From the NCBI GenBank assembly GCA_903885965.1, contig CAISKQ010000066.1, forward strand, positions 1 through 54,421: a stretch of 54,421 nt of DNA. The letters are read 5' to 3'. A program made the position numbers and the translations under genes. The stretch's first letter is position 1. Every line of letters begins with the position of its first letter. The stretch is from an uncultured bacterium. Lineage in GTDB: Bacteria > Patescibacteriota > Minisyncoccia > Moranbacterales > GWC2-37-73. Of this stretch, positions 1 through 54,421 are shown one piece after another. The notes below the pieces were generated by a model. The model did no database searches and was not told the origin of the DNA. It saw nothing but the letters and a program-made list of their open reading frames with translations.

Positions 1-1
1 C

Positions 2-97
2 CTCAATGGAAAGTATCGGAAATCTTTAGGTTATCGCTCAGCCTATGAGGTTAGTCTTGAGCGTGGTATTATACAAAAAGTCCCCACCTTAGGGTGA
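2..97 (+). mobile_element. C-terminal end of an IS30-like transposase (cut by window edge)
   Basis: Frame 2 reads as 31 codons ending in TGA at 95-97, with the peptide RKSLGYRSAYEV. This resembles the arginine-rich, K-x-L-G-Y/F-x-T/S-P/A-x-E-V end of IS30 and related integrase-core (rve) transposases, where the motif follows the last catalytic glutamate. The catalytic part would lie outside the window. The fragment is too short to tell an intact element from a relic, and no terminal inverted repeat was identified downstream. Confidence 0.5.
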
Positions 98-140
98 GGT
101 AAAAATTAACAAAAAAATTGCATTTCACTAGACAATTTAC

Positions 141-614
141 TCACGTTTCGGCTTTTATTGTTTCACCATTTTGCAGTTTCTTTGTCAAAGCAATCGCAGT
201 TTGATCGATAATGGTGTCGACTTCATCCCGTTCCTTCATGTTTGTAGAAAAAAGTCCGCCAGAAAAATATCCGATTTGTTGCCAATCTCCATCTTTTTTG
301 TTTTCGCAGATCAAATTTATCAGCTCGTCCACCTGCTCTTGTGAAAACGAGCGATCAAAAACATTTGGGTCGCAAGACATTTCCAAAGCAGTCAACTTTT
401 TCATCATCCAGGGAAAGGCTTGCCCCTCTTCAGAGTGCTCCTGGAAAAAACTCAAAGCTGAAGAAACTAAATTCCCAATGGTTTGTCTTAACTCGGTTTT
501 GTCTTCAATTTTTTCCACACTTTTAAGAGCCAGCAAAAAATCAGCCTTATCTTTTTCTTGGATTTGAGCAAAGGGAGTTTTTTGTTCTTGTGCTATGTTT
601 TCTTGTCTAGGCAT
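141..614 (-). CDS. Hypothetical protein, 157 aa
   Basis: An open frame of 157 codons starts at ATG 614 without a clear SD. The protein is hydrophilic, with no signal peptide or membrane segment, and is rich in Glu, Lys and Gln; the middle looks helical. I do not recognise a family. It lies 32 bases downstream of the HTH-phosphoribosyltransferase gene on the same strand and is probably co-transcribed with it. Base composition is like the neighbours. Confidence 0.65.
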   Translation of the reverse strand: MPRQENIAQEQKTPFAQIQEKDKADFLLALKSVEKIEDKTELRQTIGNLVSSALSFFQEHSEEGQAFPWMMKKLTALEMSCDPNVFDRSFSQEQVDELINLICENKKDGDWQQIGYFSGGLFSTNMKERDEVDTIIDQTAIALTKKLQNGETIKAET

Positions 615-646
615 ATTTTTTATATTATCCGAAATATGTCAGGAGC

Positions 647-1627
647 TTAGACTTCACTAATCACATCAAAACCTTTAAAGCTTCCCACCACCGAATATCC
701 GATAATCTTAACTTCTTTGGAAGCTATTTTCCTGATTTTTTTTGCAATTTCATTAAGCGTCGCACCCGAGCCCGTGGCATCATCAATAATCAAAACATTA
801 CTATTTATTTTTTGACTAGGATCAACTGCGATAGTTGTTTGAGCATTAATGATGCGATCCTCCAATTTTCGCAAAGTTTTTTGAGGCACCTTCGTCAAAC
901 TTGCAACTTTCAACGCCAAAACTTGGGGCAATTTTAACTTTAAACCCATTTGCAAAACTTCCAAAAATTGAACTTTGCGTTCCACGGTTGGTGGCACAAA
1001 ACAAATTAAACCAATTTCATATCTCTCAATCAAGCTCCTCACTGCTGGCTTGATTAATTTCGCAATTTCCAAAATTATTTCCCTGTTTTGGGAAGACTTT
1101 CCCAAATAAACCATTTGCCCAAGCTTTGTTTTGCCGAAATAATCCAAGTTATAAAATTCACTAAAAAAAATATTGTTCAAAAAAAGCTCGCCTTTACCAG
1201 AAAGAATAGTTTTTTTGGCAGAAATCACGCCATTTTTTTTCAGTTTTTCCATTGCTTGCATCCTGGTCGCAAAAACTTTTTTTTCTTTTTCAAAATCAAA
1301 TTTATTTTTGAGGCACCAAAGTTGAAAACCCGCTACCCCTCTGGTCATTTCTCCTGTAGGTGAAACATAAATATAATTTTGCTCAACAAATTGATCGACT
1401 TTATCCAAGACAACCGCCTCATCTTCCAAGCTTTCATTAACCATATAGAAAACTTTTGGCGTTGCTCCTATTTTTTTTATTTCTTGCTGTGCCAAAAGGG
1501 CTGAAAGATGTTTATAAATTGTTTTAGTAGAAATTTTGAGCAGCTTAACCAACTCCGATGACCGAACTGGACCATAGAGCATGATTGCTTCCAAGACTTG
1601 CCTTTGTTGTTTTGATTGCTTTTTCAT
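647..1627 (-). CDS. HTH regulator fused to a phosphoribosyltransferase-like domain
   Basis: The 326-aa protein has a winged helix-turn-helix at about residues 5-60 (SSELVKLLKISTKTIYKHL) and a C-terminal type I phosphoribosyltransferase-like domain. The PRPP loop is visible as VLIIDDATGSGATLNE near residues 277-292, and the strand before it resembles ComF/PyrE-type enzymes. The middle (about 75-190) is not recognised. In other bacteria such fusions (PurR-like) sense PRPP or nucleotides; here that role is inference. The -10 box ends seven bases upstream of the ATG, so the mRNA may be leaderless. A 20-bp palindrome lies in the promoter spacer, which suggests autoregulation. Confidence 0.75.
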   Translation of the reverse strand: MKKQSKQQRQVLEAIMLYGPVRSSELVKLLKISTKTIYKHLSALLAQQEIKKIGATPKVFYMVNESLEDEAVVLDKVDQFVEQNYIYVSPTGEMTRGVAGFQLWCLKNKFDFEKEKKVFATRMQAMEKLKKNGVISAKKTILSGKGELFLNNIFFSEFYNLDYFGKTKLGQMVYLGKSSQNREIILEIAKLIKPAVRSLIERYEIGLICFVPPTVERKVQFLEVLQMGLKLKLPQVLALKVASLTKVPQKTLRKLEDRIINAQTTIAVDPSQKINSNVLIIDDATGSGATLNEIAKKIRKIASKEVKIIGYSVVGSFKGFDVISEV

Positions 1628-1633
1628 ACTTCT

Positions 1634-1662
1634 ATTGTAACAGGTGAATATTAACCTGTCAA
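1634..1662 (-). promoter_or_regulatory. Promoter with internal palindromic operator for the HTH-PRT gene
   Basis: On the minus strand TTGACA (1657-1662) and TACAAT (1634-1639) are 17 bases apart. The plus-strand sequence ACAGGTGAATATTAACCTGT (1640-1659) is a palindrome with a single mismatched pair and fills the spacer. The expected start point falls at about 1627, the A of the ATG. A repressor bound here would block RNA polymerase; the encoded HTH protein is the obvious candidate (inference). Confidence 0.65.
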
Positions 1663-1713
1663 TATTAACCCCTGCAAGTATGCCTGTCTAGCATATTTCC
1701 TCAATTTTTGCAT

Positions 1714-1745
1714 AAAAAAAGACGCTCCATTTCCAATGAAGCGCC
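1714..1745 (-). terminator. Rho-independent terminator of accessory locus 1
   Basis: Read on the minus strand, GGCGCTTCAT and ATGGAGCGTC form a stem with a short loop and are followed by seven T. It lies 18 bases after the stop of the 397-aa gene. Confidence 0.8.
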
Positions 1746-1762
1746 GTTAAACTGTTTATTGA

Positions 1763-2956
1763 TCACTCTGGCTTGTACACTTTTTCGAGCGCTTCTATGC
1801 GCTCTTTCGTTGGCTCAATGCCAGCTTCCTCCAGCGCCCGCTTTGCCAATGCCCGTGGATCTTTCCAGAGATCAAGATTTACGTATCTTGATTCTTGAAT
1901 CTTGCCGTTCAGGGAAACTGATTTTATTTTCCCTCCCGTACCTTTGTGCCAAAAAGGTATTTCGCAATCAGCAGGATGTCCATTGAACCATTCGCCGTAA
2001 CTCCAGACCCCGCGACGACTTCCTGTCTTTCCTACAACCACCAAAACATCATTGTGCCCTGGCTTGTCCGGAGGAATGAGCAAGAGCTCGTTTAATCCGT
2101 TGTCCACGCGAACATATCCCTGCGGCGTCTCAATCTCGCCAGAGCGACTTTTCAGCCACTCGTGCTCGATATCGGCAACCTTTTCACCGCCGATATAGTA
2201 GGTGACTTCTACCCACTCATCCCACTTTCCTTCCGAATAGTGAGAGGAACCTGCGGTCTGCATGGCACGACCAAAAGATTTGCCCGCATAGCACGACTCC
2301 CTTTTTTCCGTTTTTGTGAAAACTCCTTTTGAGTCAACAAACAGTCTCCACAAAATTTCTCGCCGTGGCTGTGTTGCTTCAAACCACCGAGAGACCGTCT
2401 CGGTGAGACGCACAACGTCCTCATCGGTCCATTCAAAGACCATCGTCGTCTTGGTGATGGGTGGCAATTCAATCAGCCCTATTTTGTAGGAAGTCTCAAA
2501 CTTCCAGACCTTCGTCAGATCATAGCCTGACGAGGGTGCGTCCTTACCATACTCCAGCGCTTGCATACTCCATTTTGGACCGCCATTGTCTTTAATTATG
2601 TTAAAAACTCTGAGTACGGCCGGAAGCAAACGAGCTCGATTTCCCGCGATACTTTCTTCTGCGGATTGTCGTATCGCCGCCGCTTCTTCCTGTTGGTGAA
2701 GGAATTCCGCCTTTTTCTCCTCGCGGATTATTTGCAAGGCACGCCGAATTTCCTCCGGCTTCGTATCCGGAATAATCATGCCACCTTTTGGCAGAATGAT
2801 TCCGTATTTGCGAAGTGATTCGGGAGCAATAGCGTAGTTTCCTACGAATGTGCCGCCCTTTTTCCCATCCGCGATCGTTCCGCCGACCAGAAGATATTCT
2901 GCAAGAACAGCATCAGTGCGCATGGTTTCTGCGCTAATTCCAATGAATTTTGACAT
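1763..2956 (-). CDS. Hypothetical protein, 397 aa, last gene of accessory locus 1
   Basis: The frame starts at ATG 2956 after AAAAGGGGATGTCTC, a fair SD that most core genes here lack. The N-terminus has a Gly-rich stretch (LVGGTIADGKKGGTFVGN), residues 70-110 are a charged Lys/Glu/Gln/Arg-rich probable coiled coil, and the C-terminal half is rich in Trp and Tyr (KSYxG-, WVEVTYYIGG-, WSYGEWFNGHP-like patches). There is no signal peptide, membrane segment or motif I can assign. GC content is visibly higher than in the flanking core genes, consistent with horizontal acquisition. A strong terminator follows. I do not assign a function. Confidence 0.75.
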   Translation of the reverse strand: MSKFIGISAETMRTDAVLAEYLLVGGTIADGKKGGTFVGNYAIAPESLRKYGIILPKGGMIIPDTKPEEIRRALQIIREEKKAEFLHQQEEAAAIRQSAEESIAGNRARLLPAVLRVFNIIKDNGGPKWSMQALEYGKDAPSSGYDLTKVWKFETSYKIGLIELPPITKTTMVFEWTDEDVVRLTETVSRWFEATQPRREILWRLFVDSKGVFTKTEKRESCYAGKSFGRAMQTAGSSHYSEGKWDEWVEVTYYIGGEKVADIEHEWLKSRSGEIETPQGYVRVDNGLNELLLIPPDKPGHNDVLVVVGKTGSRRGVWSYGEWFNGHPADCEIPFWHKGTGGKIKSVSLNGKIQESRYVNLDLWKDPRALAKRALEEAGIEPTKERIEALEKVYKPE

Positions 2957-3029
2957 GAGACATCCCCTTTTTTGCTTTATTAAAAGAACTGAAACTCGTT
3001 GAAAATTCGATTTAAAGAATCAAATCCTC

Positions 3030-3072
3030 AAAAAGTTGCCAGAGAGAAGGAAATTAATCTTCTCTCCGGCGT
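3030..3072 (-). terminator. Hairpin with T-tract between exonuclease and 397-aa gene
   Basis: On the minus strand GCCGGAGAGAAG pairs with CTTCTCTCTGGC (one mismatch) across a nine-base loop, followed by AACTTTTT. It sits inside the presumed operon, so it may attenuate transcription or protect an mRNA end rather than end transcription fully. Confidence 0.6.
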
Positions 3073-3093
3073 TAACCTAAACCGACCCAGTGG

Positions 3094-3621
3094 CTATCTG
3101 ATTAGATAGCGATAAACTGCCGCCGCCACGGCTGAGTCGTAGAGTGGGTTATGCGTTCCCCCCCCCTCAAATTCGCCGACCAGCAGCTTGTGCTCGGTGA
3201 CGAACTTGTCCACCGAGGTGGGGTCCGCTCCGGCAGCCTGCAAATTCCCGCTCACATCGAAAAGCGGGAGGGGGGCGTCCCAGTCGCCAATGAAACCAAG
3301 CTCATGCATGTCACGCAGGAGTTTGGCCTCGACGATGTAGCCCATATGGACTACCGCATCGGCGCCCTCTTTGTTCGCCATATAAAAATCGGCGAAGTCG
3401 GCGAGCATGGACGCGTAGTCCATGTGGGTCACCGGGATGCCCTGCACCTGTGGCAGGGTGTTTTTTTGGCTCCACTCGTCGGTCACCGCCGACTCGGGAA
3501 GCCTCGCCTCGAAACGAGCAATCTCTACGCCCGCCTCATCATACACAAGCGCGCCAATCGCCCAGGCCTCACCCCATAGGCCGTTTGTTTCGGCGTCGAA
3601 ACTGAAAACTTTTCTTCCCAT
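3094..3621 (-). CDS. DEDDh-like 3'-5' exonuclease family protein
   Basis: The start is taken at ATG 3621, seven bases after GGAG, rather than at the upstream ATG 3642, giving 175 aa. Exo I is seen as FDAETNG (Asp9, Glu11). Exo III is GTHNPLYDSA (His then Asp five residues later) near residue 160. At the exo II position (HMGYIVEAKLL) a Glu stands where Asp is usual. The fold is that of RNase T/DnaQ-type DEDDh nucleases acting on DNA or RNA 3' ends; activity is inferred from family membership. The gene is strikingly GC-rich against an AT-rich genome, suggesting transfer. Confidence 0.75.
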   Translation of the reverse strand: MGRKVFSFDAETNGLWGEAWAIGALVYDEAGVEIARFEARLPESAVTDEWSQKNTLPQVQGIPVTHMDYASMLADFADFYMANKEGADAVVHMGYIVEAKLLRDMHELGFIGDWDAPLPLFDVSGNLQAAGADPTSVDKFVTEHKLLVGEFEGGGTHNPLYDSAVAAAVYRYLIR

Positions 3622-3642
3622 GACTTTCTCCGATGCGCCCAA

Positions 3643-3905
3643 CCACTTTTGTTTAAGTGACAGGACTGTGTTTTTTTGGAATATAAGTAAACTGCCCCAA
3701 ATATTCTTTTACAAAAATACTTAGAGCAATCCACTTATATTTCTATTCACTTTTCAAAGAACATTTTCACTATGAGAATTCCTTTTTTGAAAAAGAAATG
3801 CTCAATGATGAGGAAGAGCTTAAACCAAAAGCTCTTCCATTTTTAAACCTTGACTCTGCATCCTCAGCAGATCCCTGTTTTTTAAAAACGGGGAAAAATA
3901 CCAGG
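3643..3905 (-). other. Hairpin-rich stretch between the receiver-like fragment and the exonuclease gene
   Basis: No convincing gene is visible in this stretch. On the minus strand there is a near-palindrome TCCCCGTTTTTAAAAAACA-GGGA at about 3870-3892 and a perfect 10-bp stem GGAAGAGCTT/AAGCTCTTCC at 3812-3838. The stems are compatible with RNA processing or partial termination in the leader region of the exonuclease gene. A 63-codon open frame (3770-3961, minus) overlaps them; it could be a frameshifted remainder of the receiver-like fragment. Confidence 0.4.
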
Positions 3906-4046
3906 TCAGATGTAATACCCCGTGCTTGCTCGACGCTTGAGCAAATCATCTGCCTCCTCATAGTCCCTGCATGCCATGAGGGGGATTTTCAATTCCTTGA
4001 GAGCTTCACGGGTTAAGCTCTCATTGGAGCTAGTCGTCAGATGCAC
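3906..4046 (-). CDS. Short receiver-like fragment (46 codons, GTG start), possible pseudogene
   Basis: A frame starting at GTG 4046 encodes 46 residues including SSNESLTREALKELK and DYEEADDLLKRR. This lines up with the N-terminus of the full-length receiver-like protein at 30953-31537 (DDNEANREAARIQL, TYDEAQKAL), but the acidic pair DD is SS and the product stops before the phosphoacceptor strand. No SD is visible. It is the first frame behind the strong promoter at 4147-4175. It may be a truncated paralogue, a frameshifted pseudogene continuing in the 3770-3961 frame, or part of a structured RNA, since an 8-bp hairpin (3999-4022) lies inside it. Confidence 0.35.
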   Translation of the reverse strand: MHLTTSSNESLTREALKELKIPLMACRDYEEADDLLKRRASTGYYI

Positions 4047-4074
4047 ATCTTACTGATTTGAAATGAAAGAACTT

Positions 4075-4143
4075 TTGTTAAGACTCTTTATTATTCGGAT
4101 GAGGCCTTTCGTAGTGGCCTGTTCAAACAATTCATCTTAACAA
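4075..4143 (-). promoter_or_regulatory. Structured 5' leader of accessory locus 1
   Basis: The transcript begins near GTTGTTAAGATGAATT. TTGTTAAGA (4135-4143) is perfectly complementary to TCTTAACAA (4075-4083), closing a domain with an internal AGGCC/GGCCT hairpin. The same opening motif follows the promoter of accessory locus 3, where it also pairs with a downstream complement. Confidence 0.55.
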
Positions 4144-4146
4144 CGT

Positions 4147-4175
4147 AGTATATACCAAAATGAAGGAAATGTCAA
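4147..4175 (-). promoter_or_regulatory. Strong promoter of accessory locus 1
   Basis: On the minus strand TTGACA (4170-4175) and TATACT (4147-4152) are 17 bases apart. It reads into the leader, the receiver-like fragment and then the exonuclease gene. Confidence 0.75.
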
Positions 4176-4254
4176 TAGTAAAGGCACAATATTTTAATTT
4201 TTGTCATTTTTATCCTAATCATAGGCAATTTTTTGGCTTATTTTTGTTTAAATG

Positions 4255-4275
4255 TTGTCAATACTAGATTGACAA
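4255..4275. promoter_or_regulatory. Perfect 8-bp inverted repeat, candidate TrmB operator
   Basis: TTGTCAAT and ATTGACAA flank the five bases ACTAG. The right arm contains the -35 box of the plus-strand promoter for the adjacent TrmB-type gene, so a bound regulator would control its own gene. Confidence 0.55.
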
Positions 4276-4297
4276 TTTTAAAATAGTTTGCTATACT
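4269..4297 (+). promoter_or_regulatory. Promoter for the TrmB-type gene of locus 1
   Basis: TTGACA (4269-4274) and TATACT (4292-4297) are 17 bases apart. The 5' leader would be about 190 bases and contains the inverted-repeat element at 4321-4426. Confidence 0.65.
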
Positions 4298-4320
4298 TAA
4301 AGCAAGTTAAACTAAATTTA

Positions 4321-4426
4321 TGTCACGCTGAACTTGCCTGTCCGCCTTTGGAGGGTTTCAGCATCTCGCACGCAGGTAGTACTGTGAAATAAAGAACGCA
4401 GATCCTGAAACAAGTTCAGGATGACA
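4321..4426. repeat. MITE/REP-like element with TGTCA ends
   Basis: The ends TGTCACGCTGAACTTG and CAAGTTCAGGATGACA are inverted complements at 14 of 16 positions. The interior holds TGCCTGTCCGCCTTTGGAGG and GATCCTGAAACAAG. A related element with TGTCAT ends lies at 12617-12744, also between a promoter and a TrmB-type gene. Such TGTCATCCTGA elements are common dispersed repeats in many bacteria. Confidence 0.55.
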
Positions 4427-4495
4427 CAAAAAATGCTTTAAAATGACTTCAATAACTGCCTATCTTAGTTAATTCCCTCTTAAATTTTAAACCTT

Positions 4496-5245
4496 ATGTA
4501 CACCCAACAACTTCTCAATGCCGGCCTTTCTCAAATTCAAGCCGAAACCTTGAACTTCCTGCTTAAAAGCGGGGAAATAAAAGCGGCGGAAATTGCTAAA
4601 AACACCTCGTTGGCGCGAGGTGTGGTCTATAAAGCTTTGGAAGAGTTGCTGGCCTTGAAATTGGTGGAGAAAATTGAACCAGCCAATCAAGTCGCTCGTT
4701 TCCGGGCCGAGCATCCCTCCAAACTGGAAGAGTTTTTTGAAGAAAAAGAAAGAAAAGCAAAAAAAGAAAAAAGAGAGTTTTTGGAAAATCTGCCTGGCAT
4801 CATCTCAACCTATAATCTTGCCGCCAACAAGCCTGGCATCAAATTCTTGGAAGGTGAAGATGGAATCCGCATAGCGCTTTTCGACACCCTTAAATCAACC
4901 ACTGAAATTTACACCTTCGCTGACATCAAATCAACCAAGGAAAATTTGAAGGAAATCAACGATGCTTATGTGAAAAAAAGAGAGCAATTGAAAGTTAAAA
5001 AGAAAATTATTGTTTCTGACAGCCAAGAAAATCGAGATTTTTTCAAAGACTTCGACACCGCCATCACCCAAGTAAAATTCATCAAACAGCAATATTATCC
5101 TTTTGATAGTGGGATGCAAATTTATTCCAATAAAATTTCTTATCAAACCCTAGAAAAGGGCAATCAAATTTCCATTATCATTGAAGACAAAAACATCTAT
5201 CAAATGCACCGTTTGTTTTTTGAATACATGTGGGAAACACTCTAG
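4496..5245 (+). CDS. TrmB-family transcriptional regulator (locus 1)
   Basis: The 249-aa protein has an N-terminal winged helix (residues about 5-75; GEIKAAEIAKNTSLARGVVY is the recognition region), a Lys/Glu-rich helical linker (about 78-100), and a C-terminal effector domain of the TrmB type (ending FFEYMWETL). TrmB proteins in archaea and bacteria bind DNA and respond to sugars or other small ligands; the ligand here is unknown. It is divergent from accessory locus 1, as the other two TrmB-type genes in the window are from their accessory operons. ATG 4496 has no SD. Confidence 0.8.
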   Translation: MYTQQLLNAGLSQIQAETLNFLLKSGEIKAAEIAKNTSLARGVVYKALEELLALKLVEKIEPANQVARFRAEHPSKLEEFFEEKERKAKKEKREFLENLPGIISTYNLAANKPGIKFLEGEDGIRIALFDTLKSTTEIYTFADIKSTKENLKEINDAYVKKREQLKVKKKIIVSDSQENRDFFKDFDTAITQVKFIKQQYYPFDSGMQIYSNKISYQTLEKGNQISIIIEDKNIYQMHRLFFEYMWETL

Positions 5246-5300
5246 GGGAATGAAACACAAAACATAAAACACTTAACAAAAATTCAAATTCCCCATGTGA

Positions 5301-5337
5301 TAGAGGCTCAACCTCCACAATGGAGGTTGAGCCTCTA
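5301..5337. repeat. Perfect 17-bp hairpin without T-tract
   Basis: TAGAGGCTCAACCTCCA and its exact complement are separated by CAA. There is no T-run, so it is not a normal intrinsic terminator. It lies between convergent TrmB and rny genes. A hairpin of similar design, with other sequence, is at 9087-9122. Confidence 0.7.
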
Positions 5338-5362
5338 CGAAATTAGCTATCTTTTTTACACA

Positions 5363-5394
5363 AAAAAACTAAACCTGCAAAGGTTTAGTTTTTT
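5363..5394. terminator. Bidirectional terminator between TrmB gene and rny
   Basis: AAAAAACTAAACCT and AGGTTTAGTTTTTT form a 14-bp stem around GCAA, with a T-run on either strand. It serves the convergent genes on both sides. Confidence 0.85.
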
Positions 5395-5425
5395 GTGCTA
5401 TTTTCATGCTCCATGTTCCATAATG

Positions 5426-6946
5426 TTACCTCGCGTATTCAACGCTTCTAGTTTCACGTAAAACGTTAACTCTAATTTCTCCAGGATATTTCAAATCCTG
5501 TTCAATTTTATCTGCAATTTCACGAGCAAGTTTAAGCGCTCCCAAATCATCAACAAGTTCAGGCTTTACAAAAACACGAATTTCACGTCCAGCTTGAATT
5601 GCATAAGTTCGCTCAACGCCAGAAAATGAATTTGCAGTTGCTTCTAATTCTTCCAAACGTTTCAAATATTTCTCCAGGGTGTCTTTTCGAGCACCAGGAC
5701 GACTGGCAGAAATCGCATCAGCTGCTCCAACTATGAAAGCTTCTGGACTTTCAAAAGGATAATCTTCATGATGGGACTTCATAGCGTCAATAACTTCTTT
5801 TGGCATATTGAATCTTTCCAAAATTTTGATTCCGATTTCGATATGTGTTCCTTGAATTTCGTGATCAACTGCCTTGCCGATGTCATGCAAAAGACCAGCC
5901 TTTTTCGCAATAATAACGTCAGCCCCCAATTCGGCTGCCAAAGCCCCTGACAAATGAGCAACTTCCAAAGAATGAAGCAAAACATTTTGCCCGAAACTGG
6001 TTCGATATCGTAGTCTTCCCAAAAGATAAACCAATTTTGGATCAAGACCTGCGATTCCAAGGTCATAAGTTGCAGCCTCACCTGCCTCCTTGATTTTGTT
6101 ATCAATTTCTTTTTTTGCAAATTCAAAAGCTTCCTCAATTCGAGTCGGATGAATACGCCCGTCTCCAATAAGTTTTTCCAAGGTAATTCTAGCAATTTCG
6201 CGGCGCACTGGATCAAAACCTGAAATTACAACTGCTTCTGGTGTATCATCAACGATAATCTCCACACCAGTTAGTTTCTCAAGCGCTTTGATGTTTCGTC
6301 CTTCGCGTCCAATAATGCGACCCTTGACTTCGTCTGATGAAATTGAGACTGTAGTTGTCACAACCTCTGCCGCATGCGAACCGGCATATTTTTGAATCAC
6401 GCCTGTCATGATGTTCTTTGCGCGTTTTTCAATTTCCTCATTTCCTTGTCTTTCAATTTTCGCAATTCTTTCAGCCAAAGCTCCGCGATTTTCTTCTTCT
6501 GTCAATTGAAGCAAAATACTTTTAGCTTGCTCCTTAGAAAGCCCTGCAATTTTTTCAAGTCTATCTAATTCACTTTGACGAGTTTCCTCTGACTCCTGTC
6601 TGATCTTCTTTACCTCTTCAACTTTTTGTTCAAGGATTTTTTTTGTTTGTTCAGCTTCTTCAATTTTTTGATCAAGCGTATCTTCTCTTTTTTCAAGACG
6701 CTGTTCATTTCTTATAATTTGTTGTTCTCGCTCATCCTCTTTCTTTTTTGCCTGCTCAAGAATCTCAACGGATTGTTTTTTCGCAGTCAAAACAAGATCC
6801 TGAGATTTCTTCTCAGCATCTTCAACAAGCTTTTCAATTTTTACCTCTGCGTTTTCTACTCGTCTACGAGCAACTGTCCTGCGTGTAAAATATCCAGCAA
6901 AAAAACCAACGACGATTGCACTAACGCCAATTATTATTGTACTCAT
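5426..6946 (-). CDS. rny: Ribonuclease Y
   Basis: The 506-aa protein has an N-terminal membrane helix (about residues 3-20), a long Lys/Glu/Gln-rich coiled coil (about 30-190), a KH domain with GRIIGREGRNIKALE (about 208-222), and an HD domain with LLHDIGKAVDHE (about 353-364). This order and length are those of RNase Y, the membrane-bound endoribonuclease that starts mRNA decay in bacteria lacking RNase E. No SD precedes ATG 6946. The promoter at 7144-7172 gives a leader of about 190 bases. Confidence 0.95.
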   Translation of the reverse strand: MSTIIIGVSAIVVGFFAGYFTRRTVARRRVENAEVKIEKLVEDAEKKSQDLVLTAKKQSVEILEQAKKKEDEREQQIIRNEQRLEKREDTLDQKIEEAEQTKKILEQKVEEVKKIRQESEETRQSELDRLEKIAGLSKEQAKSILLQLTEEENRGALAERIAKIERQGNEEIEKRAKNIMTGVIQKYAGSHAAEVVTTTVSISSDEVKGRIIGREGRNIKALEKLTGVEIIVDDTPEAVVISGFDPVRREIARITLEKLIGDGRIHPTRIEEAFEFAKKEIDNKIKEAGEAATYDLGIAGLDPKLVYLLGRLRYRTSFGQNVLLHSLEVAHLSGALAAELGADVIIAKKAGLLHDIGKAVDHEIQGTHIEIGIKILERFNMPKEVIDAMKSHHEDYPFESPEAFIVGAADAISASRPGARKDTLEKYLKRLEELEATANSFSGVERTYAIQAGREIRVFVKPELVDDLGALKLAREIADKIEQDLKYPGEIRVNVLRETRSVEYAR

Positions 6947-7143
6947 ACTAACGTTGCCACTAAAGCAAGCAAAGAATACACATCAAAGAAAAGCCATTAG
7001 AGCTTCTCTTAAAGCAGTTTATGAATTGATTTCTGTAAGTTAGCTATTGTTTTCATTATGATACAAAAATCCTTTTATATAGCAGAAGATGTATTAGTTA
7101 TCAGGCTACAGCGGTCAAATATTACTAATTTATCACTAACTCA

Positions 7144-7172
7144 ATAGTAAAGCACTGTAGCCATTTTGTCAA
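7144..7172 (-). promoter_or_regulatory. Promoter for rny; content of the 6947-7319 gap
   Basis: On the minus strand TTGACA (7167-7172) and TACTAT (7144-7149) are 17 bases apart. CTGTAGCC (7155-7162) in the spacer is the inverted complement of GGCTACAG at 7104-7111. I see no other gene in the 370-base gap between rny and gpmI. Confidence 0.65.
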
Positions 7173-7319
7173 AGCGTTTCAAAGATGCTAAAATGGGTTA
7201 ATACAAACATACAGTCACAATAACATTCAAACATGCAAGCACTTAATCAAGGAAATTTTAAGTAATATGTTTAAATGTTTTTATGATTATATGCTTTAGT
7301 ACCATGTTTAAATGATTAA

Positions 7320-8897
7320 ATGAATAAACTTATGTATAAACCAGTAGCGCTTGTCATCCTTGACGGCTGGGGAATCAGCAATAACAGCCAGGGTAATGTC
7401 CTAAAGGAAACCCAACTTCCAACAATTGAAAAACTTAATGGCTTTTATCCCATGACTACGCTGCAAGCTTCGGGTATCTCCGTCGGACTTTTCTGGGGAG
7501 AGTCAGGCAATAGTGAGGTTGGGCATATGGCACTTGGAGCAGGAAAAATTGTCTATCAAAACTTGCCCCGCATCACCCTTTCAATCCAGGATAGATCTTT
7601 CTTTAAAAATGAAACACTCCTTAAGGTCATGACTGGCTTAAAAGAAAAGGGTGGAAATCTTCATTTAATGGGACTAATTGGCCAAGGTAGCGTCCACTCC
7701 TACATGGAGCATCTTTATGCGATTCTTGAAATGGCAAAAGAGCAAAATTTGGATAATGTTTACATTCACGCATTTACTGACGGACGAGACTCACCTCAAA
7801 CCTCTGGCACAAAAGTAATAAGCGATTTGCAAAGTCATTTGAAAATGATAGGGATTGGCAAACTCGCTTCTCTTTCAGGACGAAATTGGGGTATGGATAG
7901 AAACAACAACTGGGATCGCGTTGAAAAAGCATACCGCCTAATTACGGAAGGAAAAGGTATTGAAGCTACTGATCCAATTGCCTGCTTACAAGATTCCTAT
8001 GCGAAAGAAACAACTGATGAATACATTGAACCATCAATTATGATGGAAAATGGCAAACCGGTTGCAACAGTAAAAGACGGCGACGGTGTTATTTTCTTTA
8101 ATTTTAGAGAAGATAGAGCCAGAGAGATAACAAAGGCTTTTGTCCTCCCAGGTTTCACTGACTTTAAAAGAACCCTTCTTAAAATTGATTTTGTCACCTT
8201 GGTCGAGTATGAAAAAGATCTTCCGGTTTCCATAGCATTTCCTCCAATAACACTAACCGGTGGACTCGGCGGAGTTTTGAGCAATCACAATTTAAAACAA
8301 CTTCGCATCGCGGAAACTGAAAAATACGCTCATGTTACCTATTTTTTTAATGGTGGCAAGGAAGATCCTTGGCCAGGAGAGGATCGAGTGCTTGTACCAT
8401 CTCCTGCCGTTTCACGTTTTGATGAGTCTCCAGAGATGAGTTCCGCACTAGTTACTGAAAAAATTATCAATGCTGTTGAATCAGAAAAATACGATTTTAT
8501 TTTGGCTAATTATGCCAATGCTGACATGGTCGGACACACTGCTAACTTAAAAGCCTGCACTACTGCAGTTCAAGCTATCGACAAAAGCCTTTCAATACTC
8601 ATCCCGGCAATTTTAAAGAAAGGCGGTTGCCTTCTTATTACAGCTGATCACGGAAACGTCGAAGAAATAAGAAACTTCCAAACTGGTCAACCCAACACGG
8701 AACATTCCTCAAACCCAGTTCCGCTTTGGTTCATAACTCCTGACAATCATAGAGAAAAAACGCTAGAGGAGATTACTCGCCAGCAAAATGAAGTTGGCGG
8801 TCTCCTGAGCGATGTGGCCCCAACCATTCTTGAAATCATGGGCATTGAAAAAAAAGACGAAATGAATGGAGAAAGTCTCTTGCCACTGCTAAAATAG
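7320..8897 (+). CDS. gpmI: 2,3-bisphosphoglycerate-independent phosphoglycerate mutase
   Basis: The 525-aa enzyme interconverts 3- and 2-phosphoglycerate in glycolysis. Visible motifs are LVILDGWGI at the N-terminus (metal Asp), SGNSEVGHMALGAG with the phosphorylated Ser, HAFTDGRDSP, NYANADMVGHT and LLITADHGNVEE (metal ligands), and NTEHSSNPVP. The usual GRYYAMDRD segment reads GRNWGMDRNNNWDR, a variant. The length is typical. The ATG at 7332 is an alternative start closer to the conserved N-terminus; neither has an SD. A terminator-like hairpin lies at 9222-9257. Confidence 0.93.
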   Translation: MNKLMYKPVALVILDGWGISNNSQGNVLKETQLPTIEKLNGFYPMTTLQASGISVGLFWGESGNSEVGHMALGAGKIVYQNLPRITLSIQDRSFFKNETLLKVMTGLKEKGGNLHLMGLIGQGSVHSYMEHLYAILEMAKEQNLDNVYIHAFTDGRDSPQTSGTKVISDLQSHLKMIGIGKLASLSGRNWGMDRNNNWDRVEKAYRLITEGKGIEATDPIACLQDSYAKETTDEYIEPSIMMENGKPVATVKDGDGVIFFNFREDRAREITKAFVLPGFTDFKRTLLKIDFVTLVEYEKDLPVSIAFPPITLTGGLGGVLSNHNLKQLRIAETEKYAHVTYFFNGGKEDPWPGEDRVLVPSPAVSRFDESPEMSSALVTEKIINAVESEKYDFILANYANADMVGHTANLKACTTAVQAIDKSLSILIPAILKKGGCLLITADHGNVEEIRNFQTGQPNTEHSSNPVPLWFITPDNHREKTLEEITRQQNEVGGLLSDVAPTILEIMGIEKKDEMNGESLLPLLK

Positions 8898-9221
8898 CTT
8901 TTTAACTAAGTTTTAGCTTTTAGCCCCAGTGGCATTTGTCACGGGGTAAACTTCGTTAGCTTTTAGGAGATTTAAAAATAACAAGAAATCAATATCCAAA
9001 GATTTTTTTCCTCCTTTAGAAAAGGAGGGCTAGGGAGGATTTGTAAGGCTAATACTGAATTAACTAAATTAGTGCTACTTCACGCAAAGGGACTAAGTCC
9101 CCAATAGGGGACTTAGTCCCTTACAAGGTGGAATGAATTAAGTTAAGTCGGTATAACTTATCCAAAGAAAGTTTTTCAAATCTCCACTATCCTCTTTTCA
9201 AAAAACAATTAATGCTTCCAT
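8898..9221. other. Gene-free repeat-rich stretch after gpmI
   Basis: No gene is visible. The stretch holds an AGCTTTTAG-type phrase (8908-8966) shared with 13514-13680, an imperfect CCTCCTTT...AAAGGAGG hairpin (9010-9030), and a perfect 16-bp hairpin at 9087-9122. Confidence 0.5.
9087..9122. repeat. Perfect 16-bp hairpin without T-tract
   Basis: AAGGGACTAAGTCCCC and its exact complement enclose AATA. No T-run follows. It is similar in design to the hairpin at 5301-5337; the two have unrelated sequences. Confidence 0.7.
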
Positions 9222-9257
9222 AAAATCACCGCAAGGTGATTTTATTATTTTCATTTT
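9222..9257 (+). terminator. Terminator downstream of gpmI
   Basis: AAAATCACC-GCAA-GGTGATTTT is followed by ATTATTTTC. It is T-rich on both sides and could act in both directions. Confidence 0.65.
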
Positions 9258-9261
9258 AGTT

Positions 9262-9305
9262 ATACTCGACTATATTTAAATCGCATTTTAAACATAGTCG
9301 AGTAT
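9262..9305. repeat. 12-bp inverted repeat
   Basis: ATACTCGACTAT (9262-9273) and ATAGTCGAGTAT (9294-9305) are perfect inverted complements around a 20-base AT-rich centre that itself contains TTTAAA twice. The role is unknown; it lies between the ends of gpmI and accessory locus 2. Confidence 0.5.
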
Positions 9306-9334
9306 GCTTAAAATTTAGACACTTTCTATTAGTT

Positions 9335-9372
9335 GCATTGCAACCAAGCCCATATGACCTAATTTGCAATGC
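9335..9372. repeat. 36-bp palindromic repeat, copy 1
   Basis: The element runs from CATTGCAA to TTGCAATG with CCCATATGACC in the centre; this copy has one more matching base pair (G/C) outside. It matches four copies at 27436-29480 and lies just beyond the terminator of accessory locus 2. Confidence 0.75.
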
Positions 9373-9385
9373 TAAAACTGGGTAT

Positions 9386-9423
9386 GAAAAAAGCGCAAGA
9401 GGAAAAGATTTTCCGCTTGCGCT
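9386..9423 (-). terminator. Terminator of accessory locus 2
   Basis: On the minus strand AGCGCAAGCGGAAAA pairs with TTTTCCTCTTGCGCT (one mismatch), followed by TTTTTC. Confidence 0.85.
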
Positions 9424-9430
9424 AGGGTGT

Positions 9431-9553
9431 CTACTGATGTTGCAAAACATATATCACCACAGAAACGAGAAGGATAGCTTCTGCAATCAGAAGACCCCTC
9501 ATAACTTTTGGATATTTGTAAGCAAAAATGATTTTCTTAAAGAACTCTTTCAT
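9431..9553 (-). CDS. Small single-pass membrane protein, 40 aa
   Basis: The start at ATG 9553 follows AAAGGAGAAAAAT, a strong SD, and is preferred to the upstream ATG of the longer frame. The product has a basic N-terminus (KEFFKKIIFAYKYPK) and one hydrophobic segment (about residues 20-36), so the C-terminus probably lies outside the membrane. It is the last gene of accessory locus 2 and is followed by a strong terminator. I do not recognise a family; toxin-like or regulatory membrane peptides are possible by size alone. Confidence 0.65.
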   Translation of the reverse strand: MKEFFKKIIFAYKYPKVMRGLLIAEAILLVSVVIYVLQHQ

Positions 9554-9672
9554 ATTTTTCTCCTTTGTATTTTGATTGTTGGTTTTTATCTTATCCATTT
9601 CTTGAAAACACAAACTTTTATGTCTTCAAGGATGGGGCTGATTTAAAAAGATTTCTAAATCGGCCAGTTAAA

Positions 9673-10125
9673 TCAAAAGGGGCTTTTTTTCATTTTGCCA
9701 TATGGATATGGCAATTCCCCCTTATAATAGGAAGCAAGACACGGGGTGCTCAGATCCTCGTTGACATAGTCAGGATCACCAGCAAATACCTTATATAGTC
9801 CAGTAAGGGGCCACATACATGGCACAAGGATAATTGCCACTTCCCCCTCTTTACCTTTGCAAAGTGCAAGGCTGTCAAAAAATCTCTCCACTGCCAAGTC
9901 TTGAGCTGCATCTTCAATTGAAAGTGAAAGCTTATCAATAAATGCTTCAACTGACTCAAGAGCTTCATCCGCGATGATGAAAAGTTTTTTCTTGCCTCGC
10001 GACCTCTCCAGATTGCCAAATTTTATTTTAGGCATCTCATCAAGGACAAGATAATAGCAATTCCGTTTGTTTTTGCCCTTACCCTTATTTATTTCCAATA
10101 TAGCGTTTTCAGCTAGCAATTTCAT
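9673..10125 (-). CDS. Hypothetical protein, 150 aa, accessory locus 2
   Basis: ATG 10125 follows TCAAAGGAGATAAAA, a strong SD. The protein has a basic N-terminal part (NKGKGKNKRNCYYLVLDEMP), an acidic helical middle (about residues 50-90), and a C-terminal part with PCMWPLTGLYKVFAGDPDYV. There is no signal peptide or clear membrane segment, and I recognise no family. It follows copy A of the structured element. The FAGDPDYV region could be a binding loop, but this is only a guess. Confidence 0.7.
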   Translation of the reverse strand: MKLLAENAILEINKGKGKNKRNCYYLVLDEMPKIKFGNLERSRGKKKLFIIADEALESVEAFIDKLSLSIEDAAQDLAVERFFDSLALCKGKEGEVAIILVPCMWPLTGLYKVFAGDPDYVNEDLSTPCLASYYKGELPYPYGKMKKSPF

Positions 10126-10154
10126 TTTTATCTCCTTTGATTATTTTTATTGTA

Positions 10155-10360
10155 ATGAACTTTTTTCATCCCTTAGGAATACATTTTTCAAAAATATATT
10201 CCTAAGGATTGAGCCGATAGATGAGAACCATTCTATCTATCGGCAGTTGGTGAAAGTTTTTTCGAGACTTTCAGACTCGTTTCGATCCGCTTCGGGTTGG
10301 ATCTTCTTCATTTCCATTTTTCAATGGTTCTGTTGCCAACGGGTGAAGTGGTCCCGTCCG
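10155..10360. ncRNA. Structured duplicated element, copy A
   Basis: It matches copy B (11045-11275) over about 200 bases and folds into a series of hairpins: TTAGGAATA/TATTCCTAA; GCCGATAGAT/ATCTATCGGC (10213-10242); GAAAGTTT/AGACTTTC; GATCC/GGATC; CCATT/AATGG; ACGGG/CCCGT. Several stems differ in sequence between the copies yet stay paired. It occupies the 5' region of the 9673-10125 gene on the minus strand. G-T pairs in some stems fit a plus-strand RNA better, so the active strand is open. Confidence 0.6.
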
Positions 10361-10371
10361 GAATTTATCCA

Positions 10372-11022
10372 TCAGTGATATGCATTGAGAATGCATTCGC
10401 CTGGAAGAAGTTGCATACCGGCATATTCAAGCACGGTTTTTGCAACTTCCTGAGGAGAAATAAACTTGCCTGCTTTCGCAAGAAAATCTGCCTTCTCTTC
10501 GGGATATCCATTCCAAATCCGTGTTTCCACTGGACCTAAAAGGAAATCACACACTGAAAGTCTGCCTTCCCGTCCCTCCTTGGAATTAATACTCTTTCCA
10601 AGATTATGCAAGAACGCGAACGCCCCTGCGTTGAACGCACAACCAGAGAATCCATGCTTGGCACTTTGCCCAAGCATATTAATGATTCTTCCGCCCCTAG
10701 CCATCACTGTCTTTGCAGATGTAATGGCGCAGACATGTGCATCCAGAAAAGGACGGATTGCAAGATATCCCTCGAAATCAAGATTATCAAATGGTATAAA
10801 CGGAATTGCAGCTGTTACCATTAAATCGATATCTTTCATTCCAGCAAGCAAGTTTTTCACCTGCTCCATATCTCGCAAATCGCAGAAAATTCCTTTGCCA
10901 GGATTCTCCTGACGAGTGGTGTTGCAATATGTCCACACAACCTCATAGCTAGCCAGGGCTAAAGCTATCACGATTGCGCTTCCAACATCACTGCCGCCAC
11001 CAAGGACTAATGCTTTTTTCAT
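10372..11022 (-). CDS. SDR-fold protein lacking the catalytic Tyr/Lys
   Basis: ATG 11022 (MKKALVLGGGS) is chosen because GGAGAATATT lies just upstream; the frame's first ATG at 11034 overlaps that SD. The 216-aa protein has the short-chain dehydrogenase dinucleotide motif GGGSDVG (residues 8-14) and a beta strand GRIINMLGQSA ending in Ser120. The usual YxxxK position reads FNAGA (Phe130, Ala134), so both key residues are absent. The Asn-Ala-Gly-type strand 4 motif is VTAAIP. It probably binds NAD(P) or a related ligand but is unlikely to be a normal oxidoreductase (inference). Confidence 0.75.
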   Translation of the reverse strand: MKKALVLGGGSDVGSAIVIALALASYEVVWTYCNTTRQENPGKGIFCDLRDMEQVKNLLAGMKDIDLMVTAAIPFIPFDNLDFEGYLAIRPFLDAHVCAITSAKTVMARGGRIINMLGQSAKHGFSGCAFNAGAFAFLHNLGKSINSKEGREGRLSVCDFLLGPVETRIWNGYPEEKADFLAKAGKFISPQEVAKTVLEYAGMQLLPGECILNAYH

Positions 11023-11044
11023 AATATTCTCCAATAATTTTTTA

Positions 11045-11275
11045 AATGAACTTTTTCAATCTTTAGAAATACATTTGAAAAAAATATATTCCTGAGGATT
11101 GAGCCGATAGAAAACCATTCTATCGGCAGTTGGTGAAAGTTTTTTCGAGACTTTCAGACTCGTTTCGACCTGTTCGGTGCAGGTCTCCTTCGTTTCTCCT
11201 ATTCCCTAAACTTTTTGAAAGAACAAATGGGATGATAGGATTTTCTGTTGCCAACGGGTGAAGTATTCCCGTCCG
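11045..11275. ncRNA. Structured duplicated element, copy B
   Basis: It shares the order of hairpins with copy A. Stem 2 is GCCGATAG/CTATCGGC (11103-11127), stem 4 is GACCTG/CAGGTC in place of GATCC/GGATC, and the next stem is CCTATTCCC/GGGAT-ATAGG in place of CCATT/AATGG. GTTGCCAACGGGTGAAGT is identical in both. It lies upstream of the SDR gene on the minus strand. Confidence 0.6.
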
Positions 11276-11283
11276 AGTCTTGC

Positions 11284-12354
11284 TCATCGCCCCGTCGGCG
11301 AGTCGTACCGGTCCGCCAAATCGTATGCCACTATGAGATAGCTTTGCCCTGCAGTTTCCTCTGCCAGAGCGTTTGCCACCGCATAGCCTGCGCGAGTTGT
11401 TCGACCATACCCTTGGAGCTCATCTGGAATATCCCTATCCCAGAAAATAGCGTCCGCAGGAACAGATCGTCCCGTCAATGCTTCATATGCCCCGATTGTT
11501 TTCCACCACCAGACCAACTTCTCATCTGCGAGAAGTGGCACTGAGGATTCCAACGCCGGTGCAATAAAGTGAACGGGAAACGATGTGCCAGGCAAACCAT
11601 GACGCGGAAATTGCTTCCGCATTTCTGGTGTTACCCCATACATCGCCTCGGCGCGACCAGGATAGAGCTTTTCGAAAGTATAGGAACTCTCGAAACACTC
11701 CAGACCAACCATCCTCGTTTTCTGGGACAACTCTTTGAGTCGTCTCCCATATCCGAGTTGAGTTGTTCCGTTTCCTGATACAGCTACGAATGTGTCAGGA
11801 CCGACACCACTCAGCTCTGCGAAAACCTCCTCTGCAACATTCCCGCAAGCTGCCATCACAATCGGATTAATCATAGGCAGTCCATTTTCCATGACCATAC
11901 TATGATTAAAGAAAAATGCGTCGCGATTTCTCGCCCTGAAACGGAGATTAAAACTCGCCGCTCCATCCACATAAGTCTTTGCGTCCGTTAAGTGAAGCTG
12001 CTCTTTTGGAATAAATTGCAGAATTGCATCTTCGCGAGCCTTCTCCCCGCCTGCAGGCATAGCAACCTCACAATGATATCCTAACTGAGATCCGATGGCT
12101 GCCATCGCAATCCCAGCTGAGCCACTTGTGAAATCGTACACCCGCTGCCCTGGGACAATCACCCCCGCCTCCTCAAAATGGCGGTAAAGTGCGAAATAGA
12201 CTCGCACATAGTGATTAAAAGCCCAAGGATTCCGACATTCCTCTTTCACATATAGCGTGTTGCCATTTGGAAGAAGATTGTCGAAACGTACAAGCGGGGT
12301 GTTGCCAATCTGATTGGCAAGCTGAGCGTATACTGCGATTCTGTCGTTTGTCAT
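11284..12354 (-). CDS. PLP-dependent fold-type II protein with Lys replaced at the Schiff-base position
   Basis: The 356-aa protein resembles cysteine synthase/threonine synthase-type (tryptophan synthase beta family) enzymes: GNTPLVRFDNL near residue 17, KEECRNP at 37-43, an SGSAG loop (77-81), and a GNGTT phosphate loop (195-199). The lysine that normally follows N-P-x-G-S-x (consensus NPTGSFKDR) is replaced: the segment reads NPWAFNHYVR, with His48 at the aligned place. It may be inactive, use another residue, or be a ligand-binding protein. It is the first gene of locus 2, with SD CGGAGAATATC before ATG 12354; that SD can be masked by its leader. Confidence 0.75.
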   Translation of the reverse strand: MTNDRIAVYAQLANQIGNTPLVRFDNLLPNGNTLYVKEECRNPWAFNHYVRVYFALYRHFEEAGVIVPGQRVYDFTSGSAGIAMAAIGSQLGYHCEVAMPAGGEKAREDAILQFIPKEQLHLTDAKTYVDGAASFNLRFRARNRDAFFFNHSMVMENGLPMINPIVMAACGNVAEEVFAELSGVGPDTFVAVSGNGTTQLGYGRRLKELSQKTRMVGLECFESSYTFEKLYPGRAEAMYGVTPEMRKQFPRHGLPGTSFPVHFIAPALESSVPLLADEKLVWWWKTIGAYEALTGRSVPADAIFWDRDIPDELQGYGRTTRAGYAVANALAEETAGQSYLIVAYDLADRYDSPTGR

Positions 12355-12422
12355 GATATTCTCCGTTTTTTTTATTTGATTATTTCTGTGATCGGCCGAT
12401 TCACAGAAACGACGGAGATATC
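12355..12422 (-). promoter_or_regulatory. Leader able to sequester the SD of the PLP-fold gene
   Basis: On the minus strand GATATCTCCGT (12412-12422) is complementary to ACGGAGAATATC (12355-12366), which holds the SD and reaches the start codon, with one bulged base. Between them TTTCTGTG (12402-12409) pairs with CACAGAAA (12383-12390) around the palindrome ATCGGCCGAT. This looks like a translation-control switch; the ligand or trigger is unknown. Confidence 0.65.
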
Positions 12423-12459
12423 AAAACCGAAATGAAATATCAATGAACTATAACAAGTC

Positions 12460-12488
12460 ATAATACTACGTTTTTGACAAATCGTCAA
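12460..12488 (-). promoter_or_regulatory. Promoter of accessory locus 2
   Basis: On the minus strand TTGACG (12483-12488) and TATTAT (12460-12465) are 17 bases apart. It overlaps the plus-strand promoter of the divergent TrmB gene. Confidence 0.5.
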
Positions 12489-12489
12489 A
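12473..12489. promoter_or_regulatory. Palindrome over both -35 boxes, candidate TrmB operator (locus 2)
   Basis: TTTGAC-AAATC-GTCAAA is a perfect 6-bp inverted repeat with a five-base centre. It covers the -35 boxes of the divergent promoters, so one bound regulator could block both. Confidence 0.5.
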
Positions 12490-12501
12490 GGTTACTATAC
12501 T
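12474..12501 (+). promoter_or_regulatory. Promoter toward the locus 2 TrmB gene
   Basis: TTGACA (12474-12479) and TATACT (12496-12501) are 16 bases apart. A second candidate, TTTACA...TATCAT, lies nearer the gene at about 12563-12591. Confidence 0.5.
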
Positions 12502-12616
12502 ATTTTAATTTTCAATAGCACTTCTATGCTTTATTTAAGCTACAATATTCTGTCGTAAAATGCTTTACAAATATCTTGGAATATGCTATCATTGCAGTAT
12601 AAAAGTTATGCTATTT

Positions 12617-12744
12617 TGTCATCCTGAGCGAAGCAGAACTGCGATAGCAGTGATGCGTAGTCGAAGCCTGCCTGCCAGTAGGCAGGGATCTGAGCCCAGA
12701 TTTCTCGATTCCTCCGCCTGCTGGCGGATTCACTCGAAATGACA
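12617..12744. repeat. MITE/REP-like element with TGTCAT ends
   Basis: It starts TGTCATCCTGAGCGAA and ends TTCACTCGAAATGACA, inverted complements at 12 of 16 positions. The inside contains GCCTGCCTGCC...GGCAGG and CCGCCTGCTGGCGG hairpins. It ends nine bases before the TrmB start codon. Confidence 0.55.
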
Positions 12745-12752
12745 TATTTTTT

Positions 12753-13511
12753 ATGATTCAAGAAAAACTCCAACAACTAGGCCTGTCTGAAAACGAAATT
12801 CTCGTTTATCTTTGCGTGCTGGAAAACGCCAACATTGCCCCGTCGCGCATCGCCAAAAAGACCGGACTAAGCCGGCCAACAGTCTATGTGATTGGTAAGA
12901 AACTCGCTGAAATGGAGCTTATTTTGGAGGAAACTGGTCAAACTGGGCTGCATTTTCTGGCACTTTCGCCTGAGATGATCCTGCGAGACGCTGAAAAAAA
13001 AGAACGGGAGGCTAAAGAGAAACTTGCGATTGCCAAGTCGATCCTGCCTGAACTAGCCCTTCTACCGAAATCCCAAGGTTATTCAGTGCCAAAAGTAAGA
13101 TTTATTGAAGAAGCGCAACTCAATGACTATTTGTATAGCAAAACTCCTGATTGGAATCGCAGCGGACTTGAGCGTGACAAAATTTGGTGGGGAGTCCAAG
13201 ACAGTTCATTGATCAAGCACTACGGAGATTGGCTGGGATGGTATTGGAAACAAACTAACGGAACCATTGTTTCGAAAATGGTCACCAATGAAAAAGAAGA
13301 AGGCCATTCTTTTGAAGGTCAGCAGCTGCCAGCGCGACAAATGAAATATTGGCCAAGTGGCAAAAGCATCCGCGTGACCCAAGCGGTGTTTGGAGATTAT
13401 ATCCTCATCGTAAACACCCACACCAAACCGCATTCCCTTTTTGAAATTCACGACGCCGTCACCGCCGAAGGCCTGCGCCAAGTTTTCAAAGGGATTTGGG
13501 AAACACTATGA
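12753..13511 (+). CDS. TrmB-family transcriptional regulator (locus 2)
   Basis: The 252-aa protein begins with a winged helix (residues about 3-75; NIAPSRIAKKTGLSRPTVYV), then a Lys/Glu/Arg helical linker (about 85-105), then the effector-binding part ending FKGIWETL, like the locus 1 paralogue. DNA binding is at the N-terminus; the ligand is unknown. It is divergent from the PLP-fold gene. There is no SD before ATG 12753, and the mRNA leader carries a TGTCAT repeat. Confidence 0.8.
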   Translation: MIQEKLQQLGLSENEILVYLCVLENANIAPSRIAKKTGLSRPTVYVIGKKLAEMELILEETGQTGLHFLALSPEMILRDAEKKEREAKEKLAIAKSILPELALLPKSQGYSVPKVRFIEEAQLNDYLYSKTPDWNRSGLERDKIWWGVQDSSLIKHYGDWLGWYWKQTNGTIVSKMVTNEKEEGHSFEGQQLPARQMKYWPSGKSIRVTQAVFGDYILIVNTHTKPHSLFEIHDAVTAEGLRQVFKGIWETL

Positions 13512-13513
13512 TT

Positions 13514-13674
13514 ACTAGGTTTTAGCTTATAGCTTCATTAGCTTATAGGGAAACATAAAAAAATAGCTTATAGCTTCGTTAGCTTTTAGAAAATTACAAA
13601 ACAAAAAAAACAGCCGTCAGGCTGATTTTTTGTTCTCCTTTTTCCTATAAGCTAAAAGCTAACGCAGCTATAAG
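13514..13674. repeat. AGCTTATAGCTTCGTTAGC-type repeats flanking a terminator
   Basis: The phrase TTATAGCTTCGTTAGCTTTT occurs at 13569-13588 and in inverted form at 13647-13674, with shorter forms at 13520-13550 and 8908-8966. The inverted pair brackets the terminator at 13603-13632, so a long foldback is possible. Confidence 0.5.
13603..13632. terminator. Bidirectional terminator between TrmB gene and clpP
   Basis: CAGCC-GTCA-GGCTG has eight A before it and ATTTTTTG after it, serving the convergent genes on both strands. Confidence 0.8.
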
Positions 13675-14259
13675 CTAGTTGATCACTTTATCCACAATCC
13701 CATATTTCACGGCTTCTTCGGCGCTCATGAAATAGTCTCGGTCAGTATCTTTTTCGACTTTGGAAATTGTTTGACTGGTGTGCTTGGCCAGAATTTTGTT
13801 CAAACGATCTTTGGTTTTCAGAATGTGTCTGGCGTGAATGTCGATGTCAGAAGCTTGACCGCTGGCTCCACCCAAAACTTGATGGATCATCACTTCGGCG
13901 TTGGGCAAAATCATGCGCTTGCCTTTTTTGCCAGCTGACAAAAGCAGTGAAGCGGCTGAAGCTGCCAAACCAACACAAATGGTTTGCACGTCAGCCTTGA
14001 CATATTGCATCGTATCATAAATCGCCAACGCGCTGCTCACTGATCCGCCTGGAGAATTGATGTACAATTTAATGTCCTCTTTGGAATTTTGCTGTTCCAA
14101 AAAAAGTAGCTGCGCAATAACTGCATTGGCAACTCCGTCATCAATCGCTGTGCCAAGAAAAATAATCCGGTCTTTGAGTAATCTTGAATAAATATCATAA
14201 GCCCGCTCGCCATAATTGGTTTTTTCAATAACCGTCGGAATGAGATATTGGCTGTTCAT
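13675..14259 (-). CDS. clpP: ATP-dependent Clp protease proteolytic subunit
   Basis: The 194-aa serine protease subunit has the ClpP core: [19 protein letters not shown] (about 66-84), catalytic Ser101 in [14 protein letters not shown], catalytic His126 in EVMIHQ, and an Asp-containing helix [14 protein letters not shown] near the end. It assembles as a tetradecamer with Clp ATPases for protein turnover. It lies downstream of tig, an arrangement common in bacteria, with a long hairpin in the gap. Confidence 0.95.
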
Positions 14260-14326
14260 AAAAAATTTAAAGTTAGGTTGATTTTTGAAAAAATAAATTT
14301 TTGAAAAATATATTGCTCGAGCAAGC

Positions 14327-14394
14327 CTTTCTTTTTTCTAAAATTTTCCATTGGTTGCCGTTGATTGAGGGAAAATTTTAGTTAAAAAAGAAAG
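14327..14394 (-). promoter_or_regulatory. Long hairpin in the tig-clpP gap
   Basis: CTTTCTTTTTTCTAAAATTTTCC and the GGAAAATTTTAG-TT-AAAAAAGAAAG side form a stem of more than 20 bp with a small bulge and a loop of about 20 bases. It could separate tig and clpP expression by termination or RNA processing. Confidence 0.55.
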
Positions 14395-14453
14395 AGCGGT
14401 GAGGATATTTTGAAAAAAATTTCATTCTTTCGGAAAATCAAAAAACTCATGAT

Positions 14454-15767
14454 CTATTTAATGCTTTCAAAAAGCTCCAACGCTTTTTCATTCTGCATCG
14501 TGCCTTTCACATAACTATACAATTTGGAAAGATCAACATTCTTTTCGATATCTTTGACTTTTTTGTATTGAGCCAGAGTTTTGTTCATTTCAGCTTCAAC
14601 TTCTTCGGCAGGCACATTGATTTCTTCAGACTTAACAACTTCCTCCAAAGCCAAGGCAGCTTTGACTCGTTTGATTGCTTGAGGCTCCCATTCTTTTTCC
14701 AGATCATCAACACTTTTGCTAATCTGACCAAGATACTGCTCAAACGTCATCCCCATACCCTGCAATTGCATTTCAAATTCTCCAATCATCTTGTGAAGTT
14801 CTTCATGAATCAAAATTTCTGGAAGTTCAACTTCAGAGAGCTCTATCAAGCTTTCGATATATTCCGTACGCTTTTTTTCTTTCATTTCATGCTTTTTTTC
14901 TTCAACCATGCCTTCAGCGACATTCTTTCGCATCTCGGCTAAGCCCTTAAATTTTCCAAGGGAACGCGCAAATTCATCGCTAAGCTCCGGTGATTTTCGC
15001 TCTTGCACTTCATTAACCTTAACTTCAAATTGCGCCGGCTTGCCAGCCAGATTTTCAGCGTGATACTCGACTGGGAAAGTCAGTTCAAAATCTTTTTCCT
15101 CGCCAGCCTTCATGCCAATCACTTGCTCTTCAAAGCCAGGAATAAATACTCCTCTTCCTAAGATGAGTGGATGATTTTTGCTGGTGCCATTTTCAATCGG
15201 CACGCCGCCTTGCTTGACGGTAAAATCCAAAAGAACATTGTCCCCATCACGAGCTTCGCGCTCGACGCTGACATGCTGCACTCGGCTTTTTGCAATTTCT
15301 TCAAGCTCTTTGTCTATTTCTTTTTCTGAAACAGTCGCATCTTTTTTCGAATATTCTTTATTAATTTTTTCCACAGATTTACGCCATGGTTTCAATGTTA
15401 GCTGCGGAATGACTGCAGTTACAATTTTATATTCCAAAGCATTACCTTCCGCCAATTTAGTCAATTCTGCTTTTGGAGCTCCAATAGCCTCAATTTTCTT
15501 TTCCACTAAAACTTTGGCATAAGTTTCACGCAGGGCATTTTGAGCTGCAGCTTCTAAGAGAGCTGATTTGCCAACCTTTTGCTCAACCATGTCCTTTGGT
15601 GCCTTACCTGGTCGAAAGCCTTCTATCTTAATTTCTTTTGAATATTCCTTAGCTGCAATTTCAATATATTTTTCCCATTCATCCCAAGAAACAGAAACAG
15701 TCACTTCAACTTGGGAATTTGGAATTTTTTTGATTTCTGAATTTATCATATTTTCATAGGGCATCAA
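14454..15767 (-). CDS. tig: Trigger factor, ribosome-associated chaperone and prolyl isomerase
   Basis: The 437-aa protein has the N-terminal ribosome-binding domain with the signature EGFRPGKAPKDMVEQKVG (about residues 48-65), an FKBP-type PPIase domain (about 165-250; GDNVLLDFTVK, FIPGFEEQVIGMKAGEE), and a helical C-terminal substrate-binding domain. The signature GFRxGxxP is intact. The second start MINSEIKK (residue 7) is an alternative. No SD is seen. It probably acts with ClpP in protein quality control. Confidence 0.94.
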   Translation of the reverse strand: MMPYENMINSEIKKIPNSQVEVTVSVSWDEWEKYIEIAAKEYSKEIKIEGFRPGKAPKDMVEQKVGKSALLEAAAQNALRETYAKVLVEKKIEAIGAPKAELTKLAEGNALEYKIVTAVIPQLTLKPWRKSVEKINKEYSKKDATVSEKEIDKELEEIAKSRVQHVSVEREARDGDNVLLDFTVKQGGVPIENGTSKNHPLILGRGVFIPGFEEQVIGMKAGEEKDFELTFPVEYHAENLAGKPAQFEVKVNEVQERKSPELSDEFARSLGKFKGLAEMRKNVAEGMVEEKKHEMKEKKRTEYIESLIELSEVELPEILIHEELHKMIGEFEMQLQGMGMTFEQYLGQISKSVDDLEKEWEPQAIKRVKAALALEEVVKSEEINVPAEEVEAEMNKTLAQYKKVKDIEKNVDLSKLYSYVKGTMQNEKALELFESIK

Positions 15768-15811
15768 ACATCGAGCACTGAATAATCTCGCTCTATATCT
15801 TATGCTTTCTG

Positions 15812-16759
15812 TTATTTATTAAGTTCCTCTGTCAATTGTGGAACTATTTGTTTTTTTCTGGAAACCACGCCTGGCAGAACCATCACTTTATTTTCAATCT
15901 CGCCGCCAAAAACACTTTTAGCTAATTTCTCCTCATCTTCTCCGATAAGATACAGCTGGCAATTTTGACCTATAATATCCACTACCATAAAAAACAAACT
16001 ATCCAATTTTTCAGCTACCTTTTTTTCGATGAGTCGCTCAAAAATAGCATCCTTCTTCTCATTAACACTTTGAGGACTGGTTGTTTCCCAGGTGCCAACT
16101 CCAACATTTTTGTCGCCCATTTCATAGGCCTTATAATCCATGGTGATGATATCCTCGATTGAGATACCTTCAAGATTTGATTTAGCTGCAAACATACCGG
16201 CCACAAAACCTTCAATTTCAAGTTTAGCAACTTCGTTTAGTTTAACTACCAATTCCTTATCTTCCTGAGTTGTGGTTGGCGATGTCAAATTAAGCGTATC
16301 CGAGAGAATTCCAGCCAAAAGCAATTTACAGCTGCTCTCTGAAATAGCAATATTTTTTTCAAAAAACATTTTAGCAATCAAGGAAGCCGTACTTCCAATG
16401 AATTGAGCTGCGCAAAAAATCGGCTTTTCTGTTTTCACTGACAACTTATGGTGGTCAATGATATAGTCAATCTTACTACAATCAATTTGATCTGAAATTT
16501 GACCAGCCTCATTGTGGTCAACCAAGGCAACGCTAACATCACCAGTCAATGTTTCCATCAGCAAAGGCGGCTGAACTCCAATTTCTTTCAAAACAAACTT
16601 AGTTTCGTTATTCAGCTCGCCAGCTCGATATGCCAAAGATTCTTCTCCAAAAACCTTGGCAAACAGTTCAACCCCCACAAGAGCTGAGACGATTGAATCC
16701 GTATCTGGATTTTTATGCCCAATAATAGCTATTTTATTCATAATAATTTTCTGAATCAT
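15812..16759 (-). CDS. ppaC: Manganese-dependent inorganic pyrophosphatase (DHH family)
   Basis: Motifs of family II pyrophosphatase are present: IGHKNPDTDSIVSA at the N-terminus, VDHNEAGQ, IIDHHKLS (the DHH core) near residue 100, LAGILSDTLNL, and the C-terminal SRKKQIVPQL substrate-binding motif. At 315 aa the length is typical. It hydrolyses pyrophosphate in the cytoplasm. The first ATG overlaps the nusA stop as TAATG, so translation may be coupled; MNKIAIIGHK (ATG 16741) is the start that best matches the family. Confidence 0.94.
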   Translation of the reverse strand: MIQKIIMNKIAIIGHKNPDTDSIVSALVGVELFAKVFGEESLAYRAGELNNETKFVLKEIGVQPPLLMETLTGDVSVALVDHNEAGQISDQIDCSKIDYIIDHHKLSVKTEKPIFCAAQFIGSTASLIAKMFFEKNIAISESSCKLLLAGILSDTLNLTSPTTTQEDKELVVKLNEVAKLEIEGFVAGMFAAKSNLEGISIEDIITMDYKAYEMGDKNVGVGTWETTSPQSVNEKKDAIFERLIEKKVAEKLDSLFFMVVDIIGQNCQLYLIGEDEEKLAKSVFGGEIENKVMVLPGVVSRKKQIVPQLTEELNK

Positions 16760-17997
16760 TATTCAGCTGCTTCTTCCTCTTCCTCCGCAGCTTCTTCTTT
16801 TTTAGCTTCAACTTTTGCGCCAATTACATCAATTTTCCAACCGACAAGTTTAGCTGCAAGCCTCACGTTCTGGCCTTGTTTTCCAATTGCCAAAGACAAT
16901 TGATCTTCAGGAACAGTAACCTTTGCTTCTTTTCGGTCATTGTCAATTTTCACATTGAGAACTTTAGCAGGACTAATAGCTGCTGCAATAAACTTCTCAG
17001 GTTTCTCATTCCACAAAATAATATCAATTTTTTCGCCACCAAGCTCATCAATCACGGCTTGTACACGAGTTCCTTTCTGCCCAACACATGAACCAATTGG
17101 GTCAATTCCTTCCTCATTCGAAGTAACTGCAATTTTGCTTCGAGCACCTGCCTCACGAGCAATTGCTTTAATTTCAACAGTTCCAGTGAAAATTTCAGGA
17201 ACTTCCAATTCAAAAAGCTTGCGAACCATTTCAGGATGAGTTCGACTAAGGGTTATGCCAGGTCCTTTTGGGTCTGATTCAACTTTATATAGATACACCT
17301 TCACTCGTTGTCCCATGCGCAATGTTTCACCTTGAACTTGTTCGGATGGAAACAAAACACCAATAGATTTTCCAAGGTCGATATAAGTATTGCGGCCTTC
17401 AATGCGCTGAACTGTGCCACTAACAACTTCGCCCTCTTTTTCTTTGTATTCAGCAAACATACTATCACGCTCGGCCTCGCGAATACGTTGAATAATAACC
17501 TGCTTTGCTGTTTGAGCAGCTACGCGACCATAATCACTATGCGGCTCAAGTTCAATTTCAATAATATCTCCAACGGCAGCATCTTTTTTAATTTTTTTTG
17601 CATCTTCAAGGGTAATGTCTCGTTCAGGATTGTAGCGTGGCAATTTCTCTTCGCCATCAACAATTTCTTCTTCCGCATCATTGTGTTGAGCAGCGAGTTC
17701 ACCATCTTCTCCTTCTTCTAGCTGCACAAATTCCCTAGTTGTTTCATCTACAACATCTTTCACGAGAAAGAAATGCGCTCCTCCAATAACTTCACTAAAT
17801 TGGGCACGGATCCGCTGACCTCTTTTCCCGTAATCTTTTTTATATGCCGCAGACAAAGCTGCCTCAATGGTTTCAATAACCATATCTTTGGAAATTCCTT
17901 TTTCTTGGGCAATTTGCATAATTGCGCTACCAAACTCACCAAGTCGCCCACTCTGACTTTGTTGTTGATCTTCTTCTTGTACTTTTTTCTTTGCCAT
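16759..17997 (-). CDS. nusA: Transcription termination/antitermination factor NusA
   Basis: The 412-aa protein has the N-terminal RNA-polymerase-binding domain (GISKDMVIETIEAALSAAYK, about residues 34-53), an S1 domain (VVSGTVQRIEGRNTYIDLG, about 191-209) and two KH domains (IGSCVGQKGTRVQAVIDELG; LSLAIGKQGQNVRLAAKLVG). The tail is Glu/Ala-rich. An acidic insert of about 40 residues between about 80 and 120 is longer than usual. Its promoter at 18181-18209 contains a palindrome. It is not next to infB, unlike in many bacteria. Confidence 0.95.
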   Translation of the reverse strand: MAKKKVQEEDQQQSQSGRLGEFGSAIMQIAQEKGISKDMVIETIEAALSAAYKKDYGKRGQRIRAQFSEVIGGAHFFLVKDVVDETTREFVQLEEGEDGELAAQHNDAEEEIVDGEEKLPRYNPERDITLEDAKKIKKDAAVGDIIEIELEPHSDYGRVAAQTAKQVIIQRIREAERDSMFAEYKEKEGEVVSGTVQRIEGRNTYIDLGKSIGVLFPSEQVQGETLRMGQRVKVYLYKVESDPKGPGITLSRTHPEMVRKLFELEVPEIFTGTVEIKAIAREAGARSKIAVTSNEEGIDPIGSCVGQKGTRVQAVIDELGGEKIDIILWNEKPEKFIAAAISPAKVLNVKIDNDRKEAKVTVPEDQLSLAIGKQGQNVRLAAKLVGWKIDVIGAKVEAKKEEAAEEEEEAAE

Positions 17998-18171
17998 AAT
18001 ATTTTCACAAAATTACATAGGATCAAATGGAATTTTTTTAATTATTCCTTTCTTTACTACGCTACTTTTGTGTTTTAATTTAATTTAACTCATGCATTAT
18101 TATATTAATACATTCGGGGCCCATTAAAACAAAAAGTCCGCATTCCTGCGAACCCATTTCAGCCCTTCTTA

Positions 18172-18209
18172 CCTGTGAAAATGATAGCATTTCACAGGGT
18201 GTTTGTCAA
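18172..18209 (-). promoter_or_regulatory. nusA promoter with 9-bp palindrome over the -10 box
   Basis: On the minus strand TTGACA (18204-18209) and TATCAT (18181-18186) are 17 bases apart. CCTGTGAAA (18172-18180) and TTTCACAGG (18190-18198) are perfect inverted complements around the -10, either as an operator or as a hairpin at the end of the upstream transcript. Confidence 0.6.
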
Positions 18210-18220
18210 CCAATCTTTTA

Positions 18221-19873
18221 TTAACTCAAATCAACCATATTCCCCTGAATCTTAGGGTCATTTTTCTGATAAACATCCGGGGCACCTTTTTCCTTATAGT
18301 GAGAAGGCACTATAACATACGGAGAATACCCCTGACGAGCTCTCGTCGGCTGCTTTTCTTCAGCAGCGTTGTTTTGAACTGACTCTGATGCTTTCACTTG
18401 AGCTGGACTATCTTGTGAAATTTGTTTTTTGAAATCTGGAGAATTCCATGTCTTGACAGTTGTTTCAGCCTCAACTTTTGCTTGATCAGCTGGATAAGAA
18501 AAGCCGTGATCAAGATTTGTCACCTTTTTTTCAACTGGCAACTTCTGAGCGGAAGAAAAGCTGAAAGAACCAAATATTGGCTTTTCAATTTCAGTTGAAT
18601 CCTTACTGTCAATTGCAAGCGTCCCAAATTTCGCCACAGCTGAAGAATTAGCGCTGATTTTTTCACGCTGCTTGCTGGCATAATCACTGTCTTCAAAATT
18701 AAAGAGCTTAGCTGCAGCTTCATCCTTTGTAACTTGTTGGGATTTTAAATTTGAAAAATTAAGCGACTGTCTTATCCTTGCTTGCGCAACATCTTCTTGT
18801 TGATTTGCGCTATTGGCAAAATCATAATTAGAACCACCCATGACTTTAGCCGGAGCCTGCACTTTTTCAATTTGTGAGGTTTCTGCAGACGGTTTGCTTT
18901 CTCGAACTGGTGGTTGCATAAACTGACTATTTTGTCTTACTGGTGGCGACATAAATTGACTGCCTTGGCTCATCGGCGCTTCCATGACTGGCCTATTCTC
19001 CTGCATCGGCGCTGGTGCGAATTGATTATTTTGTCTGTTAACTTGCTGCTCAACTGACCTGATTTCCTGCACTGGCAAATTGTCAACTAGCCTGCTTTCT
19101 CGTACTGGCGCTTCAGCAACAACATTAAAAACAATTCTTTCTTCGGCGCTGTCAATGTCCAAAAGCGTTTCTTCATCCAGAGATTTAAGCACTAAGGAAA
19201 CTTTCTGCCTTTCCACTGGAGTCAGTTTTTTTCCATTTTCACTATGGAAAAGATAATTTCCACGATCCATTGTGCTGTGTTTTCCTGCCCCGAGGCAGTC
19301 GTGATAGTCAGTAATCCAATTTTTGATTGAAGATCGCACTGGTGTTGGGAAATATCGCAGCTTCAAAGGATTGCTCGTGATTGATTGCTCACCAAGTTTT
19401 GGATATTGCAGCAAAGCTTTTTCTAAGGTTAACTTTTCAATTTTGATTTGCTTTTCCGCTTCATCTTCGCTATTTTCCCTTCTAGGCTGAGGTTTAATTG
19501 TCAAAATTTCGCCTTGAATAAACTGAACAACATTCTTAACTTGATTAATTTTTTCTGGACTAATCTGAGCAAAAACATTTCCAATTTCAATTTCCATTTT
19601 TGAAATATTTATTTCGCCAAAAAAAAGCCTGCGAATCAAAAGCGTTATCTTCCCAATAGCAGAATCCTCTATCTGAAAAGTATCCTGCAACTTTTTCATT
19701 TTTTCCGCAACTTCGTCCGCAGCAACAACTCGGCGTGTTTCTTCTGGCAGCAAATCAAAAGCTTCCCATAATTTGAGAGATGTTTGCCCATCCATTCTTT
19801 CATCAGTTCCACTATTAGAAACTAACATGGGATGATAACGACGAGGATATGTTTTTTTTGTTCTATAATCCAT
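18221..19873 (-). CDS. Hypothetical 550-aa protein linked to the VirB6-like gene
   Basis: The N-terminal half (about 1-235) is probably globular and helical. The rest is low-complexity and probably disordered, with imperfect repeats of the type PxxENRP, SQFMSPPVRQNSQFM and PPVRESKP between about 255 and 335. There is no signal peptide or membrane helix, so it is probably cytoplasmic. It starts 22 bases after the VirB6-like gene and is likely co-transcribed. Proteins with such Pro/Gln tails often act as adaptors; a role in the secretion machine is inference. Confidence 0.7.
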   Translation of the reverse strand: MDYRTKKTYPRRYHPMLVSNSGTDERMDGQTSLKLWEAFDLLPEETRRVVAADEVAEKMKKLQDTFQIEDSAIGKITLLIRRLFFGEINISKMEIEIGNVFAQISPEKINQVKNVVQFIQGEILTIKPQPRRENSEDEAEKQIKIEKLTLEKALLQYPKLGEQSITSNPLKLRYFPTPVRSSIKNWITDYHDCLGAGKHSTMDRGNYLFHSENGKKLTPVERQKVSLVLKSLDEETLLDIDSAEERIVFNVVAEAPVRESRLVDNLPVQEIRSVEQQVNRQNNQFAPAPMQENRPVMEAPMSQGSQFMSPPVRQNSQFMQPPVRESKPSAETSQIEKVQAPAKVMGGSNYDFANSANQQEDVAQARIRQSLNFSNLKSQQVTKDEAAAKLFNFEDSDYASKQREKISANSSAVAKFGTLAIDSKDSTEIEKPIFGSFSFSSAQKLPVEKKVTNLDHGFSYPADQAKVEAETTVKTWNSPDFKKQISQDSPAQVKASESVQNNAAEEKQPTRARQGYSPYVIVPSHYKEKGAPDVYQKNDPKIQGNMVDLS

Positions 19874-19895
19874 TTTAAATATGTAATTTCAAATT

Positions 19896-21977
19896 TTAAG
19901 GATGAATTCCATTATTAACCCACGTTGCCTTCTTTTTTCCACTTAATTCCGCAAAGACATTCTTGCGATGCTCATCACTAAATGTTTGATTATTCCCACT
20001 ATTAGCCACAACATAATCAACAAAATGAAAATCATTATGAAGCGAATCCTTCTGTTTCGACAATTCTTCTGGCGACATATCAGCAATAAGATCATGATAA
20101 GCTAAGTGGTAATTAGCCATACCACCACCCAAGGATGCGGCCTTCGAATCAACTAGCGTTTGCACATGACCCTCTTTCTTTATGCGACTTTCCAATTGTT
20201 TTTTGATTCCATCACCAGCTCCACCTGGGTTCTTCAAATCAATGGCCACATTCAAATCATCGAAATCAGTGTGACTCATCTTGACAGCGTTTCCTCCAAC
20301 TTTATCAATCAATGCCCCTATTGATTTAGTATCATTTCCCAATGCCGAAATTGCACTTTTTAAGCCAGTAAAATCTTGAATTGCTGAATGTCCCTTTTGT
20401 ACAAATTTACTCGTCAAATCAGCATCACCCGCAAGCGCCGCCAGACCATTTTGAAATTCAGTAATGTTCCTAATGTCGTCATTTTCGGCCATAGCCATCG
20501 CTGCAGCTTTCTTCTTGACATCATTATTACTCTTGAGATCAAGAGCCAGTTGAGAATGGCTGGTTTTATTTTTCTTGTGCTCTTCAACCGCATCTCTAAC
20601 TTCAGCATATTGAAGTTTTTCACGTTCACTTTTTGCACCACCACGCATTCCTCCTGGTTTTCCAAGTCCAATTATACCGCCCTTTACTCCAGCCTCAATC
20701 TTACTTGGAGATTTAATCCATTTATTAAATTTATTTATACCAAGTTTTTCTTTTGCACCCGCACCAACTCCTCGTGCAACTGGATTTTTATATGCCGCCC
20801 ATTTTGCCCCACCTAAAGCCTTGTTTCCAACCCATTTTCCAACCGTACCTCCCCATTTCTTTCCTGCACCAACAACCTTATCCGCACCTGCAATCCCCAT
20901 TTTCTGAGAAATTCCCATTGCAATCCACAAAATGATAATTGGAATTGTGTAATATGCTGCGTTAGCCATCCAATTTGCATCCATCCCGGCAGGAACGTTT
21001 TTGACTGCCGCTGTTGTGAAACCGCTTGTCGGTGCAGCTTTCATTATCGTAAGAGCTACCATCATCATAAAAACCATTATGGGACCAAAAAAAGAATATT
21101 TGAAAAGTTGACTCCACCAGTCACTGGCAAAACTTTTGGTACCTGGAAAAATAAAACCCACAAAACCAACTGGCGAAAACATCAAGAGGATTGTAAGTGC
21201 AATCAGTCTAATCACAAAAAGAATTGCCAACACGAACAGTGTCATTCCTAGAATAAAAGTAAAGATTATCGCAGCTAGCAAATAAGTAATTTCTGTATTA
21301 GCATAGTCCTCTGGTTTAAGCAATAATCCCAATTTTGCTTGATCTGAAAAACTTGCCATAATAGCCGAACCACTACCCCCACCTGTTCCGGAAAATAAAT
21401 GATTCAAGAAATAATACATTGCCACATTGGAAATATCGATAAAGATTCTCGCAATCGGAAAACTAAAGTTTACCAAAAGCGCATTAATCAAAATGCTGAG
21501 CCAAACTTTTTTCAAATTCCATTGCTCAACTTGAAACACAGTGCAAAAAGCCGCAAAAAGCAAAATCATAATGAAAGCCATGTTCAGCGTGTCGCGCACC
21601 ATAATCCAAACATTTTTAACTTCCGGCTTGTTTAGGATTCCCACAACATTCCCAGTCCCGGAAATATTTGCAGGATTAACTACCCACTCAAAAAGTGCCG
21701 CTACTAATGAAAGCAGCCAACCAAGACCTATAAGAACCCCGCCCAATAAAGTCTTAACACCATTAGTGATAGTGTCTCCAACAACATCAAGCACACCAGC
21801 AGAAGCTACCTCTGGTCTCAAAAAAGCGTGCGAGCTAAACAAAAAAATTGACACCAAAAAAATAGCCAGCAAAAGCCCTCTTGTTTTTTTCCTTCGTGAA
21901 AGAATTTTGTTTTCAACAAAATTCGCAGATTCCCCATTTTCACTAGGTAACTTTTTGTTTTTGAAAATCCAATTCAT
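19896..21977 (-). CDS. VirB6/TrbL-like polytopic membrane protein of a type IV secretion-like system
   Basis: The 693-aa protein has an N-terminal hydrophobic segment (about 34-53) ending in ASAG, which may be a signal peptide, followed by about six membrane helices (about 75-95, 128-150, 158-178, 228-262, 262-285, 345-362) and the conserved-looking SPVGFVGFIFPG and DWWSQLFKYSFFGP segments. After about residue 370 it is hydrophilic and helical (Gly/Lys-rich, then Asp/Ser-rich). This layout is that of VirB6/TrbL channel proteins as annotated in Patescibacteria. The substrate (DNA or protein) is unknown. Confidence 0.75.
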   Translation of the reverse strand: MNWIFKNKKLPSENGESANFVENKILSRRKKTRGLLLAIFLVSIFLFSSHAFLRPEVASAGVLDVVGDTITNGVKTLLGGVLIGLGWLLSLVAALFEWVVNPANISGTGNVVGILNKPEVKNVWIMVRDTLNMAFIMILLFAAFCTVFQVEQWNLKKVWLSILINALLVNFSFPIARIFIDISNVAMYYFLNHLFSGTGGGSGSAIMASFSDQAKLGLLLKPEDYANTEITYLLAAIIFTFILGMTLFVLAILFVIRLIALTILLMFSPVGFVGFIFPGTKSFASDWWSQLFKYSFFGPIMVFMMMVALTIMKAAPTSGFTTAAVKNVPAGMDANWMANAAYYTIPIIILWIAMGISQKMGIAGADKVVGAGKKWGGTVGKWVGNKALGGAKWAAYKNPVARGVGAGAKEKLGINKFNKWIKSPSKIEAGVKGGIIGLGKPGGMRGGAKSEREKLQYAEVRDAVEEHKKNKTSHSQLALDLKSNNDVKKKAAAMAMAENDDIRNITEFQNGLAALAGDADLTSKFVQKGHSAIQDFTGLKSAISALGNDTKSIGALIDKVGGNAVKMSHTDFDDLNVAIDLKNPGGAGDGIKKQLESRIKKEGHVQTLVDSKAASLGGGMANYHLAYHDLIADMSPEELSKQKDSLHNDFHFVDYVVANSGNNQTFSDEHRKNVFAELSGKKKATWVNNGIHP

Positions 21978-22074
21978 TAGGATTCAATTCTTTATCTATA
22001 CAAAGAAAGTATAGCACATTTTCCCAAAAAATGCAGCAACTCTTTTCCCTATTTTTTTGTCAAATTTTATTATT

Positions 22075-22107
22075 AAAAAACCACACTTTTAATTCAGTGT
22101 GGTTTTT
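22075..22107 (-). terminator. Terminator downstream of the LysM-CHAP gene
   Basis: On the minus strand AAAACCACACT pairs with AGTGTGGTTTT around GAATTAAA and is followed by further T. Confidence 0.8.
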
Positions 22108-22169
22108 AAAAACTAATTTTTTTGTCTCAGCTAGAACTAAAGTTACTATCTGAATTTAGCCTAAAAATA

Positions 22170-23399
22170 TTAGTAGATGAATCCCTTAATCGCGCCGCTT
22201 GAAGCAGAAAGAGTTCGCGTGCTTCGTTTAGCAAAGCCGACATAATTCATCTCACTAACCGTAATGCTATCGCCATTGACTTTTTCAACATAAGCAACAT
22301 GTCCATAATATCGATTTTCAGTTGTCACCATAATCGCGCCAACCTTTGGAGTCCTTCCTGTCGCATAGCCGCTAGCCTTAGCATGATACAGCCAAGTTCC
22401 GGCATTACCACTCCATGGCACATACCTCTTCTGGGCTACATACCAAGTACAATAACCATATGGGAAACCATGTCCATTTCCAGCCTTTCCTGACAATATT
22501 GTTCCACTTGATACCTCAGGCGTTCCTCCACTAGCATTGGCATATTGCCTTGGCGCAATGACTCCGGTAGCAGGAGTTGTGCTTTGAGTTGATGGAGCAG
22601 GTGCTACTGGCGTCGGCGCTACCGTTTCTCCTTGTCCATCAGGAATTACAATTTCTTTTCCAACTTCAATATCACCATTAGCAGGCATATCATTAAAGGC
22701 AATTATTTTATCTTTTTCAGCTTTAAACTTAGCTGAGATAGTGTCGATTGTGTCCCCTGATTTTACTACATACTGAATTCCTGAAACCGGCAAAATAAAG
22801 ATCGTATCTCCCGGCTTTATCTGATCAGCATTACTGATGTCATTTGCCCATAATATCGTATTTATTGAAACTTTATTTTTTGCCGCAATTGAACCCAGAG
22901 TATCTCCATTACCTACAACATAAAGTTTAACGCCTCCATCTTGCTCAGGATCTTTCATTGGGCTAGCCGAAGCTGCGCTCATTATCCCTTGGCTTTTGAT
23001 TGTATTTTGACTAATCGCTTCATCCTTCGCAGTTGGATCGATTGCATTGCTTGACTTCGAAAGAGGGACTAGCGCTAAATCATTCTTACGATTGTTCTGA
23101 CCACTCATTTTTCCGCTAATAATGCCATTGGCCTGTTGGCTGCCGTCCAGATAACCAAAAAGAAAACTGCCGTTTCCTTTTCCGGAAGCCACATTGGTTG
23201 CAGATACAAGCAGCGCGCTTGATACTACAACAGCTATTGCTGAATAATTTCTAAGAAGATGAAGCAGCTTCAGGGTTCTTCGCTGTTTGATGAAATTCGC
23301 TATTGCTTGTTGCTTGAAAAAAATCTTAGTGTTAAGACTTCTGACATCAATTTTTTTTGCAAAATCACGAATATAAGAAAAAAAGCTTTTGTTACTAAT
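22170..23399 (-). CDS. Secreted LysM-CHAP peptidoglycan hydrolase with probable AUU start
   Basis: The 409-aa reading has two LysM domains (about 157-203 and 207-251; YVVGNGDTLGSIAAKN and YVVKSGDTIDTISAKF) and a C-terminal CHAP domain with GYCTWYVAQK (catalytic Cys) and YGHVAYVE (His). Internal GTG 23192 would lose the hydrophobic segment SAIAVVVSSALLVSATNVAS encoded just upstream. The in-frame extension runs back to TAG 23403-23405 with no ATG, GTG or TTG. ATT at 23397-23399 lies nine bases after GAAAGGA, so AUU initiation as in infC is the best reading. It cleaves cell wall peptide cross-links. Confidence 0.8.
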   Translation of the reverse strand: MSNKSFFSYIRDFAKKIDVRSLNTKIFFKQQAIANFIKQRRTLKLLHLLRNYSAIAVVVSSALLVSATNVASGKGNGSFLFGYLDGSQQANGIISGKMSGQNNRKNDLALVPLSKSSNAIDPTAKDEAISQNTIKSQGIMSAASASPMKDPEQDGGVKLYVVGNGDTLGSIAAKNKVSINTILWANDISNADQIKPGDTIFILPVSGIQYVVKSGDTIDTISAKFKAEKDKIIAFNDMPANGDIEVGKEIVIPDGQGETVAPTPVAPAPSTQSTTPATGVIAPRQYANASGGTPEVSSGTILSGKAGNGHGFPYGYCTWYVAQKRYVPWSGNAGTWLYHAKASGYATGRTPKVGAIMVTTENRYYGHVAYVEKVNGDSITVSEMNYVGFAKRSTRTLSASSGAIKGFIY

Positions 23400-23447
23400 A
23401 GCCTAAAATCCTTTCAGTTGACATGCGAGTTTAGAAAAATCCCTGCC

Positions 23448-23476
23448 ATCCTATCCACCAACTGGTGCATTAGGAT
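23448..23476 (-). promoter_or_regulatory. Hairpin in the leader of the LysM-CHAP gene
   Basis: ATCCTA/TAGGAT closes an inner CACCA/TGGTG stem. It lies in a leader of about 147 bases between the promoter and the AUU start. I do not match it to a known riboswitch class. Confidence 0.45.
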
Positions 23477-23546
23477 CTAGACCTCAGCTCAAGACCGAAG
23501 TGACAGCTAACTCATAGTTCGCAGTCTTAATTTTTAACTTCTTTCA

Positions 23547-23574
23547 AGTATATACCTCTGTCTTCTTTTGTCAA
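23547..23574 (-). promoter_or_regulatory. Promoter for the LysM-CHAP gene; content of 23400-23719
   Basis: On the minus strand TTGACA (23569-23574) and TATACT (23547-23552) are 16 bases apart. The rest of the 320-base gap to the Xer gene holds only the hairpin at 23448-23476 and AT-rich sequence with a candidate Xer promoter region. Confidence 0.65.
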
Positions 23575-23719
23575 AGGAATTTCGACCCGTACAGCTGTTT
23601 TTAAGCTTAAAAAAGCCATATTCAAACATTAAATTTCTTGGAAATCAAAAAGTGGAGTAGAATAAACATAGAGAAAACCCAGAATAGACACCACAACGCT
23701 ATTATATCAATATCCATAT

Positions 23720-24649
23720 ATGCATGCACTAAACAAAAATTTAATAGAATTTTTGGAGTATCTTGAAGTTGAAAAAAGCCGCTCCCAAAAAACCACAGAG
23801 AACTATCATCATTATCTCAAGCGCTTTTTGCTTTGGGCAAAGATTTCTAAGCCAGATCAAATCACACCTGAACTTGTCCGAAAATATCGCATCTATCTCA
23901 ATCGTCTTGCTGATGACAAAGGAAATCAACTCAAAAAAATTACTCAAAATTATCACATGATAGCTGTTCGAAATTTCCTTAAGTATCTTTCTAAGCGTGA
24001 TATCAAAAGTATGGCAGCTGAAAAAATAGAGATTGGAAAAAATCCAACCCATGAAATTGAGTTTCTTGATGGCGACGAAATCAAACGACTCCTGGACTGC
24101 GCAAGTGGCAGTGACCTGAAGTCTCTTCGCGATCGATCCATTCTTGAGCTGCTTTTTTCAGCAGGTCTTCGCGTTTCAGAACTGGCTAGCATCAATCGTG
24201 ACCAGATCAATCTCGACCGACAAGAGTTTAGCGTTCGTGGCAAAGGAGACAAGATTCGCATCGTTTTTGTCTCAGACAGTGCAAAAAACTTTATCGAAAA
24301 ATATTTAAACAAACGCACCGACATTGATCCCGCTCTTTTTGCCCATCTCTCCAAAGCAAAGACTTCGGAAAATTCAGGGCAAGCGGGCAAGCGACTCACG
24401 CCCCGTTCAATTCAAAGGATTGTAAAATTCTATGCAGCCAAGGCTGGAATTATTAAAGACGTTCACCCGCATACCTTGCGCCACAGTTTTGCAACTGATC
24501 TTTTGTCCAATGGTGCTGACATTCGCAGTGTCCAGACTATGCTTGGACACTCATCAATCACCACTACTCAAATTTACACCCACATAACCAACCCGCATCT
24601 CAAGGAAGTGTATCGAAAATTCCATAGCACAAAAGAAAAAAATAAATAG
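23720..24649 (+). CDS. Tyrosine recombinase, XerC/XerD/XerA type
   Basis: The 309-aa protein has an N-terminal SAM-like core-binding domain (about 1-95) and a catalytic domain with Arg151 (SAGLRVSEL), Lys175 (VRGKGDK), His251 and Arg254 (HPHTLRHSF), His277 (MLGHSSI) and the nucleophile Tyr286 (TQIYTHI). All key residues are present. Length and motifs fit a housekeeping Xer protein resolving chromosome dimers at dif. Only one Xer gene is visible here, so it may act alone as XerA/XerH do. No dif site was identified. Confidence 0.9.
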   Translation: MHALNKNLIEFLEYLEVEKSRSQKTTENYHHYLKRFLLWAKISKPDQITPELVRKYRIYLNRLADDKGNQLKKITQNYHMIAVRNFLKYLSKRDIKSMAAEKIEIGKNPTHEIEFLDGDEIKRLLDCASGSDLKSLRDRSILELLFSAGLRVSELASINRDQINLDRQEFSVRGKGDKIRIVFVSDSAKNFIEKYLNKRTDIDPALFAHLSKAKTSENSGQAGKRLTPRSIQRIVKFYAAKAGIIKDVHPHTLRHSFATDLLSNGADIRSVQTMLGHSSITTTQIYTHITNPHLKEVYRKFHSTKEKNK

Positions 24650-25041
24650 TATTAATACCCCAGGGCAAGCCTCGTAGGCAAATCACCTTTTGTTATCGTC
24701 GCTAGCTCGAAAATGAAAGATTACTTTCATTTCACTCACTTTGCTAGATAATAAAATAATTCTAGAAATTACACATAAACATACAAATGCGCAAGAACTT
24801 CTAGAGTTTGCATTCAGTATTTTCCCTGCGCCATACGAAGCGCGTTTCAAAATTCAAGTGGATGAGCGTAAAAAATTTCAAGCGAGCTTTTTCAGTAGAA
24901 AAAGTGCAGCGGGAATTTTTAGCGAAGCAGCGTAGTAATTTTGACAGCGCGAGATAGGCGCGATTTTCTTTTGTAACTTTTCTTTCCTAAAAAGAAAAGT
25001 TAACCCCTGCATTTTGATTAAAAATTTCAAATTTCAAATTT
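24650..25041. other. Intergenic stretch with dispersed repeat and a doubtful 64-codon frame
   Basis: It contains repeat copy A (24684-24757). A plus-strand frame at 24741-24935 (64 codons; ends KSAAGIFSEAA) starts inside that repeat and has no SD. Its middle has some protein-like character (ARFKIQVDERKKFQASF), but it is more likely repeat-derived. The end has a TTTTCTTTCCTAAAAAGAAAAG stem near 24978-25000, a possible terminator for the Xer gene. Confidence 0.4.
24684..24757 (-). repeat. Dispersed repeat, copy A (inverted relative to 39674-39769)
   Basis: TTGTTATCGTCGCTAGCTCG, AAATGAAAG-ATTA-CTTTCATTT and TCACTTTGCTAGATAATAA match the reverse complement of 39674-39769 nearly base for base. 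That copy has an extra insert with CTGCCTATCGGCAG. Confidence 0.65.
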
Positions 25042-27294
25042 TTAGAGCTGTTTGAGTCTCGCAAACTCTGCGCTAAGCCTCTTAATTCCAGCTTTCTTGA
25101 AAGCTACCACAATCACGTCCCCAACAACAGAAACCACAATTCCATCACCAAACTCTTTGTGCGCAACCCTCTCGCCACCCTTCAGCACAATTTTAACAAA
25201 ACCATCTTCCTCTTTTTTTCCTCCAACAATTTTATCCTCACCAAGACTTCCATATTTTTTGGCATTCTGAAGGCCTGTTGACACGGGATAATTTTTCTCC
25301 AAAAGAGAATTAAAAATGCCTTGATCTTTCTCGCGATATGATTTTTGCTCAACCAATTTTTCTTCAATATCTTCCAAAAATCTTGATGGTGCATTCATTT
25401 GCACAGCGCCAAAAAGTGTTCGCTGCCTCGTGAACAACAAATATATTTTTTCCTTAGCACGGGTGAGTCCAACATACATCAACCTTCTTTCCTCTTCCAT
25501 TTCAGCGCTAGAAAGCAAACTTCTGGCATGTGGCAAAATTCCTTCTTCGAGTCCCACAATGAAAACAGTTGGAAATTCCAAACCCTTAGCACTATGCAAT
25601 GTCATCAAATGCACAGCGTCTTGATTCTGGTCAACATTGTCAACATCTGAAGCCAGTGCAACCTCTTCCAAGAAAGCACTGAGTAAGTCCTCGTATTCGT
25701 TTTCTGACTCATCAAACTTCTGTGCAACTGAGACTAATTCTTTCACGTTTTCCCAACGCATCTCTCCCTCGGCGCCTTCGGCCAGTAACATTCTCTCATA
25801 GCCACTCTCTTTAAAAACTTTTTCAATGAAGTCTGCCAATTTAATTCGAGGTTGAACTTCCTTCATCCGCCTAATAAATTCACAAAATTTCAAAATTTCT
25901 TCAACTTTAGAATTGGTTATTTGCAAAGTCGAGCTGGAAATTTGCAATGATGCCGCAATAGGGTCAAGTTGAAGTTCCCTTGCAATCGTCATCCATTTCT
26001 TGAGCGTCATCTCACCAATTGAACGCTTTGGTTCATTAACAACTCGACCCAAAGAAATAACGTCGCTATTGTTTAAAATCAAACGAAGATAGGCCACAAT
26101 ATCCTTGACTTCTTTTCGCTGATAAAATTTAATCCCGCCAATAATCCGATATGGGATTGACCTTTTTAAAAATATTTCTTCAATCGTTCGCGATTGCGCA
26201 TTTGTGCGATAAAGAACCACAAATTTTTTATAAACACCTTTAGCATTTTCCTGAATTTCCCTGGCAATAAACTCTGCCTCATCGCGCTCATCCTGCGCTT
26301 CATAAGAAGAAACCAGATGACCGCTTTCTTTTTCTGTCCAAAGTTTTTTGTCTTTGCGATTAATATTTTTTGAAATAACGCCGTATGCCGCATCCAGAAT
26401 GACTTGGCTGGAGCGATAATTTTGTTCCAAATGAATAACTTTCGTTTCGCCGTAATCCTTTTCAAAATTTAAAATATTTTGAATATCAGCTCCTCGAAAA
26501 CGATAGATACTCTGCCAATCATCTCCCACTACGCAAAGGTTTCGGTGCTTGCCTGCCAACAAATTTATCAAAACATATTGTGCATGATTGGTGTCCTGAT
26601 ACTCATCTACCATGATATAGCGGAAATGTTGCTGATATTTTTCTAGAATCTGAGGAAAATTTCGAAAAAGCTGAGCAGTAAACATAATAATATCATCAAA
26701 GTCCAACCCATTATTTTCCTTAAGTTGCTTTTGATAGACACTATAAACTCTAGCCACAATTTCCTCATAATATCCACCAACCTGCATCGCAAATTGCTCA
26801 CTGGTCACGAGTTGATTTTTTTCTTTGCTGATTGCCGAAAGCAGCGCCCGTGGATTAAACTGCTGCGCATCAATTTCAAGCTCTTTAAGAATTTTTTTAA
26901 CCAAAACCTGCTGGTCTTGATCATCGATGATATGAAAGGTTTTTGAATAACCTAAAGCCTCAATTTCACTCCGCAAAATCATTGAGCAAATCGCATGAAA
27001 TGTTCCCACTGTCGGGAGATCAGCCGTACCATACAAACTATATTTATAGCCAGCCTCAGCTTCAGGATACAAAATTTTCATAATGCGCTCCCTCATTTCC
27101 TGAGCAGCCTTATTGGTGAAAGTCACCGCTAAAATGTTTCGCGGCCGCACGCCACAATTTTTTATCAAATACGCCACCCGATGAGTAAGCGTTTTTGTTT
27201 TACCAGAGCCAGCCCCAGCAATAATAAGCAGCGGTCCATTTACCGTTGTTACTGCCTCTTTTTGATTCTCGTTGAGTCCTTCTAAGATATCCAT
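25042..27294 (-). CDS. UvrD/PcrA-type superfamily 1 DNA helicase
   Basis: The 750-aa protein has Q motif LNENQKEAV, Walker A AGAGSGKTKT (about 27-36), motif Ia AVTFTNKAAQEMRER, DEYQDTNHAQ (motif II), VVGDDWQSIYRFRGAD (motif III), LEQNYRSSQ (motif IV), VHLMTLHSAKGLEF (motif V) and VGLTRAKEKIYL (motif VI). The C-terminal FGDGIVVSVVGD domain is the Tudor-like PcrA tail that binds RNA polymerase. It translocates 3'-5' in repair and replication. PcrA and UvrD cannot be separated by sequence reading alone. Confidence 0.94.
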   Translation of the reverse strand: MDILEGLNENQKEAVTTVNGPLLIIAGAGSGKTKTLTHRVAYLIKNCGVRPRNILAVTFTNKAAQEMRERIMKILYPEAEAGYKYSLYGTADLPTVGTFHAICSMILRSEIEALGYSKTFHIIDDQDQQVLVKKILKELEIDAQQFNPRALLSAISKEKNQLVTSEQFAMQVGGYYEEIVARVYSVYQKQLKENNGLDFDDIIMFTAQLFRNFPQILEKYQQHFRYIMVDEYQDTNHAQYVLINLLAGKHRNLCVVGDDWQSIYRFRGADIQNILNFEKDYGETKVIHLEQNYRSSQVILDAAYGVISKNINRKDKKLWTEKESGHLVSSYEAQDERDEAEFIAREIQENAKGVYKKFVVLYRTNAQSRTIEEIFLKRSIPYRIIGGIKFYQRKEVKDIVAYLRLILNNSDVISLGRVVNEPKRSIGEMTLKKWMTIARELQLDPIAASLQISSSTLQITNSKVEEILKFCEFIRRMKEVQPRIKLADFIEKVFKESGYERMLLAEGAEGEMRWENVKELVSVAQKFDESENEYEDLLSAFLEEVALASDVDNVDQNQDAVHLMTLHSAKGLEFPTVFIVGLEEGILPHARSLLSSAEMEEERRLMYVGLTRAKEKIYLLFTRQRTLFGAVQMNAPSRFLEDIEEKLVEQKSYREKDQGIFNSLLEKNYPVSTGLQNAKKYGSLGEDKIVGGKKEEDGFVKIVLKGGERVAHKEFGDGIVVSVVGDVIVVAFKKAGIKRLSAEFARLKQL

Positions 27295-27435
27295 AAAAAT
27301 ATTTTCAACTCCAAATTAAGCCCTTTTGTTACAATCCCGCGGAAACGCCTGTCCGCCTTGGGCGGAGGAATTCAGGTTCTTCTTTTGATGATTAATTATA
27401 GCACACTCATTTATTTAACATTCAACCTAAAATGA

Positions 27436-27471
27436 CATTGCAACCATACGCATATGACTCAATTTGCAATG
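27436..27471. repeat. 36-bp palindromic repeat, copy 2
   Basis: It runs from CATTGCAA to TTGCAATG with CATACGCATATGACTCAA inside. It lies upstream of the methyltransferase gene. Confidence 0.8.
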
Positions 27472-27559
27472 TTGGTAATCAACTAATGAGTTAACTTGCA
27501 AGCTGACTATGAAATACAGTATTATATCAATAAATGCAGCTAAGTCTAAACGAAAACTT

Positions 27560-28474
27560 ATGAGCGAAAAAATACCATCATTTTATAACTTAGGGAAAGC
27601 CCAAGACGAGGCAAGTCGAGTTCAAACAAAAGCTAAAAAATTTTCAGTAGATGAAAATAAAAATCTAACAAATTCTGATTACCAAAAAGCCAACGACTTA
27701 GTGAATGAAGAAAACAGACTTTTTCAGGGAATCGCCACGTCTAAAGTTTTTGAGGGCAGATCAGAAAAAGGTTCACTGACAATCAAACATTTGTATGCGG
27801 AAAGCGCAGCATACTTTGCCGAAATTATAAAAAATAATTTGCCAGAAAATTCTACCCCCTACACTTTTGCTGACTTCGGATCAGCCAAGGGTGAGCTTTT
27901 GAAAAATGTTTTGAATTTATTAAAAAGTTACCACTTTCACACTCTTGGTATAGACACAGAATTAGCCTTGAAAGAAAATGACGTGGCTCAAGAAAAAATC
28001 TCAGCAAATTTGACTCAGCTTCCGCTTGAAGATAAGAGCATTGATCTTGCGATGATGCGCTACGTTCTGCAATGGAACAATCAAAAAAACCAGCAAAATA
28101 TTCTACAAGAAATCGCAAGAGTCATTAAAGGTTTTGCAATAGTTCAACACGTTGGCGCTGACAATATTAACACAGATTTATGGCGACACAACTTTAACGA
28201 TGTACTTGCTGGGCAAGAAGTTCCAAAACTTGAAAGGCATGGGCATTTTGTTTCTTCGCGAGAAGAAATTGAGACCTGGATGAAAGCACAGAATATTAAT
28301 TTTCAAAGACTTTCAGAAAGAAAAGTAGATAGAATTTCAGATGTTTTAATTGAAAGATACGCCCTCAATGAAGATGAGGCTGACACTACTCGAAAAATTC
28401 TTGCCGACAAGGATTACATAATCCAAACAACCTGGCTCATTTTTCCAAATAAAGAACCTGATAATAACGACTAG
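27560..28474 (+). CDS. Class I SAM-dependent methyltransferase
   Basis: The start MSEKIPSFYNLG (ATG 27560) is favoured over ATG 27509, which adds a lysine-rich, less protein-like 17 residues. The 304-aa protein has a helical N-terminal region, motif I FADFGSAKGELL (about 107-118), the acidic residue after strand 2 (LGIDTE) and a motif near MMRYVLQW typical of methyltransferase 11/25 domains. The substrate is unknown. The gene is bracketed by copies of the 36-bp repeat at 27436 and 28518, as if carried on a cassette. Confidence 0.75.
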   Translation: MSEKIPSFYNLGKAQDEASRVQTKAKKFSVDENKNLTNSDYQKANDLVNEENRLFQGIATSKVFEGRSEKGSLTIKHLYAESAAYFAEIIKNNLPENSTPYTFADFGSAKGELLKNVLNLLKSYHFHTLGIDTELALKENDVAQEKISANLTQLPLEDKSIDLAMMRYVLQWNNQKNQQNILQEIARVIKGFAIVQHVGADNINTDLWRHNFNDVLAGQEVPKLERHGHFVSSREEIETWMKAQNINFQRLSERKVDRISDVLIERYALNEDEADTTRKILADKDYIIQTTWLIFPNKEPDNND

Positions 28475-28517
28475 AGCTTAAACAAAGAAAAAGATAGCCA
28501 TTTCTAAATTCTTTAAA

Positions 28518-28553
28518 CATTGCAACCATATGCATATGACTCAATTTGCAATG
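28518..28553. repeat. 36-bp palindromic repeat, copy 3
   Basis: It has the ends CATTGCAA and TTGCAATG and the central palindrome CATATGCATATG. It is identical to copy 4 and lies between the methyltransferase and PaaX-like genes. Confidence 0.8.
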
Positions 28554-28631
28554 TTATCACTTCATATGAACCTGTATAAAGCCACATAAACGCTACCAAT
28601 GAGAACCAAACAATTTTATTTATTCAGCTTA

Positions 28632-29273
28632 CTAGCGTAGCCCAAACTTATTTTGTAATTTTTCGCCATGAAGCATTTTATCAACTGTGAAGATTTCAAT
28701 AAACTTTGTGACTTGATAACTTTCTGAAAGAAAAAGAATCTCGTCCTCACATTCATACGGACACACCCAAACACTTTTTTGAATTTGTTTAAATCCGATT
28801 TCTTTAATTTTTATCCTAAGCGCTTGTCTTGCTCTGTTATATATAGCTGGCTTCATTGGAATATCATACACAAGTACTCGCCATTTTTTGTCCCACCTGA
28901 TTGGTTTTTTTATTTTCAATTCTTCAAAGCAAAATTCTTTTATTCTTTTTTGACCCTTGTTTGTCAAGACAACTTTTGTTTTTCCATTTTTTTCTTGGAC
29001 AATTTCAATGAGTTTTCTTTTTTTCAAAGATCCTACCACATTTTGAATCTGCTTTTTTGAATATCTTTTGTGTCCCTTAAAATCAGCCATTGAACTTATC
29101 AATCCTGGCACAATTGCACCAGCAAAAGCAACTCCACCAATTGCCAAAGACATCAACAAAAACTTTGTCGCAGTTGCTCCAACACTATCAGAATATAAAA
29201 AGCTTTCCACAATTTCTTTCGTTGTTTTTTTGTTTTCATCCATAAGAAAGTTTTTTTCTTTTTCTTTTTTCAT
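28632..29273 (-). CDS. PaaX-like protein with winged helix, membrane segment and Cas2-like C-terminal domain
   Basis: The 213-aa product (or 203 aa from MDENKK, ATG 29243) has a hydrophobic stretch near residues 36-61 (LLMSLAIGGVAFAGAIVPGL), a winged-helix-like region (YSKKQIQNVVGSLKKRKLIE, about 71-90), and a C-terminal domain starting at WRVLVYDIP and including FKQIQKSVWVCPYECEDEI. That last part resembles the ferredoxin-like Cas2/PaaX C-terminal domain. No CRISPR array or other cas gene is present, so a Cas role is unlikely. A membrane-bound regulator or nuclease-like protein is possible. Confidence 0.7.
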   Translation of the reverse strand: MKKEKEKNFLMDENKKTTKEIVESFLYSDSVGATATKFLLMSLAIGGVAFAGAIVPGLISSMADFKGHKRYSKKQIQNVVGSLKKRKLIEIVQEKNGKTKVVLTNKGQKRIKEFCFEELKIKKPIRWDKKWRVLVYDIPMKPAIYNRARQALRIKIKEIGFKQIQKSVWVCPYECEDEILFLSESYQVTKFIEIFTVDKMLHGEKLQNKFGLR

Positions 29274-29313
29274 ATTTCTTTTTTATATTTTCAATATAGT
29301 CCATTTCACTCAA

Positions 29314-29349
29314 CATTGCAACCATATGCATATGACTCAATTTGCAATG
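29314..29349. repeat. 36-bp palindromic repeat, copy 4
   Basis: It is identical to copy 3 and sits just upstream of the PaaX-like gene start. Confidence 0.8.
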
Positions 29350-29444
29350 CTTGTTTCAAAGTCCCTAAAGCCATAAGAGCGTCTTCAAATCAAATTAGGA
29401 TGGTGAAAAGATGATATATAACTAATCAATTCTCATCACAATGA

Positions 29445-29480
29445 CATTGCGTTCATATGCATATGACTTAATTTGCAATG
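29445..29480. repeat. 36-bp palindromic repeat, copy 5
   Basis: The left arm is changed (CATTGCGTT), which breaks two outer pairs, while the centre CATATGCATATG and the right arm are kept. It is 95 bases from copy 4; no gene lies between them. Confidence 0.8.
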
Positions 29481-29518
29481 TTTCACATTAAAGACCAAAA
29501 ACTTAAAAGCGCGAAGAA

Positions 29519-30325
29519 CTAATAATACAAATCTTCCTCCGTTGCTTTTTGAGGTTTTTGAGGTGGCTTCTCACCTGATATCTCATCAGGAAGCAAATCC
29601 CAAATTAATTCGAAAATACTTTTCAGGCTTTCGTGAATTTTTTTGCTTTCGATGATAATTCCAAATTGCTCTTCATAGGAAATAACCCCAATTTTATTGT
29701 CGCCATAGATATTAAGCTCAATGGAAACTTTGTAGCTTTCCTTGGAAATGAGTTTTGTGCGTCGCAAATGCTGTTGATCGTTTTTGATCCAATCGCGAAT
29801 GAAGTCACTGTCCGTCAGCAGCGCACGCACGGGAATTTTTCTTTTGAGACGCTTGGGAATATGTTCTTCCAAAAAAAATTTCTCATCAAAATGGGTGGCA
29901 AAGTTTTCAGAAAACCAAGCGAGCATTTCGCAATTGGGATATTTCAAACTATCGCGATAAACATCTTTGATTCCCTCCTGACCTTCAAAATATCTAATCT
30001 CTGGTTTTTTATCGATCAAATTGGAAAAAGCCAACAATTGCGGCATAATCTTATCAATTTTATTTCTTCTTTCTTCTAGCATTAAATGCAATTTGCGTGG
30101 ATCTTCCGCAAAAAATACCGAAGCGGTTTCTTTTTTGATAGATGTAATAAGGCCCTTATCTCTCAAGGTTTCTATCACTAAATAGGCCGAGGTTCTTTTG
30201 ATGCCTGCTTTTTTGGCCAGACGGCTGACTGTGGTTTCTCCCAACTCCAAAGCTGCCAGATAAATTCCAGCTTCATTTTCACTGAGTCCTGCTTCCAACA
30301 GGTCTTTTTGTAAGGTATTTTTCAT
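29519..30325 (-). CDS. TrmB-family transcriptional regulator (locus 3)
   Basis: The 268-aa protein has a winged helix (about 8-72; ETTVSRLAKKAGIKRTSAYL), a linker helix (about 82-105) and a TrmB-type C-terminal domain (PEIRYFEGQEGIKDVYRDSL onward). It differs from the locus 1 and 2 paralogues in having a short Pro/Lys/Glu-rich tail. It is divergent from the 30523-32031 operon. The promoter at 30355-30383 leaves a leader of about 25 bases. The ligand is unknown. Confidence 0.8.
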   Translation of the reverse strand: MKNTLQKDLLEAGLSENEAGIYLAALELGETTVSRLAKKAGIKRTSAYLVIETLRDKGLITSIKKETASVFFAEDPRKLHLMLEERRNKIDKIMPQLLAFSNLIDKKPEIRYFEGQEGIKDVYRDSLKYPNCEMLAWFSENFATHFDEKFFLEEHIPKRLKRKIPVRALLTDSDFIRDWIKNDQQHLRRTKLISKESYKVSIELNIYGDNKIGVISYEEQFGIIIESKKIHESLKSIFELIWDLLPDEISGEKPPQKPQKATEEDLYY

Positions 30326-30354
30326 AGGCTGTCGTCGATTATGTCAACATTATT

Positions 30355-30383
30355 ATTATAGCATATCCTTTCAGATAAAGCAA
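30355..30383 (-). promoter_or_regulatory. Promoter for the locus 3 TrmB gene
   Basis: On the minus strand TTGCTT (30378-30383) and TATAAT (30355-30360) are 17 bases apart. Confidence 0.55.
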
Positions 30384-30418
30384 GATAAGGCTTTGTTATT
30401 TTATACTAGTCCTTATTA

Positions 30419-30447
30419 TTGACACTTTGTCTTTTTTCTGTTATACT
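30419..30447 (+). promoter_or_regulatory. Strong promoter of accessory locus 3
   Basis: TTGACA (30419-30424) and TATACT (30442-30447) are 17 bases apart. The region downstream starts with the same motif as in locus 1. Confidence 0.78.
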
Positions 30448-30449
30448 GC

Positions 30450-30492
30450 GTTGTTAAGATGAATTAGAAAAAATCTTAGCAACAGTTTTTTT
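30450..30492 (+). promoter_or_regulatory. Leader hairpin with T-tract (attenuator-like) of accessory locus 3
   Basis: GTTGTTAAGAT (30450-30460) pairs with ATCTTAGCAAC (30473-30483) over 11 positions with one G-T pair, followed by AG and seven T. An intrinsic-terminator shape directly after the start point suggests premature termination that must be relieved. Confidence 0.6.
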
Positions 30493-30522
30493 ACAATTTT
30501 ACAAAAAAAATGGAGAACGGCC

Positions 30523-30876
30523 ATGAATATAACTTTCATTACGGATGGGAAAAATCCGCAAAGAGAACACCAGTCAAAATTTATTGTAATTGGAGATGTG
30601 GAAGGAAAAATTTATTGCATATTTTTCCCTGGTCGCTTCAATGACCACAGCTCGCTAGTGCTCGATTGCGAAATGATTCTTGAAGACAACAGTATCTTCA
30701 CGCATTCAAAAGAGTTCATCGGAGCTGGTTACTATGGCATTCACCCAGATGGACGACGCTATGCCTTTTGGGATAGCACCACCTGTAAAAGAAAGTGCGG
30801 TTACGACCGTCCTAGTGATAGAAATATCGCTAGCAAAATTGGTGAAGAGATAAAAAAGTATCTCCTCAATCCCTGA
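30523..30876 (+). CDS. Hypothetical protein, 117 aa, accessory locus 3
   Basis: ATG 30523 follows AATGGAGAACGGCC, a clear SD. The protein is soluble, beta-rich by appearance (KFIVIGDVEGKIYCIFFPGR), and has a Cys/Tyr-rich middle (GYYGIHPDGRRYAFWDST then CKRKCGY). The CxxxC pair might bind metal, but only two cysteines are close together. No family is recognised. It is the first gene behind the attenuator-like leader and is followed by an ACCCTGG/CCAGGGT hairpin. Confidence 0.7.
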   Translation: MNITFITDGKNPQREHQSKFIVIGDVEGKIYCIFFPGRFNDHSSLVLDCEMILEDNSIFTHSKEFIGAGYYGIHPDGRRYAFWDSTTCKRKCGYDRPSDRNIASKIGEEIKKYLLNP

Positions 30877-30887
30877 CCATAAAACTC

Positions 30888-30914
30888 ACCCTGGTAGTTG
30901 GTAACTGCCAGGGT
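30888..30914 (+). repeat. Intergenic hairpin ACCCTGG/CCAGGGT without T-tract
   Basis: The stem is identical to that at 31563-31589, including the loop region AGTTGGTAACT. Here it is followed by CACAAAC, so it is probably not a terminator. Confidence 0.7.
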
Positions 30915-30952
30915 CACAAACAATTTTGTAAAACATCAAAGGAGAAAACATC

Positions 30953-31537
30953 ATGCGTATTTTAGTATTTGACGACAACGAAGCCAATCGTGAAGCCGCC
31001 AGGATCCAATTACAAGACCACGACCTCACAATAGTGGGGACCTATGATGAAGCACAAAAAGCGCTTGCACCAAGGATTGATCAACAAAAATTCAAGATTG
31101 CCATACAGAACACAGACGGTACGGATGATTTGAATTATTCAATGATCGATAAGCTGCGGATAGATGCCACTATACGCCCACACCATGCTTTCGATGTAGT
31201 CTTAACTGATCTGCTTGTGCCTGCCTCAAGCCAGCATCAAGGCTCCATGGAATTAATTGGGCAACAAATGCCAGTGGGGATATTCATCGGATTATTAGCT
31301 GCGGTGGGAGCGAATGTTCCTTATGTTGCCGTTTTTACTGATAGTGACCATCATGACCACCCCGCATCTGCCTGCTTCGACTCTTTCAATTATGTTTGCG
31401 GTGCAAACAAGCCTGTTGCCTTCAAAATTGAAAGCAGTAAGGTATTGCTTGTTAATTACTGTGGGTGGTTTAAGTATGATAAGAATGAAGTAAGAGTTAA
31501 AAATTGGGCTGCTCTTCTTGATTATTTAGTAGAGTAA
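30953..31537 (+). CDS. Response-regulator receiver-like protein, 194 aa
   Basis: ATG 30953 follows CAAAGGAGAAAACATC, a strong SD. The start MRILVFDDNEANREAA has the acidic pair Asp7-Asp8, and VVLTDLLVP places a phosphoacceptor-like Asp86. YVAVFTDSDHHDHPASACFD (about 124-143) takes the place of the Thr-containing strand 4, and Lys158 may be the conserved lysine. An insert of about 30 residues separates strands 2 and 3, and there is no output domain. The His/Asp-rich motif is unusual for receivers and may bind metal. No histidine kinase is nearby. Confidence 0.7.
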   Translation: MRILVFDDNEANREAARIQLQDHDLTIVGTYDEAQKALAPRIDQQKFKIAIQNTDGTDDLNYSMIDKLRIDATIRPHHAFDVVLTDLLVPASSQHQGSMELIGQQMPVGIFIGLLAAVGANVPYVAVFTDSDHHDHPASACFDSFNYVCGANKPVAFKIESSKVLLVNYCGWFKYDKNEVRVKNWAALLDYLVE

Positions 31538-31562
31538 GCTCATGTTTTGTACATTTGTTCAC

Positions 31563-31596
31563 ACCCTGGTAGTTGGTAACTGCCAGGGTCTTTTTT
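31563..31596 (+). terminator. Hairpin ACCCTGG/CCAGGGT with six T
   Basis: It has the same stem-loop as 30888-30914 but is followed by CTTTTTT, so it can terminate. It lies between the receiver-like and 128-aa genes. Confidence 0.7.
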
Positions 31597-31644
31597 CACT
31601 CTTAATAATCTAAACGATTTTCAAACACCGAAAAAGGAGTAACC

Positions 31645-32031
31645 ATGGAAGAAGAGAAAGATTCTTGTATCCCAGTTGATTGGCCAAATGATAAAAATGG
31701 AATTTGCCATCTCATTTCAATCACAGCTTTTTATGTGTGGGAAGAAATTCTCGAAGCTGGTCATGATCCAGAAAAATTAATCCCTAAGATGCAAGAAGTT
31801 GGAGATGGGAGATTGGCTTTAGGATTCTACGAAAAAGAGGAGGATGACTTTACCAATGGGGCGATCATAGGTTTTGCTCTCGGGTTAGGAACTTGGTGGA
31901 CAAGCGATGGAAGAATGCCACTTGGTTGGGTGTTCAGTAGTCTTCCGGCAGGCTACGGTTTGCCAGAAACAATTACTCCCGAAGAAGCAAGAAAGAAAAA
32001 CTGGTTCTTTTTAAGGGACTCTGCTCCATAA
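31645..32031 (+). CDS. Hypothetical protein, 128 aa, accessory locus 3
   Basis: ATG 31645 follows AAAAAGGAGTAACC, a strong SD. The protein is acidic, with one Gly-rich hydrophobic stretch (GAIIGFALGLGTWW) too short and polar to call a membrane helix with confidence. Trp and Pro are frequent in the second half. No family is recognised. It is the last gene of locus 3, separated from the receiver-like gene by a hairpin with a T-tract, so its expression may be lower. Confidence 0.65.
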   Translation: MEEEKDSCIPVDWPNDKNGICHLISITAFYVWEEILEAGHDPEKLIPKMQEVGDGRLALGFYEKEEDDFTNGAIIGFALGLGTWWTSDGRMPLGWVFSSLPAGYGLPETITPEEARKKNWFFLRDSAP

Positions 32032-32045
32032 GATCATATTATTAA

Positions 32046-32081
32046 AAAACCGCCATGTCCAAAGAGACCTCTGGCGGTTTT
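32046..32081. terminator. Bidirectional terminator between locus 3 and ksgA
   Basis: AAAACCGCCA and TGGCGGTTTT form a 10-bp stem around a 16-base loop, with ATTTTATTT after it and A-rich sequence before it. Confidence 0.8.
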
Positions 32082-32103
32082 ATTTTATTTGAAGCGATAA
32101 TTT

Positions 32104-32925
32104 TTATACAACTAAGCTATCCGCCAGCTTCCTCCAATCTTCCACGCCCAATTCCTGCGCGCGAGTATTGGGAGAAAATCCAAGAGAGACAAGTTTTTCT
32201 TCCACCACTTTTTTCTGCAGTTGCAAGCCATTTGCAAGATTGTTAATCAAAGTTTTTCGCTTGGCAGAAAATCCAGACTTCACAATTCTGAAAAACTTTT
32301 TTGTCGCCTCCTTATCTTGCTCCTTTTGCTCTCTGCTATATGTTACCCTGATAATAGCACTATCAACTTTTGGCATTGGATCAAAGGACTGTTTAAAAAC
32401 CGTGAAAAGAAATTGTGCTTTTGCGTAATATTGCACAGAAACTGCCAAAATGCTCATCGCACCAGGCTTAGCCACGATTCTTTCGGCCACTTCTTTTTGC
32501 ACCATCACCACCATTTCAGTTGGACTATGCTTTGTCTCCAGTAGTAACCTGACAATTGGCGAGGTGATATAATATGGTAAATTTGCCACAACTTTATAGC
32601 CACCCTCTATTAATCCATGCTTCTCAACCAGCTCTGGAAAATTTATTTTCAAAATGTCTCCAGACACAATCTCCACTTCGCCAGCCAACGAATCATTGCC
32701 TACTAATTTAGTATGCAATAGCTCAATAAGCCTTTCATCAATTTCAATCGCAATTACTTTTTTACAAACTTTTGCAAGCTTTTCAGTCAACGCCCCATGC
32801 CCTGGACCAATTTCAATAACCACGTCTTCCTTTGAAAGCTTAGCAACTTCAATAATATGTTCCAAAACAGCCTCATCCTTGAGGAAATTTTGACCGAGAC
32901 TTTTTTTCGCTTTAATATTTTCCAT
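32104..32925 (-). CDS. ksgA: 16S rRNA dimethyladenosine transferase
   Basis: The start MENIKAKKSLGQNFLKD (ATG 32925) matches the conserved family N-terminus; the longer frame from 32943 adds MLIMLY. SAM motif I is VIEIGPGHGALT, followed by IAIEIDERL and the adenine-methylase motif VANLPYYITSPIV. The 273-aa protein dimethylates two adjacent adenines in helix 45 of 16S rRNA during small-subunit maturation. Confidence 0.94.
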   Translation of the reverse strand: MENIKAKKSLGQNFLKDEAVLEHIIEVAKLSKEDVVIEIGPGHGALTEKLAKVCKKVIAIEIDERLIELLHTKLVGNDSLAGEVEIVSGDILKINFPELVEKHGLIEGGYKVVANLPYYITSPIVRLLLETKHSPTEMVVMVQKEVAERIVAKPGAMSILAVSVQYYAKAQFLFTVFKQSFDPMPKVDSAIIRVTYSREQKEQDKEATKKFFRIVKSGFSAKRKTLINNLANGLQLQKKVVEEKLVSLGFSPNTRAQELGVEDWRKLADSLVV

Positions 32926-33106
32926 ATATAACATTATCAACATTATAAACTTAGAACCTATGCGTTTGATCGAAAACTACTTGCAGCCGATTTTTGTTGC
33001 GAGGGAGACTTGAAGTAGACCAAGCGAAACTTTCTTAGTAAAGAAAATGCGCTCTAGGAATTTGAGAACAAGCTCATAAGATCTAAAGTTTTAAATTTCT
33101 TGTAAG

Positions 33107-34078
33107 CTAATTCAACACGACTTCCATCTTCACATCTGCCGTACCTTGACCGATTGAAGCAATTTTCTCAAAAGCAACTTTGTCCAAGTCGATGATGCGA
33201 CCATTTCCGAATGGCCCGCGATCATTAATCTTTACCATTACCGACTTGCCATTATCCTTATTTGTGACTTTAACATAACTACCCATTGGAAGCCAGGGGT
33301 TTGCTGCACTCATAGTTCCCGTGAAGGCATACCAGCTTGAAACACCTGTATAGGATTTTCCGGTTTTGACATAGGTTCCCTGGGTCACAACTTCATTGAT
33401 TGGGTCTTGCGTCACATTCTTTTCTAAAATTTTGCGAGAAATTTCCTTACCATCATGAGTTACGACCTTGTATTTCACCTGTGTGATTCCAGCCTGTCCT
33501 TTTTGGGTAGTTTTTTTGATTCGCCAACCCAAAGCGCCGTCCTCATTTGTTGTTGTCTTGAACGCAATGGGTTCATTTTTTATCTCCTCCTTGATAATCA
33601 CATGGGTAACTGCAATTGTCATTCCGTCCTTAATCAACGTTCCCCTGCTGGGAACTGTGATGTCATCGTCGCCCAGCGCAATATCCTTATTTTCCCAAAT
33701 TGCTTGCTCAACTGTGTTCTGCAAGGAATAAACTTCTTGACTCTTTCCGCCCTCTTTAATGATAATCTTTTTCGCTCGCTGAATAATAATTTTTGTCCCA
33801 TTAAAAATCTTTTCTTCCACTTTCGGATAAACCACATCATGTTGCGAAAGACTTATTTTTTGATCTTTCAAAAAATCTCCCACTGTGTTTACACTTGAAA
33901 TAGCATCAAACAAAAGCCCTCCGTCAGACAAAATTATTTTTTTCTGCGCAGAATCAGCAAATAGCTGCTCACCGCGTGCCTTCAATTGAAAAGCATACTG
34001 AAAAAAAAGAGCTCCCGACAAAAGTAGCAGCACAGAAAAAATTATTTGTTTTTTTATGGATCTTTTTTTTGAAAACAT
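33107..34078 (-). CDS. Secreted G5/RlpA-like (YabE/resuscitation-factor type) cell wall protein
   Basis: The 323-aa protein has an N-terminal signal or anchor (about 10-30), two DUF348-like ubiquitin-fold repeats (about 45-160; VNTVGDFLKDQKISLSQHD and QNTVEQAIWENKDIALGDDD), a G5 domain (about 165-235) and a C-terminal double-psi beta-barrel of the RlpA type (SSWYAFTGTMSAANPWLPMG; VMVKINDRGPF; IIDLDKVAF). The last part in other families binds or cleaves peptidoglycan glycan. It probably acts outside the membrane in cell wall turnover. Confidence 0.88.
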   Translation of the reverse strand: MFSKKRSIKKQIIFSVLLLLSGALFFQYAFQLKARGEQLFADSAQKKIILSDGGLLFDAISSVNTVGDFLKDQKISLSQHDVVYPKVEEKIFNGTKIIIQRAKKIIIKEGGKSQEVYSLQNTVEQAIWENKDIALGDDDITVPSRGTLIKDGMTIAVTHVIIKEEIKNEPIAFKTTTNEDGALGWRIKKTTQKGQAGITQVKYKVVTHDGKEISRKILEKNVTQDPINEVVTQGTYVKTGKSYTGVSSWYAFTGTMSAANPWLPMGSYVKVTNKDNGKSVMVKINDRGPFGNGRIIDLDKVAFEKIASIGQGTADVKMEVVLN

Positions 34079-34245
34079 ATTTTGATTTCCGATGCGAACC
34101 TACAAATGAATAAAGAATCTACGAAAAATATTACAATAAAAAAAACATGCAACTGGGTATATTCTGGGTCCTGTAGAATTTATGATTTCAGCCAAAAAAT
34201 TTCTAGCTTAGTTTCCGGAAACTATAAACTACGCATGACTCAAAA

Positions 34246-35772
34246 TTATTCCGCCTTAAAACGATATTGAATCGCTTCAGCAATGTGCATCTGGCCAATT
34301 TTTTCCTCACCTGCCAAATCAGCAATTGTTCTAGCAATTTTGATAATCCGATGATAGCCGCGTGCGCTCAACTTCATTGCTGAAACGGCGCTACGCAAAA
34401 GATTTTTTGATTGCTCATCCAAGTGGCAAAATGTTTTTATTTGATCTGATGACATTTCACTATTAGTGATGATGCCCAACTTCTCAAATCTTTCTGCCTG
34501 AATCTTTCTAGCACCCTCAACCCGGTTGCGAATGTCGACACTTTTTTCCCCTCTATTTTTTTCATCAAGTTTATCAAAACTAAGTCTCGGCACCTCAATA
34601 TGCAAATCAATTCTGTCTAAAATTGGTCCGGAAATTTTTTGTCGATATCTCACAATCTGCGCCGGTGTGCAAATGCACATTTTTTCAGGGTCAGTTGCAT
34701 TTCCGCAATAACAAGGATTCATCGCCGCAATCAAAACAAACTTGGCCGGGAATAAAAGCGAACCCTTTGCCCGAGAGATTGTAATGATACCATCCTCCAA
34801 AGGCTGGCGCAAATTTTCCAACACGCTTTTTGGGAATTCTGCAAACTCATCCAAAAAAAGTACCCCGCGATGAGCCAAGCTTATTTCTCCTGGTCGCGGA
34901 TAAGTTCCGCCGCCAACCAATGAAACACTGCTTGCGCTATGGTGCGGTGACCGATACGGACGATCCGTAACAAGTCCTTGACTTCTTTTTAATTTGCCAG
35001 CCACTGAAAATATTTTGGTTATTTCAAGTGACTCTGGAAATGTCAGTCGCGGCAAAATTGTCGGCATCGTTTTTGCAAGCAATGTTTTTCCGCTGCCAGG
35101 CGGTCCGTTGAGAATAACATTGTGTCCTCCAGCTGCTGCAATTTCCAGTGCACGCTTGGCATGCTCTTGCCCGCTAATATGTGACATATCAGCTTCATGA
35201 TTCAAGCCTTGAAAAAGTTCATCAAAATTTATCGTTGGAAAATAATCTATTATTTTGTTACCCAAGAAGTGATCAGCCAGCCCATAAAGAGTGTCAACTG
35301 GAACAATATTCAAACCATCAACAACACTCGCTTCGCTTGCATTTTCTGCCGGCACATAAAGCTCTTTGAAACCTTTTTCCTTGGCAAGCAGTGCAATTGA
35401 CAAAATTCCTTGCACACTGCGAATTCGACCATCCAAGGAAAGCTCTCCAACAACCATTTTGCTTTTATAATCAAACTGGAGTTGCTTTGTCGCAATCAGC
35501 AGACCAATTGCAATCGGCAAATCATACATCGAGCTGGCTTTTGGCAAATCTGCAGGAGCAAGATTAACCGTGATTCTTCCGCATTGATGAGGGGGTTTAA
35601 AGCCACTGTTTTTGATGGCACTGCTGACTCGGTCGCGCGATTCTTTCACTGCTGTGTCCGGCAGACCCACAATCGAAAAATTGTGCAGGCCAGAACCCAG
35701 CACATCAACTTCAACCTCGACCACCTCTCCTTCAAGCCCAATTGTTGCCGCCGAAAAAATTTTTGAAGACAT
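34246..35772 (-). CDS. comM: YifB/ComM-type Mg-chelatase-like AAA+ ATPase
   Basis: The 508-aa protein has the N-terminal Lon-like ChlI domain (IGLEGEVVEVEVDVLGSGL; SSAIKNSGFKPP), Walker A LNGPPGSGKTLLAKTMP (about 218-234), Walker B GVLFLDEFAEFP, a zinc-type Cys cluster (CYCGNATDPEKMCICT) and the C-terminal helical lid. ComM is a branch-migration helicase that supports natural transformation. Its place beside the secretion island fits a DNA-uptake role, although DNA uptake here is inference. Confidence 0.92.
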   Translation of the reverse strand: MSSKIFSAATIGLEGEVVEVEVDVLGSGLHNFSIVGLPDTAVKESRDRVSSAIKNSGFKPPHQCGRITVNLAPADLPKASSMYDLPIAIGLLIATKQLQFDYKSKMVVGELSLDGRIRSVQGILSIALLAKEKGFKELYVPAENASEASVVDGLNIVPVDTLYGLADHFLGNKIIDYFPTINFDELFQGLNHEADMSHISGQEHAKRALEIAAAGGHNVILNGPPGSGKTLLAKTMPTILPRLTFPESLEITKIFSVAGKLKRSQGLVTDRPYRSPHHSASSVSLVGGGTYPRPGEISLAHRGVLFLDEFAEFPKSVLENLRQPLEDGIITISRAKGSLLFPAKFVLIAAMNPCYCGNATDPEKMCICTPAQIVRYRQKISGPILDRIDLHIEVPRLSFDKLDEKNRGEKSVDIRNRVEGARKIQAERFEKLGIITNSEMSSDQIKTFCHLDEQSKNLLRSAVSAMKLSARGYHRIIKIARTIADLAGEEKIGQMHIAEAIQYRFKAE

Positions 35773-35786
35773 ACGCGCGTTAATGA

Positions 35787-35898
35787 CTAATTTCTAAATC
35801 CTAACGTCCAATAAAATTAAAAGTCTTTGATCTTAGATTTTTGATATTTAGACTTAGGCTTTTATTAGTCATTGGAAATTTAGATTTAGGATTTCAAT
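35787..35898. repeat. AT-rich foldback element 1
   Basis: TTTCTAAATCCTAACGTCCA and the later GTCATTGGAAATTTAGATTT form an imperfect inverted repeat. The wording is shared with 51113-51240. Confidence 0.45.
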
Positions 35899-35956
35899 AA
35901 TTTGTTTATTTCTATTTTTGTGCTATGCCTGACGCTTGAGAATTAACTTAGTCGCC

Positions 35957-36589
35957 TTAATATTGGCTTTCTAGCTCTTTTTTTGCCTCTTGCTCCACTT
36001 CTTTAGCTTTTGCTCTTTCATACAAAACCATGAAATAAATAACTGACATTGTTATTGTTTCTATTGGGAAAAAAGATAACCCTGGGATTCCGTCAGCCAA
36101 ACTACCCCCCAATATCGTTAAGCCTTTAACAATAAGCCTGCTGGCAACTTTTCTTTTTTCAAGCGCCTTGGCTAGAAGCAACATCATAAAAATAAAAATT
36201 GAACACAAAACTGAAAACAGCATCGGCAAGATAACGGTTTCAAAATCAACCAAATCTAACAAATCTTTTAACAATGCAGCTCCAAAAGCTGCAAAAAGTG
36301 GCATATCTGAAGAAAAATCCACTTCCTTTAAGGAAAAGACAGCTGTTTTTATTTTTCTTATACCCTTTTTGACACTCTTAATTCTTTTACCCGTATCCAT
36401 ACGGGCTTTAGAAAGTTTTTCTCTATAAGCAGCTTGCCCGCTCTCTCGCTGCTCTATATAATCATCCTTACTGTTCTCTGTTTTTTGAGGCACACTAAAA
36501 TTAGTGGATTTCTGATCCTGTCTCCTTGATGCCGCCAAAGCATCCTTTCTTTGATAAGCTAATGCGAGATCAGACATAGATACAAACAT
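35957..36589 (-). CDS. Hypothetical membrane protein of the secretion island, 210 aa
   Basis: The N-terminal 90 residues are charged and rich in Gln, Ser and Lys. Hydrophobic segments lie at about 100-115, 117-140 and 158-190, giving about three to four membrane passes with a charged Lys/Glu tail. The start could be MSDLALAYQRKD (ATG 36577). It follows the VirB4-like gene on the same strand, so it is a candidate component of the same machine. No known family is recognised. Confidence 0.65.
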   Translation of the reverse strand: MFVSMSDLALAYQRKDALAASRRQDQKSTNFSVPQKTENSKDDYIEQRESGQAAYREKLSKARMDTGKRIKSVKKGIRKIKTAVFSLKEVDFSSDMPLFAAFGAALLKDLLDLVDFETVILPMLFSVLCSIFIFMMLLLAKALEKRKVASRLIVKGLTILGGSLADGIPGLSFFPIETITMSVIYFMVLYERAKAKEVEQEAKKELESQY

Positions 36590-36677
36590 TTTTGAAATTA
36601 TTGATTTCGAATTTCACGCCTGTCTCAAGGGCATACTATTTTCAAATTTTAAATTTCAAATTTTAAATTATTGTCAG

Positions 36678-38498
36678 CTATTGACCATCCTCTTCAAAAT
36701 CCCGCTTGGCTTGTTCAATTTCAACTAACTGCCTTGGGTCAGAAGTGATGATTTGATCTTCGGTATAGGAAGCAACAACCTTAATAGCTACGTGCTTAGC
36801 TCCGGCAAACAAGATTCCCTCTCCAACATTGCTTTCCAAGAGTAAGAATTTTTCTTGTTCTGTCAAATAAAAAGTTTCAGAGATCGTGTCAATTGCAGCA
36901 GGCGATTGTCGCAAAAGAAGTTGCAAGGATGAGTTTGTCACAATCGGCTTTCCATAGCGAGATGACATAAAGTCTGCGATATCCTGGGTTATTGTTGTTA
37001 ACCCCGTATAATATTTTCTACATCGCTTAGCAATTCCAAAAAGAAAAGAGGCCGCATCCTCATTTTGCATCATAACCCATGCTTCATCAACAACGATAAT
37101 ACGTTTCTTTAAGGTGCTGCGCATTTCGTTCCAAATAAATTGCAAAATAGTATACATTGCAATCGGACGAAGTTGATCTTCCAAGTCACGGATGTTAAAG
37201 ACTACCAATTGATTGTTAATTTGGACGTTAGTCGGATGATTAAGCACTCCAGCAAAAATTCCTTCCGTATATTTCTCCAAGCGCTTAGCTAGCGAATCTC
37301 CACCTTCAGAATTCCTAATAACCTCATACAAATCAGACATAGTAGGAAAAGATCCTGAGTTAAATGCCTTAAAATTACTTTGCGGGGTAATGTCACGCAT
37401 CGCATAAGTTTCGCGTATCGCTAAATCAAGAATTGAATCTTCCTCAGGTGTAACAGCTCCTAACATCAAGTGCAAAAGTCCAATAAGGCTAGCGATATTA
37501 CTTCGCAGCACGTCCTCCGTGTCTTCATCCTCACCTGTTTGTGGCAAATCGAAAGGATTCAAATGATATGACGAGTTCAAGGATAATTTTATAAATGTTC
37601 CCCCAACTGTCTCGCACAGATATTTATATTCATTTTCCGGGTCAATTACAATAACATTTATTCCAACCATCAAAGATCTAAATAATTCTAATTTAACCGT
37701 ATAACTTTTTCCACCTCCAGATTTAGAAAATACAACCATGTTGGCATTTTCCATTTTAAAACGATCAAACAAAATCAAGCTGTTGTTGTGGCGATTAATT
37801 CCATATAAAATCCCTTCATTAGATGAAAGGTCAGCAGACACAAAGGGAAATGTTGTTGAGAGAGGCGAAGTGTTTAAGTTGTTTGCGACGTCAAGTTCAT
37901 CATTGGCAAGAGGTAGTGTTGAAGAAAAACCTTGCTCAACTTTTAAAACAGCAGGCTTAATATACACAAGCTGTGCTTCCAAAATAGATTCAATTTCCAT
38001 ACAAGATTTCTCAACCTCTTCCAATGTCTTTCCATAAACAGTCATATAAATACCAAAGCGAAAAAACTTCTCTGTTCCTTGCTGCAATCGGTCTCGAAGG
38101 TCTTCAATATCTTGCAATGCAGTCTCCAAAATCGGATCACGAATTTTGCCACCTTCCTCTTCAATATGGATTTGCGATTGAACTTGTGTCGAACTCTTTC
38201 TTAAATTTTTAAGAATTTCAGATGTATCAATCGGATGAATAAACATCGAAACATCCATAGCGAAGTCAATATTAATAATCGGAGAAAACCAATTAGTATG
38301 AAGGTAGCGAGGATAAGCCACGATGAATGAGGTACGAGCAAATGTCTCACCAACTTGCAAGTAATTTGCACCTATTTTCATGGCAGCAGGAGCAATTAAA
38401 TCCTTTATTGTTGCGACACCCTGCTTGTATAGATCCTCGCTTTGCAAAAGAGCATCTCGCTGGATATTCGAATCTTTATTTTTATCGTTTCCAAACAT
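36678..38498 (-). CDS. virB4: VirB4-like ATPase of a type IV secretion-like system
   Basis: The 606-aa protein has Walker A FSKSGGGKSYTVK (about 258-270), Walker B RIIVVDEAWVMM with the following Glu, and LTTITQDIADFMSSRYGKPI with NSSLQLLLRQS, all typical of VirB4/TraC/TrbE ATPases. Its first 190 residues correspond to the later part of the VirB4 N-terminal domain; the beginning is on the separate upstream gene (38524-39213). It powers assembly or transport at the inner membrane. No relaxase or VirD4-like coupling protein is visible in the window. Confidence 0.9.
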   Translation of the reverse strand: MFGNDKNKDSNIQRDALLQSEDLYKQGVATIKDLIAPAAMKIGANYLQVGETFARTSFIVAYPRYLHTNWFSPIINIDFAMDVSMFIHPIDTSEILKNLRKSSTQVQSQIHIEEEGGKIRDPILETALQDIEDLRDRLQQGTEKFFRFGIYMTVYGKTLEEVEKSCMEIESILEAQLVYIKPAVLKVEQGFSSTLPLANDELDVANNLNTSPLSTTFPFVSADLSSNEGILYGINRHNNSLILFDRFKMENANMVVFSKSGGGKSYTVKLELFRSLMVGINVIVIDPENEYKYLCETVGGTFIKLSLNSSYHLNPFDLPQTGEDEDTEDVLRSNIASLIGLLHLMLGAVTPEEDSILDLAIRETYAMRDITPQSNFKAFNSGSFPTMSDLYEVIRNSEGGDSLAKRLEKYTEGIFAGVLNHPTNVQINNQLVVFNIRDLEDQLRPIAMYTILQFIWNEMRSTLKKRIIVVDEAWVMMQNEDAASFLFGIAKRCRKYYTGLTTITQDIADFMSSRYGKPIVTNSSLQLLLRQSPAAIDTISETFYLTEQEKFLLLESNVGEGILFAGAKHVAIKVVASYTEDQIITSDPRQLVEIEQAKRDFEEDGQ

Positions 38499-38523
38499 TT
38501 TTTTATGTTTATTATGATTAATA

Positions 38524-39213
38524 TTATCTCAATTCAATTTTATCTGTATCTTTAATAATCATATTATTATGCGTTGATGGATTATATGAGTTATACAAAA
38601 GCTCAATAATTTCTTCGGTGTTAAGCGGTGCAACATGAACTCCTGTCCCAGACAATCCCGCACTTATATGATCCAATCTTTGCCAAAGCTGGTTCTTGTA
38701 TGTATCAAATAATTCTCTTCTCTTTGACACGGCCATTTTTGAATTTGTAGCACCAAACAGCTTATCCAGAATACCCCCAGTTGTGCTTTCTACAGGATAA
38801 AAAGGTACAACTACGTAAAAAAACTTAGACATAATATTTGAAACATCAGTCAGGTTTTTAATAAAATTTTGATATTCAGCCAGTTGCAATCGCAATAAAT
38901 CGTTTGTCAATTGAGTTTCCTTCTTCTTTAGGTAATCAAGATACGGATTAATGTTAAGTTTACGAGAACTTACAATTATCTGAATTGGAAAATCCAAAGA
39001 GTTTAAGAAATTCTGATATTGGCCAATGATTGAATCCTGTTCCTCGGTTGCTTTTAGGTCAAAATTTATCGAAGAAACCAACAAGACCGCTCGCAGGGAT
39101 CCATTTTTTAATACTATGACACCATCCCTAACTTCCTCCACGTCAACATATTTTTGCGTACTCAATCCATCGCCGGATGATGTTGTAAGACTTTTTGAAT
39201 GCAATGATTCCAT
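38524..39213 (-). CDS. TraC/VirB4 N-terminal-domain protein
   Basis: The 229-aa protein starts with KYVDVEEVRDGVIVLKNGS and has SINFDLKATEEQDSIIGQYQ and FPIQIIVSSRKLN, which resemble the N-terminal domain of TraC/VirB4 (membrane- and partner-binding). It ends 25 bases before the VirB4-like ATPase, so one ancestral ORF appears divided in two. The stop is clear and both parts look intact, so a recent frameshift is unlikely. I recall the same split in other Patescibacteria, but this was not checked. Confidence 0.8.
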   Translation of the reverse strand: MESLHSKSLTTSSGDGLSTQKYVDVEEVRDGVIVLKNGSLRAVLLVSSINFDLKATEEQDSIIGQYQNFLNSLDFPIQIIVSSRKLNINPYLDYLKKKETQLTNDLLRLQLAEYQNFIKNLTDVSNIMSKFFYVVVPFYPVESTTGGILDKLFGATNSKMAVSKRRELFDTYKNQLWQRLDHISAGLSGTGVHVAPLNTEEIIELLYNSYNPSTHNNMIIKDTDKIELR

Positions 39214-39217
39214 AATT

Positions 39218-39667
39218 TTATCTTTTTGAGTTATGTTTTTTTAAGATTTCATCAATATCTTCGCTGTGCTCTCTGCCTTCACTGTCCAAAAGCTGAGCTA
39301 AACCTCTTAATGTTTCAGATGTCATTTGCTTGTCTGTTGCATGAATATTGTCGACTTGGACCATCTTCGGAATCGCACGCTCCCTTTCCGGGGTTCTCTT
39401 CCAGGTGTATATCTTAGGACGAAAATAATACAAAAAACCAAAAATAACAAAACTTCCCAAAGGTTGCCCGTAAGGCTTATAAAAAGTAAATGCCAAAAAG
39501 AGAAGCGTCACTGGAAAACCTGCGATAAGAAAAACAACTCCCGGCAAAGTATTCCACATAATTAGCAAAATAATTCCAAGCGCAAGAAGCCAGCCTAGCT
39601 GCTTAAAAGTCAGCGGCCCGGCAACTTTATCTTCAACATCTATATATTGTGGTACGTTTATTAACAT
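39218..39667 (-). CDS. PrgI-family membrane protein
   Basis: The 149-aa protein has NVPQYIDVEDKVAGPLTFKQ at the start and two adjacent membrane helices (about 24-42 and 46-63), then KPYGQPLGSFV and a cytoplasmic tail. This is the PrgI/VirB3-like arrangement that precedes VirB4 in Gram-positive and CPR type IV systems. It ends four bases before the VirB4 N-terminal gene, so the two are probably translationally coupled. Confidence 0.87.
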   Translation of the reverse strand: MLINVPQYIDVEDKVAGPLTFKQLGWLLALGIILLIMWNTLPGVVFLIAGFPVTLLFLAFTFYKPYGQPLGSFVIFGFLYYFRPKIYTWKRTPERERAIPKMVQVDNIHATDKQMTSETLRGLAQLLDSEGREHSEDIDEILKKHNSKR

Positions 39668-39673
39668 TTTTTT

Positions 39674-39769
39674 ATTTTTATTATCTAGCGAAGTGAGTGA
39701 AATGAAAGTACTCTTTCATTTCCGAGCTCTGCCTATCGGCAGACAGGGAGCGACGATAACAAAGGGGTT
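39674..39769 (+). repeat. Dispersed repeat, copy B
   Basis: TTATCTAGCGAAGTGAGTGA, AAATGAAAG-TACT-CTTTCATTT and GAGCGACGATAACAAA match the reverse complement of 24684-24757. It carries an additional hairpin CTGCC-TAT-CGGCAG. Confidence 0.65.
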
Positions 39770-39799
39770 AATACAAATTTATTTTATGATTCTAAACGA

Positions 39800-40549
39800 C
39801 TATGCAGCAACAAAGAATGCTGCAATTTGACGAACCAACACCATTGCTGACATAGCAATAATAACGCCAAGTATTGAATACTTAAAGATATCTTTACCTT
39901 TATCAATTCGATCCTCATCACCAGCTGAAGTCAGATACAGCGCTCCACCAACAACCATCATAATCAAAGATAATATCCCAAAGACTCCAAGCAAGAATTT
40001 CAAAACATTGATGGCAATTGCAGAAAGAGTGAGAGCATCTGTAACACGCGTATCATTTGGCGTCCAATTTAAAATTATAGATATTTCTTTCAGTAGTGAT
40101 GGTGCGGCAATTCCCAATGCTAAACCAATCATAGCAGCAAAAATCGCCCCCTTTGCTTGGGTTACCTGCTTTTCCACGCCTGCAGATGTCACATAAAGAA
40201 CTGCTCCAATAACCATTGCAACCAGAGCTAGGGTGACAATAATTGCTTGCATATGATTCAAAAGACTACCCAAGAGGGCCTCCACGGTATCATATAATAA
40301 TGGATTAATAAAATCTGTCCCATTAGAATCTGCAGATGTTCCCGTCGTAGGCGTTGTTGCCGCCGCAGCCTTACAGCAAGTAGTGCTTCCAGCGCAATCA
40401 GAAAATAGTCCAGTAACCACCGTACCAGTGCAATTTGCTTGACATGTTGCGCCAGCCGTATCAGTACAATTTGCTGCAAAAGCAACCTGTGTTTGAAAGA
40501 AAGTTACCAAACTGAAAACAATTCCTAGAAATACATATTTTATTTTCAT
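39800..40549 (-). CDS. VirB2-like membrane protein with extracytoplasmic Cys-rich domain
   Basis: The 249-aa protein has a signal peptide (about 1-25, FQTQVAFAA), a short Cys-rich domain (about 27-58, eight Cys including the pair CCK), a Thr-rich linker, and four hydrophobic segments (about 95-120, 130-155, 182-205, 225-248). The repeated GAVLYVTSAG and GALYLTSAG motifs resemble VirB2/TrbC-type pilins duplicated in one chain. It is likely part of the secretion apparatus. The Cys domain is probably disulfide-bonded outside the membrane. Confidence 0.75.
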   Translation of the reverse strand: MKIKYVFLGIVFSLVTFFQTQVAFAANCTDTAGATCQANCTGTVVTGLFSDCAGSTTCCKAAAATTPTTGTSADSNGTDFINPLLYDTVEALLGSLLNHMQAIIVTLALVAMVIGAVLYVTSAGVEKQVTQAKGAIFAAMIGLALGIAAPSLLKEISIILNWTPNDTRVTDALTLSAIAINVLKFLLGVFGILSLIMMVVGGALYLTSAGDEDRIDKGKDIFKYSILGVIIAMSAMVLVRQIAAFFVAA

Positions 40550-40587
40550 ATCTAATATTAAAAAAATTAGTTTACATAACAGCTATT

Positions 40588-41550
40588 TTAATGGGCAGCT
40601 GCCGCGCATTCAAATTTGCCCCAAACAGTCACACCAGTTATTCCCAAGTCAGTTCTTGCGCCAATCACAAGCAGCAACGTATTTATCATAAGCCAAGCTG
40701 CCAAAATGATCACAAAGCCAATGGCCGCATTTTTCATTGCGCCTTTTGCCAACTCAATCATTCCAGATTCGCCCACTGAAACTATATACATAACTCCAGC
40801 CACCGTAAAAATCGTCAAGGCAAGTCCAATTGCAATCTTCAAAAGATAAATAATAATTGTATGTATGCCGATTATCAAGTCACAAAGGGTACACATTGGC
40901 TGCCCGCCTCTTCCACATGAAATAATCCCACCAGCCGCAGTTGTACCGGGAACCATATTATCTGCAGCAGTATTTGACCCAGTGCTTGGAGTGGTTGTTG
41001 GCGTAGTACCACCAGGCACGACAGGCATCGCTGCGCTTGGAACGCAGCATTTTCTGCCTCCAGAACAATCACCATCGTAAGCCCAGCCAGAGCAATCCGT
41101 ACTATTACACCTACCAGTAACCTTTGAAACAGAACCCAGACAAGCATTAGTTCCGGTTGTTTTAGTGCTGACATCATTCGTGCAACAATATCCGCTTGGC
41201 CAACCGCAATCAGTGGCTCCGGCAATTGTGTACTCAGGAAGACAAGCGGAGCCGCATGTTCCATTCATGCTCGCACAAGTAATTGAATCTTGATAGGCTG
41301 TACATTTATAACCAGTGGTAGTGCCAACAAGGACTTGCTGACAAGCAGCAAGCGTATCATAAATAGTTGTTACTCCTTGATCATTAGAAACAATGGCTCC
41401 TGTTGTAATTACAGTTAAATGATATTTCACTGCAGCTGAAACAGAGGGAATAAATGACGGTGAAAAAAATACCGCAAGAATTATAACAGCGAATAAAATA
41501 ACCTTATTTTTTATTTTAAATATTTTCATTCCAATATCCCTTACTTTCAA
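40588..41550 (-). CDS. VirB2-like membrane protein with long Cys-rich domain
   Basis: The 320-aa protein has a signal peptide (about 15-39), a Cys-rich region (about 65-170) that contains two CC pairs and more than fifteen Cys, a Pro/Thr linker, a short CxxxxxMCTLCD segment, and two hydrophobic helices (about 225-255 and 270-296). The membrane part ends ITGVTVWGKFECAA. ATG 41529 is an alternative start. It is a paralogue of the next gene. The repeated Cys pattern suggests small disulfide-knot repeats exposed on the cell surface. Confidence 0.75.
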   Translation of the reverse strand: MKVRDIGMKIFKIKNKVILFAVIILAVFFSPSFIPSVSAAVKYHLTVITTGAIVSNDQGVTTIYDTLAACQQVLVGTTTGYKCTAYQDSITCASMNGTCGSACLPEYTIAGATDCGWPSGYCCTNDVSTKTTGTNACLGSVSKVTGRCNSTDCSGWAYDGDCSGGRKCCVPSAAMPVVPGGTTPTTTPSTGSNTAADNMVPGTTAAGGIISCGRGGQPMCTLCDLIIGIHTIIIYLLKIAIGLALTIFTVAGVMYIVSVGESGMIELAKGAMKNAAIGFVIILAAWLMINTLLLVIGARTDLGITGVTVWGKFECAAAAH

Positions 41551-41553
41551 AAA

Positions 41554-43017
41554 TTATTTTTTTGTTTGCATTAAGGTGTCTAATCTGTTTTTCATTAGTA
41601 CCAATGCTTGATGCAAGGATGTATCACCTCTGCCAATTGAATCAATACCCTCGGCAAATATTTTTTCAATAGCATCCGGATCTACCTGATACCAACTTTT
41701 TGCAATCAAATTTCCGCTTGCAAAAACACCCAATGTTGCATCTCTTTTTTGCAAATCAATGATATCACGACGAGCTGCTGGCTGATTAGTTAACTTTAGA
41801 TAGCTAACAGCTGGGTCAAAAGTAGTTGGAAAATCTTTACTATTTTTCGTCACGGCATTATACAGCGTCACGGTCCCCGCATTCTTTAAGGTTAAAAACT
41901 TCAAAAATTGCCATGCTTCGTGCGTGCGAATTGCGTCTGTAATTGGAGCAATGGTCGCCCCCTTCTGCGGAGTAGTTGAGGTGGGTCTGTTTTTTGTAAC
42001 AGCATATCCCCAATAATTCGCATAAGAAACAGGCTTGCTTGGGTTAACTTGCGGAACAGCTGCCACAGCATAGTTTAATTTTGGATTTTTGTTTTTTATA
42101 TTATTTCCCTGCCAGGAATAGCTCAATATCATTCCGACATTGCCATTGGCAAACGCATCAATTGAATTAAGTTGTCTACTGTTCCAGCAGTAAACTGGAT
42201 TCAGGACCATTGAAAGCAAGCTAACTCTTGCAAATTGAGTATAGTATCCCAATGCCTGTTCGCCAGGTTGAACATTGACTCCGTCTTGACCAGTAGAACC
42301 TTGGTCAATCCTAGCAACCATTCCTTTCTTGGTCGGCAGTTCGGCCCCATTTTGCAGCATTAATAAACTAAGGATATCGCTATATCTATTTACATTTTGC
42401 GAAGTTCCCATTGCAGTCCCAAATCTGCTAATATTTCCAACTGCATCCAATTTAGTCAGCAACTGGACATCATTACTAAATTCCTGCCATGTTTTTGGTG
42501 GAGCAGTTATTCCAGCTGCATTGAAAATATCTTTATTATAATAAAGTTGCATAGAATCAACACTTAGTGGTGTAGCATAAACCCTTCCTCCATCCACAAA
42601 GTCTGCCGAAACAACATCTGGAAAATTTGTATTCATATCCTGCTCATTAACAAGGATTGAGGGAGCTGGTTCCAACTTATTCTCATAAGAAGGAAGCCAT
42701 GCATTACTCATCAAAAAGATATCTGGCCCTTGCCCTGAAGCTAGCGCATCAAGCAAATCCTGTTTGTAGGTGTCCTGACTAAACTTGCGATATTTAATAT
42801 CAACAATATATGGATTCAAATCCTTATATTTATTTATAATTTCACCATACGCCACAGACTCGTCAAGCATTCCCCAGACCTCCAAACTTACTTTGTAACC
42901 TTGATTCTGACTTCCACAACCTGAAAAAATGGGCATCGCCAAAATAACCACAAAAGCCAAGCAAAATCTTCCCTTATGCTTTATCCAAGAAATTATTGTT
43001 TTTTTAGTTGATTTCAT
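41554..43017 (-). CDS. Extracellular solute-binding lipoprotein (family 1)
   Basis: The 487-aa protein has a signal with the lipobox IFSGCGS (Cys near residue 34) and then the family 1 substrate-binding fold: KVSLEVWGMLDE, MQLYYNKDIFNAAGITAPPKTW and NGNVGMILSYSWQG. Such proteins deliver sugars or peptides to ABC transporters, but no permease or ATPase of that type is in the window. It lies four bases upstream of the Cys-rich VirB2-like gene on the same strand, so it may function on the surface as an adhesin or ligand-binding part of the secretion island (inference). Confidence 0.85.
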   Translation of the reverse strand: MKSTKKTIISWIKHKGRFCLAFVVILAMPIFSGCGSQNQGYKVSLEVWGMLDESVAYGEIINKYKDLNPYIVDIKYRKFSQDTYKQDLLDALASGQGPDIFLMSNAWLPSYENKLEPAPSILVNEQDMNTNFPDVVSADFVDGGRVYATPLSVDSMQLYYNKDIFNAAGITAPPKTWQEFSNDVQLLTKLDAVGNISRFGTAMGTSQNVNRYSDILSLLMLQNGAELPTKKGMVARIDQGSTGQDGVNVQPGEQALGYYTQFARVSLLSMVLNPVYCWNSRQLNSIDAFANGNVGMILSYSWQGNNIKNKNPKLNYAVAAVPQVNPSKPVSYANYWGYAVTKNRPTSTTPQKGATIAPITDAIRTHEAWQFLKFLTLKNAGTVTLYNAVTKNSKDFPTTFDPAVSYLKLTNQPAARRDIIDLQKRDATLGVFASGNLIAKSWYQVDPDAIEKIFAEGIDSIGRGDTSLHQALVLMKNRLDTLMQTKK

Positions 43018-43569
43018 TTATTTTTTTGCAATAAAAGCAAAGTGAAAACTTCCCGCTTCTATTGAATTCTCAATTGAAAACTTTACCTCCGCAAGCATTT
43101 CTTTAAGCTCTTTCTCTGGGATTCGAAGTTTCGGACTTGGTCCAATATTAAGTTCATTACTGTTCCATTCAATAAACAAGGCTTTTCCTCCAGGCTTAAG
43201 GACCCTATATGCCTCTTTAATAATTACGTCCTTCTTCTGATTTTGAAAAATAATATCCTTTAAGATAACCCAATCTAAACAATTATCCCTCAATTTTGTT
43301 CCACCAATATTTTCCAGGTTAACTCTTCTAGCAACAACGTTAACAACGCCTGAAAATTTTGCCCTACTCGTCACAGTTTCAATTATCTGAGGAAGAATAT
43401 CGAAAGAATAAACAAGTCCATCATTTCCAATAGCTTTAGCAAACGGGAATGTAAAATATCCTGGACCACAACCAAAATCAGCAACCGTGCAACCCTTTTC
43501 CACATTAAGTTGAGCAATAATTTTTATTGGATCCAAAAACTTTCCAACCGAGTTTTCTATATCTTTCAT
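43018..43569 (-). CDS. Class I SAM-dependent methyltransferase, UbiE/methyltransferase 11 type
   Basis: The 183-aa protein has motif I VADFGCGPGYFTFPFAKAIG (about 29-48), an acidic residue after strand 2 (YSFDIL), and the post-II motifs CLDWVILKDIIFQNQ and EAYRVLKPGGKALFIEWN typical of small-molecule methyltransferases. The substrate is unknown. Its stop adjoins the start of the solute-binding protein gene, suggesting a shared transcript with the secretion island. Confidence 0.85.
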   Translation of the reverse strand: MKDIENSVGKFLDPIKIIAQLNVEKGCTVADFGCGPGYFTFPFAKAIGNDGLVYSFDILPQIIETVTSRAKFSGVVNVVARRVNLENIGGTKLRDNCLDWVILKDIIFQNQKKDVIIKEAYRVLKPGGKALFIEWNSNELNIGPSPKLRIPEKELKEMLAEVKFSIENSIEAGSFHFAFIAKK

Positions 43570-43740
43570 GCTAATAATGTTATATTATATTTACCTCTTC
43601 CATTTTACATCAAAAAAGCTAAAATGACAAAATACATTTACTATATTATTAAATTACTATATTGTTAAATTGTTAAACTCTGACAAAATTCAATTTTGTG
43701 TATTTGTATTTTGTTTATTGTTTATTGAATCTTGCTGTAT

Positions 43741-43829
43741 GGAGGGTTGGCAGAGCCCGGTCGAATGCGCCGCACTCGAAATGCGGTAGGGGAGAAATCT
43801 CCTCGCAGGTTCAAATCCTGTGCCCTCCG
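43741..43829 (+). tRNA. tRNA-Ser (anticodon CGA)
   Basis: GGAGGGT and GCCCTCC form the acceptor stem (one G-T pair), followed by the discriminator G. The anticodon arm is CCGCA-CTCGAAA-TGCGG, giving CGA for UCG codons. A long variable arm, TAGGGGAGAAATCTCCTC, is typical of type II tRNAs, and GGTTCAAATCC is the T loop. CCA is not encoded. Confidence 0.95.
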
Positions 43830-43855
43830 CACTGAATCGATAATTTGAAAATTAG

Positions 43856-45547
43856 ATGGAAAAGAAAATCTTATTTTTCGTAAAAAATAATTACCTACTG
43901 CTTTTTCTTCTGTTTTATGGTGTTTTTCTTATCTTTTACAAATGGTCCGGTAGCCTGATGGGAGACGAGGCTACCTATAGTCAAGTTGCCAAAGAATCTC
44001 TTCTGGGAAATTCGTTTTTAACCCTTCATTGGAAACAACAACTCTGGTTTGAAAAACCCCCCTTAATAATCTGGTTGACAGCTCTTTCATTTAAAACTTT
44101 TGGTATCTCGGAAACATCTGCACATATTTTTCCAGGTATTTTTGGCATATTGTCATCTTTGGCTCTATACAGCATCGCAACTGAGCTTTTTAAAAATAAA
44201 CTTGCTGGTTTTTTTGCTGGTTTTGTCTTTCTCGCGACCCCAATAATTCTACTCTACAACCGAAATGTCATGATGGACATTCCTGTTGGTTTTTTTGCAT
44301 CCATATGCCTACTGGCTCTTTTAAAAATACGTGCCAAAAATAACAACAGATGGTGGCTACTCTATTTCATTGCAATGGGGCTTGGAATTCTTACAAAAGA
44401 TATCATGGGCTTTCTCCCATTAATATTCATTTCGCTTTTTGCAATAACTGAAAAAAATCTCCGCTTCCTAAAAGACAAGTACTTCCTCCTGGGGCTAGCA
44501 TGTCTTTTTCTAATTGTCGCGCCTTGGCACCTGTATATGAGCATAAAATTTGGAACACCCTTTTGGAATGACTATCTTGGTTTTCATGTCTGGAAAAGAT
44601 TTAGCACCCAAATATTCCAACACCCGTGGAAAGATGCGACAAATCTTGGATATTTAAAACTACTCCTGCTCCGAAGTGGCATCTGGTTTTGGCTTCTCAT
44701 AGGATTTTCCGTTGCAATAACTACGACCTTCGTTATTAAATCGAAAGGAACCTTAAAAATCAAAACGCCGCCATATTCCAATATTTTTTCAGCATGGACC
44801 CACAGCAATCGAAAAACTTGGATCATTTTACTATTTTGGGCAGTTGCCTGCATCATTCCCTTTTTTCTCGCCGCGACAAAACTGCCTAATTACATGGTTT
44901 TAGTTTTTTTCCCAATTTCGATATTTGTTGGCGGATTTTTAGCGTTTCTCTTCAAAAATAGCCTACCCGCATCCATCCTTTGCGTCATTTCTTTGATAAA
45001 TTTTTTTCCGATTACGCGCCTCCGCGCCTCCGATTTCGGTGAAGCTCACTTCCTCTTTCCGAAACTTCTCATCAGATTTTTCAATTTTAACGATAAAGCG
45101 TTACTGCTATCTGCATTTGCGCTATTGATAATTCTTATTTTGCTTTACATGCGCTTAAGAAAAGACCACGCCTTGCTATTCAATAAAGTTGCCATAATTA
45201 TCTTTGTTGGCATGAACACTCTAATTCCCTTCAGCCCAACCAGGAATGAATTTCTCAAAGGTCTTGGACAAGATATAATCGTTCTTTCAAAAAATCAACC
45301 GATAACACTTTATTATAAAATTCAACCTGACCAATATTCTTTTGACTGGGTTGAAGCTTTCTATCTCCCACCGCAAAGCAGAATAATCAATATCGAAAGT
45401 AATAAGCCAGTTATTTTAGCAAAAAATCAGACACGTATTAAACATCTTTGTTTTGTGGAAAAAAGCTTTTCAAATGAGGAAATTTTGAAAAATGCCGTCC
45501 GCACCTATAATGAAGGTTTTTTATTAAATTGCTTTTTAGAAAAGTAG
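43856..45547 (+). CDS. Glycosyltransferase of the ArnT/PMT (GT39/GT83) type
   Basis: The 563-aa polytopic membrane protein has about eleven hydrophobic segments. The first extracytoplasmic loop holds MGDEATYSQVAKESLL, the Asp-Glu motif of the GT-C superfamily, and then KQQLWFEKPPLIIWLTAL, the signature of ArnT-like enzymes. It probably transfers a lipid-linked sugar to a surface lipid, glycan or protein; the acceptor is unknown. It starts 26 bases after the tRNA, without an SD. Confidence 0.87.
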   Translation: MEKKILFFVKNNYLLLFLLFYGVFLIFYKWSGSLMGDEATYSQVAKESLLGNSFLTLHWKQQLWFEKPPLIIWLTALSFKTFGISETSAHIFPGIFGILSSLALYSIATELFKNKLAGFFAGFVFLATPIILLYNRNVMMDIPVGFFASICLLALLKIRAKNNNRWWLLYFIAMGLGILTKDIMGFLPLIFISLFAITEKNLRFLKDKYFLLGLACLFLIVAPWHLYMSIKFGTPFWNDYLGFHVWKRFSTQIFQHPWKDATNLGYLKLLLLRSGIWFWLLIGFSVAITTTFVIKSKGTLKIKTPPYSNIFSAWTHSNRKTWIILLFWAVACIIPFFLAATKLPNYMVLVFFPISIFVGGFLAFLFKNSLPASILCVISLINFFPITRLRASDFGEAHFLFPKLLIRFFNFNDKALLLSAFALLIILILLYMRLRKDHALLFNKVAIIIFVGMNTLIPFSPTRNEFLKGLGQDIIVLSKNQPITLYYKIQPDQYSFDWVEAFYLPPQSRIINIESNKPVILAKNQTRIKHLCFVEKSFSNEEILKNAVRTYNEGFLLNCFLEK

Positions 45548-45662
45548 ATTCCCGTTTGTCAGGCAGATACTTTTAAAACGTTTCAAAAAACCTATTTTTT
45601 TCTTTACATAAAGCAATTACGGTGTTACGCTAATGTATGTATCCTATTTTTAAGATACTATT

Positions 45663-46166
45663 ATGAATCTATCACCACAAATCATTTTAATCATATCTAT
45701 TTTTGGCATGCTTCTAGGCCTTTTAGGGCTAATTTTTGCTATTATTTCAATCTCGAAGCTAAAAAAAGTTGAAAACAAGCTGGAAATTTTCTTTGCAGGG
45801 AAAAATGTTACCAACCTTGAATCAATTTTGCTTTCGCATAGCGAAGAATTAGTTGTACTTGACAAGGAAATTCAAGAATTGTTTGAAATTTCCAATCGAA
45901 TTCATAACTTAGCATTGCGAAGTATCCACAAAGTTGGTATTGTCAGATTTAACCCATTCAAAGACATTGGTGGCGATCAGAGCTTCGCCCTGGCCTTGCT
46001 AGACGGAAAAGATAGTGGGCTCGTAATATCATCATTGCACACCAGAGAGGGCACTAGGATTTATTCAAAACCAGTTAGCAGAGGTGTTGCAGAAAAGTAT
46101 ACACTCACGGAAGAGGAAGAAAAAGCTATAAAGGAAGCAATTGTTCCCAAGCCAACGAAAATTTAA
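45663..46166 (+). CDS. DUF4446 family membrane-anchored protein
   Basis: The 167-aa protein has one N-terminal membrane helix (about 8-30), a short coiled coil (about 30-80), and a C-terminal domain with VGIVRFNPFKDIGGDQSFAL and GLVISSLHTREGTRIYSKPV. This is the conserved DUF4446 core found in Firmicutes and CPR. The function is unknown in the family. It lies 48 bases upstream of infB on the same strand. Confidence 0.85.
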   Translation: MNLSPQIILIISIFGMLLGLLGLIFAIISISKLKKVENKLEIFFAGKNVTNLESILLSHSEELVVLDKEIQELFEISNRIHNLALRSIHKVGIVRFNPFKDIGGDQSFALALLDGKDSGLVISSLHTREGTRIYSKPVSRGVAEKYTLTEEEEKAIKEAIVPKPTKI

Positions 46167-46214
46167 CCAGACTTAATTTAATTTAATTTAATTTTTATTT
46201 CCAAATCAGCTATC

Positions 46215-47996
46215 ATGACTCAACCAGAAAAAAAACTTGTCAAACTACCACAAAGCGTCACTATCAAAAAATTCAGTGAGTTGCTTGCTTTGCCAGTGTC
46301 TCAAGTCATAACTGAACTACTAAAAAACAATATTCTCGCAACTATCAACGAGGAGATTGATTTTGACACTGCGACGATAATCGCGCAGGACTTGGGCTTT
46401 GAGACCGAACCTGATTTGGAAGTTTCGGACAGCGAAACAATTACGCTTGAAAAATTGATTGACATTTGCAAAAAAGAAAAAGAGTCCGGCAAAAACTTGC
46501 GTCCCCGACCACCAGTTGTCACAATTTTGGGACATGTAGATCACGGCAAAACAACCTTACTTGATACAATCCGAAAAGCTAGCGTTGCTGCCAAAGAAGC
46601 CGGCGGCATCACTCAGCACATTAGTGCCTATCAAGTCAAAAAGAAGGGTCAATTAATCACATTCATTGACACGCCCGGTCATGAAGCCTTTTCTGGCATG
46701 AGACAACGCGGAGTTAGTATTGCCGATATTGCCGTTTTAGTTGTAGCTGCTGATGATGGTGTGCGCCCACAGACAAAAGAGGTTATCGAATATCTCAAAG
46801 ACAAAAAAATTCCTACCGTCGTAGCTATCAATAAAATTGACAAACAAGATGCCAATCTTCCGAGAGTCAAACAAGAGTTGGCTGATAACGGCATTTTGAT
46901 TGAACAATGGGGTGGCAATGTTATGTGCACCGAAATTAGTGCCAAACAAAATATTGGAATTGAAGATTTGCTTGAAAGGATTTTACTTGTCGCTGAAATG
47001 GAAGATTTTAGAGTCGATGATAAACGAGATGGTTTGGCAGTTGTGCTTGAATCAAATCTTGATCCACAAAAGGGACCGATTGCAACCGTGCTAATCAAAA
47101 CCGGCACACTTAAAGTGGGTCAAGACGTAACTGCTGGCACAACTTATGGCAGAATCAAAAAAATCGAAGATTTTAGTGGTCGCAATTTGTTAACCGCCGG
47201 ACCTTCCACGCCAGTGACTATTATGGGACTTGGCAGTACGCCAAATACTAATGACATTTTGCAAGTAGTTAGCGGAAAATCAATTGCTAGACTCAAATCA
47301 AAAGAGTTTTCGGGGGGACTCATTGAAAGAAAGGAAAAAGTCACTTCCCAGAAACTGATGCGGATCATCGAAGATGACAAAATTCAAAAATTAAACATAA
47401 TCCTTAAAGCTGATGTTCAAGGCTCACTTGAAGCGATTCAGCAAATCATTTCAACACTGAAAACAGATGAAGTAATTGTTAATTATGCTGAAACTGGAGT
47501 TGGAAACATTACTGAGTCTGATGTGAAAACTGGTGCTCCTTCGCAAGCAATAATATTTGGATTTAATGTTGAAACAACTCCTGTGGCCAAAAGATTAGCC
47601 GAATCAAGTGGCGTTGCAATCAAAAATTTCAAGATTATCTATGAGCTTGTAGCCGAAGTCAAAAGAATCATTATCGACATGTTGCCACCAGAAATTGTAC
47701 GCACCGACCTTGGCCTGGTTTCTGTCCTAGCCATTTTCAAAACTGGCAAGCGTGACATGATTGTTGGCGGCCGCGTAAGTGAGGGTAAAATCATCAAGAA
47801 TGCCCTAATCGAAATCAAGCGCGATGGAGAAATAGTTGGTAAAGGAAAAATTGAAAACCTGCAACAAGACAAGAAGCCTACAACTGAAGTTGGACAAGGA
47901 AATGAATGTGGAGTTGTCTTCGAGGGTGACACCAAAATCAAGGAAGGTGACACGCTAATTGCCTACACTGAAGAAGAAAAGAAAAGAACTCTCTAA
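46215..47996 (+). CDS. infB: Translation initiation factor IF-2
   Basis: The 593-aa GTPase has an N-terminal IF2N domain (about 14-65), the G domain with GHVDHGKTT (106-114), DTPGHEAF (G3), and NKIDK (G4), then domains II to IV. It positions initiator tRNA on the ribosome. It is shorter than E. coli IF-2, lacking the extended N-terminal linker, as in many reduced genomes. An rbfA gene follows. Confidence 0.95.
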   Translation: MTQPEKKLVKLPQSVTIKKFSELLALPVSQVITELLKNNILATINEEIDFDTATIIAQDLGFETEPDLEVSDSETITLEKLIDICKKEKESGKNLRPRPPVVTILGHVDHGKTTLLDTIRKASVAAKEAGGITQHISAYQVKKKGQLITFIDTPGHEAFSGMRQRGVSIADIAVLVVAADDGVRPQTKEVIEYLKDKKIPTVVAINKIDKQDANLPRVKQELADNGILIEQWGGNVMCTEISAKQNIGIEDLLERILLVAEMEDFRVDDKRDGLAVVLESNLDPQKGPIATVLIKTGTLKVGQDVTAGTTYGRIKKIEDFSGRNLLTAGPSTPVTIMGLGSTPNTNDILQVVSGKSIARLKSKEFSGGLIERKEKVTSQKLMRIIEDDKIQKLNIILKADVQGSLEAIQQIISTLKTDEVIVNYAETGVGNITESDVKTGAPSQAIIFGFNVETTPVAKRLAESSGVAIKNFKIIYELVAEVKRIIIDMLPPEIVRTDLGLVSVLAIFKTGKRDMIVGGRVSEGKIIKNALIEIKRDGEIVGKGKIENLQQDKKPTTEVGQGNECGVVFEGDTKIKEGDTLIAYTEEEKKRTL

Positions 47997-48002
47997 TATT
48001 AC

Positions 48003-48140
48003 AAGAAACAACAACCAAGATACAAACCCCAAACAAAACTCAATAATCAATTCTCAAACATTCAAATCATTTGTATTTTTGGATATTGGAATTTGAAATT
48101 TGTTTGGATTTTGTTTTTTGTATTTTGATTATTGACTACC
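48003..48140. repeat. AT-rich foldback element 2
   Basis: ACAAACCCCAAACAAAACTC and later TTTGTTTGGATTTTG, with CAATAATCAATT and TTTTGATTATTG, form an imperfect inverted repeat between infB and rbfA. Confidence 0.45.
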
Positions 48141-48145
48141 GTCCT

Positions 48146-48475
48146 ATGTCTCAAAGAATCACAAAATTAAATAAACTTATTCAAAATCATCTGGGAGAAA
48201 TTTTTCAAAGAGAACTCAGCCTCAAGCCGGGTGTCTTTTTGACAATCTCAAAGGTTGACACAACGCCAGATGTCAGATATACTCGAGTGTCCATAAGTGT
48301 TTTCCCCTACAAGGAATCCAACTATGCGCTAAAGACTATTGGCAAAGAAAAATTCGCTATCCAAGGCGCGCTTAACCGAAAACTAGCTATCAAGCCTCTG
48401 CCAAGATTAGTCTTCCAAATTGATTCAACCGAAGAAAAGGCCGATGAAATTGAAAAAATTCTCTTGCAGATTTAA
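48146..48475 (+). CDS. rbfA: Ribosome-binding factor A
   Basis: ATG 48146 (MSQRITKLNKLIQNHLGEIF) is chosen because it matches the RbfA N-terminus; the longer frame begins in a repeat. The 109-aa protein has the single KH-like domain with SKVDTTPDVRYTRVSISVFP and RLVFQIDSTEEKADEI. It assists 16S rRNA maturation. A foldback repeat separates it from infB, and a terminator follows. Confidence 0.88.
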   Translation: MSQRITKLNKLIQNHLGEIFQRELSLKPGVFLTISKVDTTPDVRYTRVSISVFPYKESNYALKTIGKEKFAIQGALNRKLAIKPLPRLVFQIDSTEEKADEIEKILLQI

Positions 48476-48503
48476 AGTTCAATTTCATCCTTCATAGATT
48501 TAC

Positions 48504-48540
48504 AAAAAATCTTAAACCTTTCTCGGTTTAAGATTTTTTT
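48504..48540 (+). terminator. Terminator after rbfA
   Basis: AAAAAATCTTAAACC and GGTTTAAGATTTTTT form a 15-bp stem around a six-base loop and end in T. It could work in both directions. Confidence 0.85.
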
Positions 48541-48563
48541 CAACAAGGCTTTCACAATACTTC

Positions 48564-49523
48564 ATGAAAAATTTTACTGCTGAATTTAAAACTCTTTCCT
48601 ATGTGATTGCCAAATCGCAGCGAATTTTGCTGTTCGCTCACAATGGGCCTGATGGTGACACCGCCGGCAGCGTACTTGCCATGAAGGAATATTTAACCTC
48701 CATAGGAAAAATCACAGATATTGCCTGCAATGATCCACTTCCATCTTTCCTTGAATCGCTGACAACTTATAGTTTTGAATTTCCATCTAAACTTGACTTG
48801 AGCAGCTATGATACGGTAATTGCCTGCGATAGCGTTGAGCGCGGATTTCAAGAAATCTTACCAACTTTACCAGAGAAAACCGCAACCATTTTCATTGATC
48901 ATCATCCTGATATCGCAATTTCCGCGGATGTTATTATTTTGGACGCAAAATGCTCCTCCGCCTGCGAGCTTATTTATGAATATCTCATTTCGCAAGATAT
49001 TCACATCTCAAAAAATATTGCCACATATTTAATGATTGGCGTGCTTTCAGACACCGGAAATTTCCAACATTCAAATACTTCCACTCGCGTTCTGGAAATC
49101 TCGTCCGATCTTATGAAAAAAGGCGCTTCATTTTCAAAAATTATTGAAGCAACTTTTGCCAACAAAAAACTTTCCACTTTGAAATTGTGGGGCATCGCTT
49201 TTGAAAAAGCTAAGATCAATCCAAAAAATGGACTCATAACTACTGTGCTCACGCAACAAGATATCGAGCAATGTAATGCCTCAACTGAAGACATTGGTCA
49301 AGTTGCATCCATTCTCAACACAGTTCCAGGCACAAAGTTTTCTCTGGTGCTTTCTGAGCGCGAAAAAGGCACCATTAAGGGCAGTCTTCGCAGTGAGCAA
49401 TATAAAGGCGTCGATGTCTCAGCTATCGCCCACTTGTTTGGCGGAGGCGGACACAAACTTGCCAGTGGTTTCGAAATTAAAGGTCAAATCAAAGAAACCG
49501 AGACGGGTTGGGAAATCATCTAA
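48564..49523 (+). CDS. DHH/DHHA1 phosphoesterase (NrnA/RecJ-like)
   Basis: The 319-aa protein has AHNGPDGDTAGSVLAM (motif I; Asn in place of the usual Asp-Ala), IACDSVERG, FIDHHPDIAI (the DHH motif near residue 112), IGVLSDTGNFQHSNTS, and the C-terminal GGGGHKLASGFEI of DHHA1. NrnA-type enzymes degrade nanoRNAs and pAp or cyclic dinucleotides. The size fits NrnA better than RecJ. Confidence 0.88.
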   Translation: MKNFTAEFKTLSYVIAKSQRILLFAHNGPDGDTAGSVLAMKEYLTSIGKITDIACNDPLPSFLESLTTYSFEFPSKLDLSSYDTVIACDSVERGFQEILPTLPEKTATIFIDHHPDIAISADVIILDAKCSSACELIYEYLISQDIHISKNIATYLMIGVLSDTGNFQHSNTSTRVLEISSDLMKKGASFSKIIEATFANKKLSTLKLWGIAFEKAKINPKNGLITTVLTQQDIEQCNASTEDIGQVASILNTVPGTKFSLVLSEREKGTIKGSLRSEQYKGVDVSAIAHLFGGGGHKLASGFEIKGQIKETETGWEII

Positions 49524-49622
49524 AGACAATAACCAAACAAATTCCAACATCAAAAAATACAACTGTTTTGAAAATTTGAGGTTTGATTATTGAATTTTGT
49601 TTGGTGTTTGTCTCTTGGTTAT
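49524..49622. repeat. AT-rich foldback element 3
   Basis: GACAATAACCAAACAAATTC and later TTTTGTTTGGTGTTTGTCTC with TTGGTTATTGG form an imperfect inverted repeat. Confidence 0.45.
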
Positions 49623-49750
49623 TGGAAATTAAAAACTTTTTTAATAAACAAACTAGCTTTATTCTGTTATACTTATACCATAATCTAAATAAACATAGCG
49701 TGCAACTCCGCATTTTTGCTTTTTGTTCCATGTTCTATGTTCCATGTTTT

Positions 49751-50578
49751 ATGTACATCGGTTGTCACGTTTCAATTGCAGGAGGAGTTTTCAAAGCACC
49801 TGAAAGGGCTGCCGAGCTTGGCGCTGAGGCGATGCAAATTTTTACTCGCTCTCCTCAGGGTGGCAAAGCCCCCGAACTGACTCCTGAAATCATTTCTGAA
49901 TTTAACCTAAAAGCTAAAAGCTATCAACTAAAAGCTGTTTTTGTGCATACTCCTTATTACATCAACTTCGCTTCTGAAAACAGTCGCATTCGCTATGGCT
50001 CAATCAGTGTCCTGCGTGATGAACTTGAACGTGCCAGCCTACTTGGTGCCAAATATATCATGACTCACCTTGGCAGTGCGGGTCAGCTTCCAGAGAAAGA
50101 AGCTAATGAAAAAACTATCGAAGCGCTGAAAAACTCTTTGGAAGGTTACACGGGATCAACAGAACTGCTAATCGAAAACGCCGCTGGTGCTGGTAAAATC
50201 ATGGGCGCAACCTTTGCACAAATTGCTGAAATAATTAAAGCCGTAAATCATCCCAAACTAGTAGGCGTTTGCCTCGACACCCAGCATTCTTTTGCCTCTG
50301 GCTACGATTGGCGAGATTTTGAAAACACACTGCAAAAAATCGACTCCGAAATTGGCCTCGATAAAATAAAACTTATTCATGCTAATGATAGCAAAACTGA
50401 GTTAGCTTCCAATAAAGACCGCCACGAGCACATCGGCAAAGGCTTGATTGGACAAGAAGCCTTCAAAAACATCGTCGCCTTTGCTCAAGCAAAAAATATC
50501 ACCATGATTCTCGAAACGCCGCACGAGCTTGTTAAGGAAGACATTGAGTTACTGAAAAGTTTACGCAACAGCATCTAA
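49751..50578 (+). CDS. nfo: Endonuclease IV (AP endonuclease)
   Basis: ATG 49751 (MYIGCHVSIAGGVFKAPERA) matches the family start; the upstream frame is not conserved-looking. The 275-aa TIM-barrel enzyme shows FTRSPQGG, VHTPYYINFAS, MTHLGSAG, ENAAGAG, GVCLDTQHSFASGY, HANDSKTELASNKDRHEHIG and ILETPHE, covering the three-zinc site. It cuts abasic sites in base excision repair. Confidence 0.92.
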   Translation: MYIGCHVSIAGGVFKAPERAAELGAEAMQIFTRSPQGGKAPELTPEIISEFNLKAKSYQLKAVFVHTPYYINFASENSRIRYGSISVLRDELERASLLGAKYIMTHLGSAGQLPEKEANEKTIEALKNSLEGYTGSTELLIENAAGAGKIMGATFAQIAEIIKAVNHPKLVGVCLDTQHSFASGYDWRDFENTLQKIDSEIGLDKIKLIHANDSKTELASNKDRHEHIGKGLIGQEAFKNIVAFAQAKNITMILETPHELVKEDIELLKSLRNSI

Positions 50579-50591
50579 TATCTTCTAATTT

Positions 50592-51098
50592 ATGCTAATC
50601 GCAATCATCTCAGATTCTCACGACAACCTCCCAAATCTCAAAAAAGTTCTGGACTATTGCCGTGAGCAGAAAGTTGAAAAAATGATTCATTGTGGGGACT
50701 TGGCAACCATTGAAACTCTTGATTTTATAGGCGACAATTTTTCAGGAGAAATATTTTTTACTTTTGGAAATATGGATGCAGGTCATATTGCAGACTATCC
50801 TTTCAAAAACAATCAACACAAGCAGACTCAGATATTCCCAGAGTATGGAACAATTGAAATAGCAGACAAAAAAATTGCTTTCGTCCACTATCCCGAAGTT
50901 GCCAAAAAGCTCTGCGAGTCCGGCGAATTCAATTTCGTTTTTCACGGACACACTCACAAGCCTTGGACTGAGATTATTAACAATTGCACCTTGCTTAATC
51001 CCGGCAATGTCGCCAATCAATACTATCCGCCAACTTTTGCCATCTGGGACACTGATGATAATTTATTTCAATTAATAAGAATCAACGAATTAAGTTAA
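50592..51098 (+). CDS. YfcE/MJ0936-type metallophosphoesterase
   Basis: The 168-aa protein has ISDSHDNLPNL, MIHCGDLATIETLDF, FTFGNMDAGH, and VFHGHTHKPW plus LLNPGNVANQYYPPTFAI. These are the calcineurin-like phosphodiesterase motifs, with two metals bound by Asp, His and Asn. The substrate is unknown. It follows nfo by 13 bases and is probably co-transcribed. Confidence 0.9.
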   Translation: MLIAIISDSHDNLPNLKKVLDYCREQKVEKMIHCGDLATIETLDFIGDNFSGEIFFTFGNMDAGHIADYPFKNNQHKQTQIFPEYGTIEIADKKIAFVHYPEVAKKLCESGEFNFVFHGHTHKPWTEIINNCTLLNPGNVANQYYPPTFAIWDTDDNLFQLIRINELS

Positions 51099-51112
51099 AG
51101 AGTGAGTATCAA

Positions 51113-51240
51113 GAAAAAAATAAAATTTAAAATCCTAAATCTAAATATCCAATGACCAATAAAATCTAAAATCCAAATATTAAAAATTAGGATTTGGGGT
51201 TTGGAACTTTATTGGAAATTGGAAATTAGGATTTGGAAAT
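51113..51240. repeat. AT-rich foldback element 4
   Basis: AAATCCTAAATCTAAATATC and later AAATTGGAAATTAGGATTTG form an imperfect inverted repeat. CCAATGACCAATAAAATC matches element 1. Confidence 0.45.
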
Positions 51241-51262
51241 TGTTTTTTATCTTTTCAAAAAA

Positions 51263-51844
51263 ATGTCCAACCAACCCCAACTCGAAAAATTAAATTTGGA
51301 GATGTCCGCTTGCACAAAATGCATCCTTCGCGCCACTTGCCAACGCGTGGTTTTCGGTTCTGGCAACCCCGAAGCTAAAATTATCTTTATTGGTGAAGCT
51401 CCTGGCAAAAAAGAAGACGAGCTTGGGATCCCTTTTATGGGAAGCACTGGCAGGATTTTAGACAAAATGTTGGAAGGAATAGTAATAAAACGCGAAGATG
51501 TTTATCTGACCAACCTTTGCAAATGTCGCCCACCGGAAAATCGTGACCCCCTGCCAGAAGAAATCAATGTCTGTTCTTATTGGCTTGAAAAACAAATCCA
51601 AATTATCAATCCGAAAATTATTGTCACCCTTGGTCGCTACGCTCTCAACTATTTTCTGCCAGACACAAAGATTTCTCAGGTTCACGGAGAAATTACGGAG
51701 TTAAAAATTCCCAAAATTGGAAACCAAAAACTTTTTCCCCTCCATCACCCCGCCGCGGCCCGCATCAACCGCAAAACCCGTGCCATCTTCACCCAAGACT
51801 TTCAAAAAATTCCAAATATTCTTAACCAAATCAAAAAAGACTAA
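51263..51844 (+). CDS. Uracil-DNA glycosylase family 4 (Fe-S type)
   Basis: ATG 51263 (MSNQPQLEKLNLEMSACTKC) is preferred to the longer frame. The 193-aa protein has the cluster Cys pairs CTKCILRATC and CKCRPPENRDPLPEEINVC, active-site GEAPGKKEDELGIPF, and HPAAARINRKTR. Family 4 enzymes remove uracil from DNA. Together with nfo it gives two steps of base excision repair within 2.1 kb. Confidence 0.92.
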   Translation: MSNQPQLEKLNLEMSACTKCILRATCQRVVFGSGNPEAKIIFIGEAPGKKEDELGIPFMGSTGRILDKMLEGIVIKREDVYLTNLCKCRPPENRDPLPEEINVCSYWLEKQIQIINPKIIVTLGRYALNYFLPDTKISQVHGEITELKIPKIGNQKLFPLHHPAAARINRKTRAIFTQDFQKIPNILNQIKKD

Positions 51845-51870
51845 TCAATATAAAGCTTGAAATACTGTAT

Positions 51871-52704
51871 TTATTTTTCGTATTCTGCAGAGGCTGTTTT
51901 TTCAAGAAACTCTTCTGAAATAGTATATTCCTGACCCCTAAAAGACAGTTTGATTTCAAAATTATCTGCATTTTTTCTTTCTATCTTAATTTCATATCCT
52001 TCTACAAAATTGATAGGACCACCAGAATCTTCTATTTTAAACTTTTCACCTGTATTTATTTGATCTTCAAAAAAATATTTCAAAAAAGAAACGATATTCA
52101 AATCATGGGTCACATTTATCAAATCAACCTCAGAATTTGATATCAGTCTTTTTGACATGTTTAAATAGTGTAATAATAATTTTGAGGTTTTAGATGCTAT
52201 TTCGCGTGGTGATCTAACTGTTTTATCTTCTGGTTTATCTTTATCAAAATCAAGATAAAAATTAATTATCCCATTACTTGCATCCATTACTTTTTCATTC
52301 AATTCCTTTGAGGTAAGTTTCAATGGATCGTCACCGATAATTTCTTTTTTTAGTTGGCTAATTTTTCTATCAAATTGGCCACCTTCTTCATAAGGAAAAG
52401 CTAATTCATCCCTTTCTCTTAATACTCCTTTTTTTGAATTATTAGCAGATACAATAGCATTCCCAGTATCTTCCGTTCTTTCTGTTGGACTTACATACGA
52501 TTTAATCATATCAGTCGTTTGTCTTGAAGAACCAAACTCTCCCCCTTGTTGTATTCCCTTTTCGGTAAGAGGCGTATTATTATTAGCAGGGTCATGCTCT
52601 TTTTCCCCATGCCTAATAAAAACAATATGGATAACAACGTCTTCTCCTTTTTTATTTTTTTCAGCACTTCTCGAAAAAACCTCTGGTGTATAAATTTCTT
52701 TCAT
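51871..52704 (-). CDS. Histidine phosphatase superfamily protein
   Basis: The 277-aa protein has the catalytic motif IVFIRHGEKEHDP (about 28-40), TPLTEKGIQQGGEFG, and a second His in NVTHDLNIVSFL. This is the phosphoglycerate mutase-like histidine phosphatase fold. There is no signal peptide. The middle is helical and charged. It starts four bases after the stop of the swivel-domain gene, so the two probably form an operon. The substrate is unknown. Confidence 0.8.
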   Translation of the reverse strand: MKEIYTPEVFSRSAEKNKKGEDVVIHIVFIRHGEKEHDPANNNTPLTEKGIQQGGEFGSSRQTTDMIKSYVSPTERTEDTGNAIVSANNSKKGVLRERDELAFPYEEGGQFDRKISQLKKEIIGDDPLKLTSKELNEKVMDASNGIINFYLDFDKDKPEDKTVRSPREIASKTSKLLLHYLNMSKRLISNSEVDLINVTHDLNIVSFLKYFFEDQINTGEKFKIEDSGGPINFVEGYEIKIERKNADNFEIKLSFRGQEYTISEEFLEKTASAEYEK

Positions 52705-52708
52705 CCTT

Positions 52709-54226
52709 TTATTTACTTACTATTTTAATAATACCATTATTTGCATTGACTTCTATAATATCCCCATCTTTTAATACCTTTGTAGCATTTTTTGTCCCAA
52801 CAATGCAGGGAATATTTAATTCTCTTGCGATAATAGCCGCATGACAAATTACTCCCCCAACATTTGTCACGATTGCGGCCGCCTTTTTCATAGCAGGTAG
52901 CAAGTTTGGGTATGTTATTTGTGAAACCAAAATATCACCCTTTTCCATTTTATACATATCATCCGTAGATTCAATAAGCTTTACTATACCCATAACTCTC
53001 CCTGCACAAACAGGTGTTCCCTTTAATTCCAAGTTATTCCCACTACCAGACTCTAAAACTAGACTTTCTAAAAGTTCTTTTTCTTCATTATCAAATATAA
53101 TTTTTAAATCATTTTTTTTATAAATCAAAACACAACTATTCGCTCTTTTTCTCAGAAGTTCAGGATTTATTTTAATATTATTTTCAAGTAAGTTTTCAAC
53201 TTCAAAGGGGTTCATTGACCAAAAAGAATCGCTCTCTACGCCATAACGCGCAGAAGCAACATCAAAAAATTTCTTATAACAATACATTCCATGATAAACA
53301 CCGCCTTTACGATAATCCTTAATATAGCTAGACTCTTTAACAAAATTGATGATACCAAGTTCCTTTTTATTGAATTTAAGCACACTTAGTATTCTCCCTT
53401 GCTCCAAGCGTAATTTTTTATCGTTATCTTTTTTAATTTTTTCCAAATCAACGACATTTGTCTTTTCAGATATTAATTTTTTTATTTCTTCAACATATTC
53501 ATCAATCTTTTTTTCTGGCCCTGTATATCCATATGAAAGCCAGCACCATTTTCTATGCAAATCAACAATTTGATTACTTGTTGCATCTTTGCATTGATTA
53601 ACATGTTTAACAAGAAAAGCTATATTCTTCACCAAGAACATTTTTTCAATTGATGAATTATTTTGAATATCCCTTACTACCTTTAATAAGGATTCTTCTT
53701 CATTGTGTATATGGCTTTTCTTTTCTGACTTCGTTAACACATTAAAGACATTCAATGCATTTTCATCAACTCCACTTTTCTTTATTTTCTCCTGAATGAT
53801 TTCAATTGTTTTTTTAGTTACCAGTTCATATCTAGCCTCAGTTAACCAAGTAAAACCTGCACCTAAAACTTGAGATTCTAGATTAAATAAACTTGTTTTC
53901 TTAAATTGCCGTAATACCGTTTTATTATCATCTTTTGATACTTTTACAAGTAGCTCAGAATTTATAATGAATTGATCTGACAAAAGTTTTATCCTGTTTA
54001 ATTCATTTAAGGCCCATTTTGGATTTTCAAATATCTTATTTGCAACATATTGTGCTGCTTTATTATATTCAGATTCTTTACAATACATCCTTACATGTAA
54101 TCCATCAAAATGAGTAATTAATTCTTTCATTTCATCGCCGAGTTTAAATTTTGGCCACCAATTCACCATATAATAAGCCATGCAAAAAAAGAATATATGC
54201 GTTTTAGGTATTTCTTGAGCAAGCAC
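52709..54226 (-). CDS. PEP-synthase-like protein with C-terminal PEP-utilising swivel domain
   Basis: The 505-aa frame starts at GTG 54226. The C-terminal domain (about 405-505) has LKGTPVCAGRVMGIVK, GDILVSQITYPNLLPAMKKA, the phosphohistidine motif GGVICHAAIIARELNIPCIVG (Cys before His in place of the usual Ser) and a Gly-Asp end. The N-terminal 400 residues are helical; I see no PEP-binding TIM barrel. The reading frame upstream of the GTG still looks coding (EYLNEKIDQEKDDFW) back to a stop beside a T8A7G4 run, so the true start may be lost to a frameshift there. It pairs with the histidine phosphatase. Confidence 0.75.
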   Translation of the reverse strand: MLAQEIPKTHIFFFCMAYYMVNWWPKFKLGDEMKELITHFDGLHVRMYCKESEYNKAAQYVANKIFENPKWALNELNRIKLLSDQFIINSELLVKVSKDDNKTVLRQFKKTSLFNLESQVLGAGFTWLTEARYELVTKKTIEIIQEKIKKSGVDENALNVFNVLTKSEKKSHIHNEEESLLKVVRDIQNNSSIEKMFLVKNIAFLVKHVNQCKDATSNQIVDLHRKWCWLSYGYTGPEKKIDEYVEEIKKLISEKTNVVDLEKIKKDNDKKLRLEQGRILSVLKFNKKELGIINFVKESSYIKDYRKGGVYHGMYCYKKFFDVASARYGVESDSFWSMNPFEVENLLENNIKINPELLRKRANSCVLIYKKNDLKIIFDNEEKELLESLVLESGSGNNLELKGTPVCAGRVMGIVKLIESTDDMYKMEKGDILVSQITYPNLLPAMKKAAAIVTNVGGVICHAAIIARELNIPCIVGTKNATKVLKDGDIIEVNANNGIIKIVSK

Positions 54227-54421
54227 CCAAAAATCATCCTTTTCCTGATCTATTTTTTCGTTTAAATATTCTACTGAATTATTTTCCCGACTTGTCCGCC
54301 CCTTTTTTTAAAAAAAATATTTCAGCTTAGCTAAAGCCTAATTTGTAAAAAAGATTCTTTTTTGTCATACTAAGGGCAGTTATCCACTGCCTATGTATCA
54401 CATTCGTAAAACCAAAACTGC
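54227..54421. other. End of window; no confirmed gene
   Basis: A T8A7G4 run lies at about 54298-54318. A minus-strand ATG-started frame MTKKNLFYKLGFS ends in a stop before that run. GGCAGTGGATAACTGCC at about 54376-54392 is a hairpin. Confidence 0.35.

Follow-up and report, generated by a model that had tools for sequence, protein, structure and literature searches.

Two classes of RNA element absent from Rfam at the junctions of exchangeable gene units in Patescibacteria

Why does a folded element lie twice in one operon, each time in the gap between two genes? This question is raised by the 54,421-nt stretch of DNA analysed here (the window), which belongs to an uncultured bacterium of the order Moranbacterales, phylum Patescibacteriota, with a genome of 1.27 Mb in 67 contigs. 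All genes around 9.4-12.4 kb of the window are on the minus strand (Table 1), and the two copies, A and B, occupy the gaps between the first three genes of the operon. A sequence-only reading had described them as a single duplicated element, possibly antisense to the operon instead of its leader. We found two classes of RNA element, m1 and m2, which are absent from Rfam and lie at the junctions of exchangeable gene units.

The operon has one strong promoter on its own strand (12488-12460), whose -35 hexamer is overlapped by the inverted repeat TTTGACGATTTGTCAAA. No terminator-like site was found at m1 or m2 on the minus strand, and an intrinsic terminator or attenuator was rejected. Since m2 has no terminator-like U-tract on this strand and this promoter is the only strong one, a single transcript probably spans the elements. 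The true start codon of the SDR-like gene is probably the ATG at 11022. A TrmB-like regulator gene is divergent from the operon, and genes for such regulators likewise adjoin cassette operons in several relatives. Just past the operon end there are long, almost perfect inverted repeats (9087-9122 and 9253-9314).

Table 1. Positions of the features discussed, counted in the window unless another locus is named.
Feature	Position	Strand	Basis
Operon promoter TTGACG-17-TATTAT	12460..12488	-	promoter scan and sequence
PLP-dependent enzyme (PALP; cysteine-synthase-like), first cistron	11284..12354	-	Pfam PF00291, E 1.5e-25; NCBIfam score under cut-off
m1 copy B	11165..11276	-	model R1, 71.2 bits; covariation
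m2 copy B	11055..11127	-	model R2, 73.8 bits; covariation
Short-chain dehydrogenase (SDR)-like protein, second cistron	10372..11034	-	PF00106, E 2.4e-5, just under cut-off
m1 copy A	10282..10361	-	model R1, 98.8 bits; covariation
m2 copy A	10165..10244	-	model R2, 63.0 bits; covariation
150-aa protein, third cistron	9673..10125	-	without family match
m2 not accompanied by m1, ahead of the 40-aa membrane-peptide gene (third m2 of the operon)	9594..9664	-	model R2, 66.7 bits
40-aa peptide with hydrophobic stretch, last cistron, family F15	about 9431..9553	-	gene-family comparison
TrmB-like regulator, divergent from the operon	12753..13511	+	PF01978, E 1.7e-10
Double hairpin similar to m2 but diverged, with AGTTCTTT after it, ahead of ORF 1763-2956	2991..3070	-	descriptor search; R2 score not over threshold
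Proteins with GGxHxTxxGKKGYxRK motif	L086 2329-2496 (+); L038 6345-6521 and L102 about 4706, reverse-strand counting

Structure of m1 and m2

The duplication of A and B was confirmed by a direct-repeat search, which aligned the copies in register (10162-10221 with 11052-11111, 87%; 10236-10285 with 11119-11168, 100%; 10328-10360 with 11243-11275, 94%). Six hairpins were recovered in the same order in both copies; 5' to 3' on the minus strand, they run from P1, P2 and P3 of m1 through a GAAAGT/ACTTTC hairpin to H1 and H2 of m2. However, what had been taken for one element is a compound of two separable ones, each of them also found alone: m2 occurs without m1 at many junctions, and m1 without m2 in loci L037 and L086. 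The count of two copies also fell short, as it had overlooked the third m2 of the same operon.

The m1 element has about 80 nt and consists of three stems and a likely pseudoknot between the loop CUUC and a GAAG downstream of P2. In copy A the stems are GACGGG/CCCGUU (P1), CCAUU/AAUGG (P2) and GAUCC/GGAUC (P3). P2 is a variable hairpin and carries a 32-nt insert in copy B. Two paired changes pointed out in the sequence-only reading belong here: GATCC/GGATC against GACCTG/CAGGTC is P3, CCATT/AATGG against the long CCTATTCCC stem is P2, and both stems covary across 16 copies. Over these copies 12 of 23 pairs vary on both sides, with contributions from each of P1, P2 and P3, and 91% of the cells of the alignment pair, against at most 51% with slid partners. 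All four CUUC/GAAG pairs are invariant, and the pseudoknot is thus supported by complementarity and, in a minority of copies only, by flanking pairs: position 18/93 is A-U, G-C or U-A in 7 of 15 rows, and a diverged copy (L037 10880-10975) opposes GCUUCA to UGAAGC, giving six pairs. There are also long invariant single-stranded stretches (ACUUC, GGCAACAGAA and AAA). The diverged copy lies within some 700 bases that contain no substantial ORF (L037 10560-11250, minus strand) and that are possibly a longer structured RNA.

The m2 element, about 70 nt, is formed by two adjacent hairpins, often followed by AGUUC(A/U)UU. In copy A, H1 (GCCGAUAG..CUAUCGGC) and H2 are followed by AGUUCAUU (10154-10161) and by the Shine-Dalgarno sequence of the 150-aa gene; in copy B, AGUUCAUU (11045-11052) precedes that of the SDR gene. 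Across 20 copies, 18 of 25 pairs vary on both sides and 90% of the cells pair, compared with 43% or less with slid partners. For m1 and m2 together, slid versions paired in a reported 32-57% of cells over all slides. Covariance models were built for m1 (R1) and m2 (R2); a broader third model was dropped, as MAFFT misaligned H1 of the diverged m2 copies. The m2-like double hairpin at 2991-3070 belongs to another operon, which adjoins a TrmB/PRTase-like gene.

Compensatory changes thus exceed both shuffled and slid controls, and m1 and m2 are almost certainly conserved RNA structures, judging from the alignments; many homologues uphold the selection on RNA structure proposed earlier. Folding energy agrees: copies A and B each fold better than all 200 dinucleotide shuffles on both strands, with z of -6.1 (A) and -4.9 (B) on the minus strand and of -5.3 and -5.4 on the plus strand. 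Single-copy energy lies far under that of the shuffles, yet does not discriminate between the strands. The wobble pattern does. In the minus-strand reading the paired columns hold 67 G-U cells against 21 A-C cells, and some G-U wobbles persist in 11 of 11 rows or in 19 of 20; read from the plus strand, they would be A-C mismatches. On account of these counts and of the strand of the flanking genes, the elements are very probably read from the operon strand, and the antisense alternative was rejected.

The earlier remark that no known class was recognisable held against Rfam 15. At the gathering cut-off a scan of the whole window returned only a tRNA (43741-43829), and around the elements, at E up to 5, the search gave only two irrelevant eukaryotic families, located elsewhere; a known Rfam class was thereby ruled out. 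Literature searches returned no description of such elements in Patescibacteria. A conserved peptide across m1 was also discarded: although RTG.L.PLATE is an open frame, its variable codons differ at all of their positions, and L086 has lost 11 nt.

Position at gene junctions, gene exchange and distribution

The context of the elements was surveyed on 19 operon strands, where they separate mostly small genes without family match. In 14 of 16 copies m1 begins 1-10 nt past the upstream stop codon (gaps of 1, 1, 2, 2, 3, 4, 4, 7, 7, 7, 7, 10, 10, 10, 36 and 281 nt); copy A starts 10 nt past the stop codon of the SDR gene and copy B 7 nt past that of the PLP-enzyme gene. From the end of m2 to the next start codon the median is about 39 nt, which leaves an A/U-rich, unstructured leader. 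Judging from these fixed distances, m1 goes with the gene that ends before it and m2 with the one that starts after it. The term leader, used in the sequence-only reading, was incomplete, as the elements lie between cistrons and their m1 half is placed where the upstream gene ends. In the sequences read, first genes of cassette operons carry no elements, several last genes encode short hydrophobic peptides, and three m2 copies (L034 16851, L039 7046 and L038 4486) have no intact gene after them. Cassette operons of different families repeatedly contain, or lie close to, genes for tiny basic proteins with the GGxHxTxxGKKGYxRK motif.

Between the elements, gene families recur in varying order. 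The six occurrences of family F0 fall into five different settings; in the genome of the window, F15 comes after F6 in the window and after F1 at another place. Comparing the window with L034, F0 is absent from one and present in the other between the same neighbours, and copy B of m2 in the window appears to combine the two m2 copies found on either side of F0 in L034. Elements also mark the ends of the blocks that the window shares with L035 (window 9594-10363) and with L089 (window 9386-9665, 97.5%) and that L039 (5668-6654) shares with L037, although this is in part to be expected, since a BLAST alignment runs on through any repeat that two loci have in common. Furthermore, the protein of the F12 gene, which is accompanied by an m1, has 82% identity between two families, against about 63% for their RNase Y, and this suggests transfer between lineages.

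Among the genomes searched, only a few lineages of Patescibacteria carry the elements. A DNA search of 142 relatives gave strong homologues in genomes of the same genus and in two of another family (G106 and G114). Of the 131 genomes searched from the order, R1 matched 7, which belong to two genera; across 380 genomes spanning the phylum it found the genome of the window and one weak match (G293, 28 bits), which has several broken pairs and is probably due to chance. With E up to 0.01, R2 matched 12 of these 131; it also matched 4 of 335 genomes drawn from the class and, in a sample of the phylum, only the genome of the window. The copies at L095, L096, L102 and L103, which come from other families of this class, retain the two-hairpin plan and mostly AGTTC(A/T)TT, with very different sequence. 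Viral contigs, phages and plasmids gave no match to m1, two cassette proteins had no relatives in viral contigs and the 150-aa protein was not found in plasmids; a viral or plasmid origin was rejected on these searches.

The genome of the window holds six m2 copies, three in the window and three on contig 2, where L089 (about 33.2 and 39-40 kb) is a second cassette island with m2 on both strands; it carries the same 40-aa peptide gene as the window, in 97.5% identical DNA. Two other observations were made in this genome. On contig 51 (L106) the 16S rRNA gene seems to be interrupted by an intron-like stretch with a possible reading frame. In the upstream regions L107-L146, G+C-rich words such as GAGAGCCGGATGCGGGAA and GCTTGTCCGGTT precede 6-11 genes and are perhaps a dispersed repeat or a piece of a group II intron.

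Possible roles of the elements

The reading that we tentatively favour, which infers function from position and conservation, is that m1 and m2 act in cis on the mRNA and punctuate the operon between its cistrons. A terminating ribosome would cover the start of m1, which could fold once the ribosome clears the stop codon. The m1 pseudoknot might then block 3' to 5' decay into the upstream cistron, or ribosome read-through, while m2 would shield the 5' side of the next cistron and prevent upstream structure from involving its ribosome-binding site. Together the two folds would hold off exonucleases and ribosomes on both sides. If the linker between m1 and m2 were cleaved, stable, independently translated units could result. 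The m2 copies that no intact gene follows count against this reading. The presence of similar sequence at every junction would make gene exchange by homologous recombination possible, and recombination between elements might insert, delete or swap genes without spoiling expression.

Several other mechanisms could produce parts of this picture. The most specific of them, owing to the boxA-like octamer, is processive antitermination, with m2 and AGUUCUUU serving as a boxA-like NusB/S10 site or as a put-like two-hairpin RNA that acts on RNA polymerase. The two adjacent hairpins of m2 suit it, as do the octamer-type sequence GTTC(A/T/C)TT after 18 of 44 m2 copies (0.1 expected) and the AGTTCTTTnAA, close to boxA, that follows diverged copies. 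However, the type seen in the window, AGTTCATT, is not boxA, the octamer is missing from over half of the m2 copies, and a site ahead of every gene would be redundant. The octamer is not enriched in upstream regions of the genome, and the rRNA leaders of this genome, G003 and G027 lack AGTTC(A/T)TT and have other TTCTTT(A/G)A words. A role of boxA as a general leader signal was set aside (AGTTCTTT, 6 observed against 2.9 expected; absent from the three rRNA leaders). We regard antitermination as quite unlikely. The invariant single-stranded stretches of m1, typical of a ligand or protein site, would suit a riboswitch or a regulatory-protein site that sets the translation of each downstream gene within a common regulon. 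We consider this unlikely: the elements are seen at gene junctions, first operon genes are without them, and m1 is tied to the upstream stop codon, not to the next ribosome site.

The swapping of genes at the elements would also be expected of DNA sites for a site-specific recombinase that moves gene cassettes, as the integron integrase, which uses folded single strands, does at attC. But GTTGGCA/CACCAAC does not fit the attC core (R''/R', GTTRRRY ... RYYYAAC), there are several hairpins in place of one long imperfect hairpin, and the tight tie to stop codon and ribosome site, together with the G-U bias, points to RNA; recombinase sites are accordingly very unlikely here. For m1, self-cleavage as a ribozyme, with a cut in the transcript past each stop codon, seems highly improbable. 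Its compact form with a likely pseudoknot, its fixed start past the stop codon and a GGCAACA that recalls HDV are in keeping with one, but it matches no Rfam ribozyme family; the HDV-like type was rejected, as P3 of that fold is missing and the place of the catalytic C (column 93 of alignment A6; J4/2) is U, C or A.

Returning to punctuation between cistrons, a broader and doubtful proposal is that Patescibacteria possess a cassette system: portable genes, each bounded by a stop-codon-anchored pseudoknot and a double hairpin as RNA punctuation of its own, would function in any operon position, and would use the same elements as exchange points that spread largely uncharacterised genes between families. 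As two RNA classes absent from Rfam and tied to stop codons and ribosome sites, m1 and m2 would show by what means cistrons stay independent within the operons of a reduced Patescibacteria genome, and how mostly uncharacterised small genes are added and swapped. Their sequences can also serve to trace such gene cassettes in uncultured bacteria.

Comparison with known systems

The REP/BIME elements of enterobacteria are repeated hairpins that follow stop codons within operons and can block 3' to 5' decay. Like a stability element of that type, m1 and m2 lie between cistrons of one operon. REPs, however, are single hairpins present in large numbers genome-wide, whereas only two cassette loci were found in this genome, with a pseudoknot-type m1 and a separate m2. 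The put RNA of HK022 has two hairpins, and m2 resembles both it and the boxA-type sites of rrn and lambda nut in having hairpins with a AGUUCUUU-like stretch; it differs in being repeated before internal genes, in missing the octamer in most copies and in an octamer that is not common to the rRNA leaders looked at. Integron cassettes are similar in that mostly uncharacterised genes are separated by, and exchanged at, a recurring folded element, but m1 and m2 have no attC core and, with their several hairpins, bear the signature of selection at the RNA level. The plastid intercistronic expression element (IEE) has a place between cistrons too, and is credited with producing from one operon stable mRNAs that can be translated separately (PMC2230500). 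Its likeness to m1 and m2 is one of intercistronic place, by description: the IEE is a plastid sequence, whereas m1 and m2 are conserved multi-stem bacterial RNAs present at many junctions.
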